A stretch of 64,000 bases of DNA, from assembly GCA_030052745.1 (NCBI GenBank), contig JANBVO010000019.1, forward strand, positions 558,001-622,000, in the 5' to 3' direction. Below, in pieces: positions 1 through 64,000 of the stretch. The stretch comes from Pleurostoma richardsiae. Lineage: Eukaryota > Ascomycota > Sordariomycetes > Calosphaeriales > Pleurostomataceae. Both the position numbers and the translations under genes were made by a program. The notes under the pieces are model-generated. The model had not been told where the DNA came from and made no database searches. It saw nothing but the letters and a program-made list of their open reading frames with translations. How positions within the stretch are numbered: position 1 is the stretch's first letter; each line of letters opens with the position of its first letter.

Positions 1-167
1 GGTCAATTCCGTTAAGAAGACAAGCGGTGCTTAACAATGTTGTTTCATTTATCAGCCGCCGCCGGGTCAAGGCACATTTTCTACAAGCCAGCAGGCAGCT
101 ATGTGAAAGCTACTACTAGACGTGATTATCTACCTTTGAGCCGATATCCAGTCTAAGATTAAGTATT

Positions 168-1451
168 CTACACGGTGCGAGCCCTCATATCTTCATACAT
201 GTCTCTATGCAAACCCTCAATCAGCTCCGTCACAACCTCTCCTTCCATCGCCATGTTGCCCACGGCCGTCTCCGCCCAAACGGTCCACCCCCGGCCGCCA
301 ACACGCTTCCCGCAGAACTTGACGGGCGAGCCGCAATACAGCGGATGCGTGTTGCGGTACTTGATGCTCTTGATGCCTTCAAATGTCCCGCTACCTGGCC
401 GAGCGCTAGCCCCCTCGTCAACGAGACGCTGCCGCAGGAGTGTGCATAGAAACGTCAGGGTCAGCGGACCATGAACGACTAGGCCCGGCAGCCCTTCAAC
501 AAGCTTGCAGTATTCTGGATCGAGGTGTATGGCGTGCGTATTGAATGTCAGGCTGCTATATCGGAATAGCAGCTTGGGATTCGGCCACATCGTGTGAGAG
601 AAGTCCTCCCTCCCACCGTATGGCGGCCTCATGCTCCGCTGTCGTGCCGTGGCTCCCGCTCCCTGCGCCGGCGGCTTCATGAACACCACGTTGCGCACCT
701 CCCGGACGCTCACCTGGTCGTCACGTCCCAACCGCTCGCGGATGCTGGTTTCGTCCTCGCCATCGGTGCACGGCCCCGCGCGCCGCTCGATAGCCACGAA
801 GACGAGGGGATTGTCGCTGTCGGGCCGTTTGACAACGACGTCTATGATGCGCTCCATACACGCGGCGCGGCCCCCGCCGAGGACCATACGCAGGGCCGGG
901 TTGTTGTTGAAGTGCACTTCCCCACCGGCCCACATGCGGCGGGTAAAGGGCGCTCCGGGCGACTGCCGGGGGTCGGTGCCGTCTGGGAGGGTCATGCTGT
1001 CGGGCAGCATGGGCGGGAAGTGCACCAGATGGTGGGATGGCGGGAGGTGGAACTTGTCCTCTAAGGCGGAAGGGAGACGTGGCTCAGTGTACGAGCCGTC
1101 GCTGTCACCAAACCGGGGTAGATAGTCGCTCAGTGTCATGCTTAGCATGTAAGATTGCCGTGGAGATAGGTAGTCGTAGATGATGGGGAGTCTGCGGGCC
1201 TTCATCTCATCGACATCGACTTTGTGAAACAGTGAACGGATGGCCACTCGCGTTCCTACTGACTCCGGAGGAGGCCATGAGAACCGTGGTCTCACCCCTG
1301 TCAGCAGTATTCCCCGAAGAGACAGCTGCGTTACCCCAGCCCCAAGCTTCATATCTATGAGGTTCGTCGCGTTCTGTTTCTGAAGCAAACGTCTTATGAC
1401 CACTCGCCCAAGAACAATTGGGCTAGCACATAATGCTCTCACAAGAGTCAA
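168..1451 (-). CDS. MaoC/HTD2-type hydratase, probable itaconyl-/mesaconyl-CoA hydratase
   Basis: A single-exon protein of 427 residues with a hot-dog fold hydratase layout. The C-terminal half carries the family signature: a 'LTFNTHAIHLD' stretch (about residue 300), then 'GLPGLVVHGPLTLTFL', which match mesaconyl-C4-CoA hydratase and the mitochondrial hydroxyacyl-thioester dehydratase HTD2. The N-terminus is basic and hydroxylated with few acids, which looks like a mitochondrial presequence. In this context the likely reaction is hydration of itaconyl-CoA (or mesaconyl-CoA) to citramalyl-CoA, because a citramalyl-CoA lyase-type gene lies divergently 265 bp away and a CoA ligase pair lies in the same cluster. 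The alternative is a second copy of HTD2 of mitochondrial fatty acid synthesis. The family call is firm; the substrate is inferred from neighbours. Confidence 0.8.
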   Translation of the reverse strand: MTLVRALCASPIVLGRVVIRRLLQKQNATNLIDMKLGAGVTQLSLRGILLTGVRPRFSWPPPESVGTRVAIRSLFHKVDVDEMKARRLPIIYDYLSPRQSYMLSMTLSDYLPRFGDSDGSYTEPRLPSALEDKFHLPPSHHLVHFPPMLPDSMTLPDGTDPRQSPGAPFTRRMWAGGEVHFNNNPALRMVLGGGRAACMERIIDVVVKRPDSDNPLVFVAIERRAGPCTDGEDETSIRERLGRDDQVSVREVRNVVFMKPPAQGAGATARQRSMRPPYGGREDFSHTMWPNPKLLFRYSSLTFNTHAIHLDPEYCKLVEGLPGLVVHGPLTLTFLCTLLRQRLVDEGASARPGSGTFEGIKSIKYRNTHPLYCGSPVKFCGKRVGGRGWTVWAETAVGNMAMEGEVVTELIEGLHRDMYEDMRARTV

Positions 1452-1716
1452 ACGCCGAGAGACTCGGAGGAACCTGTCGCTTGGTGTAAGAACCGTTTGG
1501 CCATCCTAGTGAGCGATGCTCGAGAGGGCATCTCGGCTATTTGCTAATTGTTCAGGGGGTATTGCACCGGTTATATGGCATAGATAGCCGACTCGCCCCA
1601 CCAGTTGACCTACACGCCCCAAGGAACTACCACAGGCCATGCGAAGACCGGACGGACTGTTATTACTGTGTCATGTTTTCAATACGCGTCACACTTTCCA
1701 TAGGAGAGCAGACAAG
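1452..1716. promoter_or_regulatory. Bidirectional promoter of hydratase and lyase genes
   Basis: This 265 bp stretch separates two divergent coding regions and must hold both promoters. It contains CCGGACGG at 1648-1655, a variant (CGG-A-CGG, direct rather than inverted) of the CGGWCCG palindrome found upstream of other genes in this cluster. No clear TATA box is seen. Confidence 0.5.
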
Positions 1717-2806
1717 ATGTCTGTCAGGCAGTCTTTGAGGAGGGCCATGCTATACAGTAAGAAACATGCAACTATGGGCACAGATTTCGGGAACTAAGCG
1801 ACTACAAGTCCCAGGGTCTTCTGAAAAGATGCTTGAGAAGTCTCGAAATCTTGCCATTGACTGCGCTATATACGACCTCGAAGACTCTGTCAGTCCCCAG
1901 AGCAAAGAGGCTGCCAGGAAGCGCCTAGGCGACTTTCTTTCGTCCTCACGGCCACACAGGGTCACCGAGGTCGCAGTCCGTATCAACGGAGTCGACAGCG
2001 GACACGCCCTAGATGATTTAACGAAAGTGGTTCGTAGACACCACAGGCGACTGCAAGTTTAGCCAAGAACTAAACATGTCCTATTACCACAGTTGAGAAG
2101 CCCAAATGTTGACACCATCGTCGTCCCCAAAGTGCAGACGGCGGCGGACCTCCATTTTGTCGCAGATGTCGTCCGCCACCTCCAGCCAGACCAGCGGGTG
2201 GCGACCTCAATCGAATATGGTAATTCTCGGCAGCAACAAGCATCACGGCTCCTGGCTCTGATCGAGACGGCCAAGGGTCTCGTGAACCTCCCCGATATCT
2301 GCAAGGCGAGTCCCCTTCTTTGCGGTCTTGGGTTCGCCGCGGAGGATTTCTGTCTAGACCTGTCTATAACGCGCAGCCCATCACTCAGTGAGCTGCTGTA
2401 CGCCCGTAGTGCAATAGTCACCGCCGCGCGCGCACATGATCTTCCGTCCGCCATTGACCTTGTATGCACGGCTTTTAAGGGCGATGAGGGTTTACAGGCA
2501 CTGGAGGACGAGTGTGCGGACGGTAGGCGGCTAGGATTCACCGGCAAGCAGGCAATCCACCCATCGCAAATATCTCTTATACAGAGCGCTTTCGGACCCA
2601 GCGGGGATGAGGTAGAGTGGGCTGTGAGGGTGGTAACGGCTGATGCGAAAGCCTCGGCGGCAGGAAAGGGAGCTTGGACTATGGACGGGAAGATGGTCGA
2701 CAGTCCCGTCGTTTCAAGAGCACAAGGAATCGTAAACAAGGCCGCGGAGTGTGGAATAGACTTGCAGGCGATGCGGGAGAAGTGGAAAGATCAGAAACCA
2801 GAGTAG
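1717..2806 (+). CDS. Citramalyl-CoA lyase-type HpcH/CitE family lyase (CLYBL-like)
   Basis: Three exons are inferred: 1717-1756, 1809-2029 and 2093-2806, giving 324 residues. The short first exon encodes 'SLRRAMLY', and splicing a 52 bp GTAAGA intron joins it to 'IPGSSEKMLEKS', the normal CitE start; starting later at 1766 would lose this. Family motifs follow in order: 'YDLEDSV', 'AVRING', 'VVPKVQ', 'ALIETAKGL', 'GFAAEDF' and 'GFTGKQAIHPSQ', which build the Mg/CoA-ester site. The family cleaves (S)-citramalyl-CoA or similar beta-hydroxyacyl-CoAs to acetyl-CoA and pyruvate or glyoxylate. Length fits CLYBL and fungal citramalyl-CoA lyases. It is divergent from the hydratase that would make its substrate. 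No PTS1 is seen; the basic N-terminus may be mitochondrial. Confidence 0.82.
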
Positions 2807-2944
2807 ATAGTATTCTTGGGCGTATGAGTCCCTCGTTGGCAAAGCAGCAGTACCATTCCAAAATTTTGACGCTGTATCTATCCTGTCAACTATCTGGCTT
2901 AGACTCCGTCTACTCATACCCTAGCGCTGCGGAAAACATCACAT

Positions 2945-4227
2945 TCAGCTCCAGTCAATGACGGGCTTGACAACCTAGGTAGCACAGTGACATGGATTAG
3001 CCTGCTGCTGTAAAGAGAACTGGCCTCGGTTGACTGGACATTCACGTACCCGACCTGAATGCATATCACGGATTGCATCCTGCAGCTGAGATACCGGATA
3101 TGTCTTGCAAAGCTTCTCGATCGGGAAATGCCCTGCCTGATGCATGGCAATCAATTTCGGGATGAACTCCGGGGGATTGGAACCGCCTTCGATGACACCG
3201 ATGAACTTCTTGTTGTCTAGCAGGAAGCGTAGAGGGTCAATTTGGACGCGGGCTCCCGAGGGCGGTACTCCAACGATAGCCGCTGTGCCTTCGGGTCCGA
3301 TCGACTCAATCATATCCTCGATCACCTTCGGAACACCAGTGCAGTCAATCGCGAACATCGCGCCACCATTAGTAACGCGCCGGATTCTTTCAACCACGTT
3401 GCCGGCCTCTCTCGAGTTCACCGCGTCCGTGGCTCCCAGTTGCGTCGCGAGGTCCAGCCTGTCCTTCAGAATGTCCACGGCAATGATCTGTCCGACTTCC
3501 AGGTAGCGTGCAGCCATCAGAGCGGCGAGCCCGACACTGCCGAGGCCAAACACGACGACGGAGTCTGCCTTAGTTGGCTTAAGCACGTTTAAGACGGTGC
3601 CGGCGCCTGTCTGGAACCCGCATCCAATAGGGGCGAATAGCTGTAGTCGACTGGGGTCGGGGCACTTGACCACGCACTTTTCGTTGACGACCGACATCTT
3701 CGAGAAAGACGACTGGCCAAAGTACTGGCTCCTCACCGGCTGTCCATCGACAAGCCTGGCAGGTGTACTTCGGTCGCTCAGCCTGACAGCGTTGTGGTTG
3801 ACTTGGGGGTGAATGTGGCAAGAAGCTGGACGGCCTGACATGCACGCCTTGCAATTGTCACACGTGTTGAATGAGAGGAGTACAGCGTCGCCGACTTTGA
3901 TCTCCTTGTTCTTGACATCCTTGCCAGTTGCGCGAACGATGCCCGCACCCTCATGCCCGAAGATGGCTGGAAACTCACACATGGGCAGGAGGCCCTGCTG
4001 CAAGACGATATCCGTGTGGCCTGCGAGAACATCAAGTCTCAGTCACAATGAAGCTGCGAGAAAGAAGGGAAGCATCGGAAAAGGAGGATGGAGGGAGGCT
4101 GAGAAGAGGACAGCTTACAGATTCCGCTGTACTTCATCTCAACAAGCACCTCATCCGCGCGGACTTCGTCAAGTATGACCGGGACCAACCTGAAGTCCGC
4201 CTTTGGGCTTTCCACGACCAAGGCCAT
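2945..4227 (-). CDS. Zinc-dependent alcohol dehydrogenase, aryl-alcohol/XylB type
   Basis: Three exons are inferred: 4227-4119, 4020-3050 and 2974-2945, giving 369 residues. The last exon is only ten codons and restores the normal family end 'VVKPVIDWS' that a read-through of the second intron would destroy. The medium-chain dehydrogenase features are complete: 'GICHTD' and 'GHEGAG' for the catalytic zinc, the four-cysteine structural zinc loop 'CDNCKACMSGRPASC', and the Rossmann motif 'GLGSVGLAA'. It oxidises a primary alcohol to an aldehyde with NAD. The frame stays open upstream to ATGs at 4386 and 4407, which would add a polar extension of about 53-60 residues; I chose 4227 because family homology begins there and its context is ACCATGG. 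Probably cytosolic. Confidence 0.85.
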
Positions 4228-4911
4228 GGTTTCGATGTTTCTACGCGGTTCTGAGCTGTCCAGTGCTGTATTCAATTGCCCAGTGTTTGAGGCATCTTCC
4301 TCGTGGCTGACCTGTGCCTCCCATTTCTCTGAGGAAGCAGCCTTGTCATACGTTGATAGGTGCGTTTCTAGCTCTGCCGATGCCATGTTATTCGAAATCT
4401 GTGCCATTGGGCAAGAAGATATCTCGATAGGGAGTGTAGTCACGGTGCAGATTTCGGGACAATGGGTCTGACCGACATAGAGGACAAGGAGGTGAGGATT
4501 TGACGTAGATCTACAAGTAGACGCCGTTGGAAAGGCCGCCGGACACCCGCTCGGCCGTGACCCGGTCCGGGTTGTGCTGGGCCGGCCGGTTGGGGGAGAC
4601 CCGGTGGCTTCAGTCATAGCCGACTAGTACTACGGGCCGCGTGAGGGCCACTGAGTCGAGTCCCGCAACGGTAGAGATGCAGCATTTCTTACGCCTTGCT
4701 AGCAAACCCGCACTGGACTGTTAGCTCTTCATCTTCAAAGACATATTTAAGGATCACGGGTGGTGCAGCTGCAATAAATCATGCGCTTGAGATAGGTATG
4801 AAGGCATTGGCTGCAGGCTGAGGGCTATCTCACTCTCGCAGTGCGTAGAATGCGAACGGGAAATGCGGGTGGAAATGTACAGATGGGTGCCAAATAGCGC
4901 TACCAAGCCCC
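4228..4911. promoter_or_regulatory. Alcohol dehydrogenase promoter region with CGGTCCG palindrome
   Basis: A 684 bp gap between the alcohol dehydrogenase start and the stop of the next minus-strand gene. CGGTCCG lies at 4563-4569 within a longer near-palindrome ACCCGGTCCGGGT, followed by a GGCCGGCCGG run. The same heptamer (or its complement CGGACCG) occurs upstream of three other cluster starts, so it is a candidate Zn2Cys6 operator. Confidence 0.45.
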
Positions 4912-6730
4912 CTACTTCGGTGCCGGCATGCCCGTGTTGAGATACACAGCCTTCGTTTGCGTGTAATTCTCCAGCACAGCCTCCCCACATTCTCTCCCTA
5001 TGCCGCTCTGCTTGTATCCTCCAAACGGGATACTCCAATGCACGAGATTATACATGTTGACCCAGGTCGTGCCGGCCTTGAGCGCGTTGGTCACGCGGAC
5101 CGCGCGTTCGTAGTCTTTGGTGTGCACGGCAGCGGCTAGGCCGTAGCTCGTGTCGTTGGCGAGCTGTAGAACCTCATCCTCCGAGGAGAACTTGGCGATA
5201 GCGACGACGGGGCCGAAGATCTCTTCTTTCATGATCTGCAACGCATAGGCTATTTAGAAAGACGTGCTCTGACTTGGAGGCATTGTAAGAGACATGGGAG
5301 ATGTTGGCTTCACTCACCTTCATATCCGGCTTCACGTTCGTGAAGATCGTGGGCTCAATATAGTAACCGCTTCCGCTGCCGACTTTTGCTGTCTTGCCGC
5401 CCAGTTGGACTGTCGCGCCTTCTTGCTTTCCGCTCTCGATGTAATCGAGGATTTTCTGGTGCTGCATCTTGCTGTTCTGCGGACCCTGGTCTACACCGGC
5501 CTCGAAGTTGTCGCCCACCTTGAGCTTGGCCATGCGCTCCGTATACTTCTGGACGAATACATCGTAGACGTCCTCGTGCACGTAGATGCGCGTGCCCGCG
5601 TGGCATGTCTGGCCGAAATTCATGTTGATGCCCCAAGCGGACCACTCCACGGCCTTCTCCATGTCGGCGTCTGGGAAGATAATGTTCTGCATCCACTGTC
5701 AGTCACGTTTGGACTTTCATTCTGTGTACAGAGAGCAAAATCAAGAAAGGGTAACACACCGGGCTCTTTCCTCCCAGTTCAAGAGTGACCTTCTTTAGGT
5801 TGGATGCTGCAGAAGCCTTCAGGATCGCCCTCCCGGTTGCCGTGGAGCCAGTAAAGGCGACCTTGTCGATACCCATATGCGAGGCAATGGCATTGCCTAC
5901 GGTCTTGCCGAAGCCTGGTACGTGGTTGATGACTCCGGCAGGGAATCCCGCCTCTCTGATCAGCTCACATATTTTCAGGGCTGTTAGCGGAGTCGCCTCG
6001 GCGGACTTGATCACCACAGTGTTGCCAGCCGCAATAGCCGGAGCGATCTTCCAGGTAAACATCAGGAGGGGGAAACTAGGAGCATCGTCAGTCCTCTGCT
6101 GGCGTGCGATAGTGCAGATGGCGAAACCACTCACTTCCATGGTATAATCTGACCACAGACTCCGATGGGCTCCCGTCGAGTGTAGGCAAATGCCCCAGGG
6201 ATGTTGAACGACGTCATGCCTAGTATCTTGTCCGCCCAGCCCGCATAGTACTTAAGCGTGCCTACGGATCCGGGAAAGTCGAGAGTAGATGCTTGTCGGT
6301 ACGTCTTGCCCGTGTCGACCATCTCGAGGGCTATGATATCTTCCTTGTCGCGCTCCATCAGCTCTGCCAGTCGGTGCAGGAGCTCGCCCCGGTAGACTGG
6401 GTTGGAAGAAGCCCATTGGCTGCTCTCAAAGGCTCTCCGTGCAGCTTTGACGGCCTCGTCAACGTCCTCTTCCCGACCCTCTTCGACCCGTAATAGCTCC
6501 GTCGCTGTTGCTGGGTTCTCGACGCCGAATGTGTTGCCGCCGATAGACTTCCTGAACTCGTTGTCGATGAACAGACCGGTAGGCACAGTGACATTGCGGC
6601 CGGCAATCTTCAGCACTTGTGACGGAGCGGTACTAGCCAGCCGCGCAAGCTTCCAGCCCTGGTTCGGCCGATGGGCTCGTAGCAAGGCTCCTCCTCGGGC
6701 TAGAAGGACTGACCTCTTCACCATCGACAT
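4912..6730 (-). CDS. Mitochondrial aldehyde dehydrogenase (ALDH1/2 type)
   Basis: Four exons are inferred: 6730-6135, 6075-5760, 5686-5318 and 5235-4912, giving 534 residues. All junctions keep frame and fall at standard family positions. The first 35 residues are basic and free of acids ('[14 protein letters not shown]'), a convincing mitochondrial presequence. Catalytic features are present: 'IIPWNFPLL', 'GSTATGR', the general-base Glu in 'LELGGKSP', the nucleophile Cys in 'GQTCHAGTR' and 'EEIFGPV'. The protein resembles ALDH1/2 rather than semialdehyde enzymes. It probably oxidises the aldehyde made by the adjacent alcohol dehydrogenase, whose coding region lies downstream on the same strand. 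Confidence 0.9.
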
Positions 6731-7201
6731 ACTTGCTATTCAGAGAGCAATGCTTATTCAATAAAATGGTACAAGCGCCGGCCCATGGGAATACGGTCAT
6801 CATACTTGAAGATATAACTTGCACAGAGAGTGGTTGGTACTCGGTTATATGATCCGCCTAGACACGGACCGTGTTACGCTACCGGGTAGCCGTGCTACTG
6901 TACTGTTAATTTAGCTAAGGCGATGCAGGTCATTGTTAGCTAATACAAGAATCCCTAGCCCCTAGAAACTGTACGTTAGCATATTCAATAGAGGTTTCAG
7001 GGTGTTTGAAATCTGGTTGGTGCCTTTGAATAGGCGCCGTGGGATCAGATTCACAAGGTCTAATGAGAAAGCCGCACAGCCGACAGATAGGTTGTCTATT
7101 CTACGGAAGGTTACGACGACGTCTCTACCTCCAAGACACAAACACAAAGCGTATGTTGAGGGATACTTGCGAGCCGGCTCTTGTTACCAGAACATGTACT
7201 G
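6731..7201. promoter_or_regulatory. Aldehyde dehydrogenase promoter region with CGGACCG palindrome
   Basis: A 471 bp gap. ACACGGACCGTGT, centred on CGGACCG at 6865-6871, is a 13 bp palindrome apart from its central base and lies about 135 bp before the aldehyde dehydrogenase start. The 3' half of the gap is downstream of the next gene and shows nothing else recognisable. Confidence 0.5.
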
Positions 7202-9032
7202 TTAAATCTGTCGTACTGGCAGACCTAGTCCTCCCAGTGTGACTGTCTGGAGGGAATGTCAGATAATATTCTTAGAAGCACAGGATGCACGCGATGTCTT
7301 ACCTTCAATATTTGAAACTCTTCAATGCCCACGCGGCCGCCCTCACGCCCAAAGCCGGAGTGTTTGACACCACCGAAAGGAGCCACGGGGTCGGAAATCA
7401 CACCTGTATTGACGCCCACCATGCCAGTCTGCAGCAGCTCCGCAGCCCTCCACGCCTGGGATAGTTTGTCAGTGTAGACGTAAGCAGCCAAGCCGACTTC
7501 AGAGTCATTGGCCATCTTCAGGAGCTCCTCTTCCGTCCCAAAGCGATAGAATGCCACCACCGGGCCAAAGATCTCCTCTCGGCTAGCCCGCATTGACGAA
7601 GTCATGTTCTTCAACACTGTAGCTGGGTAGAGCGTTTCACTGTCATTGCTCGACCTGTCTCCACCCGTCACAACTTCCGCGCCCTTTTCGCGAGCATCCT
7701 GGATCAGTCTCTCAACCTTGTCCGCGGCCTTGCGGGTAATCAGCGGGCCAAGAGTTGTTCCCGCGGACATGGGGTCTCCGGGAATCATCCTCTCGCGAAC
7801 CACCGCGGCGAATCGGTCCACGAAGGTGTCGTAGATACCCTCTTGGACATAAACGCGGTTGGCGCAGACGCAGGTCTGCCCTGATGCACGAAACTTGGCC
7901 GCCATGAGGCCCTCAACAGCGGTGTCCACATCGGCATCGTCGAAAACTAGTTCCATATTAGACGACACTTCAAAGTCTCCTTCACAGGAGAGGTACCTAC
8001 TGATGAACGGCGCATTTCCGCCCAGCTCCATTGAGAGCTTTTTGAGTGTCGAGCTCGACTGTTGCATGAGGATTTTCCCGACTCCCGTGGAACCGGTAAA
8101 AGACACCTTCTTGACCAGTGGGCTCTCGCATATTGCCTTACCCACCTCGGCGACATTCTTGTTCGCCGTGACGATGTTGAACACCCCAGCGGGCAAGCCA
8201 GCCCGCTCGCCCAGCTCCGCCAGCGCCAGTGCAGAGTAGGGAGTCTCCGCCGCTGGCTTGAGCACCACACTGCACCCGGCCGCAACCGAAGCCCCGACCT
8301 TCCTGGTGATCATCGCTGACGGGAAGTTCCACGGCGTGATGATCCCCACCACCCCGACGGGCTGCTTCAGTGTCAGGACCCGATTTCCAGGCGTGCTGGA
8401 CTCGATGGTCTCTCCATATGCGCGGAGTGCTTCTCCCTGGAACCACTCGAAGAAGCTCGCCGCGTACTTGATTTCCGCACGTGCCGCCTCAAGGGGGCGC
8501 CCGTTCTCGAAGCTTAGGATGGTCGCGAGGTCACCCTCGTGCTCTTGCATCAGCTCGAACCATCTCTTCAGGATACCCGTGCGCTGTCGCGCTGAGCTGT
8601 GCTGGAACGAATCGAATGCCTGCTGGGCGATCTCAATACCGCGGACAGTGTCCCCTTGATCCCTGGTTCAAAGGTCAGCATTGTCGACGCTCTCGATCTG
8701 CCGACCGTCCTTAGACTATTCCTCTTACATCTCAGGGCATGTTCCTATCTCGGCGCCGTTGAAAGGATTGGAGACGGAGAACCGCTTTTTTGTCTTTCCA
8801 TCTGTCCATTTGCCGCCCACGTACGCCTGATCCCGGAGGAGTTTGGGATCCCGGAGTTTCGATCTCAGCTTTTAAGGTTCGTCAGCAATGTTCGGCTATA
8901 GGGAGGCACGTCACGTACTAGCTGGTTAGCTTCCGAGGCGAACGACCGTCTACACTGGGGGTTCGCTCTCAGCGCACCGTGGCCGGTCACCGCCGGCCAT
9001 GGAAGATGACGACGAGATACACGATAATACAT
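7202..9032 (-). CDS. Mitochondrial succinate-semialdehyde dehydrogenase-type ALDH
   Basis: Five exons are inferred: 9032-8919, 8868-8729, 8662-8001, 7946-7303 and 7246-7202, giving 534 residues. The first exon encodes a basic mitochondrial presequence ending in 'RRSFASEANQ'; the second supplies 'LRSKLRDPKLL', typical of the start of this family; the 15-codon last exon supplies 'TVTLGGLG'. Motifs: 'ITPWNFPSAMITRK', 'FTGSTGVGK', 'MELGGNAPF', and the catalytic Cys in 'GQTCVCANR', which with the 'KVGASVAAGCSVVLKPA' stretch mark the GabD-like succinate-semialdehyde branch. It would oxidise succinate semialdehyde or a substituted analogue such as itaconate semialdehyde to the diacid. The best-placed enzyme to feed the neighbouring CoA ligase. 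Confidence 0.88.
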
Positions 9033-9381
9033 CTCCCAAGGATTTAGAAATTGAATTGGCAGTCAGGTAAGCAATTGCTTGATCGGCTTGTAAAATGAGC
9101 AGTTCTTAGCTGTTCTCGGTCATCCATTATCCGAGTCAACAATGCCGCGTGGCCGGACCGTGATGGCCGGGCCCGCCTCCGCACCACGAGAGCCGAGCGC
9201 TTGATATATGAGATATCCGGGCTAGAAAGCCGGTACTTCTTTGAAATTATTGTCCATGTACCTCAGTAGTACTGCATCTGGAGAACTGGTACTCGCTCCT
9301 TTCATTCGGGGCTCATCCGTGCTTTCTCTTTCGGGCGAACATTTCGCGACAGTACATCGTTGGGCAGGACAGCTCTCCATC
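9033..9381. promoter_or_regulatory. Bidirectional promoter with CGGACCG palindrome
   Basis: A 349 bp region shared by the divergent semialdehyde dehydrogenase and short-chain dehydrogenase genes. CGGACCGTG begins at 9154, identical over nine bases to the copy at 6865, and sits about 122 bp from one start and 222 bp from the other. Confidence 0.5.
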
Positions 9382-10328
9382 ATGAATGCGATCAAGCGAG
9401 GCTCTCGACTGGCCGGCAAGGTCGCCATCGTGACAGGTTCGTTCTTCCCGGTTTTTCGGGTCAATATTTGTCGCAATCGTGCAGCTGACCAAGTGTAGGG
9501 GGAGGCTCTGGGTACGGAGAAGGCATAGCGAGAAGGTTCGCCCAGGAAGGCGCAAATGTCCTGATCGCCGACATCAACGAGCAGGGCGGGAAAAGCGTCG
9601 CTCATCAGCTTCCCGAGTCGATCTCCTTCCTGAGGGCTAATGTGGCTCTGGAGGAGGACTGGCACAAACTGATGGACACAGCCCAGTCGCGCTATGGCCG
9701 GATAGATTGCCTGGTGAACAACGCCGGCACGACGTACAAGAACAAGCCTACGGTAGATGTTACCAAGAAGGATTTCGATAGATGCTTCGACGTCAATGTG
9801 AAGGGTGTCTTCTTTGGCACGGCAGCGCTCATGCCACGGCTCATTAAGCAGGGCCAGGGAGGCGTCATGCTGAACATCGCGTCCGTGGGCGCCACGCGGC
9901 CGAGGCCAGGCCTTGTCTGGTACAATGCCTCAAAAGGCGCTATCTGGAACGTAGGTCTTGAGGATTTCGTGAAAGGGGCGTCCACTGATCTCAGCATGAT
10001 CCTAGGCAACCAAGGGCCTCGCCGCCGAGTACGGCCCTTACCAAATACGCGTCAACTCTGTCTGTCCTCTCCTTGGAGGCACTGGCTTGTGAGTAGACCA
10101 TTCAGGCACCTATTCCTACATGTATGTCTCTAATCGGCGGCTAGGTTTGAGGCCTTTTCCGGCTTACCGGACACACCAGAGAATAGGGCTAAGTTCATCG
10201 ACAATGTCCCACTGAGGCGCCTGTGCGAGCCGGATGATGTCGCGGGAGCTTGTGTGTTCTTGGCTTCTGATGAGAGCAAGTTCATTACGGGGATCAATCT
10301 GGACGTTGATGGCGGCCGGGCTGTATAA
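9382..10328 (+). CDS. Short-chain dehydrogenase/reductase (FabG-like)
   Basis: Four exons are inferred: 9382-9436, 9499-9950, 10006-10088 and 10145-10328, giving 257 residues, the normal classical SDR length. The nucleotide site 'TGGGSGYGEG' is created across the first splice junction. 'NNAG', the catalytic Ser in 'NIASVGATRP' and the 'YNASK' Tyr-Lys pair are intact, and the C-terminus has 'GINLDVDGGRAV'. An Asp after the second beta strand ('LIADIN') suggests NAD rather than NADP. It would interconvert a hydroxyl and a ketone. Its step in the pathway is unknown; it shares a promoter with the semialdehyde dehydrogenase, which points to co-expression. Confidence 0.85.
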
Positions 10329-10840
10329 GATTTGTGTGGATAAAAGTGATAGAGTGCTGTATTCACCCTTGGGGCCTTGCACGGACTGGCATATTCATTA
10401 GATACTCTGAGCTTCATGGTTCCGCTTCAAGTTTCTCACATAGCAGAATAAAGCTTCCTCCACGACCTCGGAAAATAAAGACTATGGAGCACCAGTGAGA
10501 GCCTCAGCGTTCGCCCCCTGTGCTAGAACCTTATCGCTACGGCCATGAGCGGCACTATCGCTGACCACTTTAAGGCACAACCCTAGTGTATAACCGTGAG
10601 CGTCGGCAAATTGCGTCGAGTAGCCTAAATACACTTGGGTCTCAGCCTATCACTTCGCTGATCGGGTCTCGGAGCCATACTGAAATAGTATCCAACCCAC
10701 CTACAAACCGTCATGTAGCCGATGACCTTCGGCCCCAGCTAGCCCATAAATCTTTCCTCTTGAGGGGAATCTGTCACCCCTCTAAGCATTATCAGACCGG
10801 AAATCTCGCAGCCGAGAGACGCGGACTACCTGTCACGGCC
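10329..10840. other. Intergenic, upstream of ligase beta gene
   Basis: A 512 bp gap between two plus-strand genes. It has CGG-rich half-sites (for example CGGACTA near 10822) but no exact CGGWCCG palindrome. I see no coding signal. Confidence 0.4.
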
Positions 10841-12398
10841 ATGACGTCGAAGCACTTTACACTCACTGCTCTGAGAAGCGGCCTCAACGTACGTCGGGAA
10901 CGCAACGCCGCTGAACCCGGTCGTCTCACTGACCCCCATTTTCAGCTCGTGTCAAAACAGCAGATACGGCGCCTTAGTCTGCACGAGTACCAGTCGCAAA
11001 GCCTGCTCAAAGAGGCAAGTATCGGACGCCCAGGGGTCGTGTAGAGGTAGATCGATTCTTCTCTAAACGTGCGACTTGCAGTTTGGCGTACCTGTGCCTC
11101 GCGGGAAACTCGCCCAGTCTCCAAAGGAGGTTGCTAGCATCGTTGAGGAATTAGGTGAGGACATCTTTTGCTTCCGGGGTCACACCCTGATATGCTGAGG
11201 CGAAAATAGGTAGACGATGCGTCATCAAATCACAGATATTGAAAGGCGGCCGTGGGAAGGGCTCGTTCGACAGCGGTTTGCAGGGAGGCATACATAGTGT
11301 CGACACACCCCAGGCGGGAGAAGCCATCGCCGGTAGGATGATTGGGAGCCGGCTCAGAACGAAGCAGACCCCCGAGACTGGTATCACCGTCAACAAACTT
11401 TATGTTGCCGAAGCGGTCGAGTACGACCAGGAATGGTATCTTGCCATGACGATTGACCGGGAGAACTACGCTCCGACCATCATCATCTCTAAGAATGGCG
11501 GCGTTGACATCGAGATGACGGCCCGGGAGCACCCGGAGGAACTCCATGCATTCAGATTCAGTATCACAAAGGGCATCACGCAGGAGGTAGCCGACGAAAT
11601 ATCCAGCAGGCTCGGGCTGTCTCCTACCGAGACGGAAAGTCTCCGGAGCGTGCTCGACGGAATGTATGATGTGTTTACCAGCAGAGATGCGACTCTCCTC
11701 GAAGTAAACCCTCTAGTACGGTCAGCAGAAGGTGGCTTTACTTGCCTGGACGCCAAGTTCACCTTTGATAACGCCGCCGAGAAGCGACAGAGGGATCTGT
11801 TCGCGCTGCGGGATGCAGAGAACGAGGTGCCGGAGGAGGTTGAGGCCGAGAAATACGGCCTGGTGTACGTCCGAACGGACGGCAACATCGGGAATGTGGT
11901 CAACGGTGCTGGGCTTGCGATGGCAACTAATGACGCAATTGCCTATCATGGCGGTGCGAGTGCGAACTTTCTCGATGCGGGCGGCCAGGCGACGAAGGAG
12001 ACGATGCAAAAGGCCTTTGAGATCATCCTGAGAGACGACAGAGTCCGGGCCGTTTTGGTCAACATCTATGGTGGTGAGTGACGAACTACGACCTTCCTTC
12101 AGATGCAGCTGACCGACGTCGCCCTTCTACCACAGGTATCATCAGGTGTGATATGATCGCCGAGTCTATTATCGGCGCCGCTCAGGAGCTAGGCCCCTTG
12201 CGGGTGCCGGTAGTTGTTCGACTGCAGGGGACCAACTCCGAACTTGGCCTGAAGCTTGCACGTCTCCCGTAACTCTTGCAATGAGAATGACCGCTGACAA
12301 TGGGCCGACAGCTCGAAGATGCGGACCTCGGCTTGCATACGGAGCATGACTTCGGTGAGGCTGCTAAGAAGGCGGTAGAGCTAGCAAATGCCGGTTAG
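10841..12398 (+). CDS. Succinyl-CoA ligase beta subunit paralogue, mitochondrial
   Basis: Six exons are inferred: 10841-10888, 10946-11014, 11082-11154, 11210-12073, 12136-12257 and 12312-12398, giving about 420 residues. The beta-subunit signature '[14 protein letters not shown]' starts the mature protein after a short presequence. '[18 protein letters not shown]' is the ATP-grasp nucleotide loop, 'LLEVNPL' binds Mg, and '[10 protein letters not shown]' with 'ANFLDAGG' are conserved interface elements. The intron after exon 2 has a GC donor (GAG then GCAAGT); the last intron also seems to use GCACGT, so that junction is less certain. With the alpha subunit it forms a thioester from a dicarboxylate, CoA and a nucleoside triphosphate. 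Placement in a catabolic cluster with hydratase and lyase suggests a substrate such as itaconate. Confidence 0.85.
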
Positions 12399-12776
12399 GA
12401 GGAGTGAGAGAGGAACTACGTAGTTGTCATACAATGAGACGAGACTCGCTTAATGATGAGATACGCCGTGGAAGAACTTTCACTTTGTAACTGCGTTGGA
12501 ACAGATTTCCTCATCTTTTGGGAGCGAGAAATGTTGACGACTGTCATATGGTGCCTTGAGTGTATCAAAATAAGATCTGTTCATGTTGGAATGACTAGGT
12601 AAACTACCAACCGACCTGTTTAGAAGTACCAGGACCATTCCATGCCTGGTATGGCGCTACGGACGTGATGAGCAGTAAGACGAACCGAAAGTAATTGACC
12701 GTGCTATGTCTCGAACTCGAAGTGTATGGTGTATTCTTCGTCATTGCCTGTCTCGGCAGCTACATACAGATTGCTA
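12399..12776. other. Convergent 3' region between ligase subunit genes
   Basis: 378 bp between two stop codons of convergent genes. It should hold both 3' untranslated regions; nothing else is recognised. Confidence 0.4.
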
Positions 12777-13949
12777 TCATCCCAAGAGTCTCTTCATCTC
12801 ACTTCCCATCAGACCGGGATGAGGCACGATCACCGCGCCGGCATCCTCCAGTGCTCTGGCCTTGGCATCCGCAGACACATCTCTTGGAGACAAGAGTGCT
12901 CCCGCATGACCCATGACCTTGCCTTCTGGCGCCGTTCTCCCAGCAACCATAGCGACGATAGGCTTGGGGTTAGGCGTCGTCCTCCTGTACTCCTTGATGG
13001 CCTCCGCCGCTCTGAGCTCCGCCTCGCCGCCAATCTCACCGATGACGATAATGCCTTTGGTGTCCTCGTGGTCGAAAAATAGCCTCAGGCCGTCCAGGAG
13101 CGTCGTCCCCGGTAGCATGTCGCCGCCCATACCGACGACGATGCTCTGCCCCAGCCCGGCCCTTGTCGTTGCGCCAACAGCCTCGTAGCTGAGCGTGCCG
13201 CTCTTCGAGACGATGCCCACGACGCCTCTGGAGTATTGCTTGTACGGCATGATGCCGATCCGGCACTGTTCCGGCGCGATGATTCCAGGACAGTTCGGCC
13301 CGACCAGGCGAGTCTTGCTCTGGGTCCTCAGCACCTCCTGGACGCGCAACATGTCGTGCACGGGGATGTGCTCCGCCACAGACACTACGAGCGGCACCTC
13401 CGCCTCAATGGCCTCGATGATGGCGCGCGCGGCAAATTGCGCCGGCACAAAGACGGAGCTTGCATGCGGCTTGACCTGGTCCATAGCCTACAATCAAAGA
13501 CAGTCAGTTAAGCCAGGGACGCACCCAGCTGACCTGGTCGTATCCGAGAACCTCACCTGCTGTACTGTGTCGAACACCGGCAAGCCGAGGTGGTCCTGAC
13601 CCCCCTTCCCAGGCGAGACACCTCCTACGATATTTGTCCCGTATGCAATGGTGTCCTTCGCATTTATTGTCGCCTACTACTGTCAGAAACTAGGGTGCTT
13701 GTCCACCGTGATGGGTTTTCATGGACGTACGGCTTTGCCAGTGAAACCTTGGGCGTGTTAACGGGTCTATGCTGCCAAAAGGGGATCTGAGAGCAGCGTA
13801 CCTTGGTATATAACCCGCGTGTTTTTATCTATCCGAAGGTTTGCAATGGTATCGTCGTACGATCTGCATATCCTGCTCGACGAGAAAAGCCTTCGTCCAT
13901 GGTGTTCCCTGGTAAGCAGGGCACACACTCTGGTTTGGATTCTCTGCAT
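12777..13949 (-). CDS. Succinyl-CoA ligase alpha subunit paralogue, mitochondrial
   Basis: Five exons' worth of signal resolve to four coding exons: 13949-13802, 13747-13731, 13673-13557 and 13487-12777, giving 330 residues, the usual length. The second exon is only 17 bp yet is needed to make the universally conserved 'YQGFTGKAAT' CoA-binding segment. A presequence with '[20 protein letters not shown]' marks mitochondrial import. '[15 protein letters not shown]', '[11 protein letters not shown]', 'VGPNCPGII', '[13 protein letters not shown]' and the phosphorylated His in 'MGHAGALLS' are all present, so the enzyme should be active. It faces the beta subunit gene. A respiratory-cycle copy is expected elsewhere in the genome, making this pair a specialised paralogue; that is inference. 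Confidence 0.9.
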
Positions 13950-14567
13950 GACGCTGGCTCTCTGACATCTGATAGGAGATTAAGCTGTCGGTGTTCGCCG
14001 AACTCGAGCGCGCTGAGCAGAGTGATGGTTATGTTGGCCCAGCACGGCAGTCCTTGAGCCTCTCACATGGATGTCCTCCAACAAAAGCAATGCATAGCTT
14101 GATTGATTCACGAAGGACGGAAAGTCTACCGAGGTACCGAAACCTTGTCGGCTACTACACGAGATAAGCGGCGCGTAAGTTTTACTCGGCTTCTACCAGA
14201 ACCAGACAAAACAGCAAAGATGTCTATGACGTCCGACTGCACCAAATTGCCCAAATGATCATCGTCTACTAGACTTCGGCTACATACATACGGAAGAGCC
14301 GGAGTAAATTAAGATGTCCTCCTATCGCAGCCACAGTTTCCCGTCCCCGCTCGTTACCCCGTGGGGTCATTCTGTGGTGTGGGAACGGCCGATCCGCCCC
14401 GGACCGTCCATGGTAATATTCGGCAATACGCAGTATATCGGCTATAGTAGTAGCAGGGGAAAAGGCGACCTGCCGCCGGCCTCCCTCGGCCAGCTCATGG
14501 AGCGATTTCCTTCGTCGCCTAGACAAGTTGCCGAATTCACAGAGTTTCCTCTTCCACGAGAACGGCT
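13950..14567. promoter_or_regulatory. Bidirectional promoter of ligase alpha and cluster regulator
   Basis: 618 bp between divergent genes. CGGACCG at 14400-14406 lies about 160 bp before the regulator start and would allow autoregulation. CGG-N6-CCG also occurs near 13990-14001, nearer the ligase gene. Other sequence is unremarkable. Confidence 0.45.
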
Positions 14568-16682
14568 ATGGCAACTCCCCGGAGACGCGCGAGACAGGCG
14601 TGCCTCGCCTGCAACGCGAGAAGGGTGAAATGCGACGTCATCGAGCGCCTCCCCTGCCGGAACTGCATCGTGGCCGATGTGCCATGCGAGATCCGGGAGT
14701 CGCGGCGAGGAAAGCACCCCCGGCCGCGGCCGGCGGGTGCGCTTAGACATAATGCCGATGGCGAGGAGCCGCGGTCGTCCATCTTGTTCAGCCCTGATCC
14801 CGTGGCGGGTCAGCACATCGATGAGCACGTAGCCGCCTCTCAGGTGCTTGCGACGCTATCACGGGAGGGTGAAGGCCAGAGGCAGCATGAACTCTTCGAC
14901 GGAGACACTACCGGCAGCCGCGTGCAACCGCCGACACGTTCTGCGCCTCTTCCGCAGACAGATGCGCTGCCGGAAGACGAGGGAACGGTCTTCCTTGGCG
15001 AATCCACCTCCATCAGATACATGCATAGCGACCCAAGCCCGTCGCAACCGGACACCTCTTCTCCTCAGACTCTTGGCTTCCGCCACTCTATCCCAAGTGC
15101 GGTGACAGCTGAGGGTCTCATGCCAGAATGGGAGACACGACGGAGACAAGCGAGGATAGACTCACTTAGAGCGGACGGCGCATTCTCTCTGCCACCCGAG
15201 TCGGTGGTTGAGACGCTGCTCGGAGCCTACTTCCGCTGGTTCCACCGTTGCTTTGCCATTGTCGACGAGGGCGAGATCCGGGACCAGTACCAAAAGGGAA
15301 CCCTGTCACCACTTCTTCTCCAGGCGATGCTCTTGATAGCCACCGTCCACTGCGATGACGACGATCTGCACCTGCTGGGGCTGGGCAGCCGTCATATGGC
15401 CAAATGCGTCTTCTACAACCGCGCCAAAGACATCTATGACGCCGAATTTGAGCCCAACAAGCTCACGGTTATCCAGGCGTTGTTCCTCATGAGCTTCTGG
15501 AGAGCGGGTGCCCTACTAGAGAAGGATGCCCGTCACTGGTTGAGCGCCGCGATCAGTCTGGCCCAGACGAAGGGTCTGCACCGAGCTGCTGGCTCCCCAC
15601 GAACCCATGCCGACAAGGTACGAAAGAGACTATGGTGGTCGATATATGTTCGTGAGAGGCAGTGCGCAGCCGCTCTGGGCCTCCCAAACCGGTTCAGAGA
15701 CGAGGACTGCGATGTCGAGCCCCTTGATGAGGGCGATTTCGACCACGCATTCGGTGTGTCGGTCACCGAAGACAAGAGAAGGGAGTATGTGGCCTATTCG
15801 ATCAGGATGGCGCAGCTGTCCCAGGTACTGGGCAGAGTCGTCCACAGCGGATACCTGCCAAAGAAGACCCTATCTGCGAGCGGACGGTCGGGGCTCAAGG
15901 ATGAGCTCATCGCCTGGAGACAGGGGCTGCCTCCAGAGATGCAGCTCGGTAGAGATGACTTCGGCGAGCAGCCAAGTTTCCACGCCAACATGTTGCATCT
16001 AGCATACAACAATCTCCTCATACTTCTATACCGATCCGGGTACATCGGCACAGCGGAAGAATCCCAGGAGATAGACGGACAGGTGGCCCTGCAGGCGGCG
16101 GTACGAAACTCGAGGATCATCGAGGAGATGCTCGCGAATGGAAACCTTCGTCATGGCCAGGTGCACACCATAACAAACCTCTTCAACACGCTCTGCATCC
16201 ACACCGTCAGCCTGCGGGCCTCTCAGGGCACGGCCAGAGCCATTGCGGAGCACCGGGCGAAGCTCTGCCTCCTCGGCCTGCAGGAGCTGCAGAAGACCTG
16301 GGAGGTGCGGAACTGGGTGTTGCAATTATTCTTCCAGTATCTCGACAGTTCGACCGCCGCCCGACTACGGACTGAGGGCGATTCCGGGGCTGGTCCGTAT
16401 CCGACCGGAGCTCCTAAGAAGGATCGGCCACGGGTGTGTACGACGACAAACTGCTCGGGACCAGAATCACGCCAGCATGATGGCGAGACCGCGACAGGGG
16501 CGCCACTTGTGCCAGATACGCCGTGGTCGTGGTCGACTGAGGAAGCCAGTCACTACCTCTTCTCGCAGATTGAGAGCGACTTCGCATTCGGAGAGGGCAG
16601 CATCCTTGAGTGGCACTGGGACGATGCGGGGAATATGATGCCCCTGTCACAGATAGGTCACTCAAGTCCGTCCATGATGTGA
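14568..16682 (+). CDS. Zn2Cys6 transcription factor, likely cluster regulator
   Basis: A single-exon protein of 704 residues. The zinc cluster is at residues 12-40 with cysteines at 12, 15, 22, 30, 33 and 40, preceded by a basic stretch. The central fungal-specific transcription factor domain (about residues 215-450) has the typical 'YFRWFHRCFAIVDEGE', 'FLMSFWRAG', 'AISLAQTKGLHR' and 'RKRLWWSIYVRERQCA' elements, most like the cutinase factor 1/acetamidase regulator group. It lies at the end of the catabolic cluster and its promoter carries the same CGGWCCG palindrome as the enzyme genes, so it is the natural pathway activator. The inducer is not known. Confidence 0.88.
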   Translation: MATPRRRARQACLACNARRVKCDVIERLPCRNCIVADVPCEIRESRRGKHPRPRPAGALRHNADGEEPRSSILFSPDPVAGQHIDEHVAASQVLATLSREGEGQRQHELFDGDTTGSRVQPPTRSAPLPQTDALPEDEGTVFLGESTSIRYMHSDPSPSQPDTSSPQTLGFRHSIPSAVTAEGLMPEWETRRRQARIDSLRADGAFSLPPESVVETLLGAYFRWFHRCFAIVDEGEIRDQYQKGTLSPLLLQAMLLIATVHCDDDDLHLLGLGSRHMAKCVFYNRAKDIYDAEFEPNKLTVIQALFLMSFWRAGALLEKDARHWLSAAISLAQTKGLHRAAGSPRTHADKVRKRLWWSIYVRERQCAAALGLPNRFRDEDCDVEPLDEGDFDHAFGVSVTEDKRREYVAYSIRMAQLSQVLGRVVHSGYLPKKTLSASGRSGLKDELIAWRQGLPPEMQLGRDDFGEQPSFHANMLHLAYNNLLILLYRSGYIGTAEESQEIDGQVALQAAVRNSRIIEEMLANGNLRHGQVHTITNLFNTLCIHTVSLRASQGTARAIAEHRAKLCLLGLQELQKTWEVRNWVLQLFFQYLDSSTAARLRTEGDSGAGPYPTGAPKKDRPRVCTTTNCSGPESRQHDGETATGAPLVPDTPWSWSTEEASHYLFSQIESDFAFGEGSILEWHWDDAGNMMPLSQIGHSSPSMM

Positions 16683-16954
16683 CCACATATTTACCGTGCT
16701 TGGCTCCGGCATCAGAAAGTCTCAGACACCTGGGTCAGGATATATTTCTGTAGTAGAAATATTCAGGAGATTGAGCCAACGTTCGTCCGTCTCGTGGACA
16801 AGTGTGAGCATTGAATAATTTTAACAGCTTTGAGAGCGGCTTGCAAAGAGTAGAGTCAATTCCGTGTCGTTCTCCCCATAGTCTGTATTCTCGTGTTCAG
16901 CGAACCAGGCCAAGTATTCGACACAGCTGTGCGGGCACTTCTTCATCACGAACT

Positions 16955-17935
16955 TTAAGTAGATTTCCCTTCCACTTTGCCCAAGGCCTCCAAGCCCGCC
17001 AGAGCCTTGCATGCCTCGGGCCAAGACTTGTCTCCCTCGTACAGCTGACTCTTGAGATAGGCCAAGGTCATCCTCTGCACCGCCGCCAGCCGCTCCGGGC
17101 TCTCATCCAAAGTCTCCTTCGCGTCCCACCCGCTAATCCCTCCAAACCCATGTTTACCACCCTTGACCATGAACGACTCCTTGGCCCCCGGAGCCAAAGT
17201 ATACGGGTCCGCGTGCCAGTCCGCTCCACGCACCGTCAGGTGCGGACCCACGTCCTCGTCTCCCCAGACCACGAGGGCGGGCGTGCGCATGCCGCTGAAG
17301 TCGATGCCGTAGAATGGGAGCATGACGCGCCCGTTGTCCGAGAGATCCTGCCCGGCGGCACCGGTGCCTCCGATCACGACTCCGGCCTTGATGCGCTTCT
17401 CCGCCAGCTGCGTCTTCGTGCCGTCGCGCGGGTCCGTATTCGTCGCGCCCAGCAGCACGCTCGCCGTCAGTGCGCCGAGCGAGTGGCCCGCGACGGCAAC
17501 CCTGCTCCTGTCGAGCCGGCCCTTGAGCAGGGGCACGGCAGCCTCGATCTCATCGAGTCGGTCGAGGATGCGGGTCATGTCGAGGGCGCGCGACTCCAGG
17601 AACAGCTCCCGGATGCTATCGGCTCCGAGGGCGAGGCCGAGAGACTTGGAGCTGAGGTGTGTGGGCTGAATGACTGCAAAGCCGTGCCCGGCCCAGAAAT
17701 CGGCCAGCGGGGTGTAGCCCTCGAGCGAGGAGAGGTAGTTGCTCAGGCCGTGGCCGTGAGAGAGGAGGATGATGGGCAGGGCATCGCCCGTGGAGGGGAC
17801 CGACACACGCAGTTGGAGATCGACCCTGCGGTCTGGGCAGGGGAGCACAACAGGGCTGAAGGAGAGGACTGGGGTAGGGGAGCTGGTGGGGATTCTGGCG
17901 GCTTCGCCGATGAGAGCGTGATCGGTGAGCTGCAT
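16955..17935 (-). CDS. Alpha/beta hydrolase (PAF-acetylhydrolase/dienelactone hydrolase-like)
   Basis: A single-exon protein of 326 residues with a complete alpha/beta hydrolase core. 'ILLSHGHGLSNYLSSL' gives the oxyanion region, 'AVAGHSLGALTAS' (about residue 170) has the nucleophile Ser, 'VVWGDEDVGPH' the likely acid Asp and 'KGGKHGFGG' the His. There is no signal peptide, so it is intracellular. Substrate is unknown: an ester, a lactone or a chlorophyllase-like target are possible. It is encoded 272 bp after the cluster regulator on the opposite strand. If it belongs to the cluster, lactone or ester opening before the alcohol dehydrogenase step would fit. Confidence 0.78.
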   Translation of the reverse strand: MQLTDHALIGEAARIPTSSPTPVLSFSPVVLPCPDRRVDLQLRVSVPSTGDALPIILLSHGHGLSNYLSSLEGYTPLADFWAGHGFAVIQPTHLSSKSLGLALGADSIRELFLESRALDMTRILDRLDEIEAAVPLLKGRLDRSRVAVAGHSLGALTASVLLGATNTDPRDGTKTQLAEKRIKAGVVIGGTGAAGQDLSDNGRVMLPFYGIDFSGMRTPALVVWGDEDVGPHLTVRGADWHADPYTLAPGAKESFMVKGGKHGFGGISGWDAKETLDESPERLAAVQRMTLAYLKSQLYEGDKSWPEACKALAGLEALGKVEGKST

Positions 17936-18722
17936 TTTCGTGATGTTGGATCGGGAAGGTGTTTGGAAACGTGGGGGAGAAGCAAAAGTGATGGTGGAGG
18001 TATGGGCTTGAAGGCTATACCTACTGAGAAGTTGGGCTGGCTTTATATAGGGAACTGATAGTGCTGGCCCCTATCGTTCAAGCGTCACGATGAGTTCCAG
18101 ATTGTCCGCCATACGCGCCGTCTTGCCAAACCTCAGGTCATGGGCGGAGATAGAGACCGGACGATACAATATGTCCGGTCCACGATTCATCTCAGCAGCT
18201 CGTATGCCTTGACTGTGACGCGATCCGCGGTCGTCGCATAGAAAGCCTGCCATGGCCTGGCGGAGGTAAGGCCGGACTCTCACGGCCCTCGCGTGTTTTT
18301 CCGTTTTGGGTATGAGGCGGGTACCCGCACGGAGCAGATACGGAGCAGTACGGAGAAGTGGAGACGACAACGTTGGCCGGGGCATCGTTCTTCCGTCCCG
18401 TGGGGTTCCGGCGGGCCCATTCCAACATTTCCATCCTCAGCCCCTGACTTGGCAAACCACCCATGGCAGAGCTTGGCGATCCTGCAGTCCACTCAAGGCG
18501 TATGTCAGCCTGCCTGTTACTCTTCTAGATATTCCTCCGGTAAAGTCAATTCACCGACAAGTTAGGGAGGGAGGCTCATCAGCCAGTCAATTCTGTATGC
18601 GCTTCGCCTCCACACGCACCGGACGAATGGTCATCGTTTCGCGCTAAGTGAGCCTGCATACATGTGCCTGGCGTCCTGGGTGCTCGTGAAGGCAGCAACA
18701 AGATCTCTGGGACCGTCCAAAA
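17936..18722. promoter_or_regulatory. Bidirectional promoter with 8 bp inverted repeat
   Basis: 787 bp between divergent genes. GACCGGAC at 18155-18162 and GTCCGGTC at 18173-18180 form a perfect inverted repeat around a 10 bp AT-rich spacer, with half-sites (CGGAC) like those of the cluster palindromes. A Zn2Cys6 dimer site is a reasonable guess. Confidence 0.35.
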
Positions 18723-20429
18723 GTGGATGTCCAGGCCAATATGGCTGGTAGCTCAAGTCACAAACCAGCTGGGGACGGACTACCGAACCCGCAGACTCAC
18801 CGTGCGAACCCGTTGACCCTGAGAAGCGGCCCCAGGCTTCGGCGATACCTAGCCTTGTTTGTCTTGTCTGTTACTGGGTTGTTGGTGTGGTTTGGGAAGC
18901 GGCCGTCTCTCCAATTCTTGAGATCCCAGGGAACAATGGATGGCACTGAGCCCTCGGCGGAGCAGAAGGCCCGCCTGCACAAGGTCGCGGACCTCCTTCT
19001 GGACATCTACAAGACCCTAGCTGAGATGCGCTACATCGACCCGCAGGGTATCCGGCCGGGGCCGCATAACATCACCGCGATCCGCCCTTTGTACGAAAAG
19101 TTCGGGCTGGACCCCGCCGTCGTCTACCTGTACAGCATCCTGCCCTACATTGACACCGACGTGGCCGGCAACTCCGACTTCTTCCACGGCGGTGCCTTCG
19201 CCAACTTTCTGGACCCAGAAGACGTGGAGCAGGGCCGTGACCCGATGTACGGGTCACCCGAGGGCGACGACTATGAGAGCGAGGATGGGCCGTACATGCG
19301 GCCCTGGGTCACGCCGCTGTCCATGATGGGCAATCACCAGAGCGTCATCATCTACGATGCGCGGCTGCACCGCATCTGGATCATCGACCAGGAGTCGTGG
19401 GATACGACCGACCCGAAGGCCGTGAAAGGCCTCAAAGCTTCGAAGACAGACAAGAACAGGAACAGCTACGTGGCTATCCCGAACCGGCCGGCCGAGGAGG
19501 TTCTGGGGGACATCAACACGTGGTTCCGCACGCTTGAGGAGCTCCCCGGCTCAAACGGCGAGCAATCCGGGGGTGAGTGGAACTCGTGGGACGAGGTGCT
19601 CGACCTGCGCGGGCTCTACCGCAAGAACGGATGGCCGGACAATTTCGATGGCGACGCCTTCCAGGTGGACCAGGCGCGCGGGTACGCCGCCTCAATGGCG
19701 AAAGATCATTCCGAACAGCCGGTCAAAGAGGTGAGAAAATTTACCTCGTGGGCGAAGTTTGGGGACCAGGATGTCCATCGGGCCCGGGACGCGCTGGCCA
19801 AAGCGACGACGGAGGACGAGGAATGGAGCTCTCGTTACACCATTTGGAGTACCGAGCAGAGAATAGCGCGGAACCAGGAAGAGATCAAGAAGGCCGAGGA
19901 AGAAGCGGAGAGGCTCTGCCCCGGTGGGGTTTGCCAGAAGCGAGAAGACCTACCTCTGTGGGAATTTGAGCAGCTATGGCATGAATACAGGTGGAAGAAA
20001 GAGAGCGTCGACAATGCCCGCAATTGGGCGGAGGGCTCCAAGGACGAACCCGAGCGGGAACGCGAGTTCCTCATCGAGCAGCGCCGCAATGAGAAGGAGG
20101 CCCTCGTCTACCAGAAAGCGTACGAAGCTTCCAAAGCAGATGCGGAGAGGCTTTGTCCGGGTAAGACATTCGAGTCGGCCACGGGCATCAAGTCGCTGGG
20201 CAGGAAAGACACTCTTTCGAGTATCCAGGATCAGAAGGACATCATATTCAGGATGGAGCGGGAATTGGAGAAGACCAGGGAGTGGCTCGCTCAGGTGCCG
20301 CAGAATGCTGTCAAAACAAGGGAGACAGTCACGAACGATATCAAGGGGTATGAGGAGGGCATAGACGGGGCGAGGAAGTCGAAGGAGCGGGATGAGAAAT
20401 GGTTGGCCGAACACGGAAATACAGATTAG
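18723..20429 (+). CDS. Unrecognised membrane-anchored coiled-coil protein
   Basis: A single-exon protein of 568 residues. A hydrophobic helix near residues 41-57 ('YLALFVLSVTGLLVWFG') follows a basic N-terminus, so a type II or signal-anchored membrane protein is likely. A folded middle part (about 75-300) has conserved-looking aromatic stretches such as 'WVTPLSMMGNHQSVIIYD'. The C-terminal half is highly charged and probably alpha-helical coiled coil, with a repeated 'AERLCPG' element at about residues 396 and 474. I do not recognise the family and assign no function. Codon use and length support a real gene. Confidence 0.7.
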   Translation: MDVQANMAGSSSHKPAGDGLPNPQTHRANPLTLRSGPRLRRYLALFVLSVTGLLVWFGKRPSLQFLRSQGTMDGTEPSAEQKARLHKVADLLLDIYKTLAEMRYIDPQGIRPGPHNITAIRPLYEKFGLDPAVVYLYSILPYIDTDVAGNSDFFHGGAFANFLDPEDVEQGRDPMYGSPEGDDYESEDGPYMRPWVTPLSMMGNHQSVIIYDARLHRIWIIDQESWDTTDPKAVKGLKASKTDKNRNSYVAIPNRPAEEVLGDINTWFRTLEELPGSNGEQSGGEWNSWDEVLDLRGLYRKNGWPDNFDGDAFQVDQARGYAASMAKDHSEQPVKEVRKFTSWAKFGDQDVHRARDALAKATTEDEEWSSRYTIWSTEQRIARNQEEIKKAEEEAERLCPGGVCQKREDLPLWEFEQLWHEYRWKKESVDNARNWAEGSKDEPEREREFLIEQRRNEKEALVYQKAYEASKADAERLCPGKTFESATGIKSLGRKDTLSSIQDQKDIIFRMERELEKTREWLAQVPQNAVKTRETVTNDIKGYEEGIDGARKSKERDEKWLAEHGNTD

Positions 20430-21029
20430 GTAGAGAACGACAAAAGATTCGAGCCCTGATTAGAAGCAGGATCCGTGTCTGTTAGAGTGTTCTTTCATCT
20501 GGCATAGTTCACGGAAATTGGCCGAGGAGCAGATGCCGACTGCTCTTTGCCGGGACGGAAGTGGAATCGGAACTTGCCATTATCAGCATCTACAACCTCA
20601 TTTGGGCCTCGAAGAATACCGCGTTTCTCGAGACTTGGGTCTTGCCACATCCGACTACGTGAACAGGAGCACGTTCTCCGGCACTGTCCTAGGTGCAGGT
20701 CAGGAGGTGTCTATTACATGTCAGTTTGAGTCAGCCCTCAGGTCCCACCCGCTTAAGGTGTGTGAGCGCCATGGTCACCCATCAGTGCCACTGGTGTGAC
20801 TCTTGTTATTCTTTTTTTACTTTCTCTCCCTTTTGGCGCCCGGATCAAGTCTATTCTCAAAGCATCTCCGGTCAGGTTCTCCGGGAGGTGTCTATAAACT
20901 TCGTCCTTACATTGTTACATGAAGACTGTCTCCCTAAATTATCTCACCCACGCAACGTCTAATTTCCTCGCCTTTTCTAACTCTTCACACTCTTAGACTT
21001 CAAGTCCTCTCTCAGCACATCAAGCCACC
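20430..21029. other. Intergenic, nothing recognised
   Basis: About 600 bp between two plus-strand genes. The last 100 bp before the next start are pyrimidine-rich, as usual for fungal 5' leaders. Short open frames here do not look coding. Confidence 0.4.
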
Positions 21030-22217
21030 TTGACAGAGACCTCTCCAGCTATCATCCCAATGGCACAAATCACAGCTGAGGCTGATCGCCTCGCTCCTCT
21101 AATGGCTCCTCCGGCGCATTTAGAGACCTGGCTTGCAGATGCTGCGCCAGGTACTGTGTCGGCGCTGGAGATGACGGCTACGGCAACAGAGGCCAACGAC
21201 GATGAGGATTCGTTAGGTCTCGGGAGAGCCTGCACGACTCCTACTGGATATAGGACGTTACTGACAACTCGGCCGCCGTCCTACAAGGACGACTTGAAAA
21301 TCCAGCGCTTGAACCAACTCTGTCTTCCTGACTGGGACAGACGAATCAGGCGAGCCAAGACCCGTGCTCTGCGCCCAGAGAGGCCGGAGTTCGCCATCGT
21401 CAAGCAGAGTCCGGCTAATCCGAAGTGGATGCGGGCGTTGCGGCAGATTGAAAAAGGCATTGGCCCCCTTAATCTATACATCAAAGAGATGGGCGGCTAC
21501 GCATACCTCAAGCTCCGCATGAAACCGGTTCTTCGGTCAGTAGCCGTCATACTCTACGATCGCGAATGCAGTGGTCGGCCGATGGAGGAAGTAAGCGAGA
21601 CGAGGCTCGAAGACATACCTGAAGTCGGTGGTCGCAAGTTACGGTCCCTGGTAAAGCCACTACTGGAGCACATGCTGCTCGTTGACTACGGCGTTGGGGT
21701 CTATCCATTGAAAGGCCGTAAAAGAGTCGATCGGGGCGTGCTTGACTTCTGCAACTACGTGGCATCATTCGTCGAGTTTTACAAGAATCCACCGCTTCCA
21801 GATTTGCCAAGGTGGGAATACCTGGCTTCCCGATTATTGAGGTTTGAGCACTTCGACGGCCTTGATGTGGCGGACATCTCACTGGCATTGTACCACTATG
21901 GCACCCATCGCCGACAACTCGCGGACTGGGAGTATAAAAGGGGGTTGACCGGGTACACTGGCGTTCTACAAGAAATGATTGATGAGATCCCCACTAGAGG
22001 GACCGAAAGGCTGATGCGGAAGCTGTCCGTCGATGTTAATGAGTACCTCTCCAAACAGTGGTGTATCGAAGACACTGAAGCGAGACGGAAAGTTGCTGCG
22101 AAGGCGAAAGAGCTCGCATCGCAGTACGGCCTGCCTCTTTACGCACCACCTGTCACTAGCCTTTCTATGCCCGAGTTTGAGAAGATCTATAAAAACGGAA
22201 TTCCCCTCAGGAAATAA
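21030..22217 (+). CDS. Unrecognised hypothetical protein
   Basis: A single-exon protein of 395 residues without signal peptide or membrane segment. The first 90 residues are low in structure; from about 90 on it is basic and helical, with Trp/Tyr-rich stretches ('WDRRIRRAKTRALRPERPEF', 'GGYAYLKLRMKP', 'FVEFYKNPPLPDLPRWEYL'). A second ATG at 21060 is also possible as start. I cannot place it in a family. The long open frame and balanced composition argue that it is real. Confidence 0.65.
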   Translation: MTETSPAIIPMAQITAEADRLAPLMAPPAHLETWLADAAPGTVSALEMTATATEANDDEDSLGLGRACTTPTGYRTLLTTRPPSYKDDLKIQRLNQLCLPDWDRRIRRAKTRALRPERPEFAIVKQSPANPKWMRALRQIEKGIGPLNLYIKEMGGYAYLKLRMKPVLRSVAVILYDRECSGRPMEEVSETRLEDIPEVGGRKLRSLVKPLLEHMLLVDYGVGVYPLKGRKRVDRGVLDFCNYVASFVEFYKNPPLPDLPRWEYLASRLLRFEHFDGLDVADISLALYHYGTHRRQLADWEYKRGLTGYTGVLQEMIDEIPTRGTERLMRKLSVDVNEYLSKQWCIEDTEARRKVAAKAKELASQYGLPLYAPPVTSLSMPEFEKIYKNGIPLRK

Positions 22218-23194
22218 GCGGGTGGGAATATCGAAGGCACTGCATCTGACACTGGAACGCACACTTCATCTATTTATCGACATCCAAGAAGCTAGAGAAT
22301 CGAACGAGAATGGCTTGGCAGTGGGAGCGCAACTGAAGTTCGAAACATCTATGATTCCCCGGGCCGGTACCTAGATACAAATAGTCTTCGGCCTTGCATC
22401 ATGGTCCTCGATTCCGATAGTGTGATGAAGCCATTTTGACATTCACAATAGATAGATAGGTAGTCGGTCCGTACTTTTGTATTTTCTTCTTTCATGAGCA
22501 CTTTGACTTTCTCCTTATGCTTATCGCTCGCTCTTCTCTTCGTCAAACACTTACGCACACGGCACATCCTTTCCTCACCGCCGCAGGCACTTTGCAGGCT
22601 ATCCTGTGTCTCTGTCGTCTTCTTTCTCCTACTCTCCAGGCAAAATGGGTTAGCTGATAGCGAGGAAGCGGGCTGCAAGAACTAACGGCTTGTCCTTCCA
22701 TTTGTTTCCCCCTCTGTTCTTATCTTCTACCTGATCTCCCAAGATAGCCTTCACCCGTAAGTCCGAGCACCTAGGTGTGCCTACTTCGCCGTATTTTCGG
22801 ATCTACGCATGATTGAGTGCCTCGAGTTACCTTGATATTATTATCTAACGTCGTCCTGGCTCCACCTGGGTGAGAATGGATTTCTCCCTCACTCGGCTTG
22901 TCCCTGCCTCCCCTGTCTGAGTCGTCACCCAAGAGCGAATCCACACTTAACCCCGTCAAGTCGGAACTGTCACCCCTTGCGACTGCTCCTATCATGAAAA
23001 GCCCTCCTGCTCTGTCTCTATAGCACCACCGCCCCTCATCGTTCTTCGTTCCTCCCCTATTCCCACTGGCCACCGAGGAGGAGGTGGCCGAAAGCTCTTT
23101 CCACACATGCAACAGCCCTCCCGACAGGAATAAATACCCAAGTTCAGTAATTCCCAGCTCCGTCCCCTCTACTCTCTCTTCTTCTCTAAGCAAA

Positions 23195-23621
23195 ATGGCT
23201 TGGCGTATGTATGCCCCTATCCTCGCCCTCTCTCCCATTCTCCAAAAATGCCCTTCGCAATCGTACCAGCTACTCCGAAACACATCTGGACCCATGACAC
23301 ATTGTCTTGGTGTCTCAAACCGCCGTGCCATCTCCCTTTCTGTAAGCCTGAATCGCACTCCCCAGCATGACTTTCTGGTGTCCTCCCTCAACTGGCAGTC
23401 CCCTCCCCTTCCCGTTGTCCTCATTGGGTTAATCTCTTCTTCTCCTGTTCCCACTGGGATAATCAGATGGCTAACAAACCGGTTCCAACAGACACGAATA
23501 TCACACAGAGCGTTCTGGCCCCTCTCATCTACACGTACTTCCTCACCCTATCGTTGCCCTGTTAGGGATATTTCTCTTTGTCGCCCTTTGGAGAGTTTGG
23601 GGTTGGTGCATCCACCACTAG
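23195..23621 (+). CDS. Possible tiny single-pass membrane protein (two exons)
   Basis: The ATG at 23195 has the near-perfect fungal start context CAAAATGGCT after a CT-rich leader. Ten bases later is a GTATGT donor; splicing to the CACACAG acceptor ending at 23508 gives a 40-residue peptide with one strongly hydrophobic helix ('PIVALLGIFLFVALW') near its C-terminus. The 304 bp intron is long for this genome and other acceptors are possible, so the model is tentative. The frame stays open for 34 more codons after the TAG. Confidence 0.25.
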
Positions 23622-24237
23622 AAACGGCTGGAGAAGTGGGAAAGTGGGCGAGGATCGTTGGAGGATAATTGGCTTAGGGTCGCCAGTGGGTTTGGGCGAC
23701 CATTGTCGCGGAGCCCTGGCTCCTAGAGAAAGTCAGGGGGATGGCGCTGGCGGGTTTGAGGGTGCTGGATGGTGTGGCCACCGACCTGACACCGCCAAGC
23801 GAGAACAAAACCATCGACCAGACCAGCTCCAACAAGCAAGGCAAGCCAGAAAGACCGCAATCTTCGCCCATCTTACTGCATAATGTACTCTCCGGTCAAG
23901 TTCTGCGTTTCCACGCGTATCCTGCTCCGCCGCGAGTCACAGCCCTCACTCGGATCATAAGCCATATATCACCGATCTCCAACTATGCCATTACCAAGCA
24001 CTGATGTTCCGACAAACTGTCATTCTTCATCTTAGTTATCTCAGCTATGGAGCGATGGCAAGCTAAACACTCCCAGCGGCCTCAGCCAAGCCGCGCGAGA
24101 TCAGCTGGTCTGAACCGCAGCCACACACCGCACATCACGCAAGTGATGTTCAAATTATACCGCCGGGGAAGAGAAGCCGCCCTGTCATGTACCTAGTTTA
24201 GATAGTCAACAGCTGCCAACTCCTGCAGGCTGCTGAG

Positions 24238-24483
24238 TAGATAGCCAAATATCACTCTTTCCTAAGGAGCATCTCAAATGGAAGACTTGCCTTGCCTCCT
24301 GACTTGCTTCCTGGGAACCCGTTGGCAGGACCAACCTCGTATATCTCGATCGAACCAAACGATTTCAGCTCACCAGATGTGGTCCATCTTGATATGTCGA
24401 CTCATCCGTACCCACTACAGGTCTTTAAAGACGTCGACTTATCTCACATGCACTTCTGCAACGAAGGATACTTCAAGAAATAG
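24238..24483 (+). pseudogene. Possible 3' exon or gene fragment, unrecognised
   Basis: An 81-codon frame, open from an AG acceptor-like site at 24236-24237 to a TAG, with protein-like composition ('LPGNPLAGPTSYISIEPN', 'VFKDVDLSHMHFCNEGYF'). No start or upstream exon could be joined to it in frame. It may be the tail of a decayed gene or of a gene whose other exons I missed. No family is recognised. Confidence 0.25.
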
Positions 24484-24635
24484 ATCAATTCCAGCAGGCC
24501 ACGCTACATATCAACAAGGGGCAACGCAGAGGCAGTAATATATGCACCACCAGCCCAATACAGTCCCCCCGTCAGGAAGCCCCAAATCACAACCCCCATG
24601 TGGGCCTCAAATACCCTCTGCAGCATGTTACCCTT

Positions 24636-26862
24636 CTACTCCGTCGTCCCGCCGACCTCCTCCAGGAAGTTGTAGTACCGGGGCGCCTTCCACGCCCTCC
24701 ACCTCTTGCCGTAAATGACCAGCGGGATCGCCGCGACCATGGAGGCCAGCACGCACAGGCCGAAGAAGGTGAAGGCCCAGCCGTAGCCGGCGGCATCGAT
24801 GAATGGCTGCACCGAGTACGAGATGGCGAAGTTAACGAAGCTGGAGCACATGGCCAGCACGACGACGAGCTCTCCGGAGATCTGCGGGGGAAAAGAAGAG
24901 ACTGTCAGCTGGCTTTGCGGCGGTGGAAAATAGAGCAGAACAGGAACTTGTGGGGCGGTTGAGCGAAGAGGTGACTTACCCCGGGGAAGCACTCCATAGC
25001 GTACGCCGTGGCGATGGAGCACGCGCCGACCTGGTGGGAGATCATGGCGCCGACGCCGATCGCGATGGAGATCCAGTGGGCGCCGCTCTGCGCGCCCCAG
25101 CCATACAGCATGTACCCGAGGGCGGCGTACACGGAGCAGGGAATCAGCATCCACAGGCGCATCTCGGGCTCCTTGACGCCGCCGTTGCGGCGGGCGAGGT
25201 AGATGACGACCTGGTCGCCCATCACGCCGGTGGCCCAGCCGATGCAGTTGCCGATCAGGGCGGCGAAGAAGACGAGCCCCGTGGCGGTGGTGGTGAAGTT
25301 GTAGGGGGGCTCGGTGAGGATCTCGGAGATGGTGTTGAAGGAGACAATGCCGGCCGTGCAGCCGAAGGCGAAGATGAAGCCGGCCTGATACTCGGCGTTA
25401 GAGAGTGTGATCTTCTCATGGAGCCACACCATCTTGGGGAGGTGAAGGGTTACTCACGATGACAACGTTGGGGAACGTCCACAGGAAGAAGGGCCGGCGG
25501 AAGTACTGCCAGAAGCCCGTCTTGTTCTGAGGGTAGCGGACAAACGGCCTCAGCGTCTGGATGTACGTCCTCTTCGGGAACTGATCAACCAGCGCCTGGT
25601 CCACGCTCGCGTGAGACATGGCCCGCAGGTCGGCGTCTTGGTTGCCGTCGGTCGAAATCTTGCTCGTCTCCTTGTCTCCTTTGTCCTCGATATCGGCTCG
25701 TGGTGCCCTGACGGCTTGGATGATGCTGGGGCTGAAGATGAAGCGGGGGAACAGAGTCTCCTCGAAGGACAAGAGGAGCAGCACAAAGACCACGGCGTCG
25801 ATAATGGAGACGATGTACTGGGACCATCTCCAGCCGACTGAATCGGCTATGCTCCCACCAGAGATCAAACCAAGGCTGTGAAGTGTCAGAAAATGGAGCC
25901 AGGTGCTGGAGATGGGGTTCATACATAGAACCAAGCTGCTGACCGAAGAGGTAGACCGCGAGCATTCGGCCGCGGTCGTGGACGAAGAACATGTCAAAAA
26001 CCTGGAAAAAATGAGATCACGATCAGCCTAGGTACTTCTGTATTAAAGTGCTGCTAGGACTCACGGCGAGCTGGATGACGGCCTGGTACGCCGACGTGCC
26101 CAGGCCGTTCAGGATCATGGCCCCCATCCACGACCCCGTGCCGTTGAAGCTGCCAAGCCAGGCGCCGGCGGCGCAGCACAGGACGGTCGTCGCGAGGAAC
26201 ACGAATCTCCGACCGATGATGTTCGCGACGGGAATCCACCAAATGTTGACAAGTCCCTGGGATGCGTGGTAAGTGCTGGTGGTCAGGGGTCGGGTCGTAG
26301 TGACTGGGGTAAGAAGCTCACGAGAAGAAGGTAGTTCAGCGCACTACCGCCGTTCATGTTGGTCAGCGACACGCCCGTGTCCTCGCTGACGGTCGTCCAT
26401 GCCGCTGTGAGTTGCTGGTGTTAGCGGGGCCCAAGATGCGGCTCGCCTGCGCAGGGTTTGCCGTACCTCCGAGAGTGTTCTCGCCGAACGAGAAGGCGCA
26501 GGCGTACAGCGACACCAAGAACAGCTGGTAGTACTTCTTCCACTTGGGCCATGTCTGACGGGCAGTCAGTATCGCGAGCCACAAAGCTGCCCGAGGGCGC
26601 ACCCCGAGGGCGCTGCAGCGGATTGCGGGGAGCAGATCTCACAAGCGGGTCTCCACCGCACTGGGTCGGCTGCGGGATAAGCACAATGTCGGAGTGGCCG
26701 GCGTCGGCGTGGGACGCATTGAGGGACTTTGACACTGCCGAGGACGTCAGCGCCGAGGACCGAACGGCGAGGATGGCTGCTCGAAGGAAAAGGGGTGGGA
26801 GCCGTACCGTCAACGAGCAGCTCCGTGCCTGGCACCCTAATTGAGTCGCTCTGGTCCGCCAT
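24636..26862 (-). CDS. MFS transporter, DHA1/HOL1-like
   Basis: Nine exons are inferred: 26862-26808, 26734-26643, 26554-26467, 26404-26322, 26256-26065, 26001-25925, 25875-25458, 25432-24980 and 24881-24636, giving 567 residues. All junctions keep frame. The protein has the usual twelve-helix layout: an N-terminal half from 'YYQLFLVSLYACAFSFGENT' to 'DAVVFVLLLLSFEETLFPR' with the 'NIIGRRF' loop, a long acidic-basic central loop, and a C-terminal half ending in 'IYGKRWRAWKAPRYYNFLEE'. It most resembles fungal HOL1-like proton-coupled carriers of cations, amines or small organics. It is next to a Zn2Cys6 regulator and an amadoriase, so a sugar-amine or amino compound is a reasonable substrate guess. 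Confidence 0.85.
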
Positions 26863-27481
26863 AGTGGTAGCTACCCTTGTACTTTACTGCCAACAGGGTC
26901 TGGAATGTCACGATGGGCTGATCAACGAGGCGAGATCGAACGAGGGTGGCATCGGAAACGACAGTTTATATATATCCATCCCGAGCTGATGGCAGGGCCG
27001 TCTCCTCCTCCTCCTCCACCGGGTTATCTCCAACTACGGCGCAGCACGCGGGTTTATCGCTGTCGATGGTGAAAAGAAGATAAGCCCGGACGGCGCCTCC
27101 TTCGCCGGGCCCCCTGTCCGCATGCCGGCAAGCGGGATTCGAGCATTCGCTGGGGTAAGGGAGAGGGGCATCCATTGGCCCCTGCGATGTCGCTGCTCGT
27201 GCGCGCTGGAAGGTCCAGGCGAGCGGACCCTAGCCTGGCTTATCTAGCGCCCAAATCGGCGATAAAAGGCGCCGTCTGGGAGTCCGGCGTCCTGGTCGGT
27301 GGAGACCGGCGTTTGGGATCAAGGCGGTGATAGGCACGGCGTGACCTGACTCGCTTGTTCACTACACACACCCGTGAAGCCGGCGGTGCTACGGGAAGGG
27401 CAAAAAATGGAGATGCTGGGCTGGAAGGTCGAAGCGTGAAGCTGGTTGTGAGACTTGTGGTATCAACATAGCCAAAGCCCC
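26863..27481. promoter_or_regulatory. Promoter region of MFS transporter
   Basis: 619 bp between two minus-strand genes; it holds the transporter promoter and the regulator's 3' end. GC-rich palindromic patches such as GCGCCAAATCGGCGATAAAAGGCGCC-like sequence occur near 27246-27272, but I assign no factor. Confidence 0.3.
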
Positions 27482-29314
27482 TTAGGCGAGGCTGATATTC
27501 GAGCTATATGGTCCTACGAAGACGCCCCAGTCATTTGCAGCATCATGCGCGTGGCCCTTAGATGGGGCGTCGTCGTCCTCGAGGGACATGTCTCGCATCC
27601 TCCAGACCTTCTGGATGACGGCCCTCGTCCTCGAGATGTTAGACAACGAGCACCGTCCTACTGCCTCCAGCGTCTCTAATACAAGCCGCCTCCCGTACAC
27701 CGGCTCCCCGGTCTCTTGATCACGGAACACCTGATCGTCCGTGGGGTCCAGCTCTACCGCCGCGACAAATATCGGAAACGCTAGTCCCGCGGTCGCCCCG
27801 GCCTGGACCAGGTCTCTTATCCCCTCCAGGATCTCCCTGACATATTCGCAGACGAACGGCGTCGACGGCGCCGCGTCGTACAGGACGCAGTGGTGATAGA
27901 GCAGGATCGACTTGCGCTTGAGCTCGGCCGCGGAAGCCAGCGTATCTCCAGCGGGCCCGGCCCGTTGCCGCATCCGATCAAGCTCCTGCTCGAGGTCTGC
28001 AGATTGCTGCTCGAAGTCGCCCGCCGAGATGTCGCCCCTTGCCTTCAGGCGACTCAGCTCGGTAATGCGGCACAGGATCCTCACCAGGGCCGGGCTGCAG
28101 CCCATCCAGCTGTCGATGTCGGTGGGGTGGCTGGTGTCGTTCCAGTACTCAATCCCAAATAGTGGCGAGTTCCCGCAGGCCGTCCGGCTGATGACGTCCT
28201 GGAAGGCGAAGAATCGCTCCGTGAAGGTGGTCAGCTCGCCGAAGTCCTTGTAGACCTGCGACGCCTCCAACTGCCGGCTGCGTCGTATGACATCCTGGCT
28301 GGCCCGTAGATGGATCACCCAGCGGTGGTCGCAGTTGTCGACAATCTCGTAGAGGCAGAGGAACATCATGATCACCAGGATCTGGGGGTCCCATATGATG
28401 TCGGACCGGTCGCCCGCTGATAAGAGCCTCCGCCGCAGGGAGGCAATAACGCCCCCCTTGAGGGTCATGGCGGTCTTGGACCACCGCGTATCTGTGGTGC
28501 TTCGATGCCGAGCCGAGAGGGCCATGACGGCCTGCTGAACATCCTCTTGGCCTGATAAGCTAAAGAGGGGGGCAATCAGCTGAGCGAAGGGGGATGGCGC
28601 CAGCCGGGATGAGGTGGTGAGAGGGCATAGGCGGAGGAGATAGTATTCGAGGAGGCTAGAGTCGACGGCGATAAGATTGGGATGGAGAGATGGGGAGCGG
28701 GAAAGGGTGAGAGGGGAGCCAGATGGAACGATAGCCGAGGACAGCTGCATGCGGCTGGACTCCTCCGCGTAGAGGAAGCTTGCGCACGTGCCCTCTGGGA
28801 CGTCCCGGAGGAGGCCTGTAGCATCGCTGGCGCCGCTGAGATCGCCTGCATCGCCTGCACCTTCAGCGTCGCCTGCACCTTCAGCGTCGCCTGTACCTTC
28901 CCGACGGCCCTCAAGGTCGAAGTCGTAGTAGAAGGTGTTGATGAAGTGGTGCGACCGGACCAATGGCACAACGCACCACTCCACTGGATCCCGGAAGTCC
29001 GCCGAGGGGGAGCAGTGCGGGCCGTGTCCGTGTGCTGGTCCTGGTCCTGACCCTGGCCCTGGCGTCGCTGGAGATCCCGGGGTCCTGTCCTTGGACCACC
29101 GCCCCTGCCGGCCGAACGCGAGTCCGCGACTGCTGAACTCCTGCTCCCACTTGAGCTGGATGCCCGTGTCGCATGTCAGGCCGCGCCGGGCGCAGTTCCT
29201 GCACCGCGGCTTGGTCTCGTCGCACTTGACCTTGCGGGCCCTGCAGGTCTTGCACCCGGTGCGGACACGCTTCTGGACAGGGGCGCTCTTGTCGAGGGGC
29301 TTGCGCCGTGGCAT
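27482..29314 (-). CDS. Zn2Cys6 transcription factor (UGA3/DUF3468-like)
   Basis: A single-exon protein of 610 residues. Cysteines at 21, 24, 31, 38, 41 and 48 form the zinc cluster, followed by the 'LKWEQEFSSRGLAFGRQGRW' linker typical of the Fungal_trans_2 group. Around residues 140-165 there is a Gly-Asp-Ala-rich low-complexity run encoded by an imperfect tandem repeat. The C-terminal regulatory domain is helical. It is divergent from the amadoriase gene across 566 bp and upstream of the transporter on the same strand, so it probably controls both. The inducer is unknown. Confidence 0.85.
   Translation of the reverse strand: MPRRKPLDKSAPVQKRVRTGCKTCRARKVKCDETKPRCRNCARRGLTCDTGIQLKWEQEFSSRGLAFGRQGRWSKDRTPGSPATPGPGSGPGPAHGHGPHCSPSADFRDPVEWCVVPLVRSHHFINTFYYDFDLEGRREGTGDAEGAGDAEGAGDAGDLSGASDATGLLRDVPEGTCASFLYAEESSRMQLSSAIVPSGSPLTLSRSPSLHPNLIAVDSSLLEYYLLRLCPLTTSSRLAPSPFAQLIAPLFSLSGQEDVQQAVMALSARHRSTTDTRWSKTAMTLKGGVIASLRRRLLSAGDRSDIIWDPQILVIMMFLCLYEIVDNCDHRWVIHLRASQDVIRRSRQLEASQVYKDFGELTTFTERFFAFQDVISRTACGNSPLFGIEYWNDTSHPTDIDSWMGCSPALVRILCRITELSRLKARGDISAGDFEQQSADLEQELDRMRQRAGPAGDTLASAAELKRKSILLYHHCVLYDAAPSTPFVCEYVREILEGIRDLVQAGATAGLAFPIFVAAVELDPTDDQVFRDQETGEPVYGRRLVLETLEAVGRCSLSNISRTRAVIQKVWRMRDMSLEDDDAPSKGHAHDAANDWGVFVGPYSSNISLA
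28853..28905 (+). repeat. Imperfect 15-18 bp tandem repeat inside regulator gene
   Basis: A unit resembling GCCTGCACCTTCAGCGTC recurs about three times and encodes the Gly-Asp-Ala run of the Zn2Cys6 protein on the other strand. Such tracts vary in length between strains. Confidence 0.6.
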
Positions 29315-29880
29315 CGTTGCGCTTAGAGCCGATTACTGGCCTGGGTGTGGGCTGTGTGTGTCTGCGCGCGCGTGTGTGTGATGGGTCTGGTCTGTCCGTA
29401 GGGGAAGGTAGAGCCGCATGCTGCAGTCAGACCTGACGGACTGGTGGGAGGTGATGTTCGCAGGGCGGGCGGCATCATGCCGAGATAAAGCCCCCCGGAT
29501 CCACACCTGCGTAAGTCGCAGCGGGCACCATTGGCTCGAGGTCGCTGCGTGGGCTGGCGATAAGTGCCTGCGGGGGTGACACCGGTGCGGCACCGGCGGG
29601 GAGCCAGCCAGGCCGAAAGGAGAGTAGCATTGTTCGGCAGGACCTTCCTCGTTACGTTATGGCTTTTGCTATCACCATCGCCGTCGCGATCGGGAGGACG
29701 CGATGACGGTCTTCATCAGGCCATCAGAGGAGAGGAGAGAGACTCGGAGATTCTGCTCGTCGCGTCCTATATCTTGAGTTCAGAAAATCCGGTTCTCTCT
29801 CTTTCCAAGACACTTCGGCGGGTGTGAATTGGCAGAGCCACTGATAAGAAAATCGCCGATCCTCGCTAGAACATCAAACC
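29315..29880. promoter_or_regulatory. Shared promoter of regulator and amadoriase
   Basis: 566 bp between divergent starts. A TG/CG dinucleotide run (about 29347-29382) lies close to the regulator. GGTGACACCGGTGCGGCACCGG near 29573-29594 is rich in inverted CACCGG/CCGGTG elements and is a candidate operator. Confidence 0.35.
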
Positions 29881-31260
29881 ATGGCTTCCGAGCTCAGCAA
29901 AGCTTCGAAGATTCTCATTATCGGCGGAGGCACTTGGGGATGCTCGACGGCACTTCATTTGGCCCGTAGGGGCTACACAAACGTGACGGTCCTTGATGCG
30001 CACCCCATCCCCTCCCCTATCTCGGCCGGAAACGATGTGAACAAGATCGTAGAGCAAGGTTAGTAGAGCCCCTCCTCAATAGAGCAAGCTGTCCGACTGA
30101 CAAGCGGGACAAAAGGCTGCTTCACGGAGGGCGACGATGAGGCCGCCGTCGCTCAGAATCTGCTGTTCGCTGCGAGCGAAGGATGGATGAACGACCCGGT
30201 GTTCAAGCCCTATTACCATGATACAGGTTACATCGTCGCGGCGTCTTCCCCAGAGTCCATCAAGGGCCTGGTAGAGCGCGAGATCCGGCATCACGCGTCG
30301 TCCTTCAGGAAGCTGACCACAGCGGAAGATTTCCAGAGCACCATGCCGAAGGGTGTCCTGACGGGCGACTTTCCCGGCTGGGAGGGCTACTACAAGCCGA
30401 CTGGCGCCGGATGGGTTCACGCCCGGAAGGCCCTCGTGTCTGCCTACAACGAAGCCAAGCGGCTCGGCGTGGCGTTCATCACGGGCACGCCGGAGGGCAA
30501 GGCGGCCAGCCTGCTGCGCGTGCGCGGCGACGTGCGCGGCGCCGTCACCGCCGACGGCGAGGAGCACGTGGCGGACCGGACGATCCTGGCACTGGGCGCT
30601 AACGCGCCGCAGCTGCTCGACTTCGAGAACCAGCTGCGGCCGACGGCGTGGACGCTGGGCCACATCGCAATGACGGAGGAGGAGGCGAAGCTGTACAAGG
30701 ACCTGCCGGTGCTGTTCAACATCGAGAAGGGCTTCTTCATGGAGCCGGACGAGGACAAGCACGAGCTCAAGTTCTGCGACGAGCACCCGGGCTACTGCAA
30801 CTGGGTGGAGCAGCCCGGGTCGGCGCTTCCCGCGTCGGTGCCCGTGGCCAAGCACGAGGTGCCCGCGGCGTCGGAGCGGCGGATGCGCGAGTTCCTGCGC
30901 GAGATCATGCCGCAGCTGGCGGACCGGCCGTTCGTCTTCGCGCGCATGTGCTGGTGCGCCGACACGCCCAACCGCGCGTTCCTCATCACGTACCACCCGA
31001 GGCACCCCTCTCTCGTGCTGGCGGCCGGCGATTCCGGCCACGGCTTCATGCACATCCCGTCGATAGGAGGATTCATCGCCGACTGCATGGAGAAGAAGCT
31101 AGATCCAAAGTTCGAGAAGTCGTGGAGGTGGCGGCCGGAGACGGCCAAGGAGTTCTGGGGGAAGGATATCCTCAACCGGTTCGGCGCGGGGAACAAGATG
31201 CTGGATCTGAAGGAGACGGAGACGGAGGGGTGGACAAGCATTAGCGAGTCGAAGCTATAA
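29881..31260 (+). CDS. Fructosyl amino acid oxidase (amadoriase), peroxisomal
   Basis: Two exons, 29881-30058 and 30116-31260, give 440 residues, the usual amadoriase length. The FAD dinucleotide site 'ILIIGGGTWGCSTALHLARRGY' is at residues 12-33, and 'SPISAGNDVNKI' follows, both near-diagnostic of fructosyl amine oxidases. 'MCWCADTPNRAFLI' contains the cysteine region that carries covalent FAD in this family, and 'AAGDSGHGFMHIPSIGG' is the C-terminal flavin contact. The last three residues are SKL, a canonical PTS1, so it acts in peroxisomes. It oxidises fructosyl amino acids to the amine, glucosone and hydrogen peroxide. Whether alpha- or epsilon-fructosyl substrates are preferred cannot be read from sequence. 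Confidence 0.92.
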
Positions 31261-33924
31261 CTCATGAGGACTGATATGCCAAAATAAACAAACTTGAACC
31301 TGCATATGCTCGGTGAGAGGTGTGATATCTGAACCTTGCATGACTGCTCTGCTGGTATAAGTCGGAAGGGAGCGAGTGCTCATGGATACTTAAAGCCGAT
31401 ATCTGCAAAGGAGAGAAAAATGAGAAAAAGAAAGATCACGGTTTCGCACGGGGTAGAGTTGAACGGGAGTGCCAAAAAGAACCGCCTGGCCATTCTGAGC
31501 GGCCGGAAAAGTCCCATTTTTTCCTCTTGGGGAGCCATTTGATGGGCGTGGGCACGCTGAACGTGGCACACACGCCTAATGGCATTGCGTGGTTCTGATG
31601 GTCCTGCCCCGATGGGATTTTCGGTCCCTTTTTGAACATATAGGGGAAAGGCAAGTGTTGGGATGGAAGCGGTGGCAGCAGACCAGGCAGCCATTTACTG
31701 TTGTTGTTGTCGTGCTGCATCAACAACGACAACGCCTGAGACGCAGAAGGACGACAGTCAATGCACTGAAGGGGATACCCTTTTCACAGTTGTCTACGAA
31801 CACTTGGCACAAGACACATAAGACGGGAATAACAACTTTGATAACGGTTTTGTATGTAGATGTTCAGTAGCTTCTCTGCTGCTGTGGCATACTGTGACAA
31901 CAAACATGCAACTGAGAGTCGAAGGGTGGATGTCGAGATGCTCGATCGAGAGTGTTCATGTAGTTGATTACCTAAGAGGGTAGCTGGCAGCTGGCAGCAG
32001 CGGAGATGGTCCGGGTGCGCCAGCTGGCGGCGTCTCATAGCCACCCATCTTCTTTCTTGCTGAGTGGCCTGGTGTCTCTCTCGTCTAGACTCTCGCAACA
32101 CAGTCGAATGACTGACACGACCACTCGCCCCATGATTCCGTATTACTATACGACACTGTTTCAGTTTCTCGAAGCGCAAAGAAAAAGCTGAAGCTCCTCC
32201 AAGACCCGTTGCCGCCAGCCGTTATTCACGGCCTCCGCGCTAAGCAATCCGCCGCAAGCGCTGGAGGTCGAAAACCAATCACTTCGAGTCCACGGACAAA
32301 GATGAGACCCTGGCTGAGATATCGGCCCACGACCCTACGAGAGATCTGCCGCTCCGACTCCCCAGATCGAGTGCCGTGCGATAGCCAGTATGCCGATATG
32401 CGTATTGCTCTCGTATCGTCTGACTTGCAATGACGGGCGAAGAAGAGGCGATGAAGGTAGTACTTACGGGTTCTCTCCAGATCGGCCATGCCGGGCAAGC
32501 GGGAAGACGGCCACAGGATACCGCAAAGACAGGCACGCAGGCATCGGTGCCGCGAGATTTCAAGCAAACCGGTTTTGCGTGAGTCTGCGAGATGCCAGGT
32601 CCGCGACGATAGTGGCAAGTTGCCTCAGGATCAGCGAAGCGACAGCCCAGCGGCAGCCTGTTTCAGGATAGTCATTGGCCTGGAGCAAGCAGGCTAGTTG
32701 CGCGTGCCCCTGTCAGACTCGCCCAAGCGACTCCAATCGTCGTGCAACGGCCAAAGGAACGCGCCGATCTCTCCCGCCTGTTCCTGCTTCATCCCACATC
32801 TTGGAGAGGCTGTCGAATGGCCAGAACACAGCGGTGTGGTCTCGTGCCAAAGACCCTGGAGGCTGGCGGGCACAGCCACTGCCACACCTTTTCCTTTGAC
32901 TTGCCAATCCTCCAGTACAAACCCCTGTCGCGATGTCGTCAGTTCGCATACAGTCGGTTTGTCGACTCACAGAAGTCTGTGAGTCCAGACTTGGGGATAA
33001 ATGCCATCCAGTCGTGCCCTTCCGGAGGCGAATTTTGAAAAGATGGGCACCATCAATCTATCGCTCCGTCGGTGTCCCCTTGTGCAGTCGCTCAAGCTCA
33101 GTTGTATATCACCTGGCTCCCTCATTCACCGTCGCTGTGAATGGGGACGCTGCTGGTGTGTATATACAATAAGCCATTGTGCAAGACAACAATAGGAGCC
33201 ACAACCACTTCAAGGGCTGCCTCCGGCAACAAACGCCAAAACCACTTGCCGAACAGCCCAGGAAGCGGATAAACGACAATTCGCTAACTGGAATCCTGAA
33301 ATATACGCTGTCGCTCAAGGCCAAGCAAAGGACAGACGCCCAAGATCACAGACAAAGGGGCTAAACTGGCTGACAGGCGCTGAGCGCTTAACGATCCGGC
33401 TCGCGCCTCCTAGAACAACAAAGACCCAGTGTCAGGCCTCTTCGTCGGAGAACTCGAAACAAAGGCTGCGGTTCTATTTTCGATTGGCCTTTGGTCTCAA
33501 GCGTCGAGTTGGCTGGCGAGCGAACTGTCATAAGCCAGGTGTGTGCTGTTCCTCTTTCGCTGGCTTCGCTCACCTCACCCTCTGTTGCATTTCCCATATT
33601 GTGTTATTCCCCATTCACAGAGCTACCTGTTGCTGAAAATTTATTATTGTCACCTTGGTTATGACTGTCTGTGACGAACAATGAAACTTTAATGGGCACA
33701 AGATCCCTTTACCCTTTCACGAGTTTCCTTTGTACCCGATTCTATTCTTCACACCCTTCCTATTGTGTATTGTTCGAGTCCTATCGAGCCATCTCGAGGC
33801 CTAATACACCTAATACCTCACCCCATCCTAGACTCCGAGTCTTTTCTTCCCGTCAACCAAATCTTTTCAAGTAAATATTCATCGGCTGGACTAAGAATCT
33901 TTCCCTAGTCCATCACACGACAAG
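31261..33924. other. Long intergenic region, nothing recognised
   Basis: 2.7 kb between two plus-strand genes. Short frames on both strands lack protein-like composition, start context or splice partners. The last 300 bp are pyrimidine-rich and AT-rich, consistent with the promoter and leader of the PRM1 gene. I found no RNA gene or transposon. Confidence 0.4.
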
Positions 33925-36141
33925 ATGTTCTCAAAAGAGAAAGGAGACACGGCGTTCCCAGCCGTGCCGCCGTCCTTGCATGATTCATCCTTCGAGATGG
34001 ACGAGGTTAAGCGAGCGGCGCAAACGACAACAACCACAGCTCCTCCGGACACAGCTGGCGGCATCACACCCTACTTGGGGCTCCGCGCAAGGCTTTCACA
34101 GATATGGCTGAACCGGTGGACTGTTCTCCTGATCCTGGTCCTGGTCCGGGTCATGATCTCCCTTTCCAGCCTCAACGACGACCTCGATGATGCAAAAGCT
34201 AAGGCACTGTCAGCGTGCACAAAGGTTGAGGACATTGGAAGCGCCATGGCTTCCATGCCCCACTACCTGTCGGTTGGCGTCAACGATCTGGCCGCCGAAG
34301 GCATCTCCAAAGCTGTCAACGGCATGGTGGACATCTTGATGATGATCCTCACCGGGGTGGAGGAACTGATCTTGTTCGTGATCAACATGTATGTCGGCAC
34401 CTACGCGTGCCTGATCGCTGCGTTCATCCACGGCGGGTTGGATGTCGGCATCAGCGCCGTGGACGGCGCCACGAAGGCCATGAACGAGGGCATCACAACC
34501 ATTACCGGCGAGATCACAGACGACATCTCGAAGGTCCAGGACACCATCAACGACGCCTTCGACTCCTTGACCAACGTCGCCAACGCCTTCGGTGGAGATG
34601 TGAGCGCCCCGGTGATCAACATCACTGGACGCCTCAACGACCTGAAGAACATCAAGATTGACGACACGGACTTCGTCGGGGACCTGGTCACTCTCAACAA
34701 GACGATTCCGACCTTTGCCCAGGTCCAGAACCTGACCAGGCAGGCGGTCTCCATTCCCTTCGACTTGGTCAAGCAGATGCTCAACAACTCCTACGCCGGC
34801 TACTCATTCGACAAGTCCATCTTCCCCGTGGCCGAAAAGGAGGCGCTCACTTTCTGCTCTGACAATTCAGTTATCAACGACTTCTTTACAAACCTTTACG
34901 AGATCGCAGCCAAGGCCAAGATCGCCTTCATCGTCGTTCTCGTGGTCCTCGCCGTCTTGGCCTGTGTCGCCATGTCATGGTTCGAGATCAAGAGGTACCG
35001 CAGGCAACAACGCCACGCCCAGATCCTGACCCAGCACGGCTACGACCCCATGGACGTGGTCTACATCGCGTCCCGCCCTGTCACCGCCACCGCCGGCATC
35101 AAGATCGCCTCGCGGTTCTCCGGCAAGCGCCAGCTGCTTGTCCGCTGGTGCATCGCCTACGGAACCTCCCTGCCCGCCCTGTTCGTGCTCTCCCTCGCAC
35201 TGGCGGGTTTCTTCTCCTGCTTCTGCCAGTGGATCGTGCTGCGGGCCATCCAGAACGAGGCGCCCGCGCTGGCGAGCCAGGTGGGCGACTTCGCCGAGGA
35301 GGTTGTCACGACGCTGCAGAGCGTGTCGCAGCGGTGGGCCAACGGCGCCAACTCGGTGGTGACCAACTTCAACGACGAGATCAACGACGACGTGCTGGGG
35401 TACGTGACCAACGCCACGACGGCCGTCAACGACACGCTCAACACCTTCGACGCGGAGATGAGCAAGGCGCTCGACGACGTCTTCAACGGGACGGTGCTGG
35501 AGCAGCCCGTCCGCGACGTGGTGGCCTGCCTGATCGGCAACAAGATCGACGCCGTGCAGGAGGGCCTGACCTGGGTGCACGACAACGCGCACGTCAGCTT
35601 CCCGCTGTTCCCCAACGACACCTTCTCGGTCGGCGCGAACGAGTCCATCACCAGCGACAAGGAGCTGACCTCGTTCCTGGCCAGCCCCAGCTCCGTCACC
35701 ACCGACGAGATCACCGGCGCGGTCGACCACGTCGTCGAGGCCATGCGCCACGGCATCGTCCAGGAGGCGCTCATCTCCACGGGCCTGCTGCTCGTGTACG
35801 TCATCGTCGTGCTTATCGGCGTGGTCCGAGCCCTGGCCGGGATGGCGGGCCGCGACCGCACGCGCGGCGAGGGCGGCCAGCGCTTCTACTACACGGGCGA
35901 CGGGCGCGCGCCGCTCACGCCGAGGCACTCGCCCACCGCGTCGTCGTCCGCGGCGGCGGCGCGATTCCCTGACTTCGGGATCACGGCGCCCGAGACGGCG
36001 CTAGAAGACGACTACAGGGTGCGGGCTGAGAGGGACGGGAAGATCGCGCACGCGATGGCGGTGCCGGTGTCGACGGGCCTGCGCAGTCCGGGTCACTGGC
36101 GGAAGAGCTCACATGGCTACGTCGAGGGCGAGGACAGGTGA
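33925..36141 (+). CDS. PRM1: Plasma membrane fusion protein PRM1
   Basis: A single-exon protein of 738 residues with the PRM1 plan: a polar N-terminus, then membrane segments near residues 65-80, 133-170, 332-355, 413-437 and 617-640, separated by two large extracellular loops rich in N-glycosylation sites and heptad-like helices. The motif 'WLNRWTVLLILVLVRVMISL' and the conserved 'LSACTKVEDIGSAMASMPHY' stretch, with its loop cysteine, are typical. PRM1 acts at the plasma membrane to promote fusion of mating or vegetative cells. The last 90 residues are cytosolic, basic and Ser/Pro-rich. Confidence 0.9.
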   Translation: MFSKEKGDTAFPAVPPSLHDSSFEMDEVKRAAQTTTTTAPPDTAGGITPYLGLRARLSQIWLNRWTVLLILVLVRVMISLSSLNDDLDDAKAKALSACTKVEDIGSAMASMPHYLSVGVNDLAAEGISKAVNGMVDILMMILTGVEELILFVINMYVGTYACLIAAFIHGGLDVGISAVDGATKAMNEGITTITGEITDDISKVQDTINDAFDSLTNVANAFGGDVSAPVINITGRLNDLKNIKIDDTDFVGDLVTLNKTIPTFAQVQNLTRQAVSIPFDLVKQMLNNSYAGYSFDKSIFPVAEKEALTFCSDNSVINDFFTNLYEIAAKAKIAFIVVLVVLAVLACVAMSWFEIKRYRRQQRHAQILTQHGYDPMDVVYIASRPVTATAGIKIASRFSGKRQLLVRWCIAYGTSLPALFVLSLALAGFFSCFCQWIVLRAIQNEAPALASQVGDFAEEVVTTLQSVSQRWANGANSVVTNFNDEINDDVLGYVTNATTAVNDTLNTFDAEMSKALDDVFNGTVLEQPVRDVVACLIGNKIDAVQEGLTWVHDNAHVSFPLFPNDTFSVGANESITSDKELTSFLASPSSVTTDEITGAVDHVVEAMRHGIVQEALISTGLLLVYVIVVLIGVVRALAGMAGRDRTRGEGGQRFYYTGDGRAPLTPRHSPTASSSAAAARFPDFGITAPETALEDDYRVRAERDGKIAHAMAVPVSTGLRSPGHWRKSSHGYVEGEDR

Positions 36142-37121
36142 GCCCTTCGCTCGTCGCTGGTCGGCGAGCTCTTCTCCTTTCGTCACCTGGGCATGGTTGG
36201 GGCATAGAGAGGGGCTGAGTGGCGTTTGTGGCACTTATCCTCATTTCACTTTGATCTTGATACCTCGCGGTGGATAATGTTTGTTGGGTCATCACCACCG
36301 GCAGACCACCTGACGCTTTAGCGGACGAGCAGGCACAGCTAAGACTGTTTGTCACTCTCTCCAAATACTTCTCCGGTATTGGACTTGCATTCTATCAAGC
36401 TTTGTTCACTTCCCGACGGTCCTTTTCGAAACAAGGCACATCCTAGAAGAGCCAGCATTGTCGCCTCTGGGAAGGGACTGCTGGATTCTCGTCGCCAGGC
36501 AATTGAGATTGCATCTACGCTTCATGGCTTTCCATGCATTGACTAGATACCTACCGGCAGCGCAGTCCGTATCAGGACTGAGAGGGACGTGGACAAACGG
36601 AAGGAAAGAGAAGAGAGGATGACGAGAATGATGATGACTCCGGTAATTAGGCAGTCTAAGAAGTCAATACAGTGCTTGGCTGCGATTGTTGGCTTGTCCT
36701 CTTTTCTCCCCAGTGACTGCGTAGTAGATCGATTACCTTGATGAGTGCATTGATTGGCATCTTCACCAGGGGCAAACAGAGCAAAACAGCAAAGAAGAGC
36801 AGCCCCACAAGTATAACCACTCTAGTATAGTATAATTGATAATTAAGTTAATTGGTTCCTATTCAAGCCCGAAAAAAGTGGTGGCGACGGTGACGGAGGC
36901 GCTTTGGCGTTGGAGAGATTTTGGAGGGGCTCTCGACTCGCCCTCCGAATGCGGGGCCGGATATGGCTGTAGTTGCTGTAGGAGTCATAAAATTGTGACT
37001 CCCATACTGTTTGTTAGCAACACCCGCTCTCGACCTCTACGGCCTCGCTTTGTCCTCACAAACCCCCCATTTCCCCTTGGATATCGAGTCCCTATAGAGT
37101 CAATTGCATCCCGACGGCAAC
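36142..37121. promoter_or_regulatory. Tryptophan synthase promoter with near-consensus CPC1/Gcn4 sites
   Basis: 980 bp. GGAGTCA at 36981-36987 and TGACTCC at 36996-37002 form a perfect inverted repeat; each differs by one base from the TGA(C/G)TCA site of the cross-pathway control activator CPC1/Gcn4. AGAGTCA at about 37096 is another one-mismatch copy. They lie 20-140 bp before the start codon, and N. crassa trp-3 is known to be under cpc-1 control. Confidence 0.5.
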
Positions 37122-39747
37122 ATGGAAGGCCTCAAGCAGACATTCCGGCGATGCAAGGCCGAGAACCGGGTAAGTTCCCCCGTCTGCGCTGCCCCGCCAC
37201 GCCGCTTCTCCTGCATTGCGAGCTGCTCGCTGCCCCCCTGAGCGACACATTGAAGATACAAGACTGACGATGCATTCTCTCGCTACAGTCCGCGCTGGTC
37301 ACCTACGTGACGGCCGGGTTCCCCAAGCCCGAGGACACGCCCAACATCCTGCTGGCCATGGAGAAGGGCGGAGCTGGTATGAGTTTCCCGCCGCCACCCA
37401 CGGCCACAACCACCCGCTGCGCAGGCGCATTACTGACTTGTGCCTCCCTCCAGACGTCATCGAGCTCGGCGTGCCCTTCACAGACCCGATCGCAGACGGC
37501 CCGACCATCCAGACCTCCAATACCGTAAGCCGGCTGGCCCCCGCCGCCACTGCCAACCCCCCGCTGACCATATCCAGGTCGCGCTACACAACGGCGTCAC
37601 GATGGAGACGACGCTCCAGATGGTGCGCGAGGCGCGGAAACAGGGGCTCAAGGCGCCCATCCTGCTAATGGGCTACTACAACCCTCTGCTCAGCTACGGC
37701 GAGGAGCGGCTGCTGCGCGACTGCAAGGAGGCCGGCGTCAACGGCTTCATCGTCGTCGACCTGCCCCCGGAGGAGGCCGTCTCCTTCCGGAAGTTCTGCA
37801 CCAAGGGAGGGTGAGTCATTCCCAGGACCCCTATCCCCTTATCTCCCTGCTCAGATCATCCCCCTGTACTCCCTATCAGCACTAGTTGTTCGGGATCCGC
37901 GGGGTGTTCCAAAGATGCTCTGGTCGGGCATATGTGCTGACGAAGCTCCCACGCTGCCAGGCTCTCCTACGTCCCCCTTATCGCGCCGTCCACATCCGAG
38001 AACCGCATGCGCCTCCTCTGCCAGCTGGCCGACTCCTTCATCTATGTCGTGTCCCGTATGGGCGTCACCGGCGCCTTGGGCACCATGAACGCGAACCTGC
38101 CCAACCTGCTCGCCCGCATCAAGAAGCACTCAGGCGACAAGCCGCTGGCCGTCGGCTTCGGCGTCTCGACGCACGACCACTTCAAGAGCGTGGCCCAGAT
38201 CGCCGACGGCGTGGTCGTCGGCAGCATGATCGTCACGACCCTGCAGAAGGCCGCGCCCGGCGAGGGCGCCAAGGCTGTCCAGGAGTACTGCTCGTACCTG
38301 TGCGGCCGGACGCCGAACCAGTCGACCGCGCGGGAGGTCGGCGTCGTCGAGGCGCTGTCCGCGGCTCGGGAGCCCAATGGCGAGGCGACTGTCAGTGCGG
38401 TGGTCGCGGACGACGGCAAGGTCGTCGGCGGCACCGACGACGCGCTGGTGGCGGAGCTGGCCGCCCTGCACGGCAAGATCCCCGAGCGGTTCGGCGAGTT
38501 CGGCGGCCAGTACGTGCCCGAGTCGCTGATGGACTGCCTGCAGGAGCTCGAGGAGGGCTTCAACCAGATCAAGGACGATCCAGCCTTCTGGGAGGAGTAT
38601 CGCTCGTACTACCCATACATGGGCCGCCCCGGCCACCTGCACATCGCCGACCGGCTGACCAAGTATGCCGGTGGCGCTACCATCTGGTTGAAGCGGGAGG
38701 ACCTCAACCACACCGGCAGCCACAAGATCAACAACGCTCTTGGTCAGCTGCTGCTCGCGCGGCGGTTGGGCAAGACTAAGATCATCGCCGAGACCGGCGC
38801 TGGCCAGCACGGTGTCGCGACGGCGACGGTGTGCGCCAAGTTCGGCATGGAGTGCACGGTTTACATGGGTGCTGTAAGTGACTGCATTTCACCGTTCTAC
38901 GTTCTTTTCTTCTCGTCCGAAAGCTTGCTAATTCCCGCCACAGGAGGATGTTCGTAGACAGGCCCTCAACGTCTTCCGCATGAAGCTCTTGGGCGCCAAG
39001 GTCGTCGCCGTCGAGGCCGGCAGCCGCACCCTCCGCGACGCCGTCAACGAGGCCATGCGCGCCTGGGTCGTCAACCTCGACGACACGCACTACATCATCG
39101 GCTCTGCCATCGGCCCGCACCCCTTCCCCACCATCGTGCGGACCTTCCAGTCGGTCATCGGCAACGAGACCAAGGCGCAGATGCTCGAGAAGCGGGGCAA
39201 GCTGCCCGACGCGGTCGTCGCCTGCGTGGGCGGCGGCAGCAACGCCGTGGGCATGTTCTACCCTTTCGCCAACGACCCGTCGGTCAAGCTGCTGGGCGTG
39301 GAGGCCGGCGGCGACGGCATCGAGACGCACCGGCACTCGGCGACGCTGTCGGCCGGCACGCGGGGTGTGCTGCACGGCGTGCGCACGTACATCCTGCAGG
39401 ACGAGCACGGGCAGATCCAGGACACGCACTCGGTGTCGGCGGGCCTGGACTACCCGGGCGTGGGGCCGGAGCTGGCGCAGTGGAAGGACAACCAGCGGGC
39501 CAAGTTCGTGGTCGCCACGGACGCGCAGGCGTTCCAGGGCTTCCGGCTCATGAGCGAGCTGGAGGGCATCATCCCGGCGCTGGAGTCGGCGCACGGCATC
39601 TACGGCGCACTCGAGCTGGCCAAGACGATGACGCCCGACCAGGACATCGTCATCTGCCTGAGCGGCCGGGGCGACAAGGACGTGCAGAGCGTGGCGGACG
39701 AGCTGCCGAAGCTGGGTCCCCAGATCGGGTGGGACCTGCGGTTTTGA
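37122..39747 (+). CDS. trp-3: Bifunctional tryptophan synthase (alpha-beta fusion)
   Basis: Six exons are inferred: 37122-37169, 37289-37376, 37454-37524, 37578-37810, 37961-38873 and 38944-39747, giving 718 residues. The alpha part (about 1-262) has '[19 protein letters not shown]', with the catalytic Glu and Asp, and '[11 protein letters not shown]'. A linker of about 55 residues leads to the beta part (from about 318), where '[10 protein letters not shown]' holds the PLP lysine (about residue 402) and '[12 protein letters not shown]' binds the cofactor phosphate. The enzyme turns indole-3-glycerol phosphate and serine into tryptophan, channelling indole between domains. The fused form is normal for fungi (TRP5 in yeast, trp-3 in Neurospora). 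All key residues are present. Confidence 0.96.
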
Positions 39748-39988
39748 AAAGAGCTGTGACTAGAAAAGTTTCTGTCGCTCATCCAGGACATCTAGAGTTC
39801 GTGTGTTGTATGTAGCTTGAGAAGAAAAGTCCCTTCGACAAGGAGTTGGAGGGTTTGATAGAATAAAGTATATGCTACAGTTTTGGCAGCCTGTCACTCA
39901 GGCCATGGTTCCCTCTTCTTCGTAAATATGATACAGACAATATCTCCTTGTTATGTGCCATCGCGATATCTTGACGTCTCCTTGTGGT

Positions 39989-40765
39989 TCATACCCTCGG
40001 TCTCGGCTCCTCTCTCATGAACCCATCCTCCTCCGGCAGGGCATCCTCCCCGATCGCGAACTCGATCTCCTGGTCGAGCATCTTCTGCGTCTCCTCCATC
40101 AGCCCCTTCTCCGTCAAGCCCAGCGCCGCTAGCTCCGCCAGGCCCGCCCCGGCCGCGTCCGCCTCCCCGGCAGGCGGCAGGCCCATCGCCTCCCTCTCCC
40201 GGCGGAACCGCTCGCGCACCGCCTCGGTCTGCATGACCCTCCACCTCAGCTTCCAGCCCCAGGGCCCCAGCTCCCGCAGCCGCGCCGCCTTGCCGCCGAG
40301 CAGGTACTCGTCGAGCCCGCCGGCCTTGTCCAGCGTGCGCAGCACGCGGGTGGTGACGCGGGTCTGCACGAAGCAGCCCAGCGACGCGGACCACAGGCGC
40401 TTGCGGTGCACGTTGGGCCGCCACTTGCGGCGGGTCTTGATCTCGTTGCGCTCGGACACGCGGTTGCCGAAGCGCAGGCGCGCGGCGCCGTATAGGCCGC
40501 TGTTGGACTGCTTGTACACGCGCCGCGGGCCGAAGGGGTACTCGGGGATCCAGGGCGTCTTCTGGGCCGGCTTGGGGATGGGCGCCGGGCCGGCCTGGGG
40601 CTGCACCGGTCGGCCCTGCGCGGGGTAGCCGGTGCGTAGGAGGGAGCTGGTGGTGCTGAGGAGGCGGGAGGCGGCGTGGCACTGTGGTGAGGAGAGGAGT
40701 GTGGTGGTGTTGGCGAGGGCGTTGCCGCACCGGACGGCGGCGGTGCGTGGTATTGATGGGGGCAT
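39989..40765 (-). CDS. mrpl24: Mitochondrial large-subunit ribosomal protein bL28m (MRPL24)
   Basis: A single-exon protein of 258 residues. After a basic mitochondrial presequence ('RLLSTTSSLLRTGYPAQG') the bL28 core reads 'GLYGAARLRFGNRVSERNEIKTRRKWRPNVHRK' in pieces, with 'TRVLRTLDKAGGLDEYLLG' behind it, matching yeast Mrpl24 and fungal homologues. It is a structural component of the mitochondrial 54S subunit. The last 70 residues are an acidic fungal extension. It shares a 361 bp promoter with the divergent gene at 41127. Confidence 0.9.
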   Translation of the reverse strand: MPPSIPRTAAVRCGNALANTTTLLSSPQCHAASRLLSTTSSLLRTGYPAQGRPVQPQAGPAPIPKPAQKTPWIPEYPFGPRRVYKQSNSGLYGAARLRFGNRVSERNEIKTRRKWRPNVHRKRLWSASLGCFVQTRVTTRVLRTLDKAGGLDEYLLGGKAARLRELGPWGWKLRWRVMQTEAVRERFRREREAMGLPPAGEADAAGAGLAELAALGLTEKGLMEETQKMLDQEIEFAIGEDALPEEDGFMREEPRPRV

Positions 40766-41126
40766 TTTCGAGCGACTGTGATGACAGTTTGGTGGTTGAC
40801 CTCGGCTCTTCTATAGATCTGGCATCGGCGTTGCTTATTTGGCCGCACCCCGTTCAATTGGCCTTTCGGTTGGCGCAGTGGTTGTCGAAGCTGCTGGTGA
40901 TGGAGCTCTCATGGAAATTTCGCTGCCTCGGGATGCTCCGCACTGGCAAACCGTTGCTTGACCGAGTCACGTGCACGGTCTGGTGACACCGCGTTCATCA
41001 CCCTGGGCAGTGAGAGCGAGCGATGGAAGTGTATCCAACTCATCGTATTTACCAGGCATTCTCACAGCGTCTACGAAAATAGGCATTTTCTAGAAGTCCA
41101 GTGCAAATATCTAAGACCTGGCTACT

Positions 41127-42212
41127 ATGCTTCCTCCGGTCGACAAAGCAGTGCTCCAGAACAACCCGCAGTTCGCGGCCCTCTACAACACGCTAACCAC
41201 GGTCATCTTGAACCCCGACGGCTCGACGAAGCATGATCCGGCAAGCAAGGAGAGGGAGGCTACTCGGAAGGTCTGTTTACAACCGATTCAATTTACAAGA
41301 TTTCACTGCTGACGATCACTCTAGAAGCTCGAGGAGCACCGCCTAACAGCGGCGAGGCACCACCTCCTCACACAGGCCATCTCGTCAGCAGTCCCGCCAG
41401 AGCCCAAAGCTCACCCACGACGGGCGACGCGGCCAGGCAGTTCAGAGCAGAGCCCACAGCTTCCAGAACCACTGCTGGACCTGCTCCTCCTCCTCCCGCC
41501 GCTCCTATCCGGCGAGCAGCAGCTCTCCGCGGAAGACACCAGACTGCTCCTCTCCAACCCGCCCTTCTCCGAGCTGCCGGCTCTGCTCCCGGACCTTGCC
41601 GCCCTCGTCTCAGAAAACCTTCACTCCTCCGCCGTGCTCCTCGCCCGGCTCGCCAACCCGACCACCAACCCCTCCTTCATCCACCGCACCCTGCCCACCC
41701 TGCCGGAGCAGCTCCGCGCCCTGCGGTCCCGCATCGAGGCGGAGAGGGCCGCCCTCCGCTCCGCGCGCCTCGCGGCCGCCGGCTCCCTGGCCGACCTCCT
41801 GCAGAAGCACACCCGCGCGCTGACGCTGCTGGTCCGCGCCCTGGAGGCCAAGCACGGCGGGGTCGCCCGCTCGCTGGAGCTGCGCGCCGCCGAGGTGGCG
41901 CTCGAGGCCCGCCGCGGCGAGGCGGACTGCGGCGCCGCGCTGCGGGACGCCAGGGAGGCGGTGTACACGCCCGAGGCGCGGGAGGCGCTGGGCGGGTACG
42001 CGGCCCACCTGCGCGACTGCCAGGTGCGGCTGCGCGAGGCGGTGCGGGCGCTGCGGGCGGAGCTGGGGGAGTACGGGGTCGCGGTGGAGGGGGAGGGACC
42101 CGGGGACGAGGCGAAGGAGAGGACGATGCGGGAGATGGCGCGGGTGCACCGCGAGATGGGGAGACAGATGGACGAGGTGAAGGCGGACCTGGAGAGGCTG
42201 GGTAGAGGGTGA
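41127..42212 (+). CDS. Probable augmin complex subunit, HAUS4-like
   Basis: Two exons, 41127-41270 and 41325-42212, give 343 residues. The start 'VLQNNPQFAALYNTLTTVIL' parallels the 'L-x-NP-x-F-x-x-L' opening of HAUS4, and the second half is almost wholly alpha-helical coiled coil rich in Leu, Ala, Arg and Glu, ending in 'MGRQMDEVKADLERLGR'. Augmin recruits gamma-tubulin to existing spindle microtubules. The assignment rests on the N-terminal pattern, length and coiled-coil plan and is moderate; another coiled-coil cytoskeletal protein is possible. GC-rich codon use is high, above 70 percent in exon 2. Confidence 0.5.
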
Positions 42213-43616
42213 AAAAGCGAGGTGCCTGCTCTAGCTGTGAAGGACATTCTCCTATCTAGTTGGGAATCTTGGGGAGAGATACGGTCAGGGGCACAAGATG
42301 GGAGTCTACGTGACACCCTTGCTTGAATGGGCATGCTTTACAGCAAAATGGAGTAGAGGCAAGACGGACGACCGATTTGCTTCCTTGTATGACAGACGCA
42401 TCACTTCATGGTCTACACATGGAGAAAAGCGTCAAGTGAGATTTCTCCAGACTTAGTAAGATAGTAATTAGGTGCACCGAGCTGTCTGGCAACCACAGAA
42501 GTCACAGATATCAACACCATCAAGAGTAGAGCTCGCAAGGCGTGCCGAGGCACTCCATTCTGAACTTAACAGACTACCAAGCACCTGTCACCAGTGCCAG
42601 GCTTCACATGTCGCCCATCAGGACGTCCACCCCGTCGTTGGAGGCATCCCTCCGCATATACATGATGATAACCTCCCAACCCGACGGGCTCGGCACCACT
42701 GAATCAGCCCGGCCCGGGTGCGCCGCCTCCGCGTCATATCTTCGTGCAACTTGATTGTATCGTCCAAAGCAGCCCAGAAACGATCCCCAACTCCTCGCTG
42801 TACAGCAGAAGGCAAATCACTCCGAGGATCACTGATCTATCGGCCGTCCAACTCGCATGTCCAGTGCCCCAAGCCTTCCGGCTCTCAGTCGTATTACCGG
42901 CCTGAGAGCTCGAAGGCAGAGGACAAGAAAGCGAGTGTGAAGCAAAGGCTGATACTCCTCGCGGAGCACCCTGCCACCAAACCGCTCCTTTTCCGAGCTC
43001 CGTTTTGTTTAGCATCCCGTTCGCCGCCTTCTTGTGCTCTTCGCCGTTTTCAACGTTGTCAACGTGTCGGGTTATATGTACAAAAAGACGACCAGCCGGC
43101 TACATCCCTATTTCCCCGCATATTTGCAAAGGCACTGAGAGCCAAAGGGAGAATAGGGGCGGGCTGGTCAAACGTATCCCCCCACCGACTTGAGCGAACA
43201 AGATAATGAGGAAGAAAGAGGCAGAGCCAACTCCCAAAAGCAGACTAGGGAACTGTTTAAACAGAGAAAGGAGAAGAAAGCTGAAGGTGGAGGATACAGC
43301 AAGGAGAAGAGAGCCAGCAGGAGCCACGTTGCCAGAATGGGAGAGTCGATCACCATTTCTGATGCGTCGACCGCGTCATCGCCAACATTCTGCATTGAGG
43401 ATGAATCGAGCCGTGTAGCACAGACGAAATCCCAGTGCAGGGCTTTCGTCCGTATTGAAACGAAGAGTCTAGTAAGAATGTCACAGGGTCGTAAAGAAGC
43501 CAAAGACACACTCGCTCGTCTTTTTTTGTTGGTCTTTTCGTGCGTTTTTCGTGTCATGTACCGTCATTCAAGCGAAAAATGCACAGCGAATGAAGGGTGG
43601 GGAGAATGGCTGAGGC
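42213..43616. other. Convergent intergenic region, nothing recognised
   Basis: 1.4 kb between the stop codons of two convergent genes. It must contain both 3' untranslated regions. Short frames on both strands do not look coding. Confidence 0.4.
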
Positions 43617-46016
43617 TCAAGAACATGCCGTACTCATAGGGAACATCATATTGTTGAAGTCAAAGTCACCGAGGTCATCGCCAGTTTGCATGACCATATT
43701 GGCGTTGGCCGGGGAGAAGGACTGATCAGCAAAGGTATTGCCAGGGGTGACTGTGCTCGTCGAGGAGACGTTGGGACTGAGGTGGTCACCGCGATTGATA
43801 CCCACGACTACGCCGCCAGCCAAGTCCTGAGACATGGGGCCGTTGAAGTTGAAGTTGGCCGAGCCAGACGAGGGCGGCATGTTGTCGAAGGTGTTGAACA
43901 GGGCTGGTGCATTCGCGAATTCGCCAGGCAGACTGGGATAGTTGTTGCTGCCCATCTCATCAAACCCGTCAATCTCCAGGCTCAGGTTGCCACCCAAACC
44001 GAGAGTATTGACATCAAAGGGAGCCGCAGGAAGACTAGAAGCTACGGCAGAAGGGATGGCGCCGAGCATCTCCTCTCTGAGCTCATCTGGATCGAGTATG
44101 GTGTCTGTGCCAAGCGCACCAGGCTGGTCCATGGAAACTTGAACCTCGACCATCCACTTCTTCAGTTCGGGCATCGGCGGCCAGTCACCGCCGCCCTTAC
44201 CTCCGCGCTTTTCGGGAGGAGCATCTGCAGCCATGGCCCCATTCCCGCCTTTTCCGGCACCATTGCCAGCTTTTGCTCTTGCAGGCTTGACCTTGAAGTG
44301 AGTTCGTCTCAGGTGCGCAGCCGCGTTGTAATAGGCGCCATATTGCTTCTCCTGTTTGCATTGCTTGCATTTGTCAAGCGGGTTGATGACATCGACCTCG
44401 GTGGCAATTCCGACCGTGGACGGATCGCGGCAGACCCATTTCTTCACAATGCCTTTGTGCTTGGCTTCTGTATGACGACGCAGTTCATGCTCGCCGCGGA
44501 AACCTTCAGGATACTCGTCACACTGGAAGCATTTGACCTTGGGGTGCTTGGGCCGCTCATACTTGGCTTTCGCAACGGGGACTTTGCCATCTTTGCTGTT
44601 CTTGCCAAGTCCCTGCGCCGCAGGCTCTGCCTTGATCAAGTCAGCGGCAGGCTTGGGCTTCAGGACAGCTGCTTTCTGAGCGTTGAGGTTCTGTCGGTTG
44701 AGTGCCTCTTTTGCCCGGTCCTTGAGGGATTGTGCCGATCTAGCACTGCTTGCGGAGATCGACCGCTCCATAAGAGCTGCATGCTGCATTGACGCTCCTT
44801 CCCAGTACTCGCCGGATATGTGAGGCTGCTGGAAGGATTGTGTCGACATCTGGCTGTCACTTGTCTCGGATCTCTCCATAGGGACTGCCAGCTGTGCGGG
44901 CAGTGGAGCTCCGCTTGGCCGTCTCATGAGCCCGACTGCATTCCGGCTGTCAGTCGAAAAGGAGCGGTCCATCAGGTCGTGCGAGAGTATCGATGAAGCG
45001 GGCGCCGACGAAGCATATTCGAAACTCCCGATTTGTTGGAAGAGGTCGTCGTCAGGCGCATTACGCTTACCGAGCGAGGAGAACTGGCTACTGCTGTTGT
45101 CAAAGCTGTCTTGGCTCGCAAACTCTCCGTTGCCGGAACGCTGAGACGCAATCCTGAGCAATTCCAGCGGCATCTGACCCGAGACTGACTGGCAAGCCTG
45201 GCTATTGGACCTCGTCATGGCGCTCGTGTCTAATGTCGGCGCTGATGTCAGGGAACCGCATTGCGATGGAAGGCTAGCATTGGCTTGAAATGAAACACCG
45301 TCCATAGGAGACAGGTGATCTCTCATGCCAATGGCAACAGGTGAGGTAGTAGCGGAAGGTGCGGCGGCTTGGCCGAATTGGGACAGCCACTCGTCGGGAT
45401 TCATCGCTGTCTGTCCCTGTCCGAGTCCAAGACCAGACCCCTCGACGGGCAGTATCTGTCGCATTTCTGGCTGACTCGACTGTTCTGGTACAATGGCATG
45501 GCCAACCATCCATGAGTTGACGGGTTGCTGCAATTCAGGATTGTTCAAATAGTCGACCATCGATGGGTTCATGACATTTGGCGGGGTAATGGGACCCTGA
45601 CCGGTGAAGGGCATGGAGTGAGTGGAACTCGAGCGGGCCATCGCAGACGTGTTGACGGCAAGTCCGGTCTGTTGTGGCCGGCTGGATGCTGTCTTTGCGC
45701 GCTTCATCTGAGGAGCGTTCGGATGGGGATGGCTCTAAGTCAGGTTTGTTAGATTGGGCAAGCGGTGATACTGGAGTCACCATACCAAAGTCCGAGGCCC
45801 TGGCTGGGCAAAAGAAGCCATATTCCGTGGCACGGTGTTACGCCTGCCATCTTGACGTACGCTGATAAGAGGATTTGCAGGCTTGGCGGCCACGGGCGAA
45901 GACTCGACTGGGTTGTGAGAGTATTTCGCAAGAGCGTCGTTTGCGTCCCTCAGCTCTCGGTCCCTCTGCCGAAGGAGCGCCCGCAGCTGCTTGATCTCGA
46001 GCTCGCTTTGACTCAT
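43617..46016 (-). CDS. C2H2 zinc-finger transcription factor
   Basis: Two exons, 46016-45786 and 45734-43617, split by a 51 bp intron, give 782 residues. Exon 1 adds a short N-terminal coiled coil ('[20 protein letters not shown]') that a start in exon 2 would miss. A long Ser/Gln-rich region follows. The DNA-binding part (about residues 480-570) has a C2H2 finger '[25 protein letters not shown]' split here as [11 protein letters not shown] and EHELRRH, and a second atypical finger with '[19 protein letters not shown]' and 'LRRTHF'. This arrangement is common in Sordariomycete regulators of unknown target. The acidic C-terminus may activate transcription. A 4.9 kb gene-free stretch lies upstream. 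Confidence 0.85.
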
Positions 46017-47041
46017 TTTGCTACTGCACAGGCCGCGTCTGACTCGAGGCACAAATCCGGTGCAAACGGCTCCGAGATGAAGGCGGCGGTTTCCGGTGCG
46101 AGCAGCACAATCGCAGCCTCATGGACTACAGATGCAAGGACGACGTGCTCCGCGAGTCCACCGTGTGGGCCGAAGCTGGGATGAAGGCTGTTGAGCGGGC
46201 TCGCTAGGCGGCCTCGCTGTTTGATTAAGGGTACGGAGAGTGAGGGTGACGATGATCGTCAACAGCAAGGTTTGCACAAAAATGCAGAGATGCAACAAAT
46301 TCGAGGCGAGAGGGACGGGATGGGGCCTTGTATTTCAACATCCAGTCGTGCCAATGAGGCTTGGAGCCTCAGAGACGGTAGGCGTCGTACAACCTGCTAG
46401 GGTGGACGCACATCACCCCCCAAAAAGGTGGGCTCAGTCTTAGGATGCAATGCCACGCCGGGGCACGTCCTCTGTCTCTGCGAAGGCGAGCCGGCGCTGT
46501 GAGATGCAGCGCGGATTGGGTCGAGATGGACCACGCGATGGTGGGATGAATGGTGGAGACATGGGGTGGCACACCTGGGCCAGGGCATGTGTGACTTGTC
46601 CATCATTGGCGTGGTCCGTTTCAAGGATCTACGGTGAGTGGTCCAGGGATAGTGGGATTGGCGGTGCTGGTGATTCTCTCACTTCTTCTCCAGTGATCCC
46701 GGCTCGACCTTGTCTCGGCGCAGGAAGAGTCAGGAAGCGTGGTCCTGCCGGCGGGCTGCGCTGACTGGACCAAATCTCAGTCAGAGCCAACTGTGGCACC
46801 CTGGAGGAACGCTAAAACGGCCTTCTGGAGGGTCACCAAGCTCCCCGATTAGCGGGCTTCTTGGGCGTCGTTTGACAACGCGACGGTTGCATACAGGGGG
46901 GTGTGGGATGCTTGCCCGACTGCAGTGGGCGACCGACCCAGCTTGTGCTGTGTGCGCCCTCATCGTCCACTCGGAGCGAGAGGGAGCCTTCCCAGGTTTC
47001 TTACCACTGGCTACGACTGACCAAGAAGAAGCGGCGCAGCG

Positions 47042-47060
47042 CGGTCGGTCGGTCGGTCGG
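47042..47060. repeat. CGGT tetranucleotide run
   Basis: CGGT repeated about 4.75 times in a row; a microsatellite. Confidence 0.8.
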
Positions 47061-47886
47061 AGGCACGTCAGTTGATGATGCGATCGGGCTCAGAGCTCGA
47101 GGTGGAGCAGTACGGGCATGTGCCATTTTCTTCGACGTACTGCGCCAGCGATCTTGGCCATCTGCCGACATCCCGGCCGCTCCAGCATGCGCAGCAGCAA
47201 AAATGCACCCGGAGCGTCGAACACGCTGTCGGCCAGATCGAGTGGCAAGCGTCGGCACTGGAACCAAGCAAGCCGGCCCCAGAGCATCACGATGGCATCT
47301 TGCTAGCTAGCCTGCTTGCCGGGGTCAGCAGTCCGTGGGGAGCGGCCACACAGGCTGGCTATCGCGCGTTGAGAGCAGGAAGCATTGTCATTTCCCTAAT
47401 GCTTTTGTCATTTCCCTGCGATGGCATCTAGTGTCCATTACATGCGAAGAGGAATCTGGACGGCAGATCTCTGTTTCGGCGTTTTTCGCAGGCCGGGACG
47501 CCGGGCAATACTAGGTACTTATTTATGTACGACTTAATTAGTAGACCAGGGGGTTCTCTAAGGTTAGCAAGGGGCTTTGACAGTTGCAGTAAGGCCATGA
47601 TCATCTCGAGTTCTAGACGCCGAGTCGCGGGCAGGGTATACGGATGTTCGATGTCGCGGACGAAGCTAAAGCCGCAGCGTCATTCTTGCCGTCACATCGT
47701 CAAGGGGGACAGGACTCGAAGAGAGCCGGCGGGAAGCTAAGAGAGAAGAGGAATTGCCTTGGAAGTGAAGACGCAGAAGGATGCAAAAAAGCAGAGATGC
47801 GTACGCCCGATGATGCGGCTGGAGCCCGGAGCCCGACATAGAAAAGCCACAAGAGTGACATCGAAGAGGTGCGAGATGCAATAACG

Positions 47887-48180
47887 GTAGGTACCCTGGT
47901 ACCTTAGGGAAGGTAACTAGCTGACCGAAGACATGGAAGGCGCGGCACGGCACAGCACAGCAACAGCAACAGCACACACCACACCCTCGTGCCTTCCTTC
48001 TCTACGTTGTTTCCTCCCCGATCTGACAAGTGACAGCCCAGCTGCAGCTTTGGGTCGTTCTTTCCAAATTCCATCTCCAGCATCTTCCGCAAGGTACCAA
48101 CAAGTCCATACCCTAGATAGCCTAGCTGCCCAGGTACCTAGGTAGGTACCTATCTTTAGGTAAGTAGGTAAGGCAAGGTA
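47887..48180. repeat. TAGGTACC-rich patches
   Basis: Repeated TAGGTACC/GGTACCTA units occur at 47887-47906 and densely at 48131-48180. Such self-complementary GGTACC clusters are frequent in fungal intergenic DNA; function unknown. Confidence 0.6.
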
Positions 48181-48353
48181 TGTCACCCTGTCATCGACGT
48201 ATTGCAGTCATTCCGATTCAAGGTCCAACGTGTCTTGCCGTCTGCAGTCGGGCGGTTTCTCCCACGACATCTCCGGTTAAGAGACTCCTCAGAGACTTCG
48301 TTCGAGCACAGCCCGTCCGAACAGCATCATCCGGTCGTTCCTGGCTGGCTCAG

Positions 48354-48412
48354 GTTGCTGGCTATCTGGCTAGCTGGCTAGCTGCTTGCCTGCCTGCCTG
48401 TCTGCCTGCCCA
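48354..48412. repeat. GGCTAGCT and TGCC tetranucleotide runs
   Basis: A GGCTAGCT-type run passes directly into a TGCC/TGTC run, a compound microsatellite. Confidence 0.75.
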
Positions 48413-49819
48413 TCGTGATCCTTCAGCGAGTCCGAATTGCAGCTACGGGCAAACTACTGCAGGCGGCGTCTGCAGTGCTCCAGCGCCCAAGTCAGCAAGT
48501 GGGCGACACCATCAAGTGCCCGCCAGGTCGCTTCGTGCAATCAATTGGTCGCTCGCGTCCGAAAAAGCCTCCCTCAAGCAAGTCCTGCTGGTCAGGCTCA
48601 CGGTAGGACACCGGGACGCGTGCATATCCATGCGCGCCGGTGCTGCAAGCTATTAAACACCCCTGCAAGTGGACAGACCCATAACTTATGCCTGTCTCCC
48701 GCCAATTGCTAACGGACTTGGCGGCTTGCACCTGTGTTGCCTCACTGCGGACGGATCCTGGCCCGGGCCCCCCCTTGATTGGGCCAGAATGCTCTGCCCA
48801 AAGTGAGGCGGCCGCCCTGCAAATGTCGACTGGCCACGAATCTCCTGCTGGGCGGACCACTCTCGGTCAGCGTGGTTCGCCAGCAGGGCCTTTGGCGTCT
48901 CGGGCGTCTTCCCTCGTTTCGTGATCTGTGCTCGGTCAATCCTTTGGACGCCTCTCTGTCCTGATGCTGCTGAAGACAAGTCCGCGGATGCGCTGTCACA
49001 ATCCGGCGGTCATCACCTCGGCGCCTTCTGGAAACTGCAAACCGCCTGCGTGCTTACTACGGAGTATTCCGTTACGGTCTTGCTCGTATCAGTGATATCG
49101 ACACTGACCGCCTGTTTCATGCAAAGTTCGAGGAGCGGCTCTCAGAGCCTCACCGCGTTCCTCGCTGCCGGCTCTCCCGCGACACCGCCAGAAGAAGATT
49201 GGCTACAGTGCTACAATCGACAAATCAACGTTTCGGCAAGCACTGCCGCTATGTTCTCGACGAGGAACACAGTTGCCCCGAGCATTCCACGCTGACGAAA
49301 CTCTGCCAAAACTAGCTTCGCGTGGCTGCTGACTTCCTACCATGTAGCCATTTTGCCTTGCCAAAACAGGTAATGCGACTTCCAGCCGCGACTAGCCCAG
49401 AGGACGTCGGGAACATTATTGTCTCACTGCATCAGAGACTTGTCTGTTCACTGTACGTTCTGGGAGGCCCACCTCAAAGGTGTCCATCTGCTGTGCCAGA
49501 GCGGTCTCGAGCAGTGCAACGTCGCTGTTTTTATTGATCTGCACTTGGTTGTTCGACGACGTCAGTTTTCTGCATCATGACCTAAGAGAACGAATCGGCC
49601 AGATCCTAACGACGATTTTACAAGGTTCTGCTTTCTCCCGTTCGCACAGAAGTGACGTGAAACCTTCTCATACATGACTTGAGGACAGGGAGCCAGCCCT
49701 CAGGATCCTACAACACGGAGGGCCTAACAATTCTCGCACGGTGTTTCTTCCCCGGCTGAGGTCGCTCACGGATCACCCTGGACGTCCGCGAGTCGATACT
49801 ACCCGTCATTCAACTCTCA

Positions 49820-50152
49820 ATGTCCTACCACGATGTTGCCACAAGAGCTCAAGCTTTGACCTTGAAGGTTGTTGGCGCCTCGAACCAAGAGATCGAGGCC
49901 CGCACGGGAATCAACCGCAGTACACTCCAAGGCATCTGGGACAGGGCTATCCAGAGGGGTCGGGAACCCAACTCCGTTCTCCTAGATAAGCACGTTCAGA
50001 ATGCCCCCAAGCCTGGAAGACCGAAAAAACAGGAGCCCTCCAAAAAAGGGAGGCCTGGAGATAGTACCTCCAAACCCAAGCGAGAAGATACAAGCTCGAT
50101 GTGGACTCCTGAACTTACCCAGGAGACCATTGAGCTCAGAGGGAATGCATGA
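49820..50152 (+). mobile_element. Tc1/mariner-type transposase N-terminal remnant
   Basis: A 110-codon frame whose first 55 residues form a helix-turn-helix ('RAQALTLKVVGASNQEIEA', 'INRSTLQGIWDRAIQRG') followed by 'VQNAPKPGRPKKQ', as in the DNA-binding end of fungal Tc1-like transposases. After this the frame loses similarity and stops; no DDE catalytic part or clear terminal inverted repeats were seen, so it is a dead fragment or a domesticated DNA-binding piece. Confidence 0.6.
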
Positions 50153-50907
50153 ATGTGCATCAAAGGATGTGTTGGCAGTCATTCTCATTTACTTGAGAAG
50201 GCGGCGTATGAGCCCTAGGAGGCCAATAAGCGTATCCGCATGGTTCGGCAATGGCGCGGTTGCCAACGGCCGGGACGGCGCGCTCGTCCGGGCTGGCCAT
50301 ACCAACATTGTGGGCCCCTCGGTCACTCGCCGGCGGGCGTGGACGTGCCTCTGTCCAGCGCGACCGTGATACAGATTTGCCAACCCCCTTAGAGTTTCTT
50401 CATAGCTTGTCTTAGGTATCTTCGTCTTGCAAGACCCTGGGGGCAAACGAAACATCCCAAGACAGTACTTAGCAGCCCGAAGCATGGGAATCCTAGCCCT
50501 AGAGTAACGTAGATACCCTACGTGTTTGCTAGGCAGATCAGAGATCGTAACGAAACTCTTAAAGGTCTCGTTTAAAAGGGCATTGGCATACTCCATAACA
50601 GGCATTGTTTGCTATCGTGGTGAAAAAGAAAGAGGTGCCATTAGGTGGTCCAAGAGTCGAGCGGAATTGTGCTCTCGGCATGTTGCGCCAGTGAAGCCCA
50701 GAGGAAGAGGCTGCTGACGTAAGGCAATGGAAGTTTATGCGGCGGCAAAAACCCGGCATCCCGATAAGGTAATGCCACCTATTATAATCGTAGTCGCGTC
50801 ACAGCAAGCTATTCCCGGCATCTTCAGCAAGGTGGCTTCAACCCTCCGAGAACCTAAGTTCACAACAATCCGACCCGGATCGAGGGAGACATGAACTCGC
50901 CAGCACG

Positions 50908-52691
50908 ATGCGCCACCTGATATTGGTCTTACTGGCCTCGCTGCGGCTCTGCAGGGCACGGCAGCCGGGATTCAGCATTCATGACGACGTCCTGGCTTAT
51001 CCGCAGGTGCGTCACAAGCTACTTTACCTCACTAATTGTAGCACAAGATGGCTGCTCTCTGGCAAGCAAGCAAGCTGGACAGCCTTGACTGACAGGCATC
51101 CTCCTAGTTCGAGGTCATTTTCTCAGAATCGTACATCTCCGAACTCGATGCGCGGGCCCTCGTTGAAGCTGCGAGCTCGCCCGAGCCAACCTATAGCGGC
51201 GACATTTCCTCCACGCCGACAGCCGACCTGACGAGCCAGATCCGCGAGTCCGCCGCCGCAGATGGACCGAGCGCCGGGAGCACGACAGAGGACGGCATGC
51301 CGGAGATATCCGAAGAGTACGAGATCATGAACATCCCGCCGTCGCGCTACCTGTGCTCGTTGCCCGTCCTAGCCCCCCCGCCCGCGCCGAACCAGACGGC
51401 CACCGAATTGGCCAAAGCGGAGGAGGCCCGCGAGCTGAGCAGGGCATCGGCCCGCGGTTGGGAGCTCATGAGCGGGCTCAACGACCAGTGCCTGTTCTAC
51501 ATGTCGGGGTGGTGGAGCTACAAGTTCTGCTACAACAAAGACATCGTCCAGTTCCACGCTCTGCCCGCCGGCGTCAAGGGCGGCCCACCGGTTAAGGACC
51601 CGAACAGCCAGGAGTACATCCTCGGCCAGACGCCGCACCACCGCACCCGGCCGAACCAGCGGCAGGGCGGCGGCGGCGCCGGCACTCAGGCAGCCGACGG
51701 GAAGCAGCACCCCATCCAGCAGCAGGCCGGCGAGCCACCCGCCACACGGCCCCCGCCGAACACGGAGCTGCAGGTCAAGGGCGACCAGCGGTACCTGGTG
51801 CAGCGGCTCGAGGGCGGCACGATCTGCGACCTGACGGGCCGGGAGCGCACCATCGAGGTGCAGTATCACTGCAACCCAGGCTCCGAGTACGACCGCATCG
51901 GCTGGATCAAGGAGGTGACGACGTGCACGTACCTGATGCTGGTTCAGACGCCGCGGCTGTGCGAGGACGTCGCGTTCCTGCCGCCCAAGGAGACGCGCGC
52001 ACATCCCATCAGCTGCCGACCGATCGTCAGCTCAGAGGAGGAGGCGGCTGCGCTGCGGCAGCGCAAGATGCTCGAGGCGGAGGCGGCGGGCGTGGCCGAG
52101 GCGAAGAAACAGCAGCAACAACAGGAGGCGGACGACAGTGCTGCCAAGCAGACCGCGGGAGAAGAGCAGAAGCCGGCGGGCGTAGGGATGGACCGCAGCG
52201 AGGCCAGGAAGCCCAGCAACCCTAAGAGGTTCGAGGGCATGGCGATCGGCGGGGTGGTCGTGGGCGGCGGGCAGTACACGCTGGGCCAGGCGGGGCAACC
52301 GGCGCCGCAGCTGCGGCCGCCGCGCAACTTCGTGGCGGGCAAGATGCCCGGGTCGCCGCTGGTGGAGACGCTCGCGCAGGCGCAGAGCAAGGCGGAGGGC
52401 GGCGGGGTGGAGGCGCTGAGCGGCGAGGAGCTGGAGAAGCTGAACCTCAACCCGGAGGCGATCGAGGACTTGAAGCGGGAGCTGCAGCGGATGGCGGGCG
52501 ATAGGGGCTGGAAGCTCGAGGTGGTAGAGGTGCCGGGGGAGGTGCCGGAGATACGGGGCATTGTGGAGACTGGGGAGGACGAGGACGGTCCGGGGGGGGA
52601 TGGTGATGGTGGCGGTAAGGACGCCAAGGAGGCTGAGGGCCAGGGAGGAGGGGAGGGCAGTGAGGAGAAGTTCTTTAAAAAGGAGCTGTGA
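50908..52691 (+). CDS. yos9: OS-9/YOS9 homologue, ER-associated degradation lectin
   Basis: Two exons, 50908-51006 and 51108-52691, give 560 residues. Exon 1 encodes a signal peptide ('MRHLILVLLASLRLCRA'). The mannose-6-phosphate receptor homology domain spans about residues 165-330: 'CLFYMSGWWSYKFCYNKDIVQFH' in pieces gives the glycan-binding Trp-Trp and Cys, and 'YHCNPGSEYDRIGWIKEVTTC' the second half. The rest is low-complexity and charged, ending in KKEL, which resembles an ER retrieval signal (yeast has HDEL). The protein reads trimmed N-glycans on misfolded luminal proteins and delivers them to the Hrd1 ligase. The insert of about 60 residues inside the lectin domain is Gln/Pro-rich. 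Confidence 0.9.
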
Positions 52692-54620
52692 GGTGGTCTT
52701 TCGCCGGTTGCTGACGTCGTCTTGATTAGCAGCAAGGGAATTGGCGTTCTTGTAGAGCAAAATAGTGGCATTCATTCTGCTATTTTTCTCTATCTCTTTT
52801 GCGACTCGCACACTCCCTCGACACTTGGCTCAACTTACATCCGCAACTAAGGTCGCTTACACTGATCGTGGAAGAAGTACGGTGGTCGCTACGACAGTTT
52901 ACAACTACAACAGAGCGTCCTTCCTTGAGCCTTCTCTGCCCAAGATGCGTCTCCAGATGAGCACTCTACACAAGCACCACCTATGAGCGCCGGGTTTTTT
53001 CGGAATAACACGGGAACAAACTCATGTCGTCAGGAATCGACGGAAAGTGACAATGCGGTACGCCTGCTTTTACGCACAAGACAGCGCGTTATCCGAAAGG
53101 TATCGCAGCGATTCCGACCCAACAACGCTCGTCCCGAGGCGAGCGTTGAGGAACGCAGCCACACCTCATGCACATCTGAGTGCGGCTAGGGTTGTTTACC
53201 TCGTATGAAATGCCTTCTCTGCACGTGCTGTGTCGGCAGGTTGGGACAATGCACGATGAGACTATGCAGGGTGAAGTGTCAATACCTGGAGATAGAGATC
53301 CTGAGCCCGAGAACTGGATAGAAGCCCAACGGTGTTGAGACCCGAGTCCTGTCCATGCGTCCATGACACCTGGTGGCTAGAGTGGGCCCAGCCACGATGT
53401 TGTGCATCGTCGCTCTGCATAGTCCTGATAGTGAAGTGAGGTGAGGGAGGCGGATATTGTTCCTGGTCGAATGACGACAGAGACACGACAGGACACGACA
53501 ACAACCTTCAAGGTTGCTTGTGTTGGACTTTCTAGTCTGACACTTGGACATTCCCATTTCGTAGCCATCCGACGCGAACGAGCGTCCTCGCTCCATGGCG
53601 GCCGGGATCGTCGATCAAGCTCATAGTCCAAGAGTTAAGCAGGATCCCCGGTCATCACAAGAAGAAATGAGGGTCTTCTCTATGCCGTTGATCGCTAAGT
53701 GGTCGAACTGCCGCACGTAGAAGCTCGCTCAGTCATGCGGCATGGGTGAGGTTTGGAGCGTCACAAGGGCGCTTCGTAGCGCCCAATGAGCGCAGTGAGG
53801 CGGGAGAGGGTGCTTTGCACATCGACGTCTCGGATCTTCGGACGGACGGTTATCGACAAAAGTCGGCAGATCGCTCCGGATGATGTGCGAATGATGATCA
53901 TCGCAGGAAGCCAGGAAGCGGACATAGTCCGTACATACGGTTGATCGATACGATAGACAGGGCGGATAAGAACATGCACGGACCATCCACTACTTTACTT
54001 TGCTTTACTTTTACTTATCGCCATAACGTTAGTTAGTTAGCCTTTAGGTGGTTATTAACTCGTTTATCACCACGATCAGCCCGGCGTCTAGACCCGATCG
54101 ATCGTGGGTCCAGCTACTTTAGTGTGGCATTAAGGCTGCCGAGAATGCCTCACCACTCTTCTGGGTGAAGATTCACGGCGGCTCCTCTCTCCGTGGCATA
54201 TCGCGCATCTCCAGCCCCAGGAAGAGTCCCCCAGCCGCCCCCCTCTCTGGTTCATCTGCCCCTCGCGGCCCTGCAGCTGCATCACCTGACGGACATGTTG
54301 GATGCCTTAACCGCTGCTCTCCAGGCTTCTGCCCCAGCTTTCCCCGCATTTGGCTGAGGAGCGCGGTGGGAAGGAAAAGGAAAGCCGAAGAAAAGGCTGC
54401 CGCTGCTGCTGCGCTCTCTGGTCTGCTCCCGCAAAAGCGCGTGTCCCGGAGCGTCTCGACACTGAGCGTCATCGCCTGATCTCTCGCTGAAACACCAAAG
54501 CTGCCCGCCCCCAGGACTGCCAGAGCTCGAGCACACCAGAGTCCCACCGCCGGGGAGCCTCCGTGGCTAGCGTTGCGTTGCGCCTTGGTCGATCATGGTT
54601 ATATTCCTCCGCCGGCCTTC
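52692..54620. other. Intergenic region with two perfect hairpins
   Basis: 1.9 kb with no convincing coding frame. It contains hairpins at 53123-53148 and 53767-53784 (listed in findings). An ATG at 54573 is in frame with the next gene and would extend it by 16 residues. Confidence 0.4.
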
Positions 54621-57473
54621 ATGAAGACCGAAGACGACGCCGCCGCCGCCCCCGACGTCCACGCCGTGGCGCCACCGCCGCCGTCCGACGTGAGATCCTC
54701 GGAGGCCGCAGCGTCGGACAGGCTCCAGCAGCCCTCGACGCCGGGGGCCAAGCGCACCGTCTGTGACCACTGCCGTCGCCGACGTAAGCTCTCTTTTCCT
54801 CTTCATCAGCTGTGTCGCTCACTATGACCCCTCATGTCCCTTTTGTGCTTTTTGCCCCATTTCTCAAGTGCGGAGATGGCAACTCATCCTGATGCCGCAC
54901 CCTTCATGGCGTGACTGAAGAGAAGTCTCTCCTCAGCCGCTTGAGACACCGTTGCTCCGTCTCTCATGTCGTGCCGACTCGCACCTACTGCTGTGGCCTG
55001 TGGGGCTTCCCACTGACATGTGAGTCCAGGGATACGATGTGACGGCCAGTTCCCCTGCCAGCAGTGCATCAATGCCGCCCTCACTTGCAAGAGGGATCAC
55101 GTCCCCCGGAAGCGGGGGCCGAAGCGCGGCCATGGCCGGGTCATCAACGAGCTGAGGGCCAAGGACGCCAAGGAACGGACGAGCCGCGACAGCAGTCCGG
55201 AGTATGTCTCGCCTCCGTTCATTCGCACCGTCGGAAGCGGCCCTGCCGCTCACCGCGAGGACAGCCTGGACGTGGACGGAGTCGATCCCAGGTCGTCGAC
55301 AACGTCCATCCAGTCGACACCGCCACCGCAGGACATCTCGTGGTGGAACAACGCCTCGGACCCTCGGAATGCATCTGAGCCCCAGAGCGGGTTCACGAGC
55401 GACAACTATCAACCCAACAGCCGCCCCTACCTTCACCTCATACCACAGTGCGTGGAGCTCTATTACGAGCACATCTATCCCATCATGCCGCTCCTCTACA
55501 TGCCGGCTATACGTTCTACCATCGCGCGACCCATGACACCGTCAGAGAAGAATCTCATCTATGCACTATGCGCGCTTACCTGCATGCACATGTCCGGGAA
55601 GAGCCTCCAGGTTGCCGGCCCGCCGTCGTGGGAGACGGCCGGACGGTTCTTCCTCGACGAGTGCATCTCCACTCGACAGTCCTACGACTTTCTGGAAGAC
55701 CAGTCGCTATACGCTGTAATCTCATCATTTTGGCTGTCAACATCCTTTTTTGAGATAAACCAGAACAGGAAATCTTGGCTATACCTTCGAGAAGCATTGA
55801 CATTAGCTCTCGACCTTGGGCTCCATGACGACTCCACATACATCGGCCTCTCTCCCGAGGAAACGCTTTGTCGACAGCGAGTGTTTTGGATTCTCTTCGT
55901 AACCGAGCGGTAAGATTCAGCCCGCTACAGCTAGAGGACGGTGTCACCGGGCTTAGGTTTACTAACAAGGTGCACCAGATCTTTTGCGATTCTCCGCAAC
56001 AAACCGATCACCTTCAAGAAGACCCCTTCTCTGCCTACGACGCGGCATTCATACGAGCCGCCGGATATTCACATCGGCTTTCTGAAGCTCATCTCCTCTT
56101 ATCACCCCCTGGACGAATCATTTGTTACCGCCTGGAACGACGGCTCCGACCCTCGCGTCAGCGCCACCACGTATCTAGCCCTTCAGAATCTCCTCTCACA
56201 TCCCCCCTCATTCCTCACTTCTTCTCGCTTCAATACCCCTTTCTCGCAGGCGACTCCAACAAACCATTCACCCGGCAGCGTCCGTCCCACCGCCTCCGCC
56301 TCCAATCGAGAAGCCGACTCTGCCGCCGACCAGAACGAACCCACCTCGATCCAGAAAGCCGACCTTCTCATCACGCAGCAGTGGCTGCGCCTCATCGTCT
56401 GGCAGTCCTCCTTCCGCCAGGGCCTCCTCTCCTGGGCCGCGCCGCACGAGAGCATGCACTTCGCCTTCCCCCTCGCCATCGCCCGCCGCACCGCCTCTGT
56501 TTTGCAGTCACTACCATCCTCCGCCGTCGAAGTCCACGGCATGGGCATATTCGAGAAGATCTTCGAGATCGGCACCTGGTGCATCAACGTCCTGGGCGCC
56601 TACGACTCGGCCAGCGCCGCCGGATCGCCCATCGCCCCCGCGGACGTGTCCGGTCCCGGCGGAGTGATGGAGATGGACTTCGTCACCGGCGGCGACATGG
56701 GCGTGCTGGGGCTGAGCCGCAAGGGTGTCGCGGTCGACCCGCTCGAGTTTTTCGTCCGGACTCTGAGCGCGACACCCAATAGCCGCACGCAATTTGCCGA
56801 GCGGCTGCTCATGTTCGCACAAGAGCGGCCGGGAGGCATGCGCATGGCCCTCTCACCAGCGCTATCAGCACCAGATGTTGGCCCTAGCGCATCAAGTAGT
56901 GGCTGGGTTGCGGGAGGCGCCCAGGGACTGGGAGGAGCGGGAATTTGGGCCAATACCGGAAGCATCATCGGGGAAGTCAAGGAAGAGGAGGAGACTAACA
57001 CTGACAGGCGGTTCGAGATGAGCGGTGCGCTAGGGCCGGGCCCTGGCCGGATAGTCACTCAGGCTCCGCAGGCGGTCAACTTCGACCCCGGTGGTGTCGA
57101 GCCGGGCATCAACTTCGTCAACGCGGCGTCTTTCGCCAATCCCCAGCCGCAAGCCGGACCTTCTTCTGGCCCTAGTGTGCCCCGAACGTTGCCGCCTTCA
57201 CTCTCCGTGTGGAGCAGCAGCGAGATCGGGCCGGGCGTCTCCTTCCAGCTCAACCCGACGGTGAACGCCCAGGCTGGCACCGGCGGCCCCGCGCCCGCCT
57301 TGTCGAGGTATTACTCCGAGGGCAGCGTCCAACAGGGGAGGGGTCTCGGCGGTGGCAACGGCGCTGTGGCATCACAGGAAGACGAGGCCTCCGCTGCGCG
57401 CGCACAATATAATCGCCAACGCAGCGCGGAAGCTTTACAGGGCGGGAGGCCCGGTGACTTGGGGGTCTGGTAG
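54621..57473 (+). CDS. Zn2Cys6 transcription factor, sugar-regulator-like
   Basis: Three exons, 54621-54783, 55030-55909 and 55979-57473, give 845 residues. The first intron cuts the zinc cluster inside Arg55; splicing restores cysteines at 48, 51, 58, 64, 67 and 74. Just after it comes 'RKRGPKRGHGRVINELR', a linker shared with fungal carbohydrate regulators of the AmyR/MalR/COL-26 kind. The central regulatory domain has 'YYEHIYPIMPLLYMPAIR', 'REALTLALDLGLHDD' and 'RRVFWILFVTER'-type elements (here 'RQRVFWILFVTERSFAILR'). The C-terminal 300 residues are Gly/Ser/Pro-rich. A role in sugar use is suggested only by this similarity. It is not in an obvious gene cluster. Confidence 0.85.
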
Positions 57474-58343
57474 GCAGGAATAGGAACGGAGCAGGTTTTG
57501 GAAAGATCATCACGAGCCCCAGGGTGATCAGGATCTAAGGACAGACGGCGCAATGGCGGGATCTGGATATGCTAGGTGCTACCTGTGCAAGCGGGCCTGA
57601 TGAGACATGCCGATGTCGCGGCCTCTGTCTCCCTCCTGAATTATTCGCAATGTCGGAGGAATCTGTGCCAGCATTACAAACATAACATTGGGTAGGACAT
57701 CTCTTTTGGTACCTTATGTACGAGATAGGAACTGGGTATATATCTTGGGTGATTTTCGACATACACAGGACTCGGAAAAGGATACACCGATTAAACACAT
57801 ATAGTATGTGGGTTTTGTCTTTTGCTTCTACCCTCCACGGTGCCTCTGTCACTTGTGGCTCATCCTGACCTTTCAGCATCGAAACATCCTATGACGTTCT
57901 CTTGTCTCATACGCAAGGGGCGCTCGTCCAAGTGAACCTTGAACAGCCCATACAAGCTTCATCCAGGGCCTCTAGTGAGTAACGCAGGTACCGAACCACA
58001 GCAGGCGGGCGCGTTGTCTGACTCATTCTCCGCCAAGAGTGCGCCTAAACGTACGGCATGTGAAGCGTGAACTGACGGTCAGGAACTCTGAGACCCGAGC
58101 TGGAGCGGGGATCATCGGGCTACAGGAGGCACAAGCAGCGAAGGCGATTGGGCAATCCGCTTCCAACTGCCCCGACATCAGGCCACCTCCCCCCGGGACA
58201 TCAGGACACAAGTATCTCCGCGGGCGGCTCAGAGGGGGGTGGCATACAAAACCGATGTTGCAGCCAGCCAAATCGATCACTTGTGACTTCTTTGTTTGTC
58301 CTAAGCCGAGGCTCAATTGAACGTTCATTCCGCATCATCCAGA
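57474..58343. other. Intergenic, nothing recognised
   Basis: 870 bp between two plus-strand genes; 3' end of the regulator gene and promoter of the next. No coding or RNA signal seen. Confidence 0.4.
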
Positions 58344-58898
58344 ATGGCAACAACCACTTCCAGAATAACCAGAATGCGCGCTCTCGCGCCCTCAATCCAG
58401 TCACGCTTGTCACGGCCGGCGGCGCACACTGCCCGCCGGGCATTCAGCCAGGCGCCCGCCGCCGCGCCGGTCGACGTCCTGCACGTCTGGGGCTTCACCG
58501 CCCCCGCAGCAGGCGAAGACGCCGCCGCCACCGCCGGCGCGGACGCCCAGACCCCCAAGAGGCGGGCGAACTGGCGGCTGTGGCACGTCCCGGACACGGG
58601 CATCGAGCAGCGGTCGGCGCTGCTGCGCGGGGCGTTCCTCGCGTCGGCGTCGGCGTCGGCGTCGCCGGGCGACAAGGAGCCGCACCCGACGGAGAGCGAG
58701 GAGGACGTGGACGCGGACCGGTCGCCGGAGGACCCGCTGCCGCCGTGGAAGCGCCAGGAGCCGGTGATCCCGGTGGGGCCCGGGGACGCGGGGCCGAAGC
58801 CGACGGAGAGCGAGGAGGACGTGGATGCGGATCGGTCCGGGGAGGATCCGCTGCCGCCCGGGAAGCATCACTCGACGACGGATCCGGGGAGGAAGTGA
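58344..58898 (+). CDS. Small probable mitochondrial protein with ESEEDVDADR repeats
   Basis: A single-exon protein of 184 residues. The first 40 residues are basic with no acids ('SRLSRPAAHTARRAFSQAP'), a clear mitochondrial presequence. A short middle part ('RRANWRLWHVPDTG') is followed by two copies of an acidic 22-residue unit beginning 'PTESEEDVDADRS' and ending 'EDPLPP'. Related ESEADVKADR-type units occur in several small fungal proteins of unknown role. The composition after the presequence is disordered. An in-frame TTG further upstream is not a likely start. Function unknown. Confidence 0.65.
   Translation: MATTTSRITRMRALAPSIQSRLSRPAAHTARRAFSQAPAAAPVDVLHVWGFTAPAAGEDAAATAGADAQTPKRRANWRLWHVPDTGIEQRSALLRGAFLASASASASPGDKEPHPTESEEDVDADRSPEDPLPPWKRQEPVIPVGPGDAGPKPTESEEDVDADRSGEDPLPPGKHHSTTDPGRK
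58687..58865 (+). repeat. Two-copy internal repeat encoding acidic units
   Basis: A segment of about 67 bp at 58687-58753 recurs at 58799-58865 with few changes and encodes the duplicated acidic motif. A GTCGGC-type run (about 58635-58662, encoding Ser-Ala pairs) lies just before it. Confidence 0.75.
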
Positions 58899-59210
58899 GG
58901 GTGTGTAGGGAGGCCGGATCCGCCCGGGGCTTGGGAGCGCAGGCCGCGGCGTCGTCCTAGAGAGCTGCATGTGTCGCGGCATAAGCGCACTAAGGCGGTG
59001 GAGTTAGCGAGGCCGGGGACCTGGAACGAGAGATGAAAAGAGAGCCGAGACGAGCTCTTCAGATGATTTGGGATTGCGGTTTGCGTGTATATCAATTGGT
59101 TCTAAAAGATATCTTAAGGCTTCATGCTCTTGGCTTCTGCCAGCGAGCTTCACAACACCAGTTGCCTTGCATCCCTTTGGACTCATACCCATGTGGGAAA
59201 CAGTCTTTTA

Positions 59211-60988
59211 TTAGCTTTTCGTCTGCTCTGCGGTAGGAGCCCCTACGCCGCGGCGTTCCTTCTCGGCTGTCTTCTCGGCTTTCTTCTGCTCGAGATCGGC
59301 CCTCCACTTGGCACCGCGAAACAACACCAACCACAGGCACGGGCTGAAGATGAGCCAGATACCAGCTATCATGACCGCGGTCCAACCCATCCCAAGTCTG
59401 TTAATCCACGGTATCGCCACTGCCGCCGCTCCCGCACCGACCAGGCACCGAAAGAGGTTGTTCGCCGCCACAGCCGTTGCGGGCCTGTCGGCGTGCGTGT
59501 CGACGATGAGGGTGTTCATGCCGTTCAGCGCGCCCGAGAAGAACAAGCCCATGAAGAACAGGCTCGCCTCGATCCCGGCGAGCGAGGACTTGCTCTCCAT
59601 CGCCCAGCCGTATCCGATGATGCTGCAGCACGAGACGTAGATGAGGGGTATGGAGATCTGCAGCCGGATCATCTCGATGGGCAGGACGGCGAGGTTCTGC
59701 TGGCGGTTCTTGCTGATCTCGACGCCCAGCCGCGTGCAGTGGCGCCGGAAGTTCCAGTCCAGCAGGTAGCCGCAGGTCCAGCGGGAGCACAGGCTGCCGA
59801 TGCCGATGGGGAGGTAACAGAGGCCGGTCTGGACGGCGTTGAAGCCGAACCGGTCGGCCAGGGCGGTGGACAGCGAGGCCAGGACGGCGTAGTAGCCGCC
59901 GTAGAGGAGGGCTCCGATGCCCAGCGTGATGCCGCCCTCCTTCTCGCTGAGGATCTTCAGGGCGCTGAAGGGGTTCGGGCGCCGCCGGGCGCCGGTGATT
60001 GTGTCGCGGCTGATCTCCTTCGCCGGCGGCTTGCCGGCTCGGAGCTGCTTGAAGCAAGCCCATAGCGACCTGTTCCATACAGACGGCGGGACACTCCCGT
60101 TGCCTACGACAGCCCGGCAAGTCTCCGGGAGGAACGTGAACAGGAGCAGGAACAGCACGCCGGACAATATCGACAGAAACCAGAAGATGGACGGCCAGCC
60201 CAGGTACTGCGACAGCAGACCGCCGATGACGGGCCCCAATGCAGGGCCAAGCGTGATCCCGAGAGCAGCATAGCCGACGAACTTGCCTCGCTCGGCTCTC
60301 GTGACGAGATCTGCCACGACGGCACTTCCCAGCGCGACCGTCGCACTGCTCCCACAGCTCTGCACACAGCGCAGGACGAGCAATGCGACATAGTTGCGCT
60401 GCAGGCCCAGGCCTATGTTTGCCGCGAGGTAGATGGCGCAGCAGATAACGTAGGCGGGTCTGCGCCCGTAGCTGTCGGAGAAGGTGCCTATGAAGGAAGG
60501 GGCGATGCCTTGAAGGATCTAGAGATGAGATGGGTTAGATTGTTTCTAAAGATAACAAAACAGGCTGGGGTTGGCTACCAGGTATGTCGTTATGGTAACG
60601 TTGATGAGTGTAGCGGTCACATTCAGGTCCTCCGCGAGCAGAGGTAGCGCTGGGAAGTAGATGCTACTAGAGAGCGGAGAGATGAGACCCATGAAAGAGA
60701 CAGAGAGAACTATTGCAACTTTCTGACGATGGGTGAAGATAGAGTAAGGCGGCTCTAAGGTTGAGGCATCGCTCGAGGCTTGTTGTTCTGGGTCTGAGAC
60801 TTGTTCAATAGGGGCCTGTTGAGTAGAGAGTTGCTCGATAGGGGGTTCTTGGTCGAGCAAAGATGGTGGTTGCTAGAGGAAATATCAGCTGAAGAAATTT
60901 TAGAAATTGTTGTATAGACACTCACAGGTATCTGCCGCTCATTTTCATTTCTCTTCTCATCCAGAATCGAGACGCGTTGTCTTGACAT
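59211..60988 (-). CDS. MFS drug:H+ antiporter, DHA1 (12-helix) family
   Basis: Three exons are inferred: 60988-60926, 60872-60579 and 60518-59211, giving 554 residues. The N-terminal 60 residues are polar and Gln/Glu-rich. Helix 1 begins at 'VAIVLSVSFMGLISPLSSSIYFPALP', and the loop motif 'GTFSDSYGRRPAY', the antiporter motif C region 'ALGITLGPALGPVIGGLLSQYLGW' and 'WFLSILSGVLFLLLFTFLPETCR' place it in DHA1 near QDR/FLR1-type exporters. It sits in the plasma membrane and may export drugs, organic acids or polyamines. The neighbours give no clue to the substrate. An ATG at 61054 could extend it by 22 residues. Confidence 0.88.
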
Positions 60989-61346
60989 TTCAGGTTGGGT
61001 TGGTTGGCGGCGTAGTTTCGATTTCGTTCGGCAGAGACCTCTTGTTGACAACATAGGTAGGTACGCAACGTAAAAGGGTTACACCCGATGAATGCTGGAG
61101 CACGCGACCACTAACAGAGTTTCTAGCAATAGCAATCCCCCATATTCAAGAGGCAATTCTATCAAATACTACGAGGTGTCTCTGTCGATAGCCGATTCGG
61201 CACCGATCGGTATCGCTTCACAATCGGTACCCGCACACGGGACCGCTCTCTAAATCACTTATCGCAATTGTTACCTTCGATTTTAACTCGTAAGCTAGAT
61301 ATTTGGCACTTTTACTGCTTCACTGCCCCATGGTCTTAGACGTAGG
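60989..61346. other. Intergenic between MFS promoter and dynamin 3' end
   Basis: 358 bp, AT-rich. CGATCGGTATCG-type and CACAATCGGTACC-type elements occur near 61203-61232. Nothing else recognised. Confidence 0.3.
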
Positions 61347-63739
61347 CTATTCCGTCCAGCGCATCCGACTCTTCTTACTCTTGCGGGTCCACACATGAGA
61401 CTCTTCGAGTTCAGGCTCCTCCTCTGCCGGTGGTGTCATTGTCAGAGGCGTCCCTGGCTCCTGGCTGATTTCGTCACAGTTTGGGCTATGACTCGGCATG
61501 CTCTCCTCTTCGGAGTCAGAATCAACAGGATTCGAGATATTTGCCATTCCAATAAGATCTAAACAAAAAATTAGCACTGGTTTGGAAGCGCAGGATCTCC
61601 TAAGTTGAGGGAGAAGATACCTGACTGGCCGCGAGTCCCAACTAGGCGCCTGAGGTCTCGCAGACCTTCTTCCAAAACTCGAAGTTTCAACGTCGTCCGA
61701 CCCCTCTCGGCTGCCGACTCCGGGCCCTCTGCGGCGAGCTTCTTGACTGCGTCTTCATCGAGGGACAAGACTTTCTCTGGAGTGAAGAGATGCGGGAGTC
61801 TCTGGATGAGGCATTGCTCGACGGCAAGCACACTGATATCATCGACGACTTTCTTGAGTTGAACCTAGCCGTGTCAGTTGAGGTTGACTGTAGTGGGCAC
61901 GGAGTTCACCTTGTAATATGCCTCCATGTAATCGATCGCAGTCATGCTCGCGCACCGTTCCATGTCCTCCTCTCCGGTGCCTTCGACCAGCGCTTTAAAC
62001 AAAGACGATACATCCGACTGTGAAACATATCTTTCCTGGAACGTTTCGACACTATGACCCAGCGTTGACTGGATGGCCTCGTTAATAGCCCTTCTCTTGC
62101 GTCTGTTCTGAATGTTCTTCACGCTCTCGGTCAGATAATTGTTATAGGTAATGGGATGGAGGTCGGAGTGAGGGGCTAGAAGCTCCTCAACCTTGCGGAG
62201 CAGGTGCTCCTGTAGCTTTTTCAGCTCAGGGTTGGTGATTTCTAGCCTTATTCCATCTAAAGTATCTCGAGCAGCGACATGTTGCAGGATCACGTCGCTA
62301 GCAAGTTGGACACTCCGAAAGATATCATCAATAAGGTGAGCGGCAAGGCCTTTCCAGGGTTTGCAGTGCTCGTTGAACAGCTCCCCAACAACAAGAGGGT
62401 TGAAGAGGCCCGGGAGCTCACGGCCTCGGCTCTGCCTCAACAGGTCCTGCACTTCGTCCGCGAAGCTGGAGCGGGATATTTCTGACGCTGTTGTTGGGAC
62501 GTCTCGATCAACAATAGTCTTGTTGTGGCCATCTCTGCGCATCTCCTGCGAGAAATCTGCCAATCTGTTCTGCACAACGGCGCGGAGACGCCTGCGGTAC
62601 CCGTCACCAGTCTCGGCAACGAAGAAGGGGGCCGTGTAGGCGCCCTCAAGAGCCGCTCGCATAAGATGGGAGAACTCCTGGCTGGCATGGACGAGATATC
62701 TGCGCTGCTCCTCAGGGGAGTCTCGGGATCCCCCGAGCCGCTCAAGACGATGCTGGCAATCCTGAACACCCTTCTTGACATCTTCAAAGAGGCTTGGCAG
62801 CTGCTGCGAGATCTGGTCCTTGAGGACCCTGCTTAGTCGGGTTCTTAGATTGGCCACCCCAAGTCCAGTCGGGTCAACAGACGTCCAGATGCCCCGTGAA
62901 AAGAAGTTCTGCTCATTATGATCTCTTTGCAGAGAGCTGATGTCTATCTCCTTCCAATCCCGGTTCCTCAGCACATGCCATCCCAGCCGGAACTTGACGT
63001 CCTCGTTCTGGGCCAGCTTCACGTACTTTCTCTCAGTAGGTGATCCAGCGTCGATTTTGTCTGGCTTCGTGATGAGGCCAAGGGTGCGCATACCCTCGGG
63101 ATCGAACTTTCGGGTGTACTTTGTCACCTGCTGGACAACGAATTCGTTCTTTGCCGATACGACGGCCAGGATTATGCTCCGCGGCCGATTCATGTAGCCT
63201 AGGACGAGGTCTTTGACCATCCTGGAGTCCTCGTCAGACTGCTCCGTATTTGACGCCTCGAAGAAGCCCGGCAGGTCCACTATCGTCAGATGCGACTGCG
63301 TCGGTCCACACAGCTCGACGCGGAGCACGTCACGAGAGAAGACCCGCTCGTTATCAGTTCCCAGGCCCATGGCTTCCTTGGCCTGCTCTACAACGGAACT
63401 GAATTCGGCCGCCGAATTGGTGATGACGGTCTTGAAGGATTGCAGCTGCGCCTTTTCGGCCTTGCTGCGGTTCACGTCGGGGCTGATGGAGACCTTTATG
63501 CTGCTAGTCTCGCTGCGGCGGAGGATAAGCTCGGTCGCAAAGCGGGTGCAGAGGGTGTCCTTGATGGGAAAATGCACACCGGAGATGGCCTCGAGCACGG
63601 AGCTCTTGCCCGCCGACTGGTCGCCGCAGACGATGATCTGTGGGAGGTCGACATAGTTGTCGATACCCTGAGACCTAAGGTTGTCGATGAGGTCGAGCAG
63701 ATCCCGGTGATCTTGGGACTGGAGCAGTACGCTGGACAT
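61347..63739 (-). CDS. Dynamin-superfamily GTPase (Mx/VPS1-related fungal type)
   Basis: Three exons, 63739-61910, 61864-61621 and 61558-61347, give 761 residues. The GTPase domain has G1 'GDQSAGKSS' (residues 39-47), G3 'DLPG' and G4 'TKPD'. The stalk follows. The C-terminal effector domain is only seen after splicing a 45 bp intron that joins 'YMEAYYK' to 'VQLKKVVDDISVLAVEQCL'. There is no pleckstrin homology domain. The last 70 residues are acidic, Pro/Ser-rich, with a basic 'RKSKKSRMRW' end. I chose the ATG at 63739 because family homology starts there; the frame continues open to 63880. This group of dynamins is expanded in filamentous fungi, and single-member functions are mostly unknown; membrane fission or defence-like roles are possible. 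Confidence 0.88.
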
Positions 63740-64000
63740 CACGAATGAAGGGTAATGAATCAAACGGGAAATGATAAGTCGATCAGGGTTCAACCGGGCA
63801 GGTGTACTTTGTATAGAGAGTCGGATATTGCTTGAATAGTTTTTGAGAGAGAGTGGCAAGGACTGAGAACTGCAACACAAAAGAGGAATGGAACCATTTT
63901 TATATTCGAATTGTCGGTGCTGAAATGCCTGAAGAAGTGACCATCAGAGACCATGCGGAGATGGACTTTGAGTCCTTACTCAGAATATGCCGTGATGGTA
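63740..64000. promoter_or_regulatory. Upstream region of the dynamin gene, to window end
   Basis: 261 bp of presumed promoter and leader; a TTTTATATTC element (reading on the minus strand GAATATAAAA, near 63896-63906) could act as TATA box. The upstream gene lies outside the window. Confidence 0.35.

Follow-up and report, generated by a model that had tools for sequence, protein, structure and literature searches.

Nine neighbouring genes, coding for eight enzymes and one regulator, occupy positions from about 170 to 16,680 of the window (the whole 64,000-nucleotide stretch of Pleurostoma richardsiae DNA that was analysed). All nine could be spliced by hand into models without internal stops (Table 1); the start codons of HYD, LYA and ADH are uncertain. 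Every family named in an earlier sequence-only reading of the locus (hydratase, CLYBL-type lyase, ligase pair, alcohol dehydrogenase, two aldehyde dehydrogenases, short-chain dehydrogenase and Zn2Cys6 regulator) is present, as borne out by Pfam, by NCBIfam for the eight enzymes, and by the intact models. The possibility that ALDH2 is a gene without a start was rejected, as eight candidate joins to a first exon were found; the best-formed of these, with a well-formed intron of 50 bases, supplies its exon 1.

Table 1. Genes of the cluster, with positions in the window
Gene	Product	Position	Strand	Gene model
HYD	MaoC/itaconyl-CoA-hydratase-like double hot-dog hydratase	168..1352	-	one exon, 394 aa, start codon uncertain
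LYA	CLYBL-type HpcH/CitE lyase	1639..2806	+	3 exons, 350 aa; shorter start possible at 1717
ADH	zinc alcohol dehydrogenase	2945..4386	-	3 exons; acidic N-terminus, start uncertain
ALDH1	BADH-like aldehyde dehydrogenase	4912..6730	-	4 exons, mitochondrial-like N-terminus
ALDH2	succinate-semialdehyde-dehydrogenase-like (SSADH-like)	7202..9032	-	mitochondrial-like N-terminus; exon 1 inferred
SDR	short-chain dehydrogenase	9382..10328	+	4 exons, 257 aa
SCSB	succinyl-CoA-ligase-type beta subunit	10841..12398	+	6 exons, two GC-AG introns included, 420 aa
SCSA	succinyl-CoA-ligase-type alpha subunit	12777..13949	-	4 exons, 330 aa
TF	Zn2Cys6 / Fungal_trans regulator (Pfam)	14568..16682	+	one exon, 704 aa

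The four dehydrogenases are placed with differing precision. ADH has a Pfam match on its main exon and reaches no NCBIfam family cut-off, ALDH1 scores 550 bits with the BADH family (cut-off 668.6), and ALDH2, scanned without its exon 1, falls just short of the SSADH family TIGR01780 (630.6 vs 646.4 bits). SDR is well above its cut-off (PRK07231, 313 vs 215 bits). The N-termini of six of the eight enzymes (HYD, LYA, ALDH1, ALDH2, SCSA and SCSB) are basic and were judged by eye to be mitochondrial-like. The count of charged residues in SDR equals that of SCSB (K+R 5, D+E 1), but SDR was left out of this set because its Rossmann motif begins at once.

The closest solved relative of LYA is human CLYBL (5vxc, E 2.5e-47), while malyl-CoA lyases match more weakly (5ugr, E 5e-33; 4l9y, E 7e-27). 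In NCBIfam it remains below the cut-off for citE (201 bits) and for RipC_Ccl (158 bits vs 375), the latter model giving 138 and 132 bits with the paralogues LYA2 and LYA3. HYD, which lies head to head with LYA, reaches only 23.5 bits with Pfam MaoC, under the cut-off of 27, so that its placement leans on solved-structure and fold searches. Its sole PDB sequence matches at E up to 1 are 8khg and 8huc, the Pseudomonas itaconyl-CoA hydratase (PaIch), at E 2e-17, and 8huc likewise heads the many fold matches to the predicted model (pLDDT 74.9; E 6.8e-22; TM 0.58 by query, 0.86 by target).

SCSA and SCSB had been read as a ligase paralogue, and rightly so: a housekeeping succinyl-CoA ligase pair is encoded elsewhere in the genome, which makes the window pair a second copy and not the genome's only succinyl-CoA ligase; this excludes the first of the outcomes that the sequence-only reading had named as fatal to its proposal. 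Identity between the two pairs is 43% for beta and 53% for alpha. SCSB exceeds the NCBIfam cut-offs of NF001913 (443.8/370 bits) and TIGR01016 (397.5/375.6), and SCSA that of NF004230 (352.1/336), missing TIGR01019 by one bit (352.2/353.2). SCSA keeps GHAGA at 287–291, which we take to be the phosphohistidine motif. At columns where at least 95% of ligase references share the same residue, the window alpha subunit departs in 13 of 84 cases (housekeeping alpha, 3) and the beta subunit in 7 of 85, the housekeeping beta departing in 6, at other sites but one. The SCSB changes include P314S, G323Q and L286T, at positions where P, G and L are kept in 23/23 references, C292N (C in 22/23), and V320A. 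These residues presumably lie near the acid site of the ligase, and the changes may mean a shift in the preferred acid.

The same genome contains a second cluster, on contig C82, that the earlier reading had missed and in which activation would be by a CoA-transferase. It holds a lyase paralogous to LYA (57%), a hydratase (M2) and, by summed exon bits, the closest paralogue of TF. In addition it has a type III CoA-transferase and an acyl-CoA dehydrogenase, where the window cluster has the ligase and the alcohol and aldehyde dehydrogenases instead. With this C82 CoA-transferase as the one query, tblastn (E up to 1e-3) found no match in the window and the 30 kb to its left; where Ict-Ich-Ccl routes have a CoA-transferase, the window cluster has a ligase pair. 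Because another contig also has a lyase/hydratase pair next to a paralogous regulator, and the window ligase is not the only one of the genome, the nine-gene grouping is in our judgement more than chance. In make-up it is the C82 cluster, and not the window cluster, that resembles the Pseudomonas itaconate/methylsuccinate operon; the window cluster therefore probably acts on a different, related acid. Of the itaconate-type pathway originally proposed, the ligase, hydratase and lyase are of the right families, but with the CoA-transferase cluster present itaconate itself becomes less likely as the substrate and a related acid more likely.

The promoters add a hint at most. CGGNCCG, a motif chosen by eye, is seen 5 times in promoters totalling 2,925 bases, against 0.78 expected; 0/500 shuffles reach this number, as was also the case for 3 of 47 other triplet arrangements. 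With corrected gene boundaries there are still 5, in 2,761 bases, compared with 20 in the 47 kb beyond; counts of CGG/CCG as such are non-specific. The sites lie upstream of ADH, ALDH1, ALDH2/SDR and SCSA/TF. None occurs between HYD and LYA or between SDR and SCSB, nor in five stretches of C82 (4,092 bases).

The reading to which we give about an even chance is that of a regulated gene cluster, acting mainly in the mitochondrion, that breaks down a branched C5 dicarboxylate of the itaconate/mesaconate family supplied from an alcohol or aldehyde. We infer the order of steps, the compartment, the co-regulation and the five-carbon substrate as follows. ADH, which lacks a mitochondrial-like N-terminus, would act at the alcohol stage, perhaps together with SDR. 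In the mitochondrion, ALDH1 and the SSADH-like ALDH2 would oxidise aldehyde ends to give the diacid, which SCSA/SCSB would convert to its CoA ester at the expense of a nucleoside triphosphate. HYD would then add water to give citramalyl-CoA, and LYA would cleave this to pyruvate and acetyl-CoA. In favour of this reading are the enzyme families, the fold of HYD, the additional ligase pair with its departures at conserved columns, the paralogous lyase and regulator next to a further hydratase on C82, and the six mitochondrial-like N-termini. An alcohol dehydrogenase, aldehyde dehydrogenases including an SSADH, and an SDR are not needed for itaconate alone, which argues against a simple itaconate pathway, and the fact that the C82 cluster may already offer an itaconate route would count against the C5-diacid reading more generally. 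The same holds for the non-specific CGG/CCG counts, the lack of CGGNCCG in the C82 stretches, the equal charge counts of SDR and SCSB, and the scarcity of ligase subunits at bacterial loci with an Ich-like hydratase.

A quite unlikely alternative is that HYD belongs with the HTD2-type dehydratases of mitochondrial fatty acid synthesis, as such an enzyme or as a redundant copy, and stands beside the lyase incidentally. In a tree of 36 rows (HYD, M2, a further paralogue M3, and 33 of 80 bacterial hydratases), HYD groups with M3 at 100/100, to the exclusion of M2, on long branches and with long-branch and composition warnings, so that the tree should not be over-read; 46 rows of an alphaproteobacterial group had been thinned out, one row of 51 aa was dropped as too short, and one bacterial sequence (L056) was trimmed to its last 293 residues. 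HYD is also more similar to M3 (40% identity) than to M2 (30%). M3, which adjoins eRF1-like and prephenate-dehydratase-like genes (read from frames), may be an HTD2 enzyme, in which case the grouping would speak against the C5-diacid reading, and an 'HTD2 protein' stands apart from IchA in an A. niger table (PMC6320622, available part). However, similarity to the itaconyl-CoA hydratase decreases from M2 (89.9 bits) through HYD (66.7) to M3 (36.1), and the HYD gene diverges from that of the CLYBL-type LYA. M3 is moreover only a putative HTD2, and other MaoC genes that could have this role were found at C78:230934 and C71:40203 in a PF01575 scan of the genome; this found neither M2 nor M3 and so is not a full list of MaoC-type genes. 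The sequence-only reading had named kinship with HTD2 as a danger to its proposal, and half of this has materialised: HYD does group with a possible HTD2, yet it is closer to PaIch than M3 is.

Two further alternatives concern the ligase. The locus could comprise two neighbouring units, a C4 unit (ADH, ALDH1, ALDH2 and the ligase) leading from 4-hydroxybutyrate or 1,4-butanediol to succinyl-CoA, beside an independent hydratase/lyase pair. This is unlikely, though it accords with the SSADH type of ALDH2 and with the distribution of CGGNCCG, absent between HYD and LYA. The ligase, too, still scores as a succinate ligase, and the closeness of its beta departures to the housekeeping number (7 vs 6 of 85) would likewise tell against a C5 diacid. 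On the other hand, succinate could be served by the housekeeping ligase, the motif count is not specific, and the closest paralogue of TF adjoins the C82 hydratase/lyase pair, which ties the regulator to HYD and LYA. In serine-cycle bacteria, a malate-CoA ligase and a malyl-CoA lyase work in sequence. A comparable route here, with the ligase forming malyl-CoA (or a methylmalyl-CoA) and the lyase releasing acetyl-CoA and glyoxylate, is very improbable. It has a parallel in L056, a locus of a Rhodobacter sp. MAG where a lyase, both ligase subunits (beta, then alpha), a hydratase and a type III CoA-transferase follow one another, and whose ligase beta exceeds the malate-CoA ligase cut-off (649.7/604). 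SCSB stays far below this curated cut-off (MtkAB; NF010647, 341.5 vs 604 bits), and it favours the succinate model by 102 bits (housekeeping beta, 50); LYA, as noted, is closer to CLYBL than to malyl-CoA lyases.

If the C5-diacid reading holds, a clustered route that is driven by a ligase and preceded by oxidative steps would suggest growth on a substrate not recognised so far, and the additional ligase pair would show how, in nature, a TCA-cycle enzyme has been turned to another acid. The two clusters have paralogous lyases and regulators and differ in their activation steps, which makes the assignment of substrates directly testable within a single genome. A more specific version, which we regard as quite improbable, has the cluster encoding in full a mitochondrial route for a C5 analogue of gamma-butyrolactone/4-hydroxybutyrate, such as alpha-methylene-gamma-butyrolactone (tulipalin A), by way of 4-hydroxy-2-methylenebutanoate. 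ADH would form the semialdehyde, SSADH-like ALDH2 itaconate, and a re-specialised ligase itaconyl-CoA, with HYD and LYA giving pyruvate and acetyl-CoA. On this view the ligase would be a TCA-cycle enzyme that has been neofunctionalised and has had its C-terminal beta domain remodelled (L286T, C292N, P314S, V320A, G323Q), and one fungus would have two separately regulated C5-diacid routes, by transferase and by ligase. Botrytis tulipae degrades tulipalin, and, in the available part of that source, a laccase gene is the only one identified in Botrytis for such detoxification (PMC6417074, BMC Genomics 2019); a candidate gene set composed like the window cluster would be useful even if the substrate guess is wrong.

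Among bacteria, 80 loci with an Ich-like hydratase were kept of 83 confirmed. With neighbours matched at E up to 1e-8, and some loci cut by contig ends, a lyase is found in 23/80, a C82-type CoA-transferase in 23/80, an SDR in 3/80 and an ADH in 1/80. ALDH1 and ALDH2 matches (55/80 each, mostly one alphaproteobacterial group of loci) were given no weight because the family is large. Both ligase subunits are nearby in L056 alone (1/80), a rare arrangement among these loci; since this sole case is of malate type, bacterial neighbourhoods were rejected as a functional anchor. L056 is similar to the window cluster in that ligase alpha and beta adjoin a CitE-type lyase and an Ich-like hydratase; it differs in the malate type of its ligase beta, in a CoA-transferase resembling 2-methylfumaryl-CoA isomerase (501 bits, below the cut-off of 725), and in having no ADH or ALDH match in the locus. 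AUH, the hydratase of the mammalian itaconate route, is a crotonase-family protein.

Characterised itaconate pathways share parts of this make-up, as far as the available portions of the sources extend. Pseudomonas aeruginosa PA0878-0886 (ich, acyl-CoA dehydrogenase, lactonase, MmgE/PrpD isomerase, ict, ccl and a transporter; PMC9875883, PMC12290011) has as its specific core an itaconyl-CoA hydratase of the HYD family (8khg) and a citramalyl-CoA lyase, but activates by CoA-transferase, and the genes named there include neither a SucCD-type ligase nor an ADH or ALDH. A ligase in place of the transferase is not disqualifying, since SCS can activate itaconate and the transferase is missing from some bacterial clusters (PMC12290011, in the part available). 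Fungal itaconate breakdown, as described for IctA/IchA/CclA of Aspergillus terreus and A. niger in the accessible text of PMC6320622, has the same hydratase and lyase steps (compared by name) and, in A. niger, reported mitochondrial targeting; it differs in CoA-transferase activation and in the genes being unclustered in A. niger. The mammalian SCS-AUH-CLYBL route (PMC13307414, available part) likewise combines an SCS-type ligase and a CLYBL-type lyase in mitochondria, but there SCS itself activates, where the window cluster has a second ligase pair. The term 'mammal-like', used of the ligase in the sequence-only reading, thus fits the ligase and the lyase but not the hydratase, which in the window cluster is a MaoC-type double hot-dog protein in place of AUH.

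The window lies on contig C48 (558,001-622,000) of a genome assembly of 39.4 Mb in 136 contigs. The cluster genes were spliced by hand, and all nine have intact frames, bearing out the inventory proposed in the sequence-only reading. Three pairs are divergent (HYD/LYA, ALDH2/SDR and SCSA/TF). The ligase beta model requires two GC-AG introns, of which the second has a weak donor site (GCACGT), and the start exon of ALDH2 is inferred, being the best formed of 8 candidate joins. ALDH2 is not the only SSADH-like gene of the genome, as 12 other places match at E up to 1e-60 (among them C47, 44%; C13, 50%; C112, 56%; C104, 54%; C1, 54%).

Genes of the window cluster, their paralogues and neighbouring features
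Feature	Assignment	Location	Basis
HYD	hydratase		
LYA	lyase		
ADH	zinc alcohol dehydrogenase		
ALDH1	BADH-like		
ALDH2	SSADH-like		
SDR	SDR		
SCSB	ligase beta	window 10841-12398	
SCSA	ligase alpha		
TF	Zn2Cys6 regulator		
Hydrolase	alpha/beta hydrolase, adjoins TF	window 16955-17935 (-)	
Second regulator	Fungal_trans regulator, adjoins 3' side of HYD	L006:8128-10000, ends just left of window base 1	Pfam, one piece
Ldi gene	linalool dehydratase/isomerase domain	L007:6796-7857	E 1.5e-45
Citrate-synthase trio	citrate-synthase gene and, divergent from it, two MmgE/PrpD genes	C48 about 532-537.4 kb (L031:4208-9366), 20-26 kb left of window	
M3	HYD paralogue	C82 ~905 kb	
M2	HYD paralogue	C82 ~1,279 kb	
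C82 cluster	LYA2, M2, Zn2Cys6 regulator TF2, carboxylesterase, acyl-CoA dehydrogenase, type III CoA-transferase, MFS transporter	C82 1,277-1,291 kb (L017 + L018)	profile matches, paralogy
LYA3	CLYBL-type lyase	C78:278131-279069 (L020), near contig end	

Both ligase subunits score above the curated thresholds for succinate-CoA ligase, apart from TIGR01019, where alpha is one bit short, and beta scores far under the malate-CoA ligase cut-off. Scanning the genome for Ligase_CoA gives five places: the two window subunits and one each on C6, C79 and C59. The C6 gene lies above the succinate-CoA ligase beta cut-off and the C79 gene above that for alpha, which rules out the objection that the window pair is the only such ligase of the genome. 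Identity to this housekeeping pair, modelled as approximate joins, is 43% for beta and 53% for alpha. Relative to 23 beta and 22 alpha references (21 bacterial in each set, some probably malate-type, plus human), the window subunits depart at 7 of 85 (beta) and 13 of 84 (alpha) columns that are at least 95% conserved, against 6 (beta) and 3 (alpha) such columns for the housekeeping pair. The window alpha is thus clearly more changed than its housekeeping sister; beta has a similar count, mostly at other sites. Among the substitutions in beta are P314S, G323Q and L286T (P, G and L are kept in 23/23 references), C292N (C in 22/23) and V320A (V, I or L in the references), residues that are presumably near the acid site. 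Alpha retains the GHAGA motif, which we take to be the phosphohistidine site. From these substitutions and the retained motif we read the pair as a working ligase, probably with altered acid specificity. The association of ligase, lyase and hydratase is by itself no proof of a C5 acid, since a Rhodobacter MAG has adjacent genes for a ligase, a lyase and an Ich-like hydratase in which the ligase is malate-type, an arrangement seen in 1 of the 80 bacterial loci examined.

The best solved relative of LYA is human CLYBL (E 2.5e-47), and LYA matches the citE and RipC_Ccl profiles, both under cut-off. With HYD as query, a sequence search of the PDB at E up to 1 retrieves nothing but PaIch, the Pseudomonas itaconyl-CoA hydratase (8khg and 8huc, E 2e-17). 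These entries are also the best fold match of its AlphaFold2 model (E 7e-22; TM-scores of 0.58 normalised to the query and 0.86 to the target), which has a mean pLDDT of 74.9 and may be biased towards bacterial relatives by the 27 in its input alignment. Fold matches reaching E 0.001 number 208, and the next-best family is hydratase 2 of peroxisomal MFE-2 (E 8e-14). The sequence-only reading had named a firm grouping of HYD with HTD2 of fatty acid synthesis as a result that would refute it. A genome search at E up to 0.01 gives two relatives, M3 (40% identity) and M2 (30%), and a maximum-likelihood tree joins HYD with M3 at 100/100, with M2 outside. The neighbours of M3 look, from our reading of the frames, like housekeeping genes, and M3 may be HTD2. 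If so, that objection would hold in part; against it, HYD is nearer to PaIch (66.7 bits) than is M3 (36.1), with M2 nearest of the three (89.9). Further MaoC genes in the genome could serve fatty acid synthesis.

Judged from enzyme families, the order of steps in the window would be oxidation of an alcohol to an aldehyde by ADH, of aldehydes to a C5 diacid by ALDH1 and ALDH2, activation to the CoA ester by the SCSA/SCSB ligase, hydration to citramalyl-CoA by HYD, and cleavage to pyruvate and acetyl-CoA by LYA. The scheme allots no step to SDR. Itaconate alone as substrate would not need the dehydrogenases, which speaks against a simple itaconate scheme. The hydrolase adjoining TF, with a weak likeness to PAF-acetylhydrolase/chlorophyllase, may belong to the same pathway, hydrolysing a lactone or an ester. 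Six of the eight enzymes have mitochondrial-like N-termini, judged by eye (basic residues, few acids); SDR is similar in residue count but is not among the six, as its Rossmann motif begins at once. To the left of the second regulator are a Vps4-like AAA protein and a sugar-type MFS transporter. The Ldi domain is, to our knowledge, unusual in a fungus. In the citrate-synthase trio, the second MmgE/PrpD gene has cis-aconitate decarboxylase as its best PDB match (E 1.7e-28), and the trio resembles A. niger An01g09930/40/50, genes tabulated in PMC6320622 and PMC6862759. If it makes itaconate or alkylitaconate, its closeness to the window cluster would matter.

LYA has two relatives in the genome, LYA2 (56.5% identity), which adjoins M2, and LYA3 (58%), with no partner gene recognised among the frames to its left. 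TF2 is the closest relative of TF by a simple sum of exon bits over the 63 of 128 candidates scored (~274 bits vs 172 for the next gene), with 33% and 42% identity in two stretches. The C82 type III CoA-transferase is 65-68% identical, over the aligned part, to Acinetobacter neighbours of Ich-like genes. Neither it nor the C82 dehydrogenase has a match in the window or in the 30 kb that adjoin it on the left.

As described in PMC6320622, fungal itaconate breakdown involves activation by a CoA-transferase, the genes are unclustered in A. niger, and IctA, IchA and CclA of that species have predicted mitochondrial targeting. Activation by SCS is described for mammals (PMC13307414) and some bacteria (PMC12290011); at the level of titles and abstract openings, the open-access literature yielded no cluster in a fungus that includes a ligase of its own. 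The C82 set matches the make-up of the P. aeruginosa itaconate/methylsuccinate operon, as described in PMC9875883 and PMC12290011, and is by analogy its fungal counterpart. Given this make-up and the lack of a match to its transferase at the window, the same fungus seems to hold a transferase-driven route on C82 and a ligase-driven one in the window.
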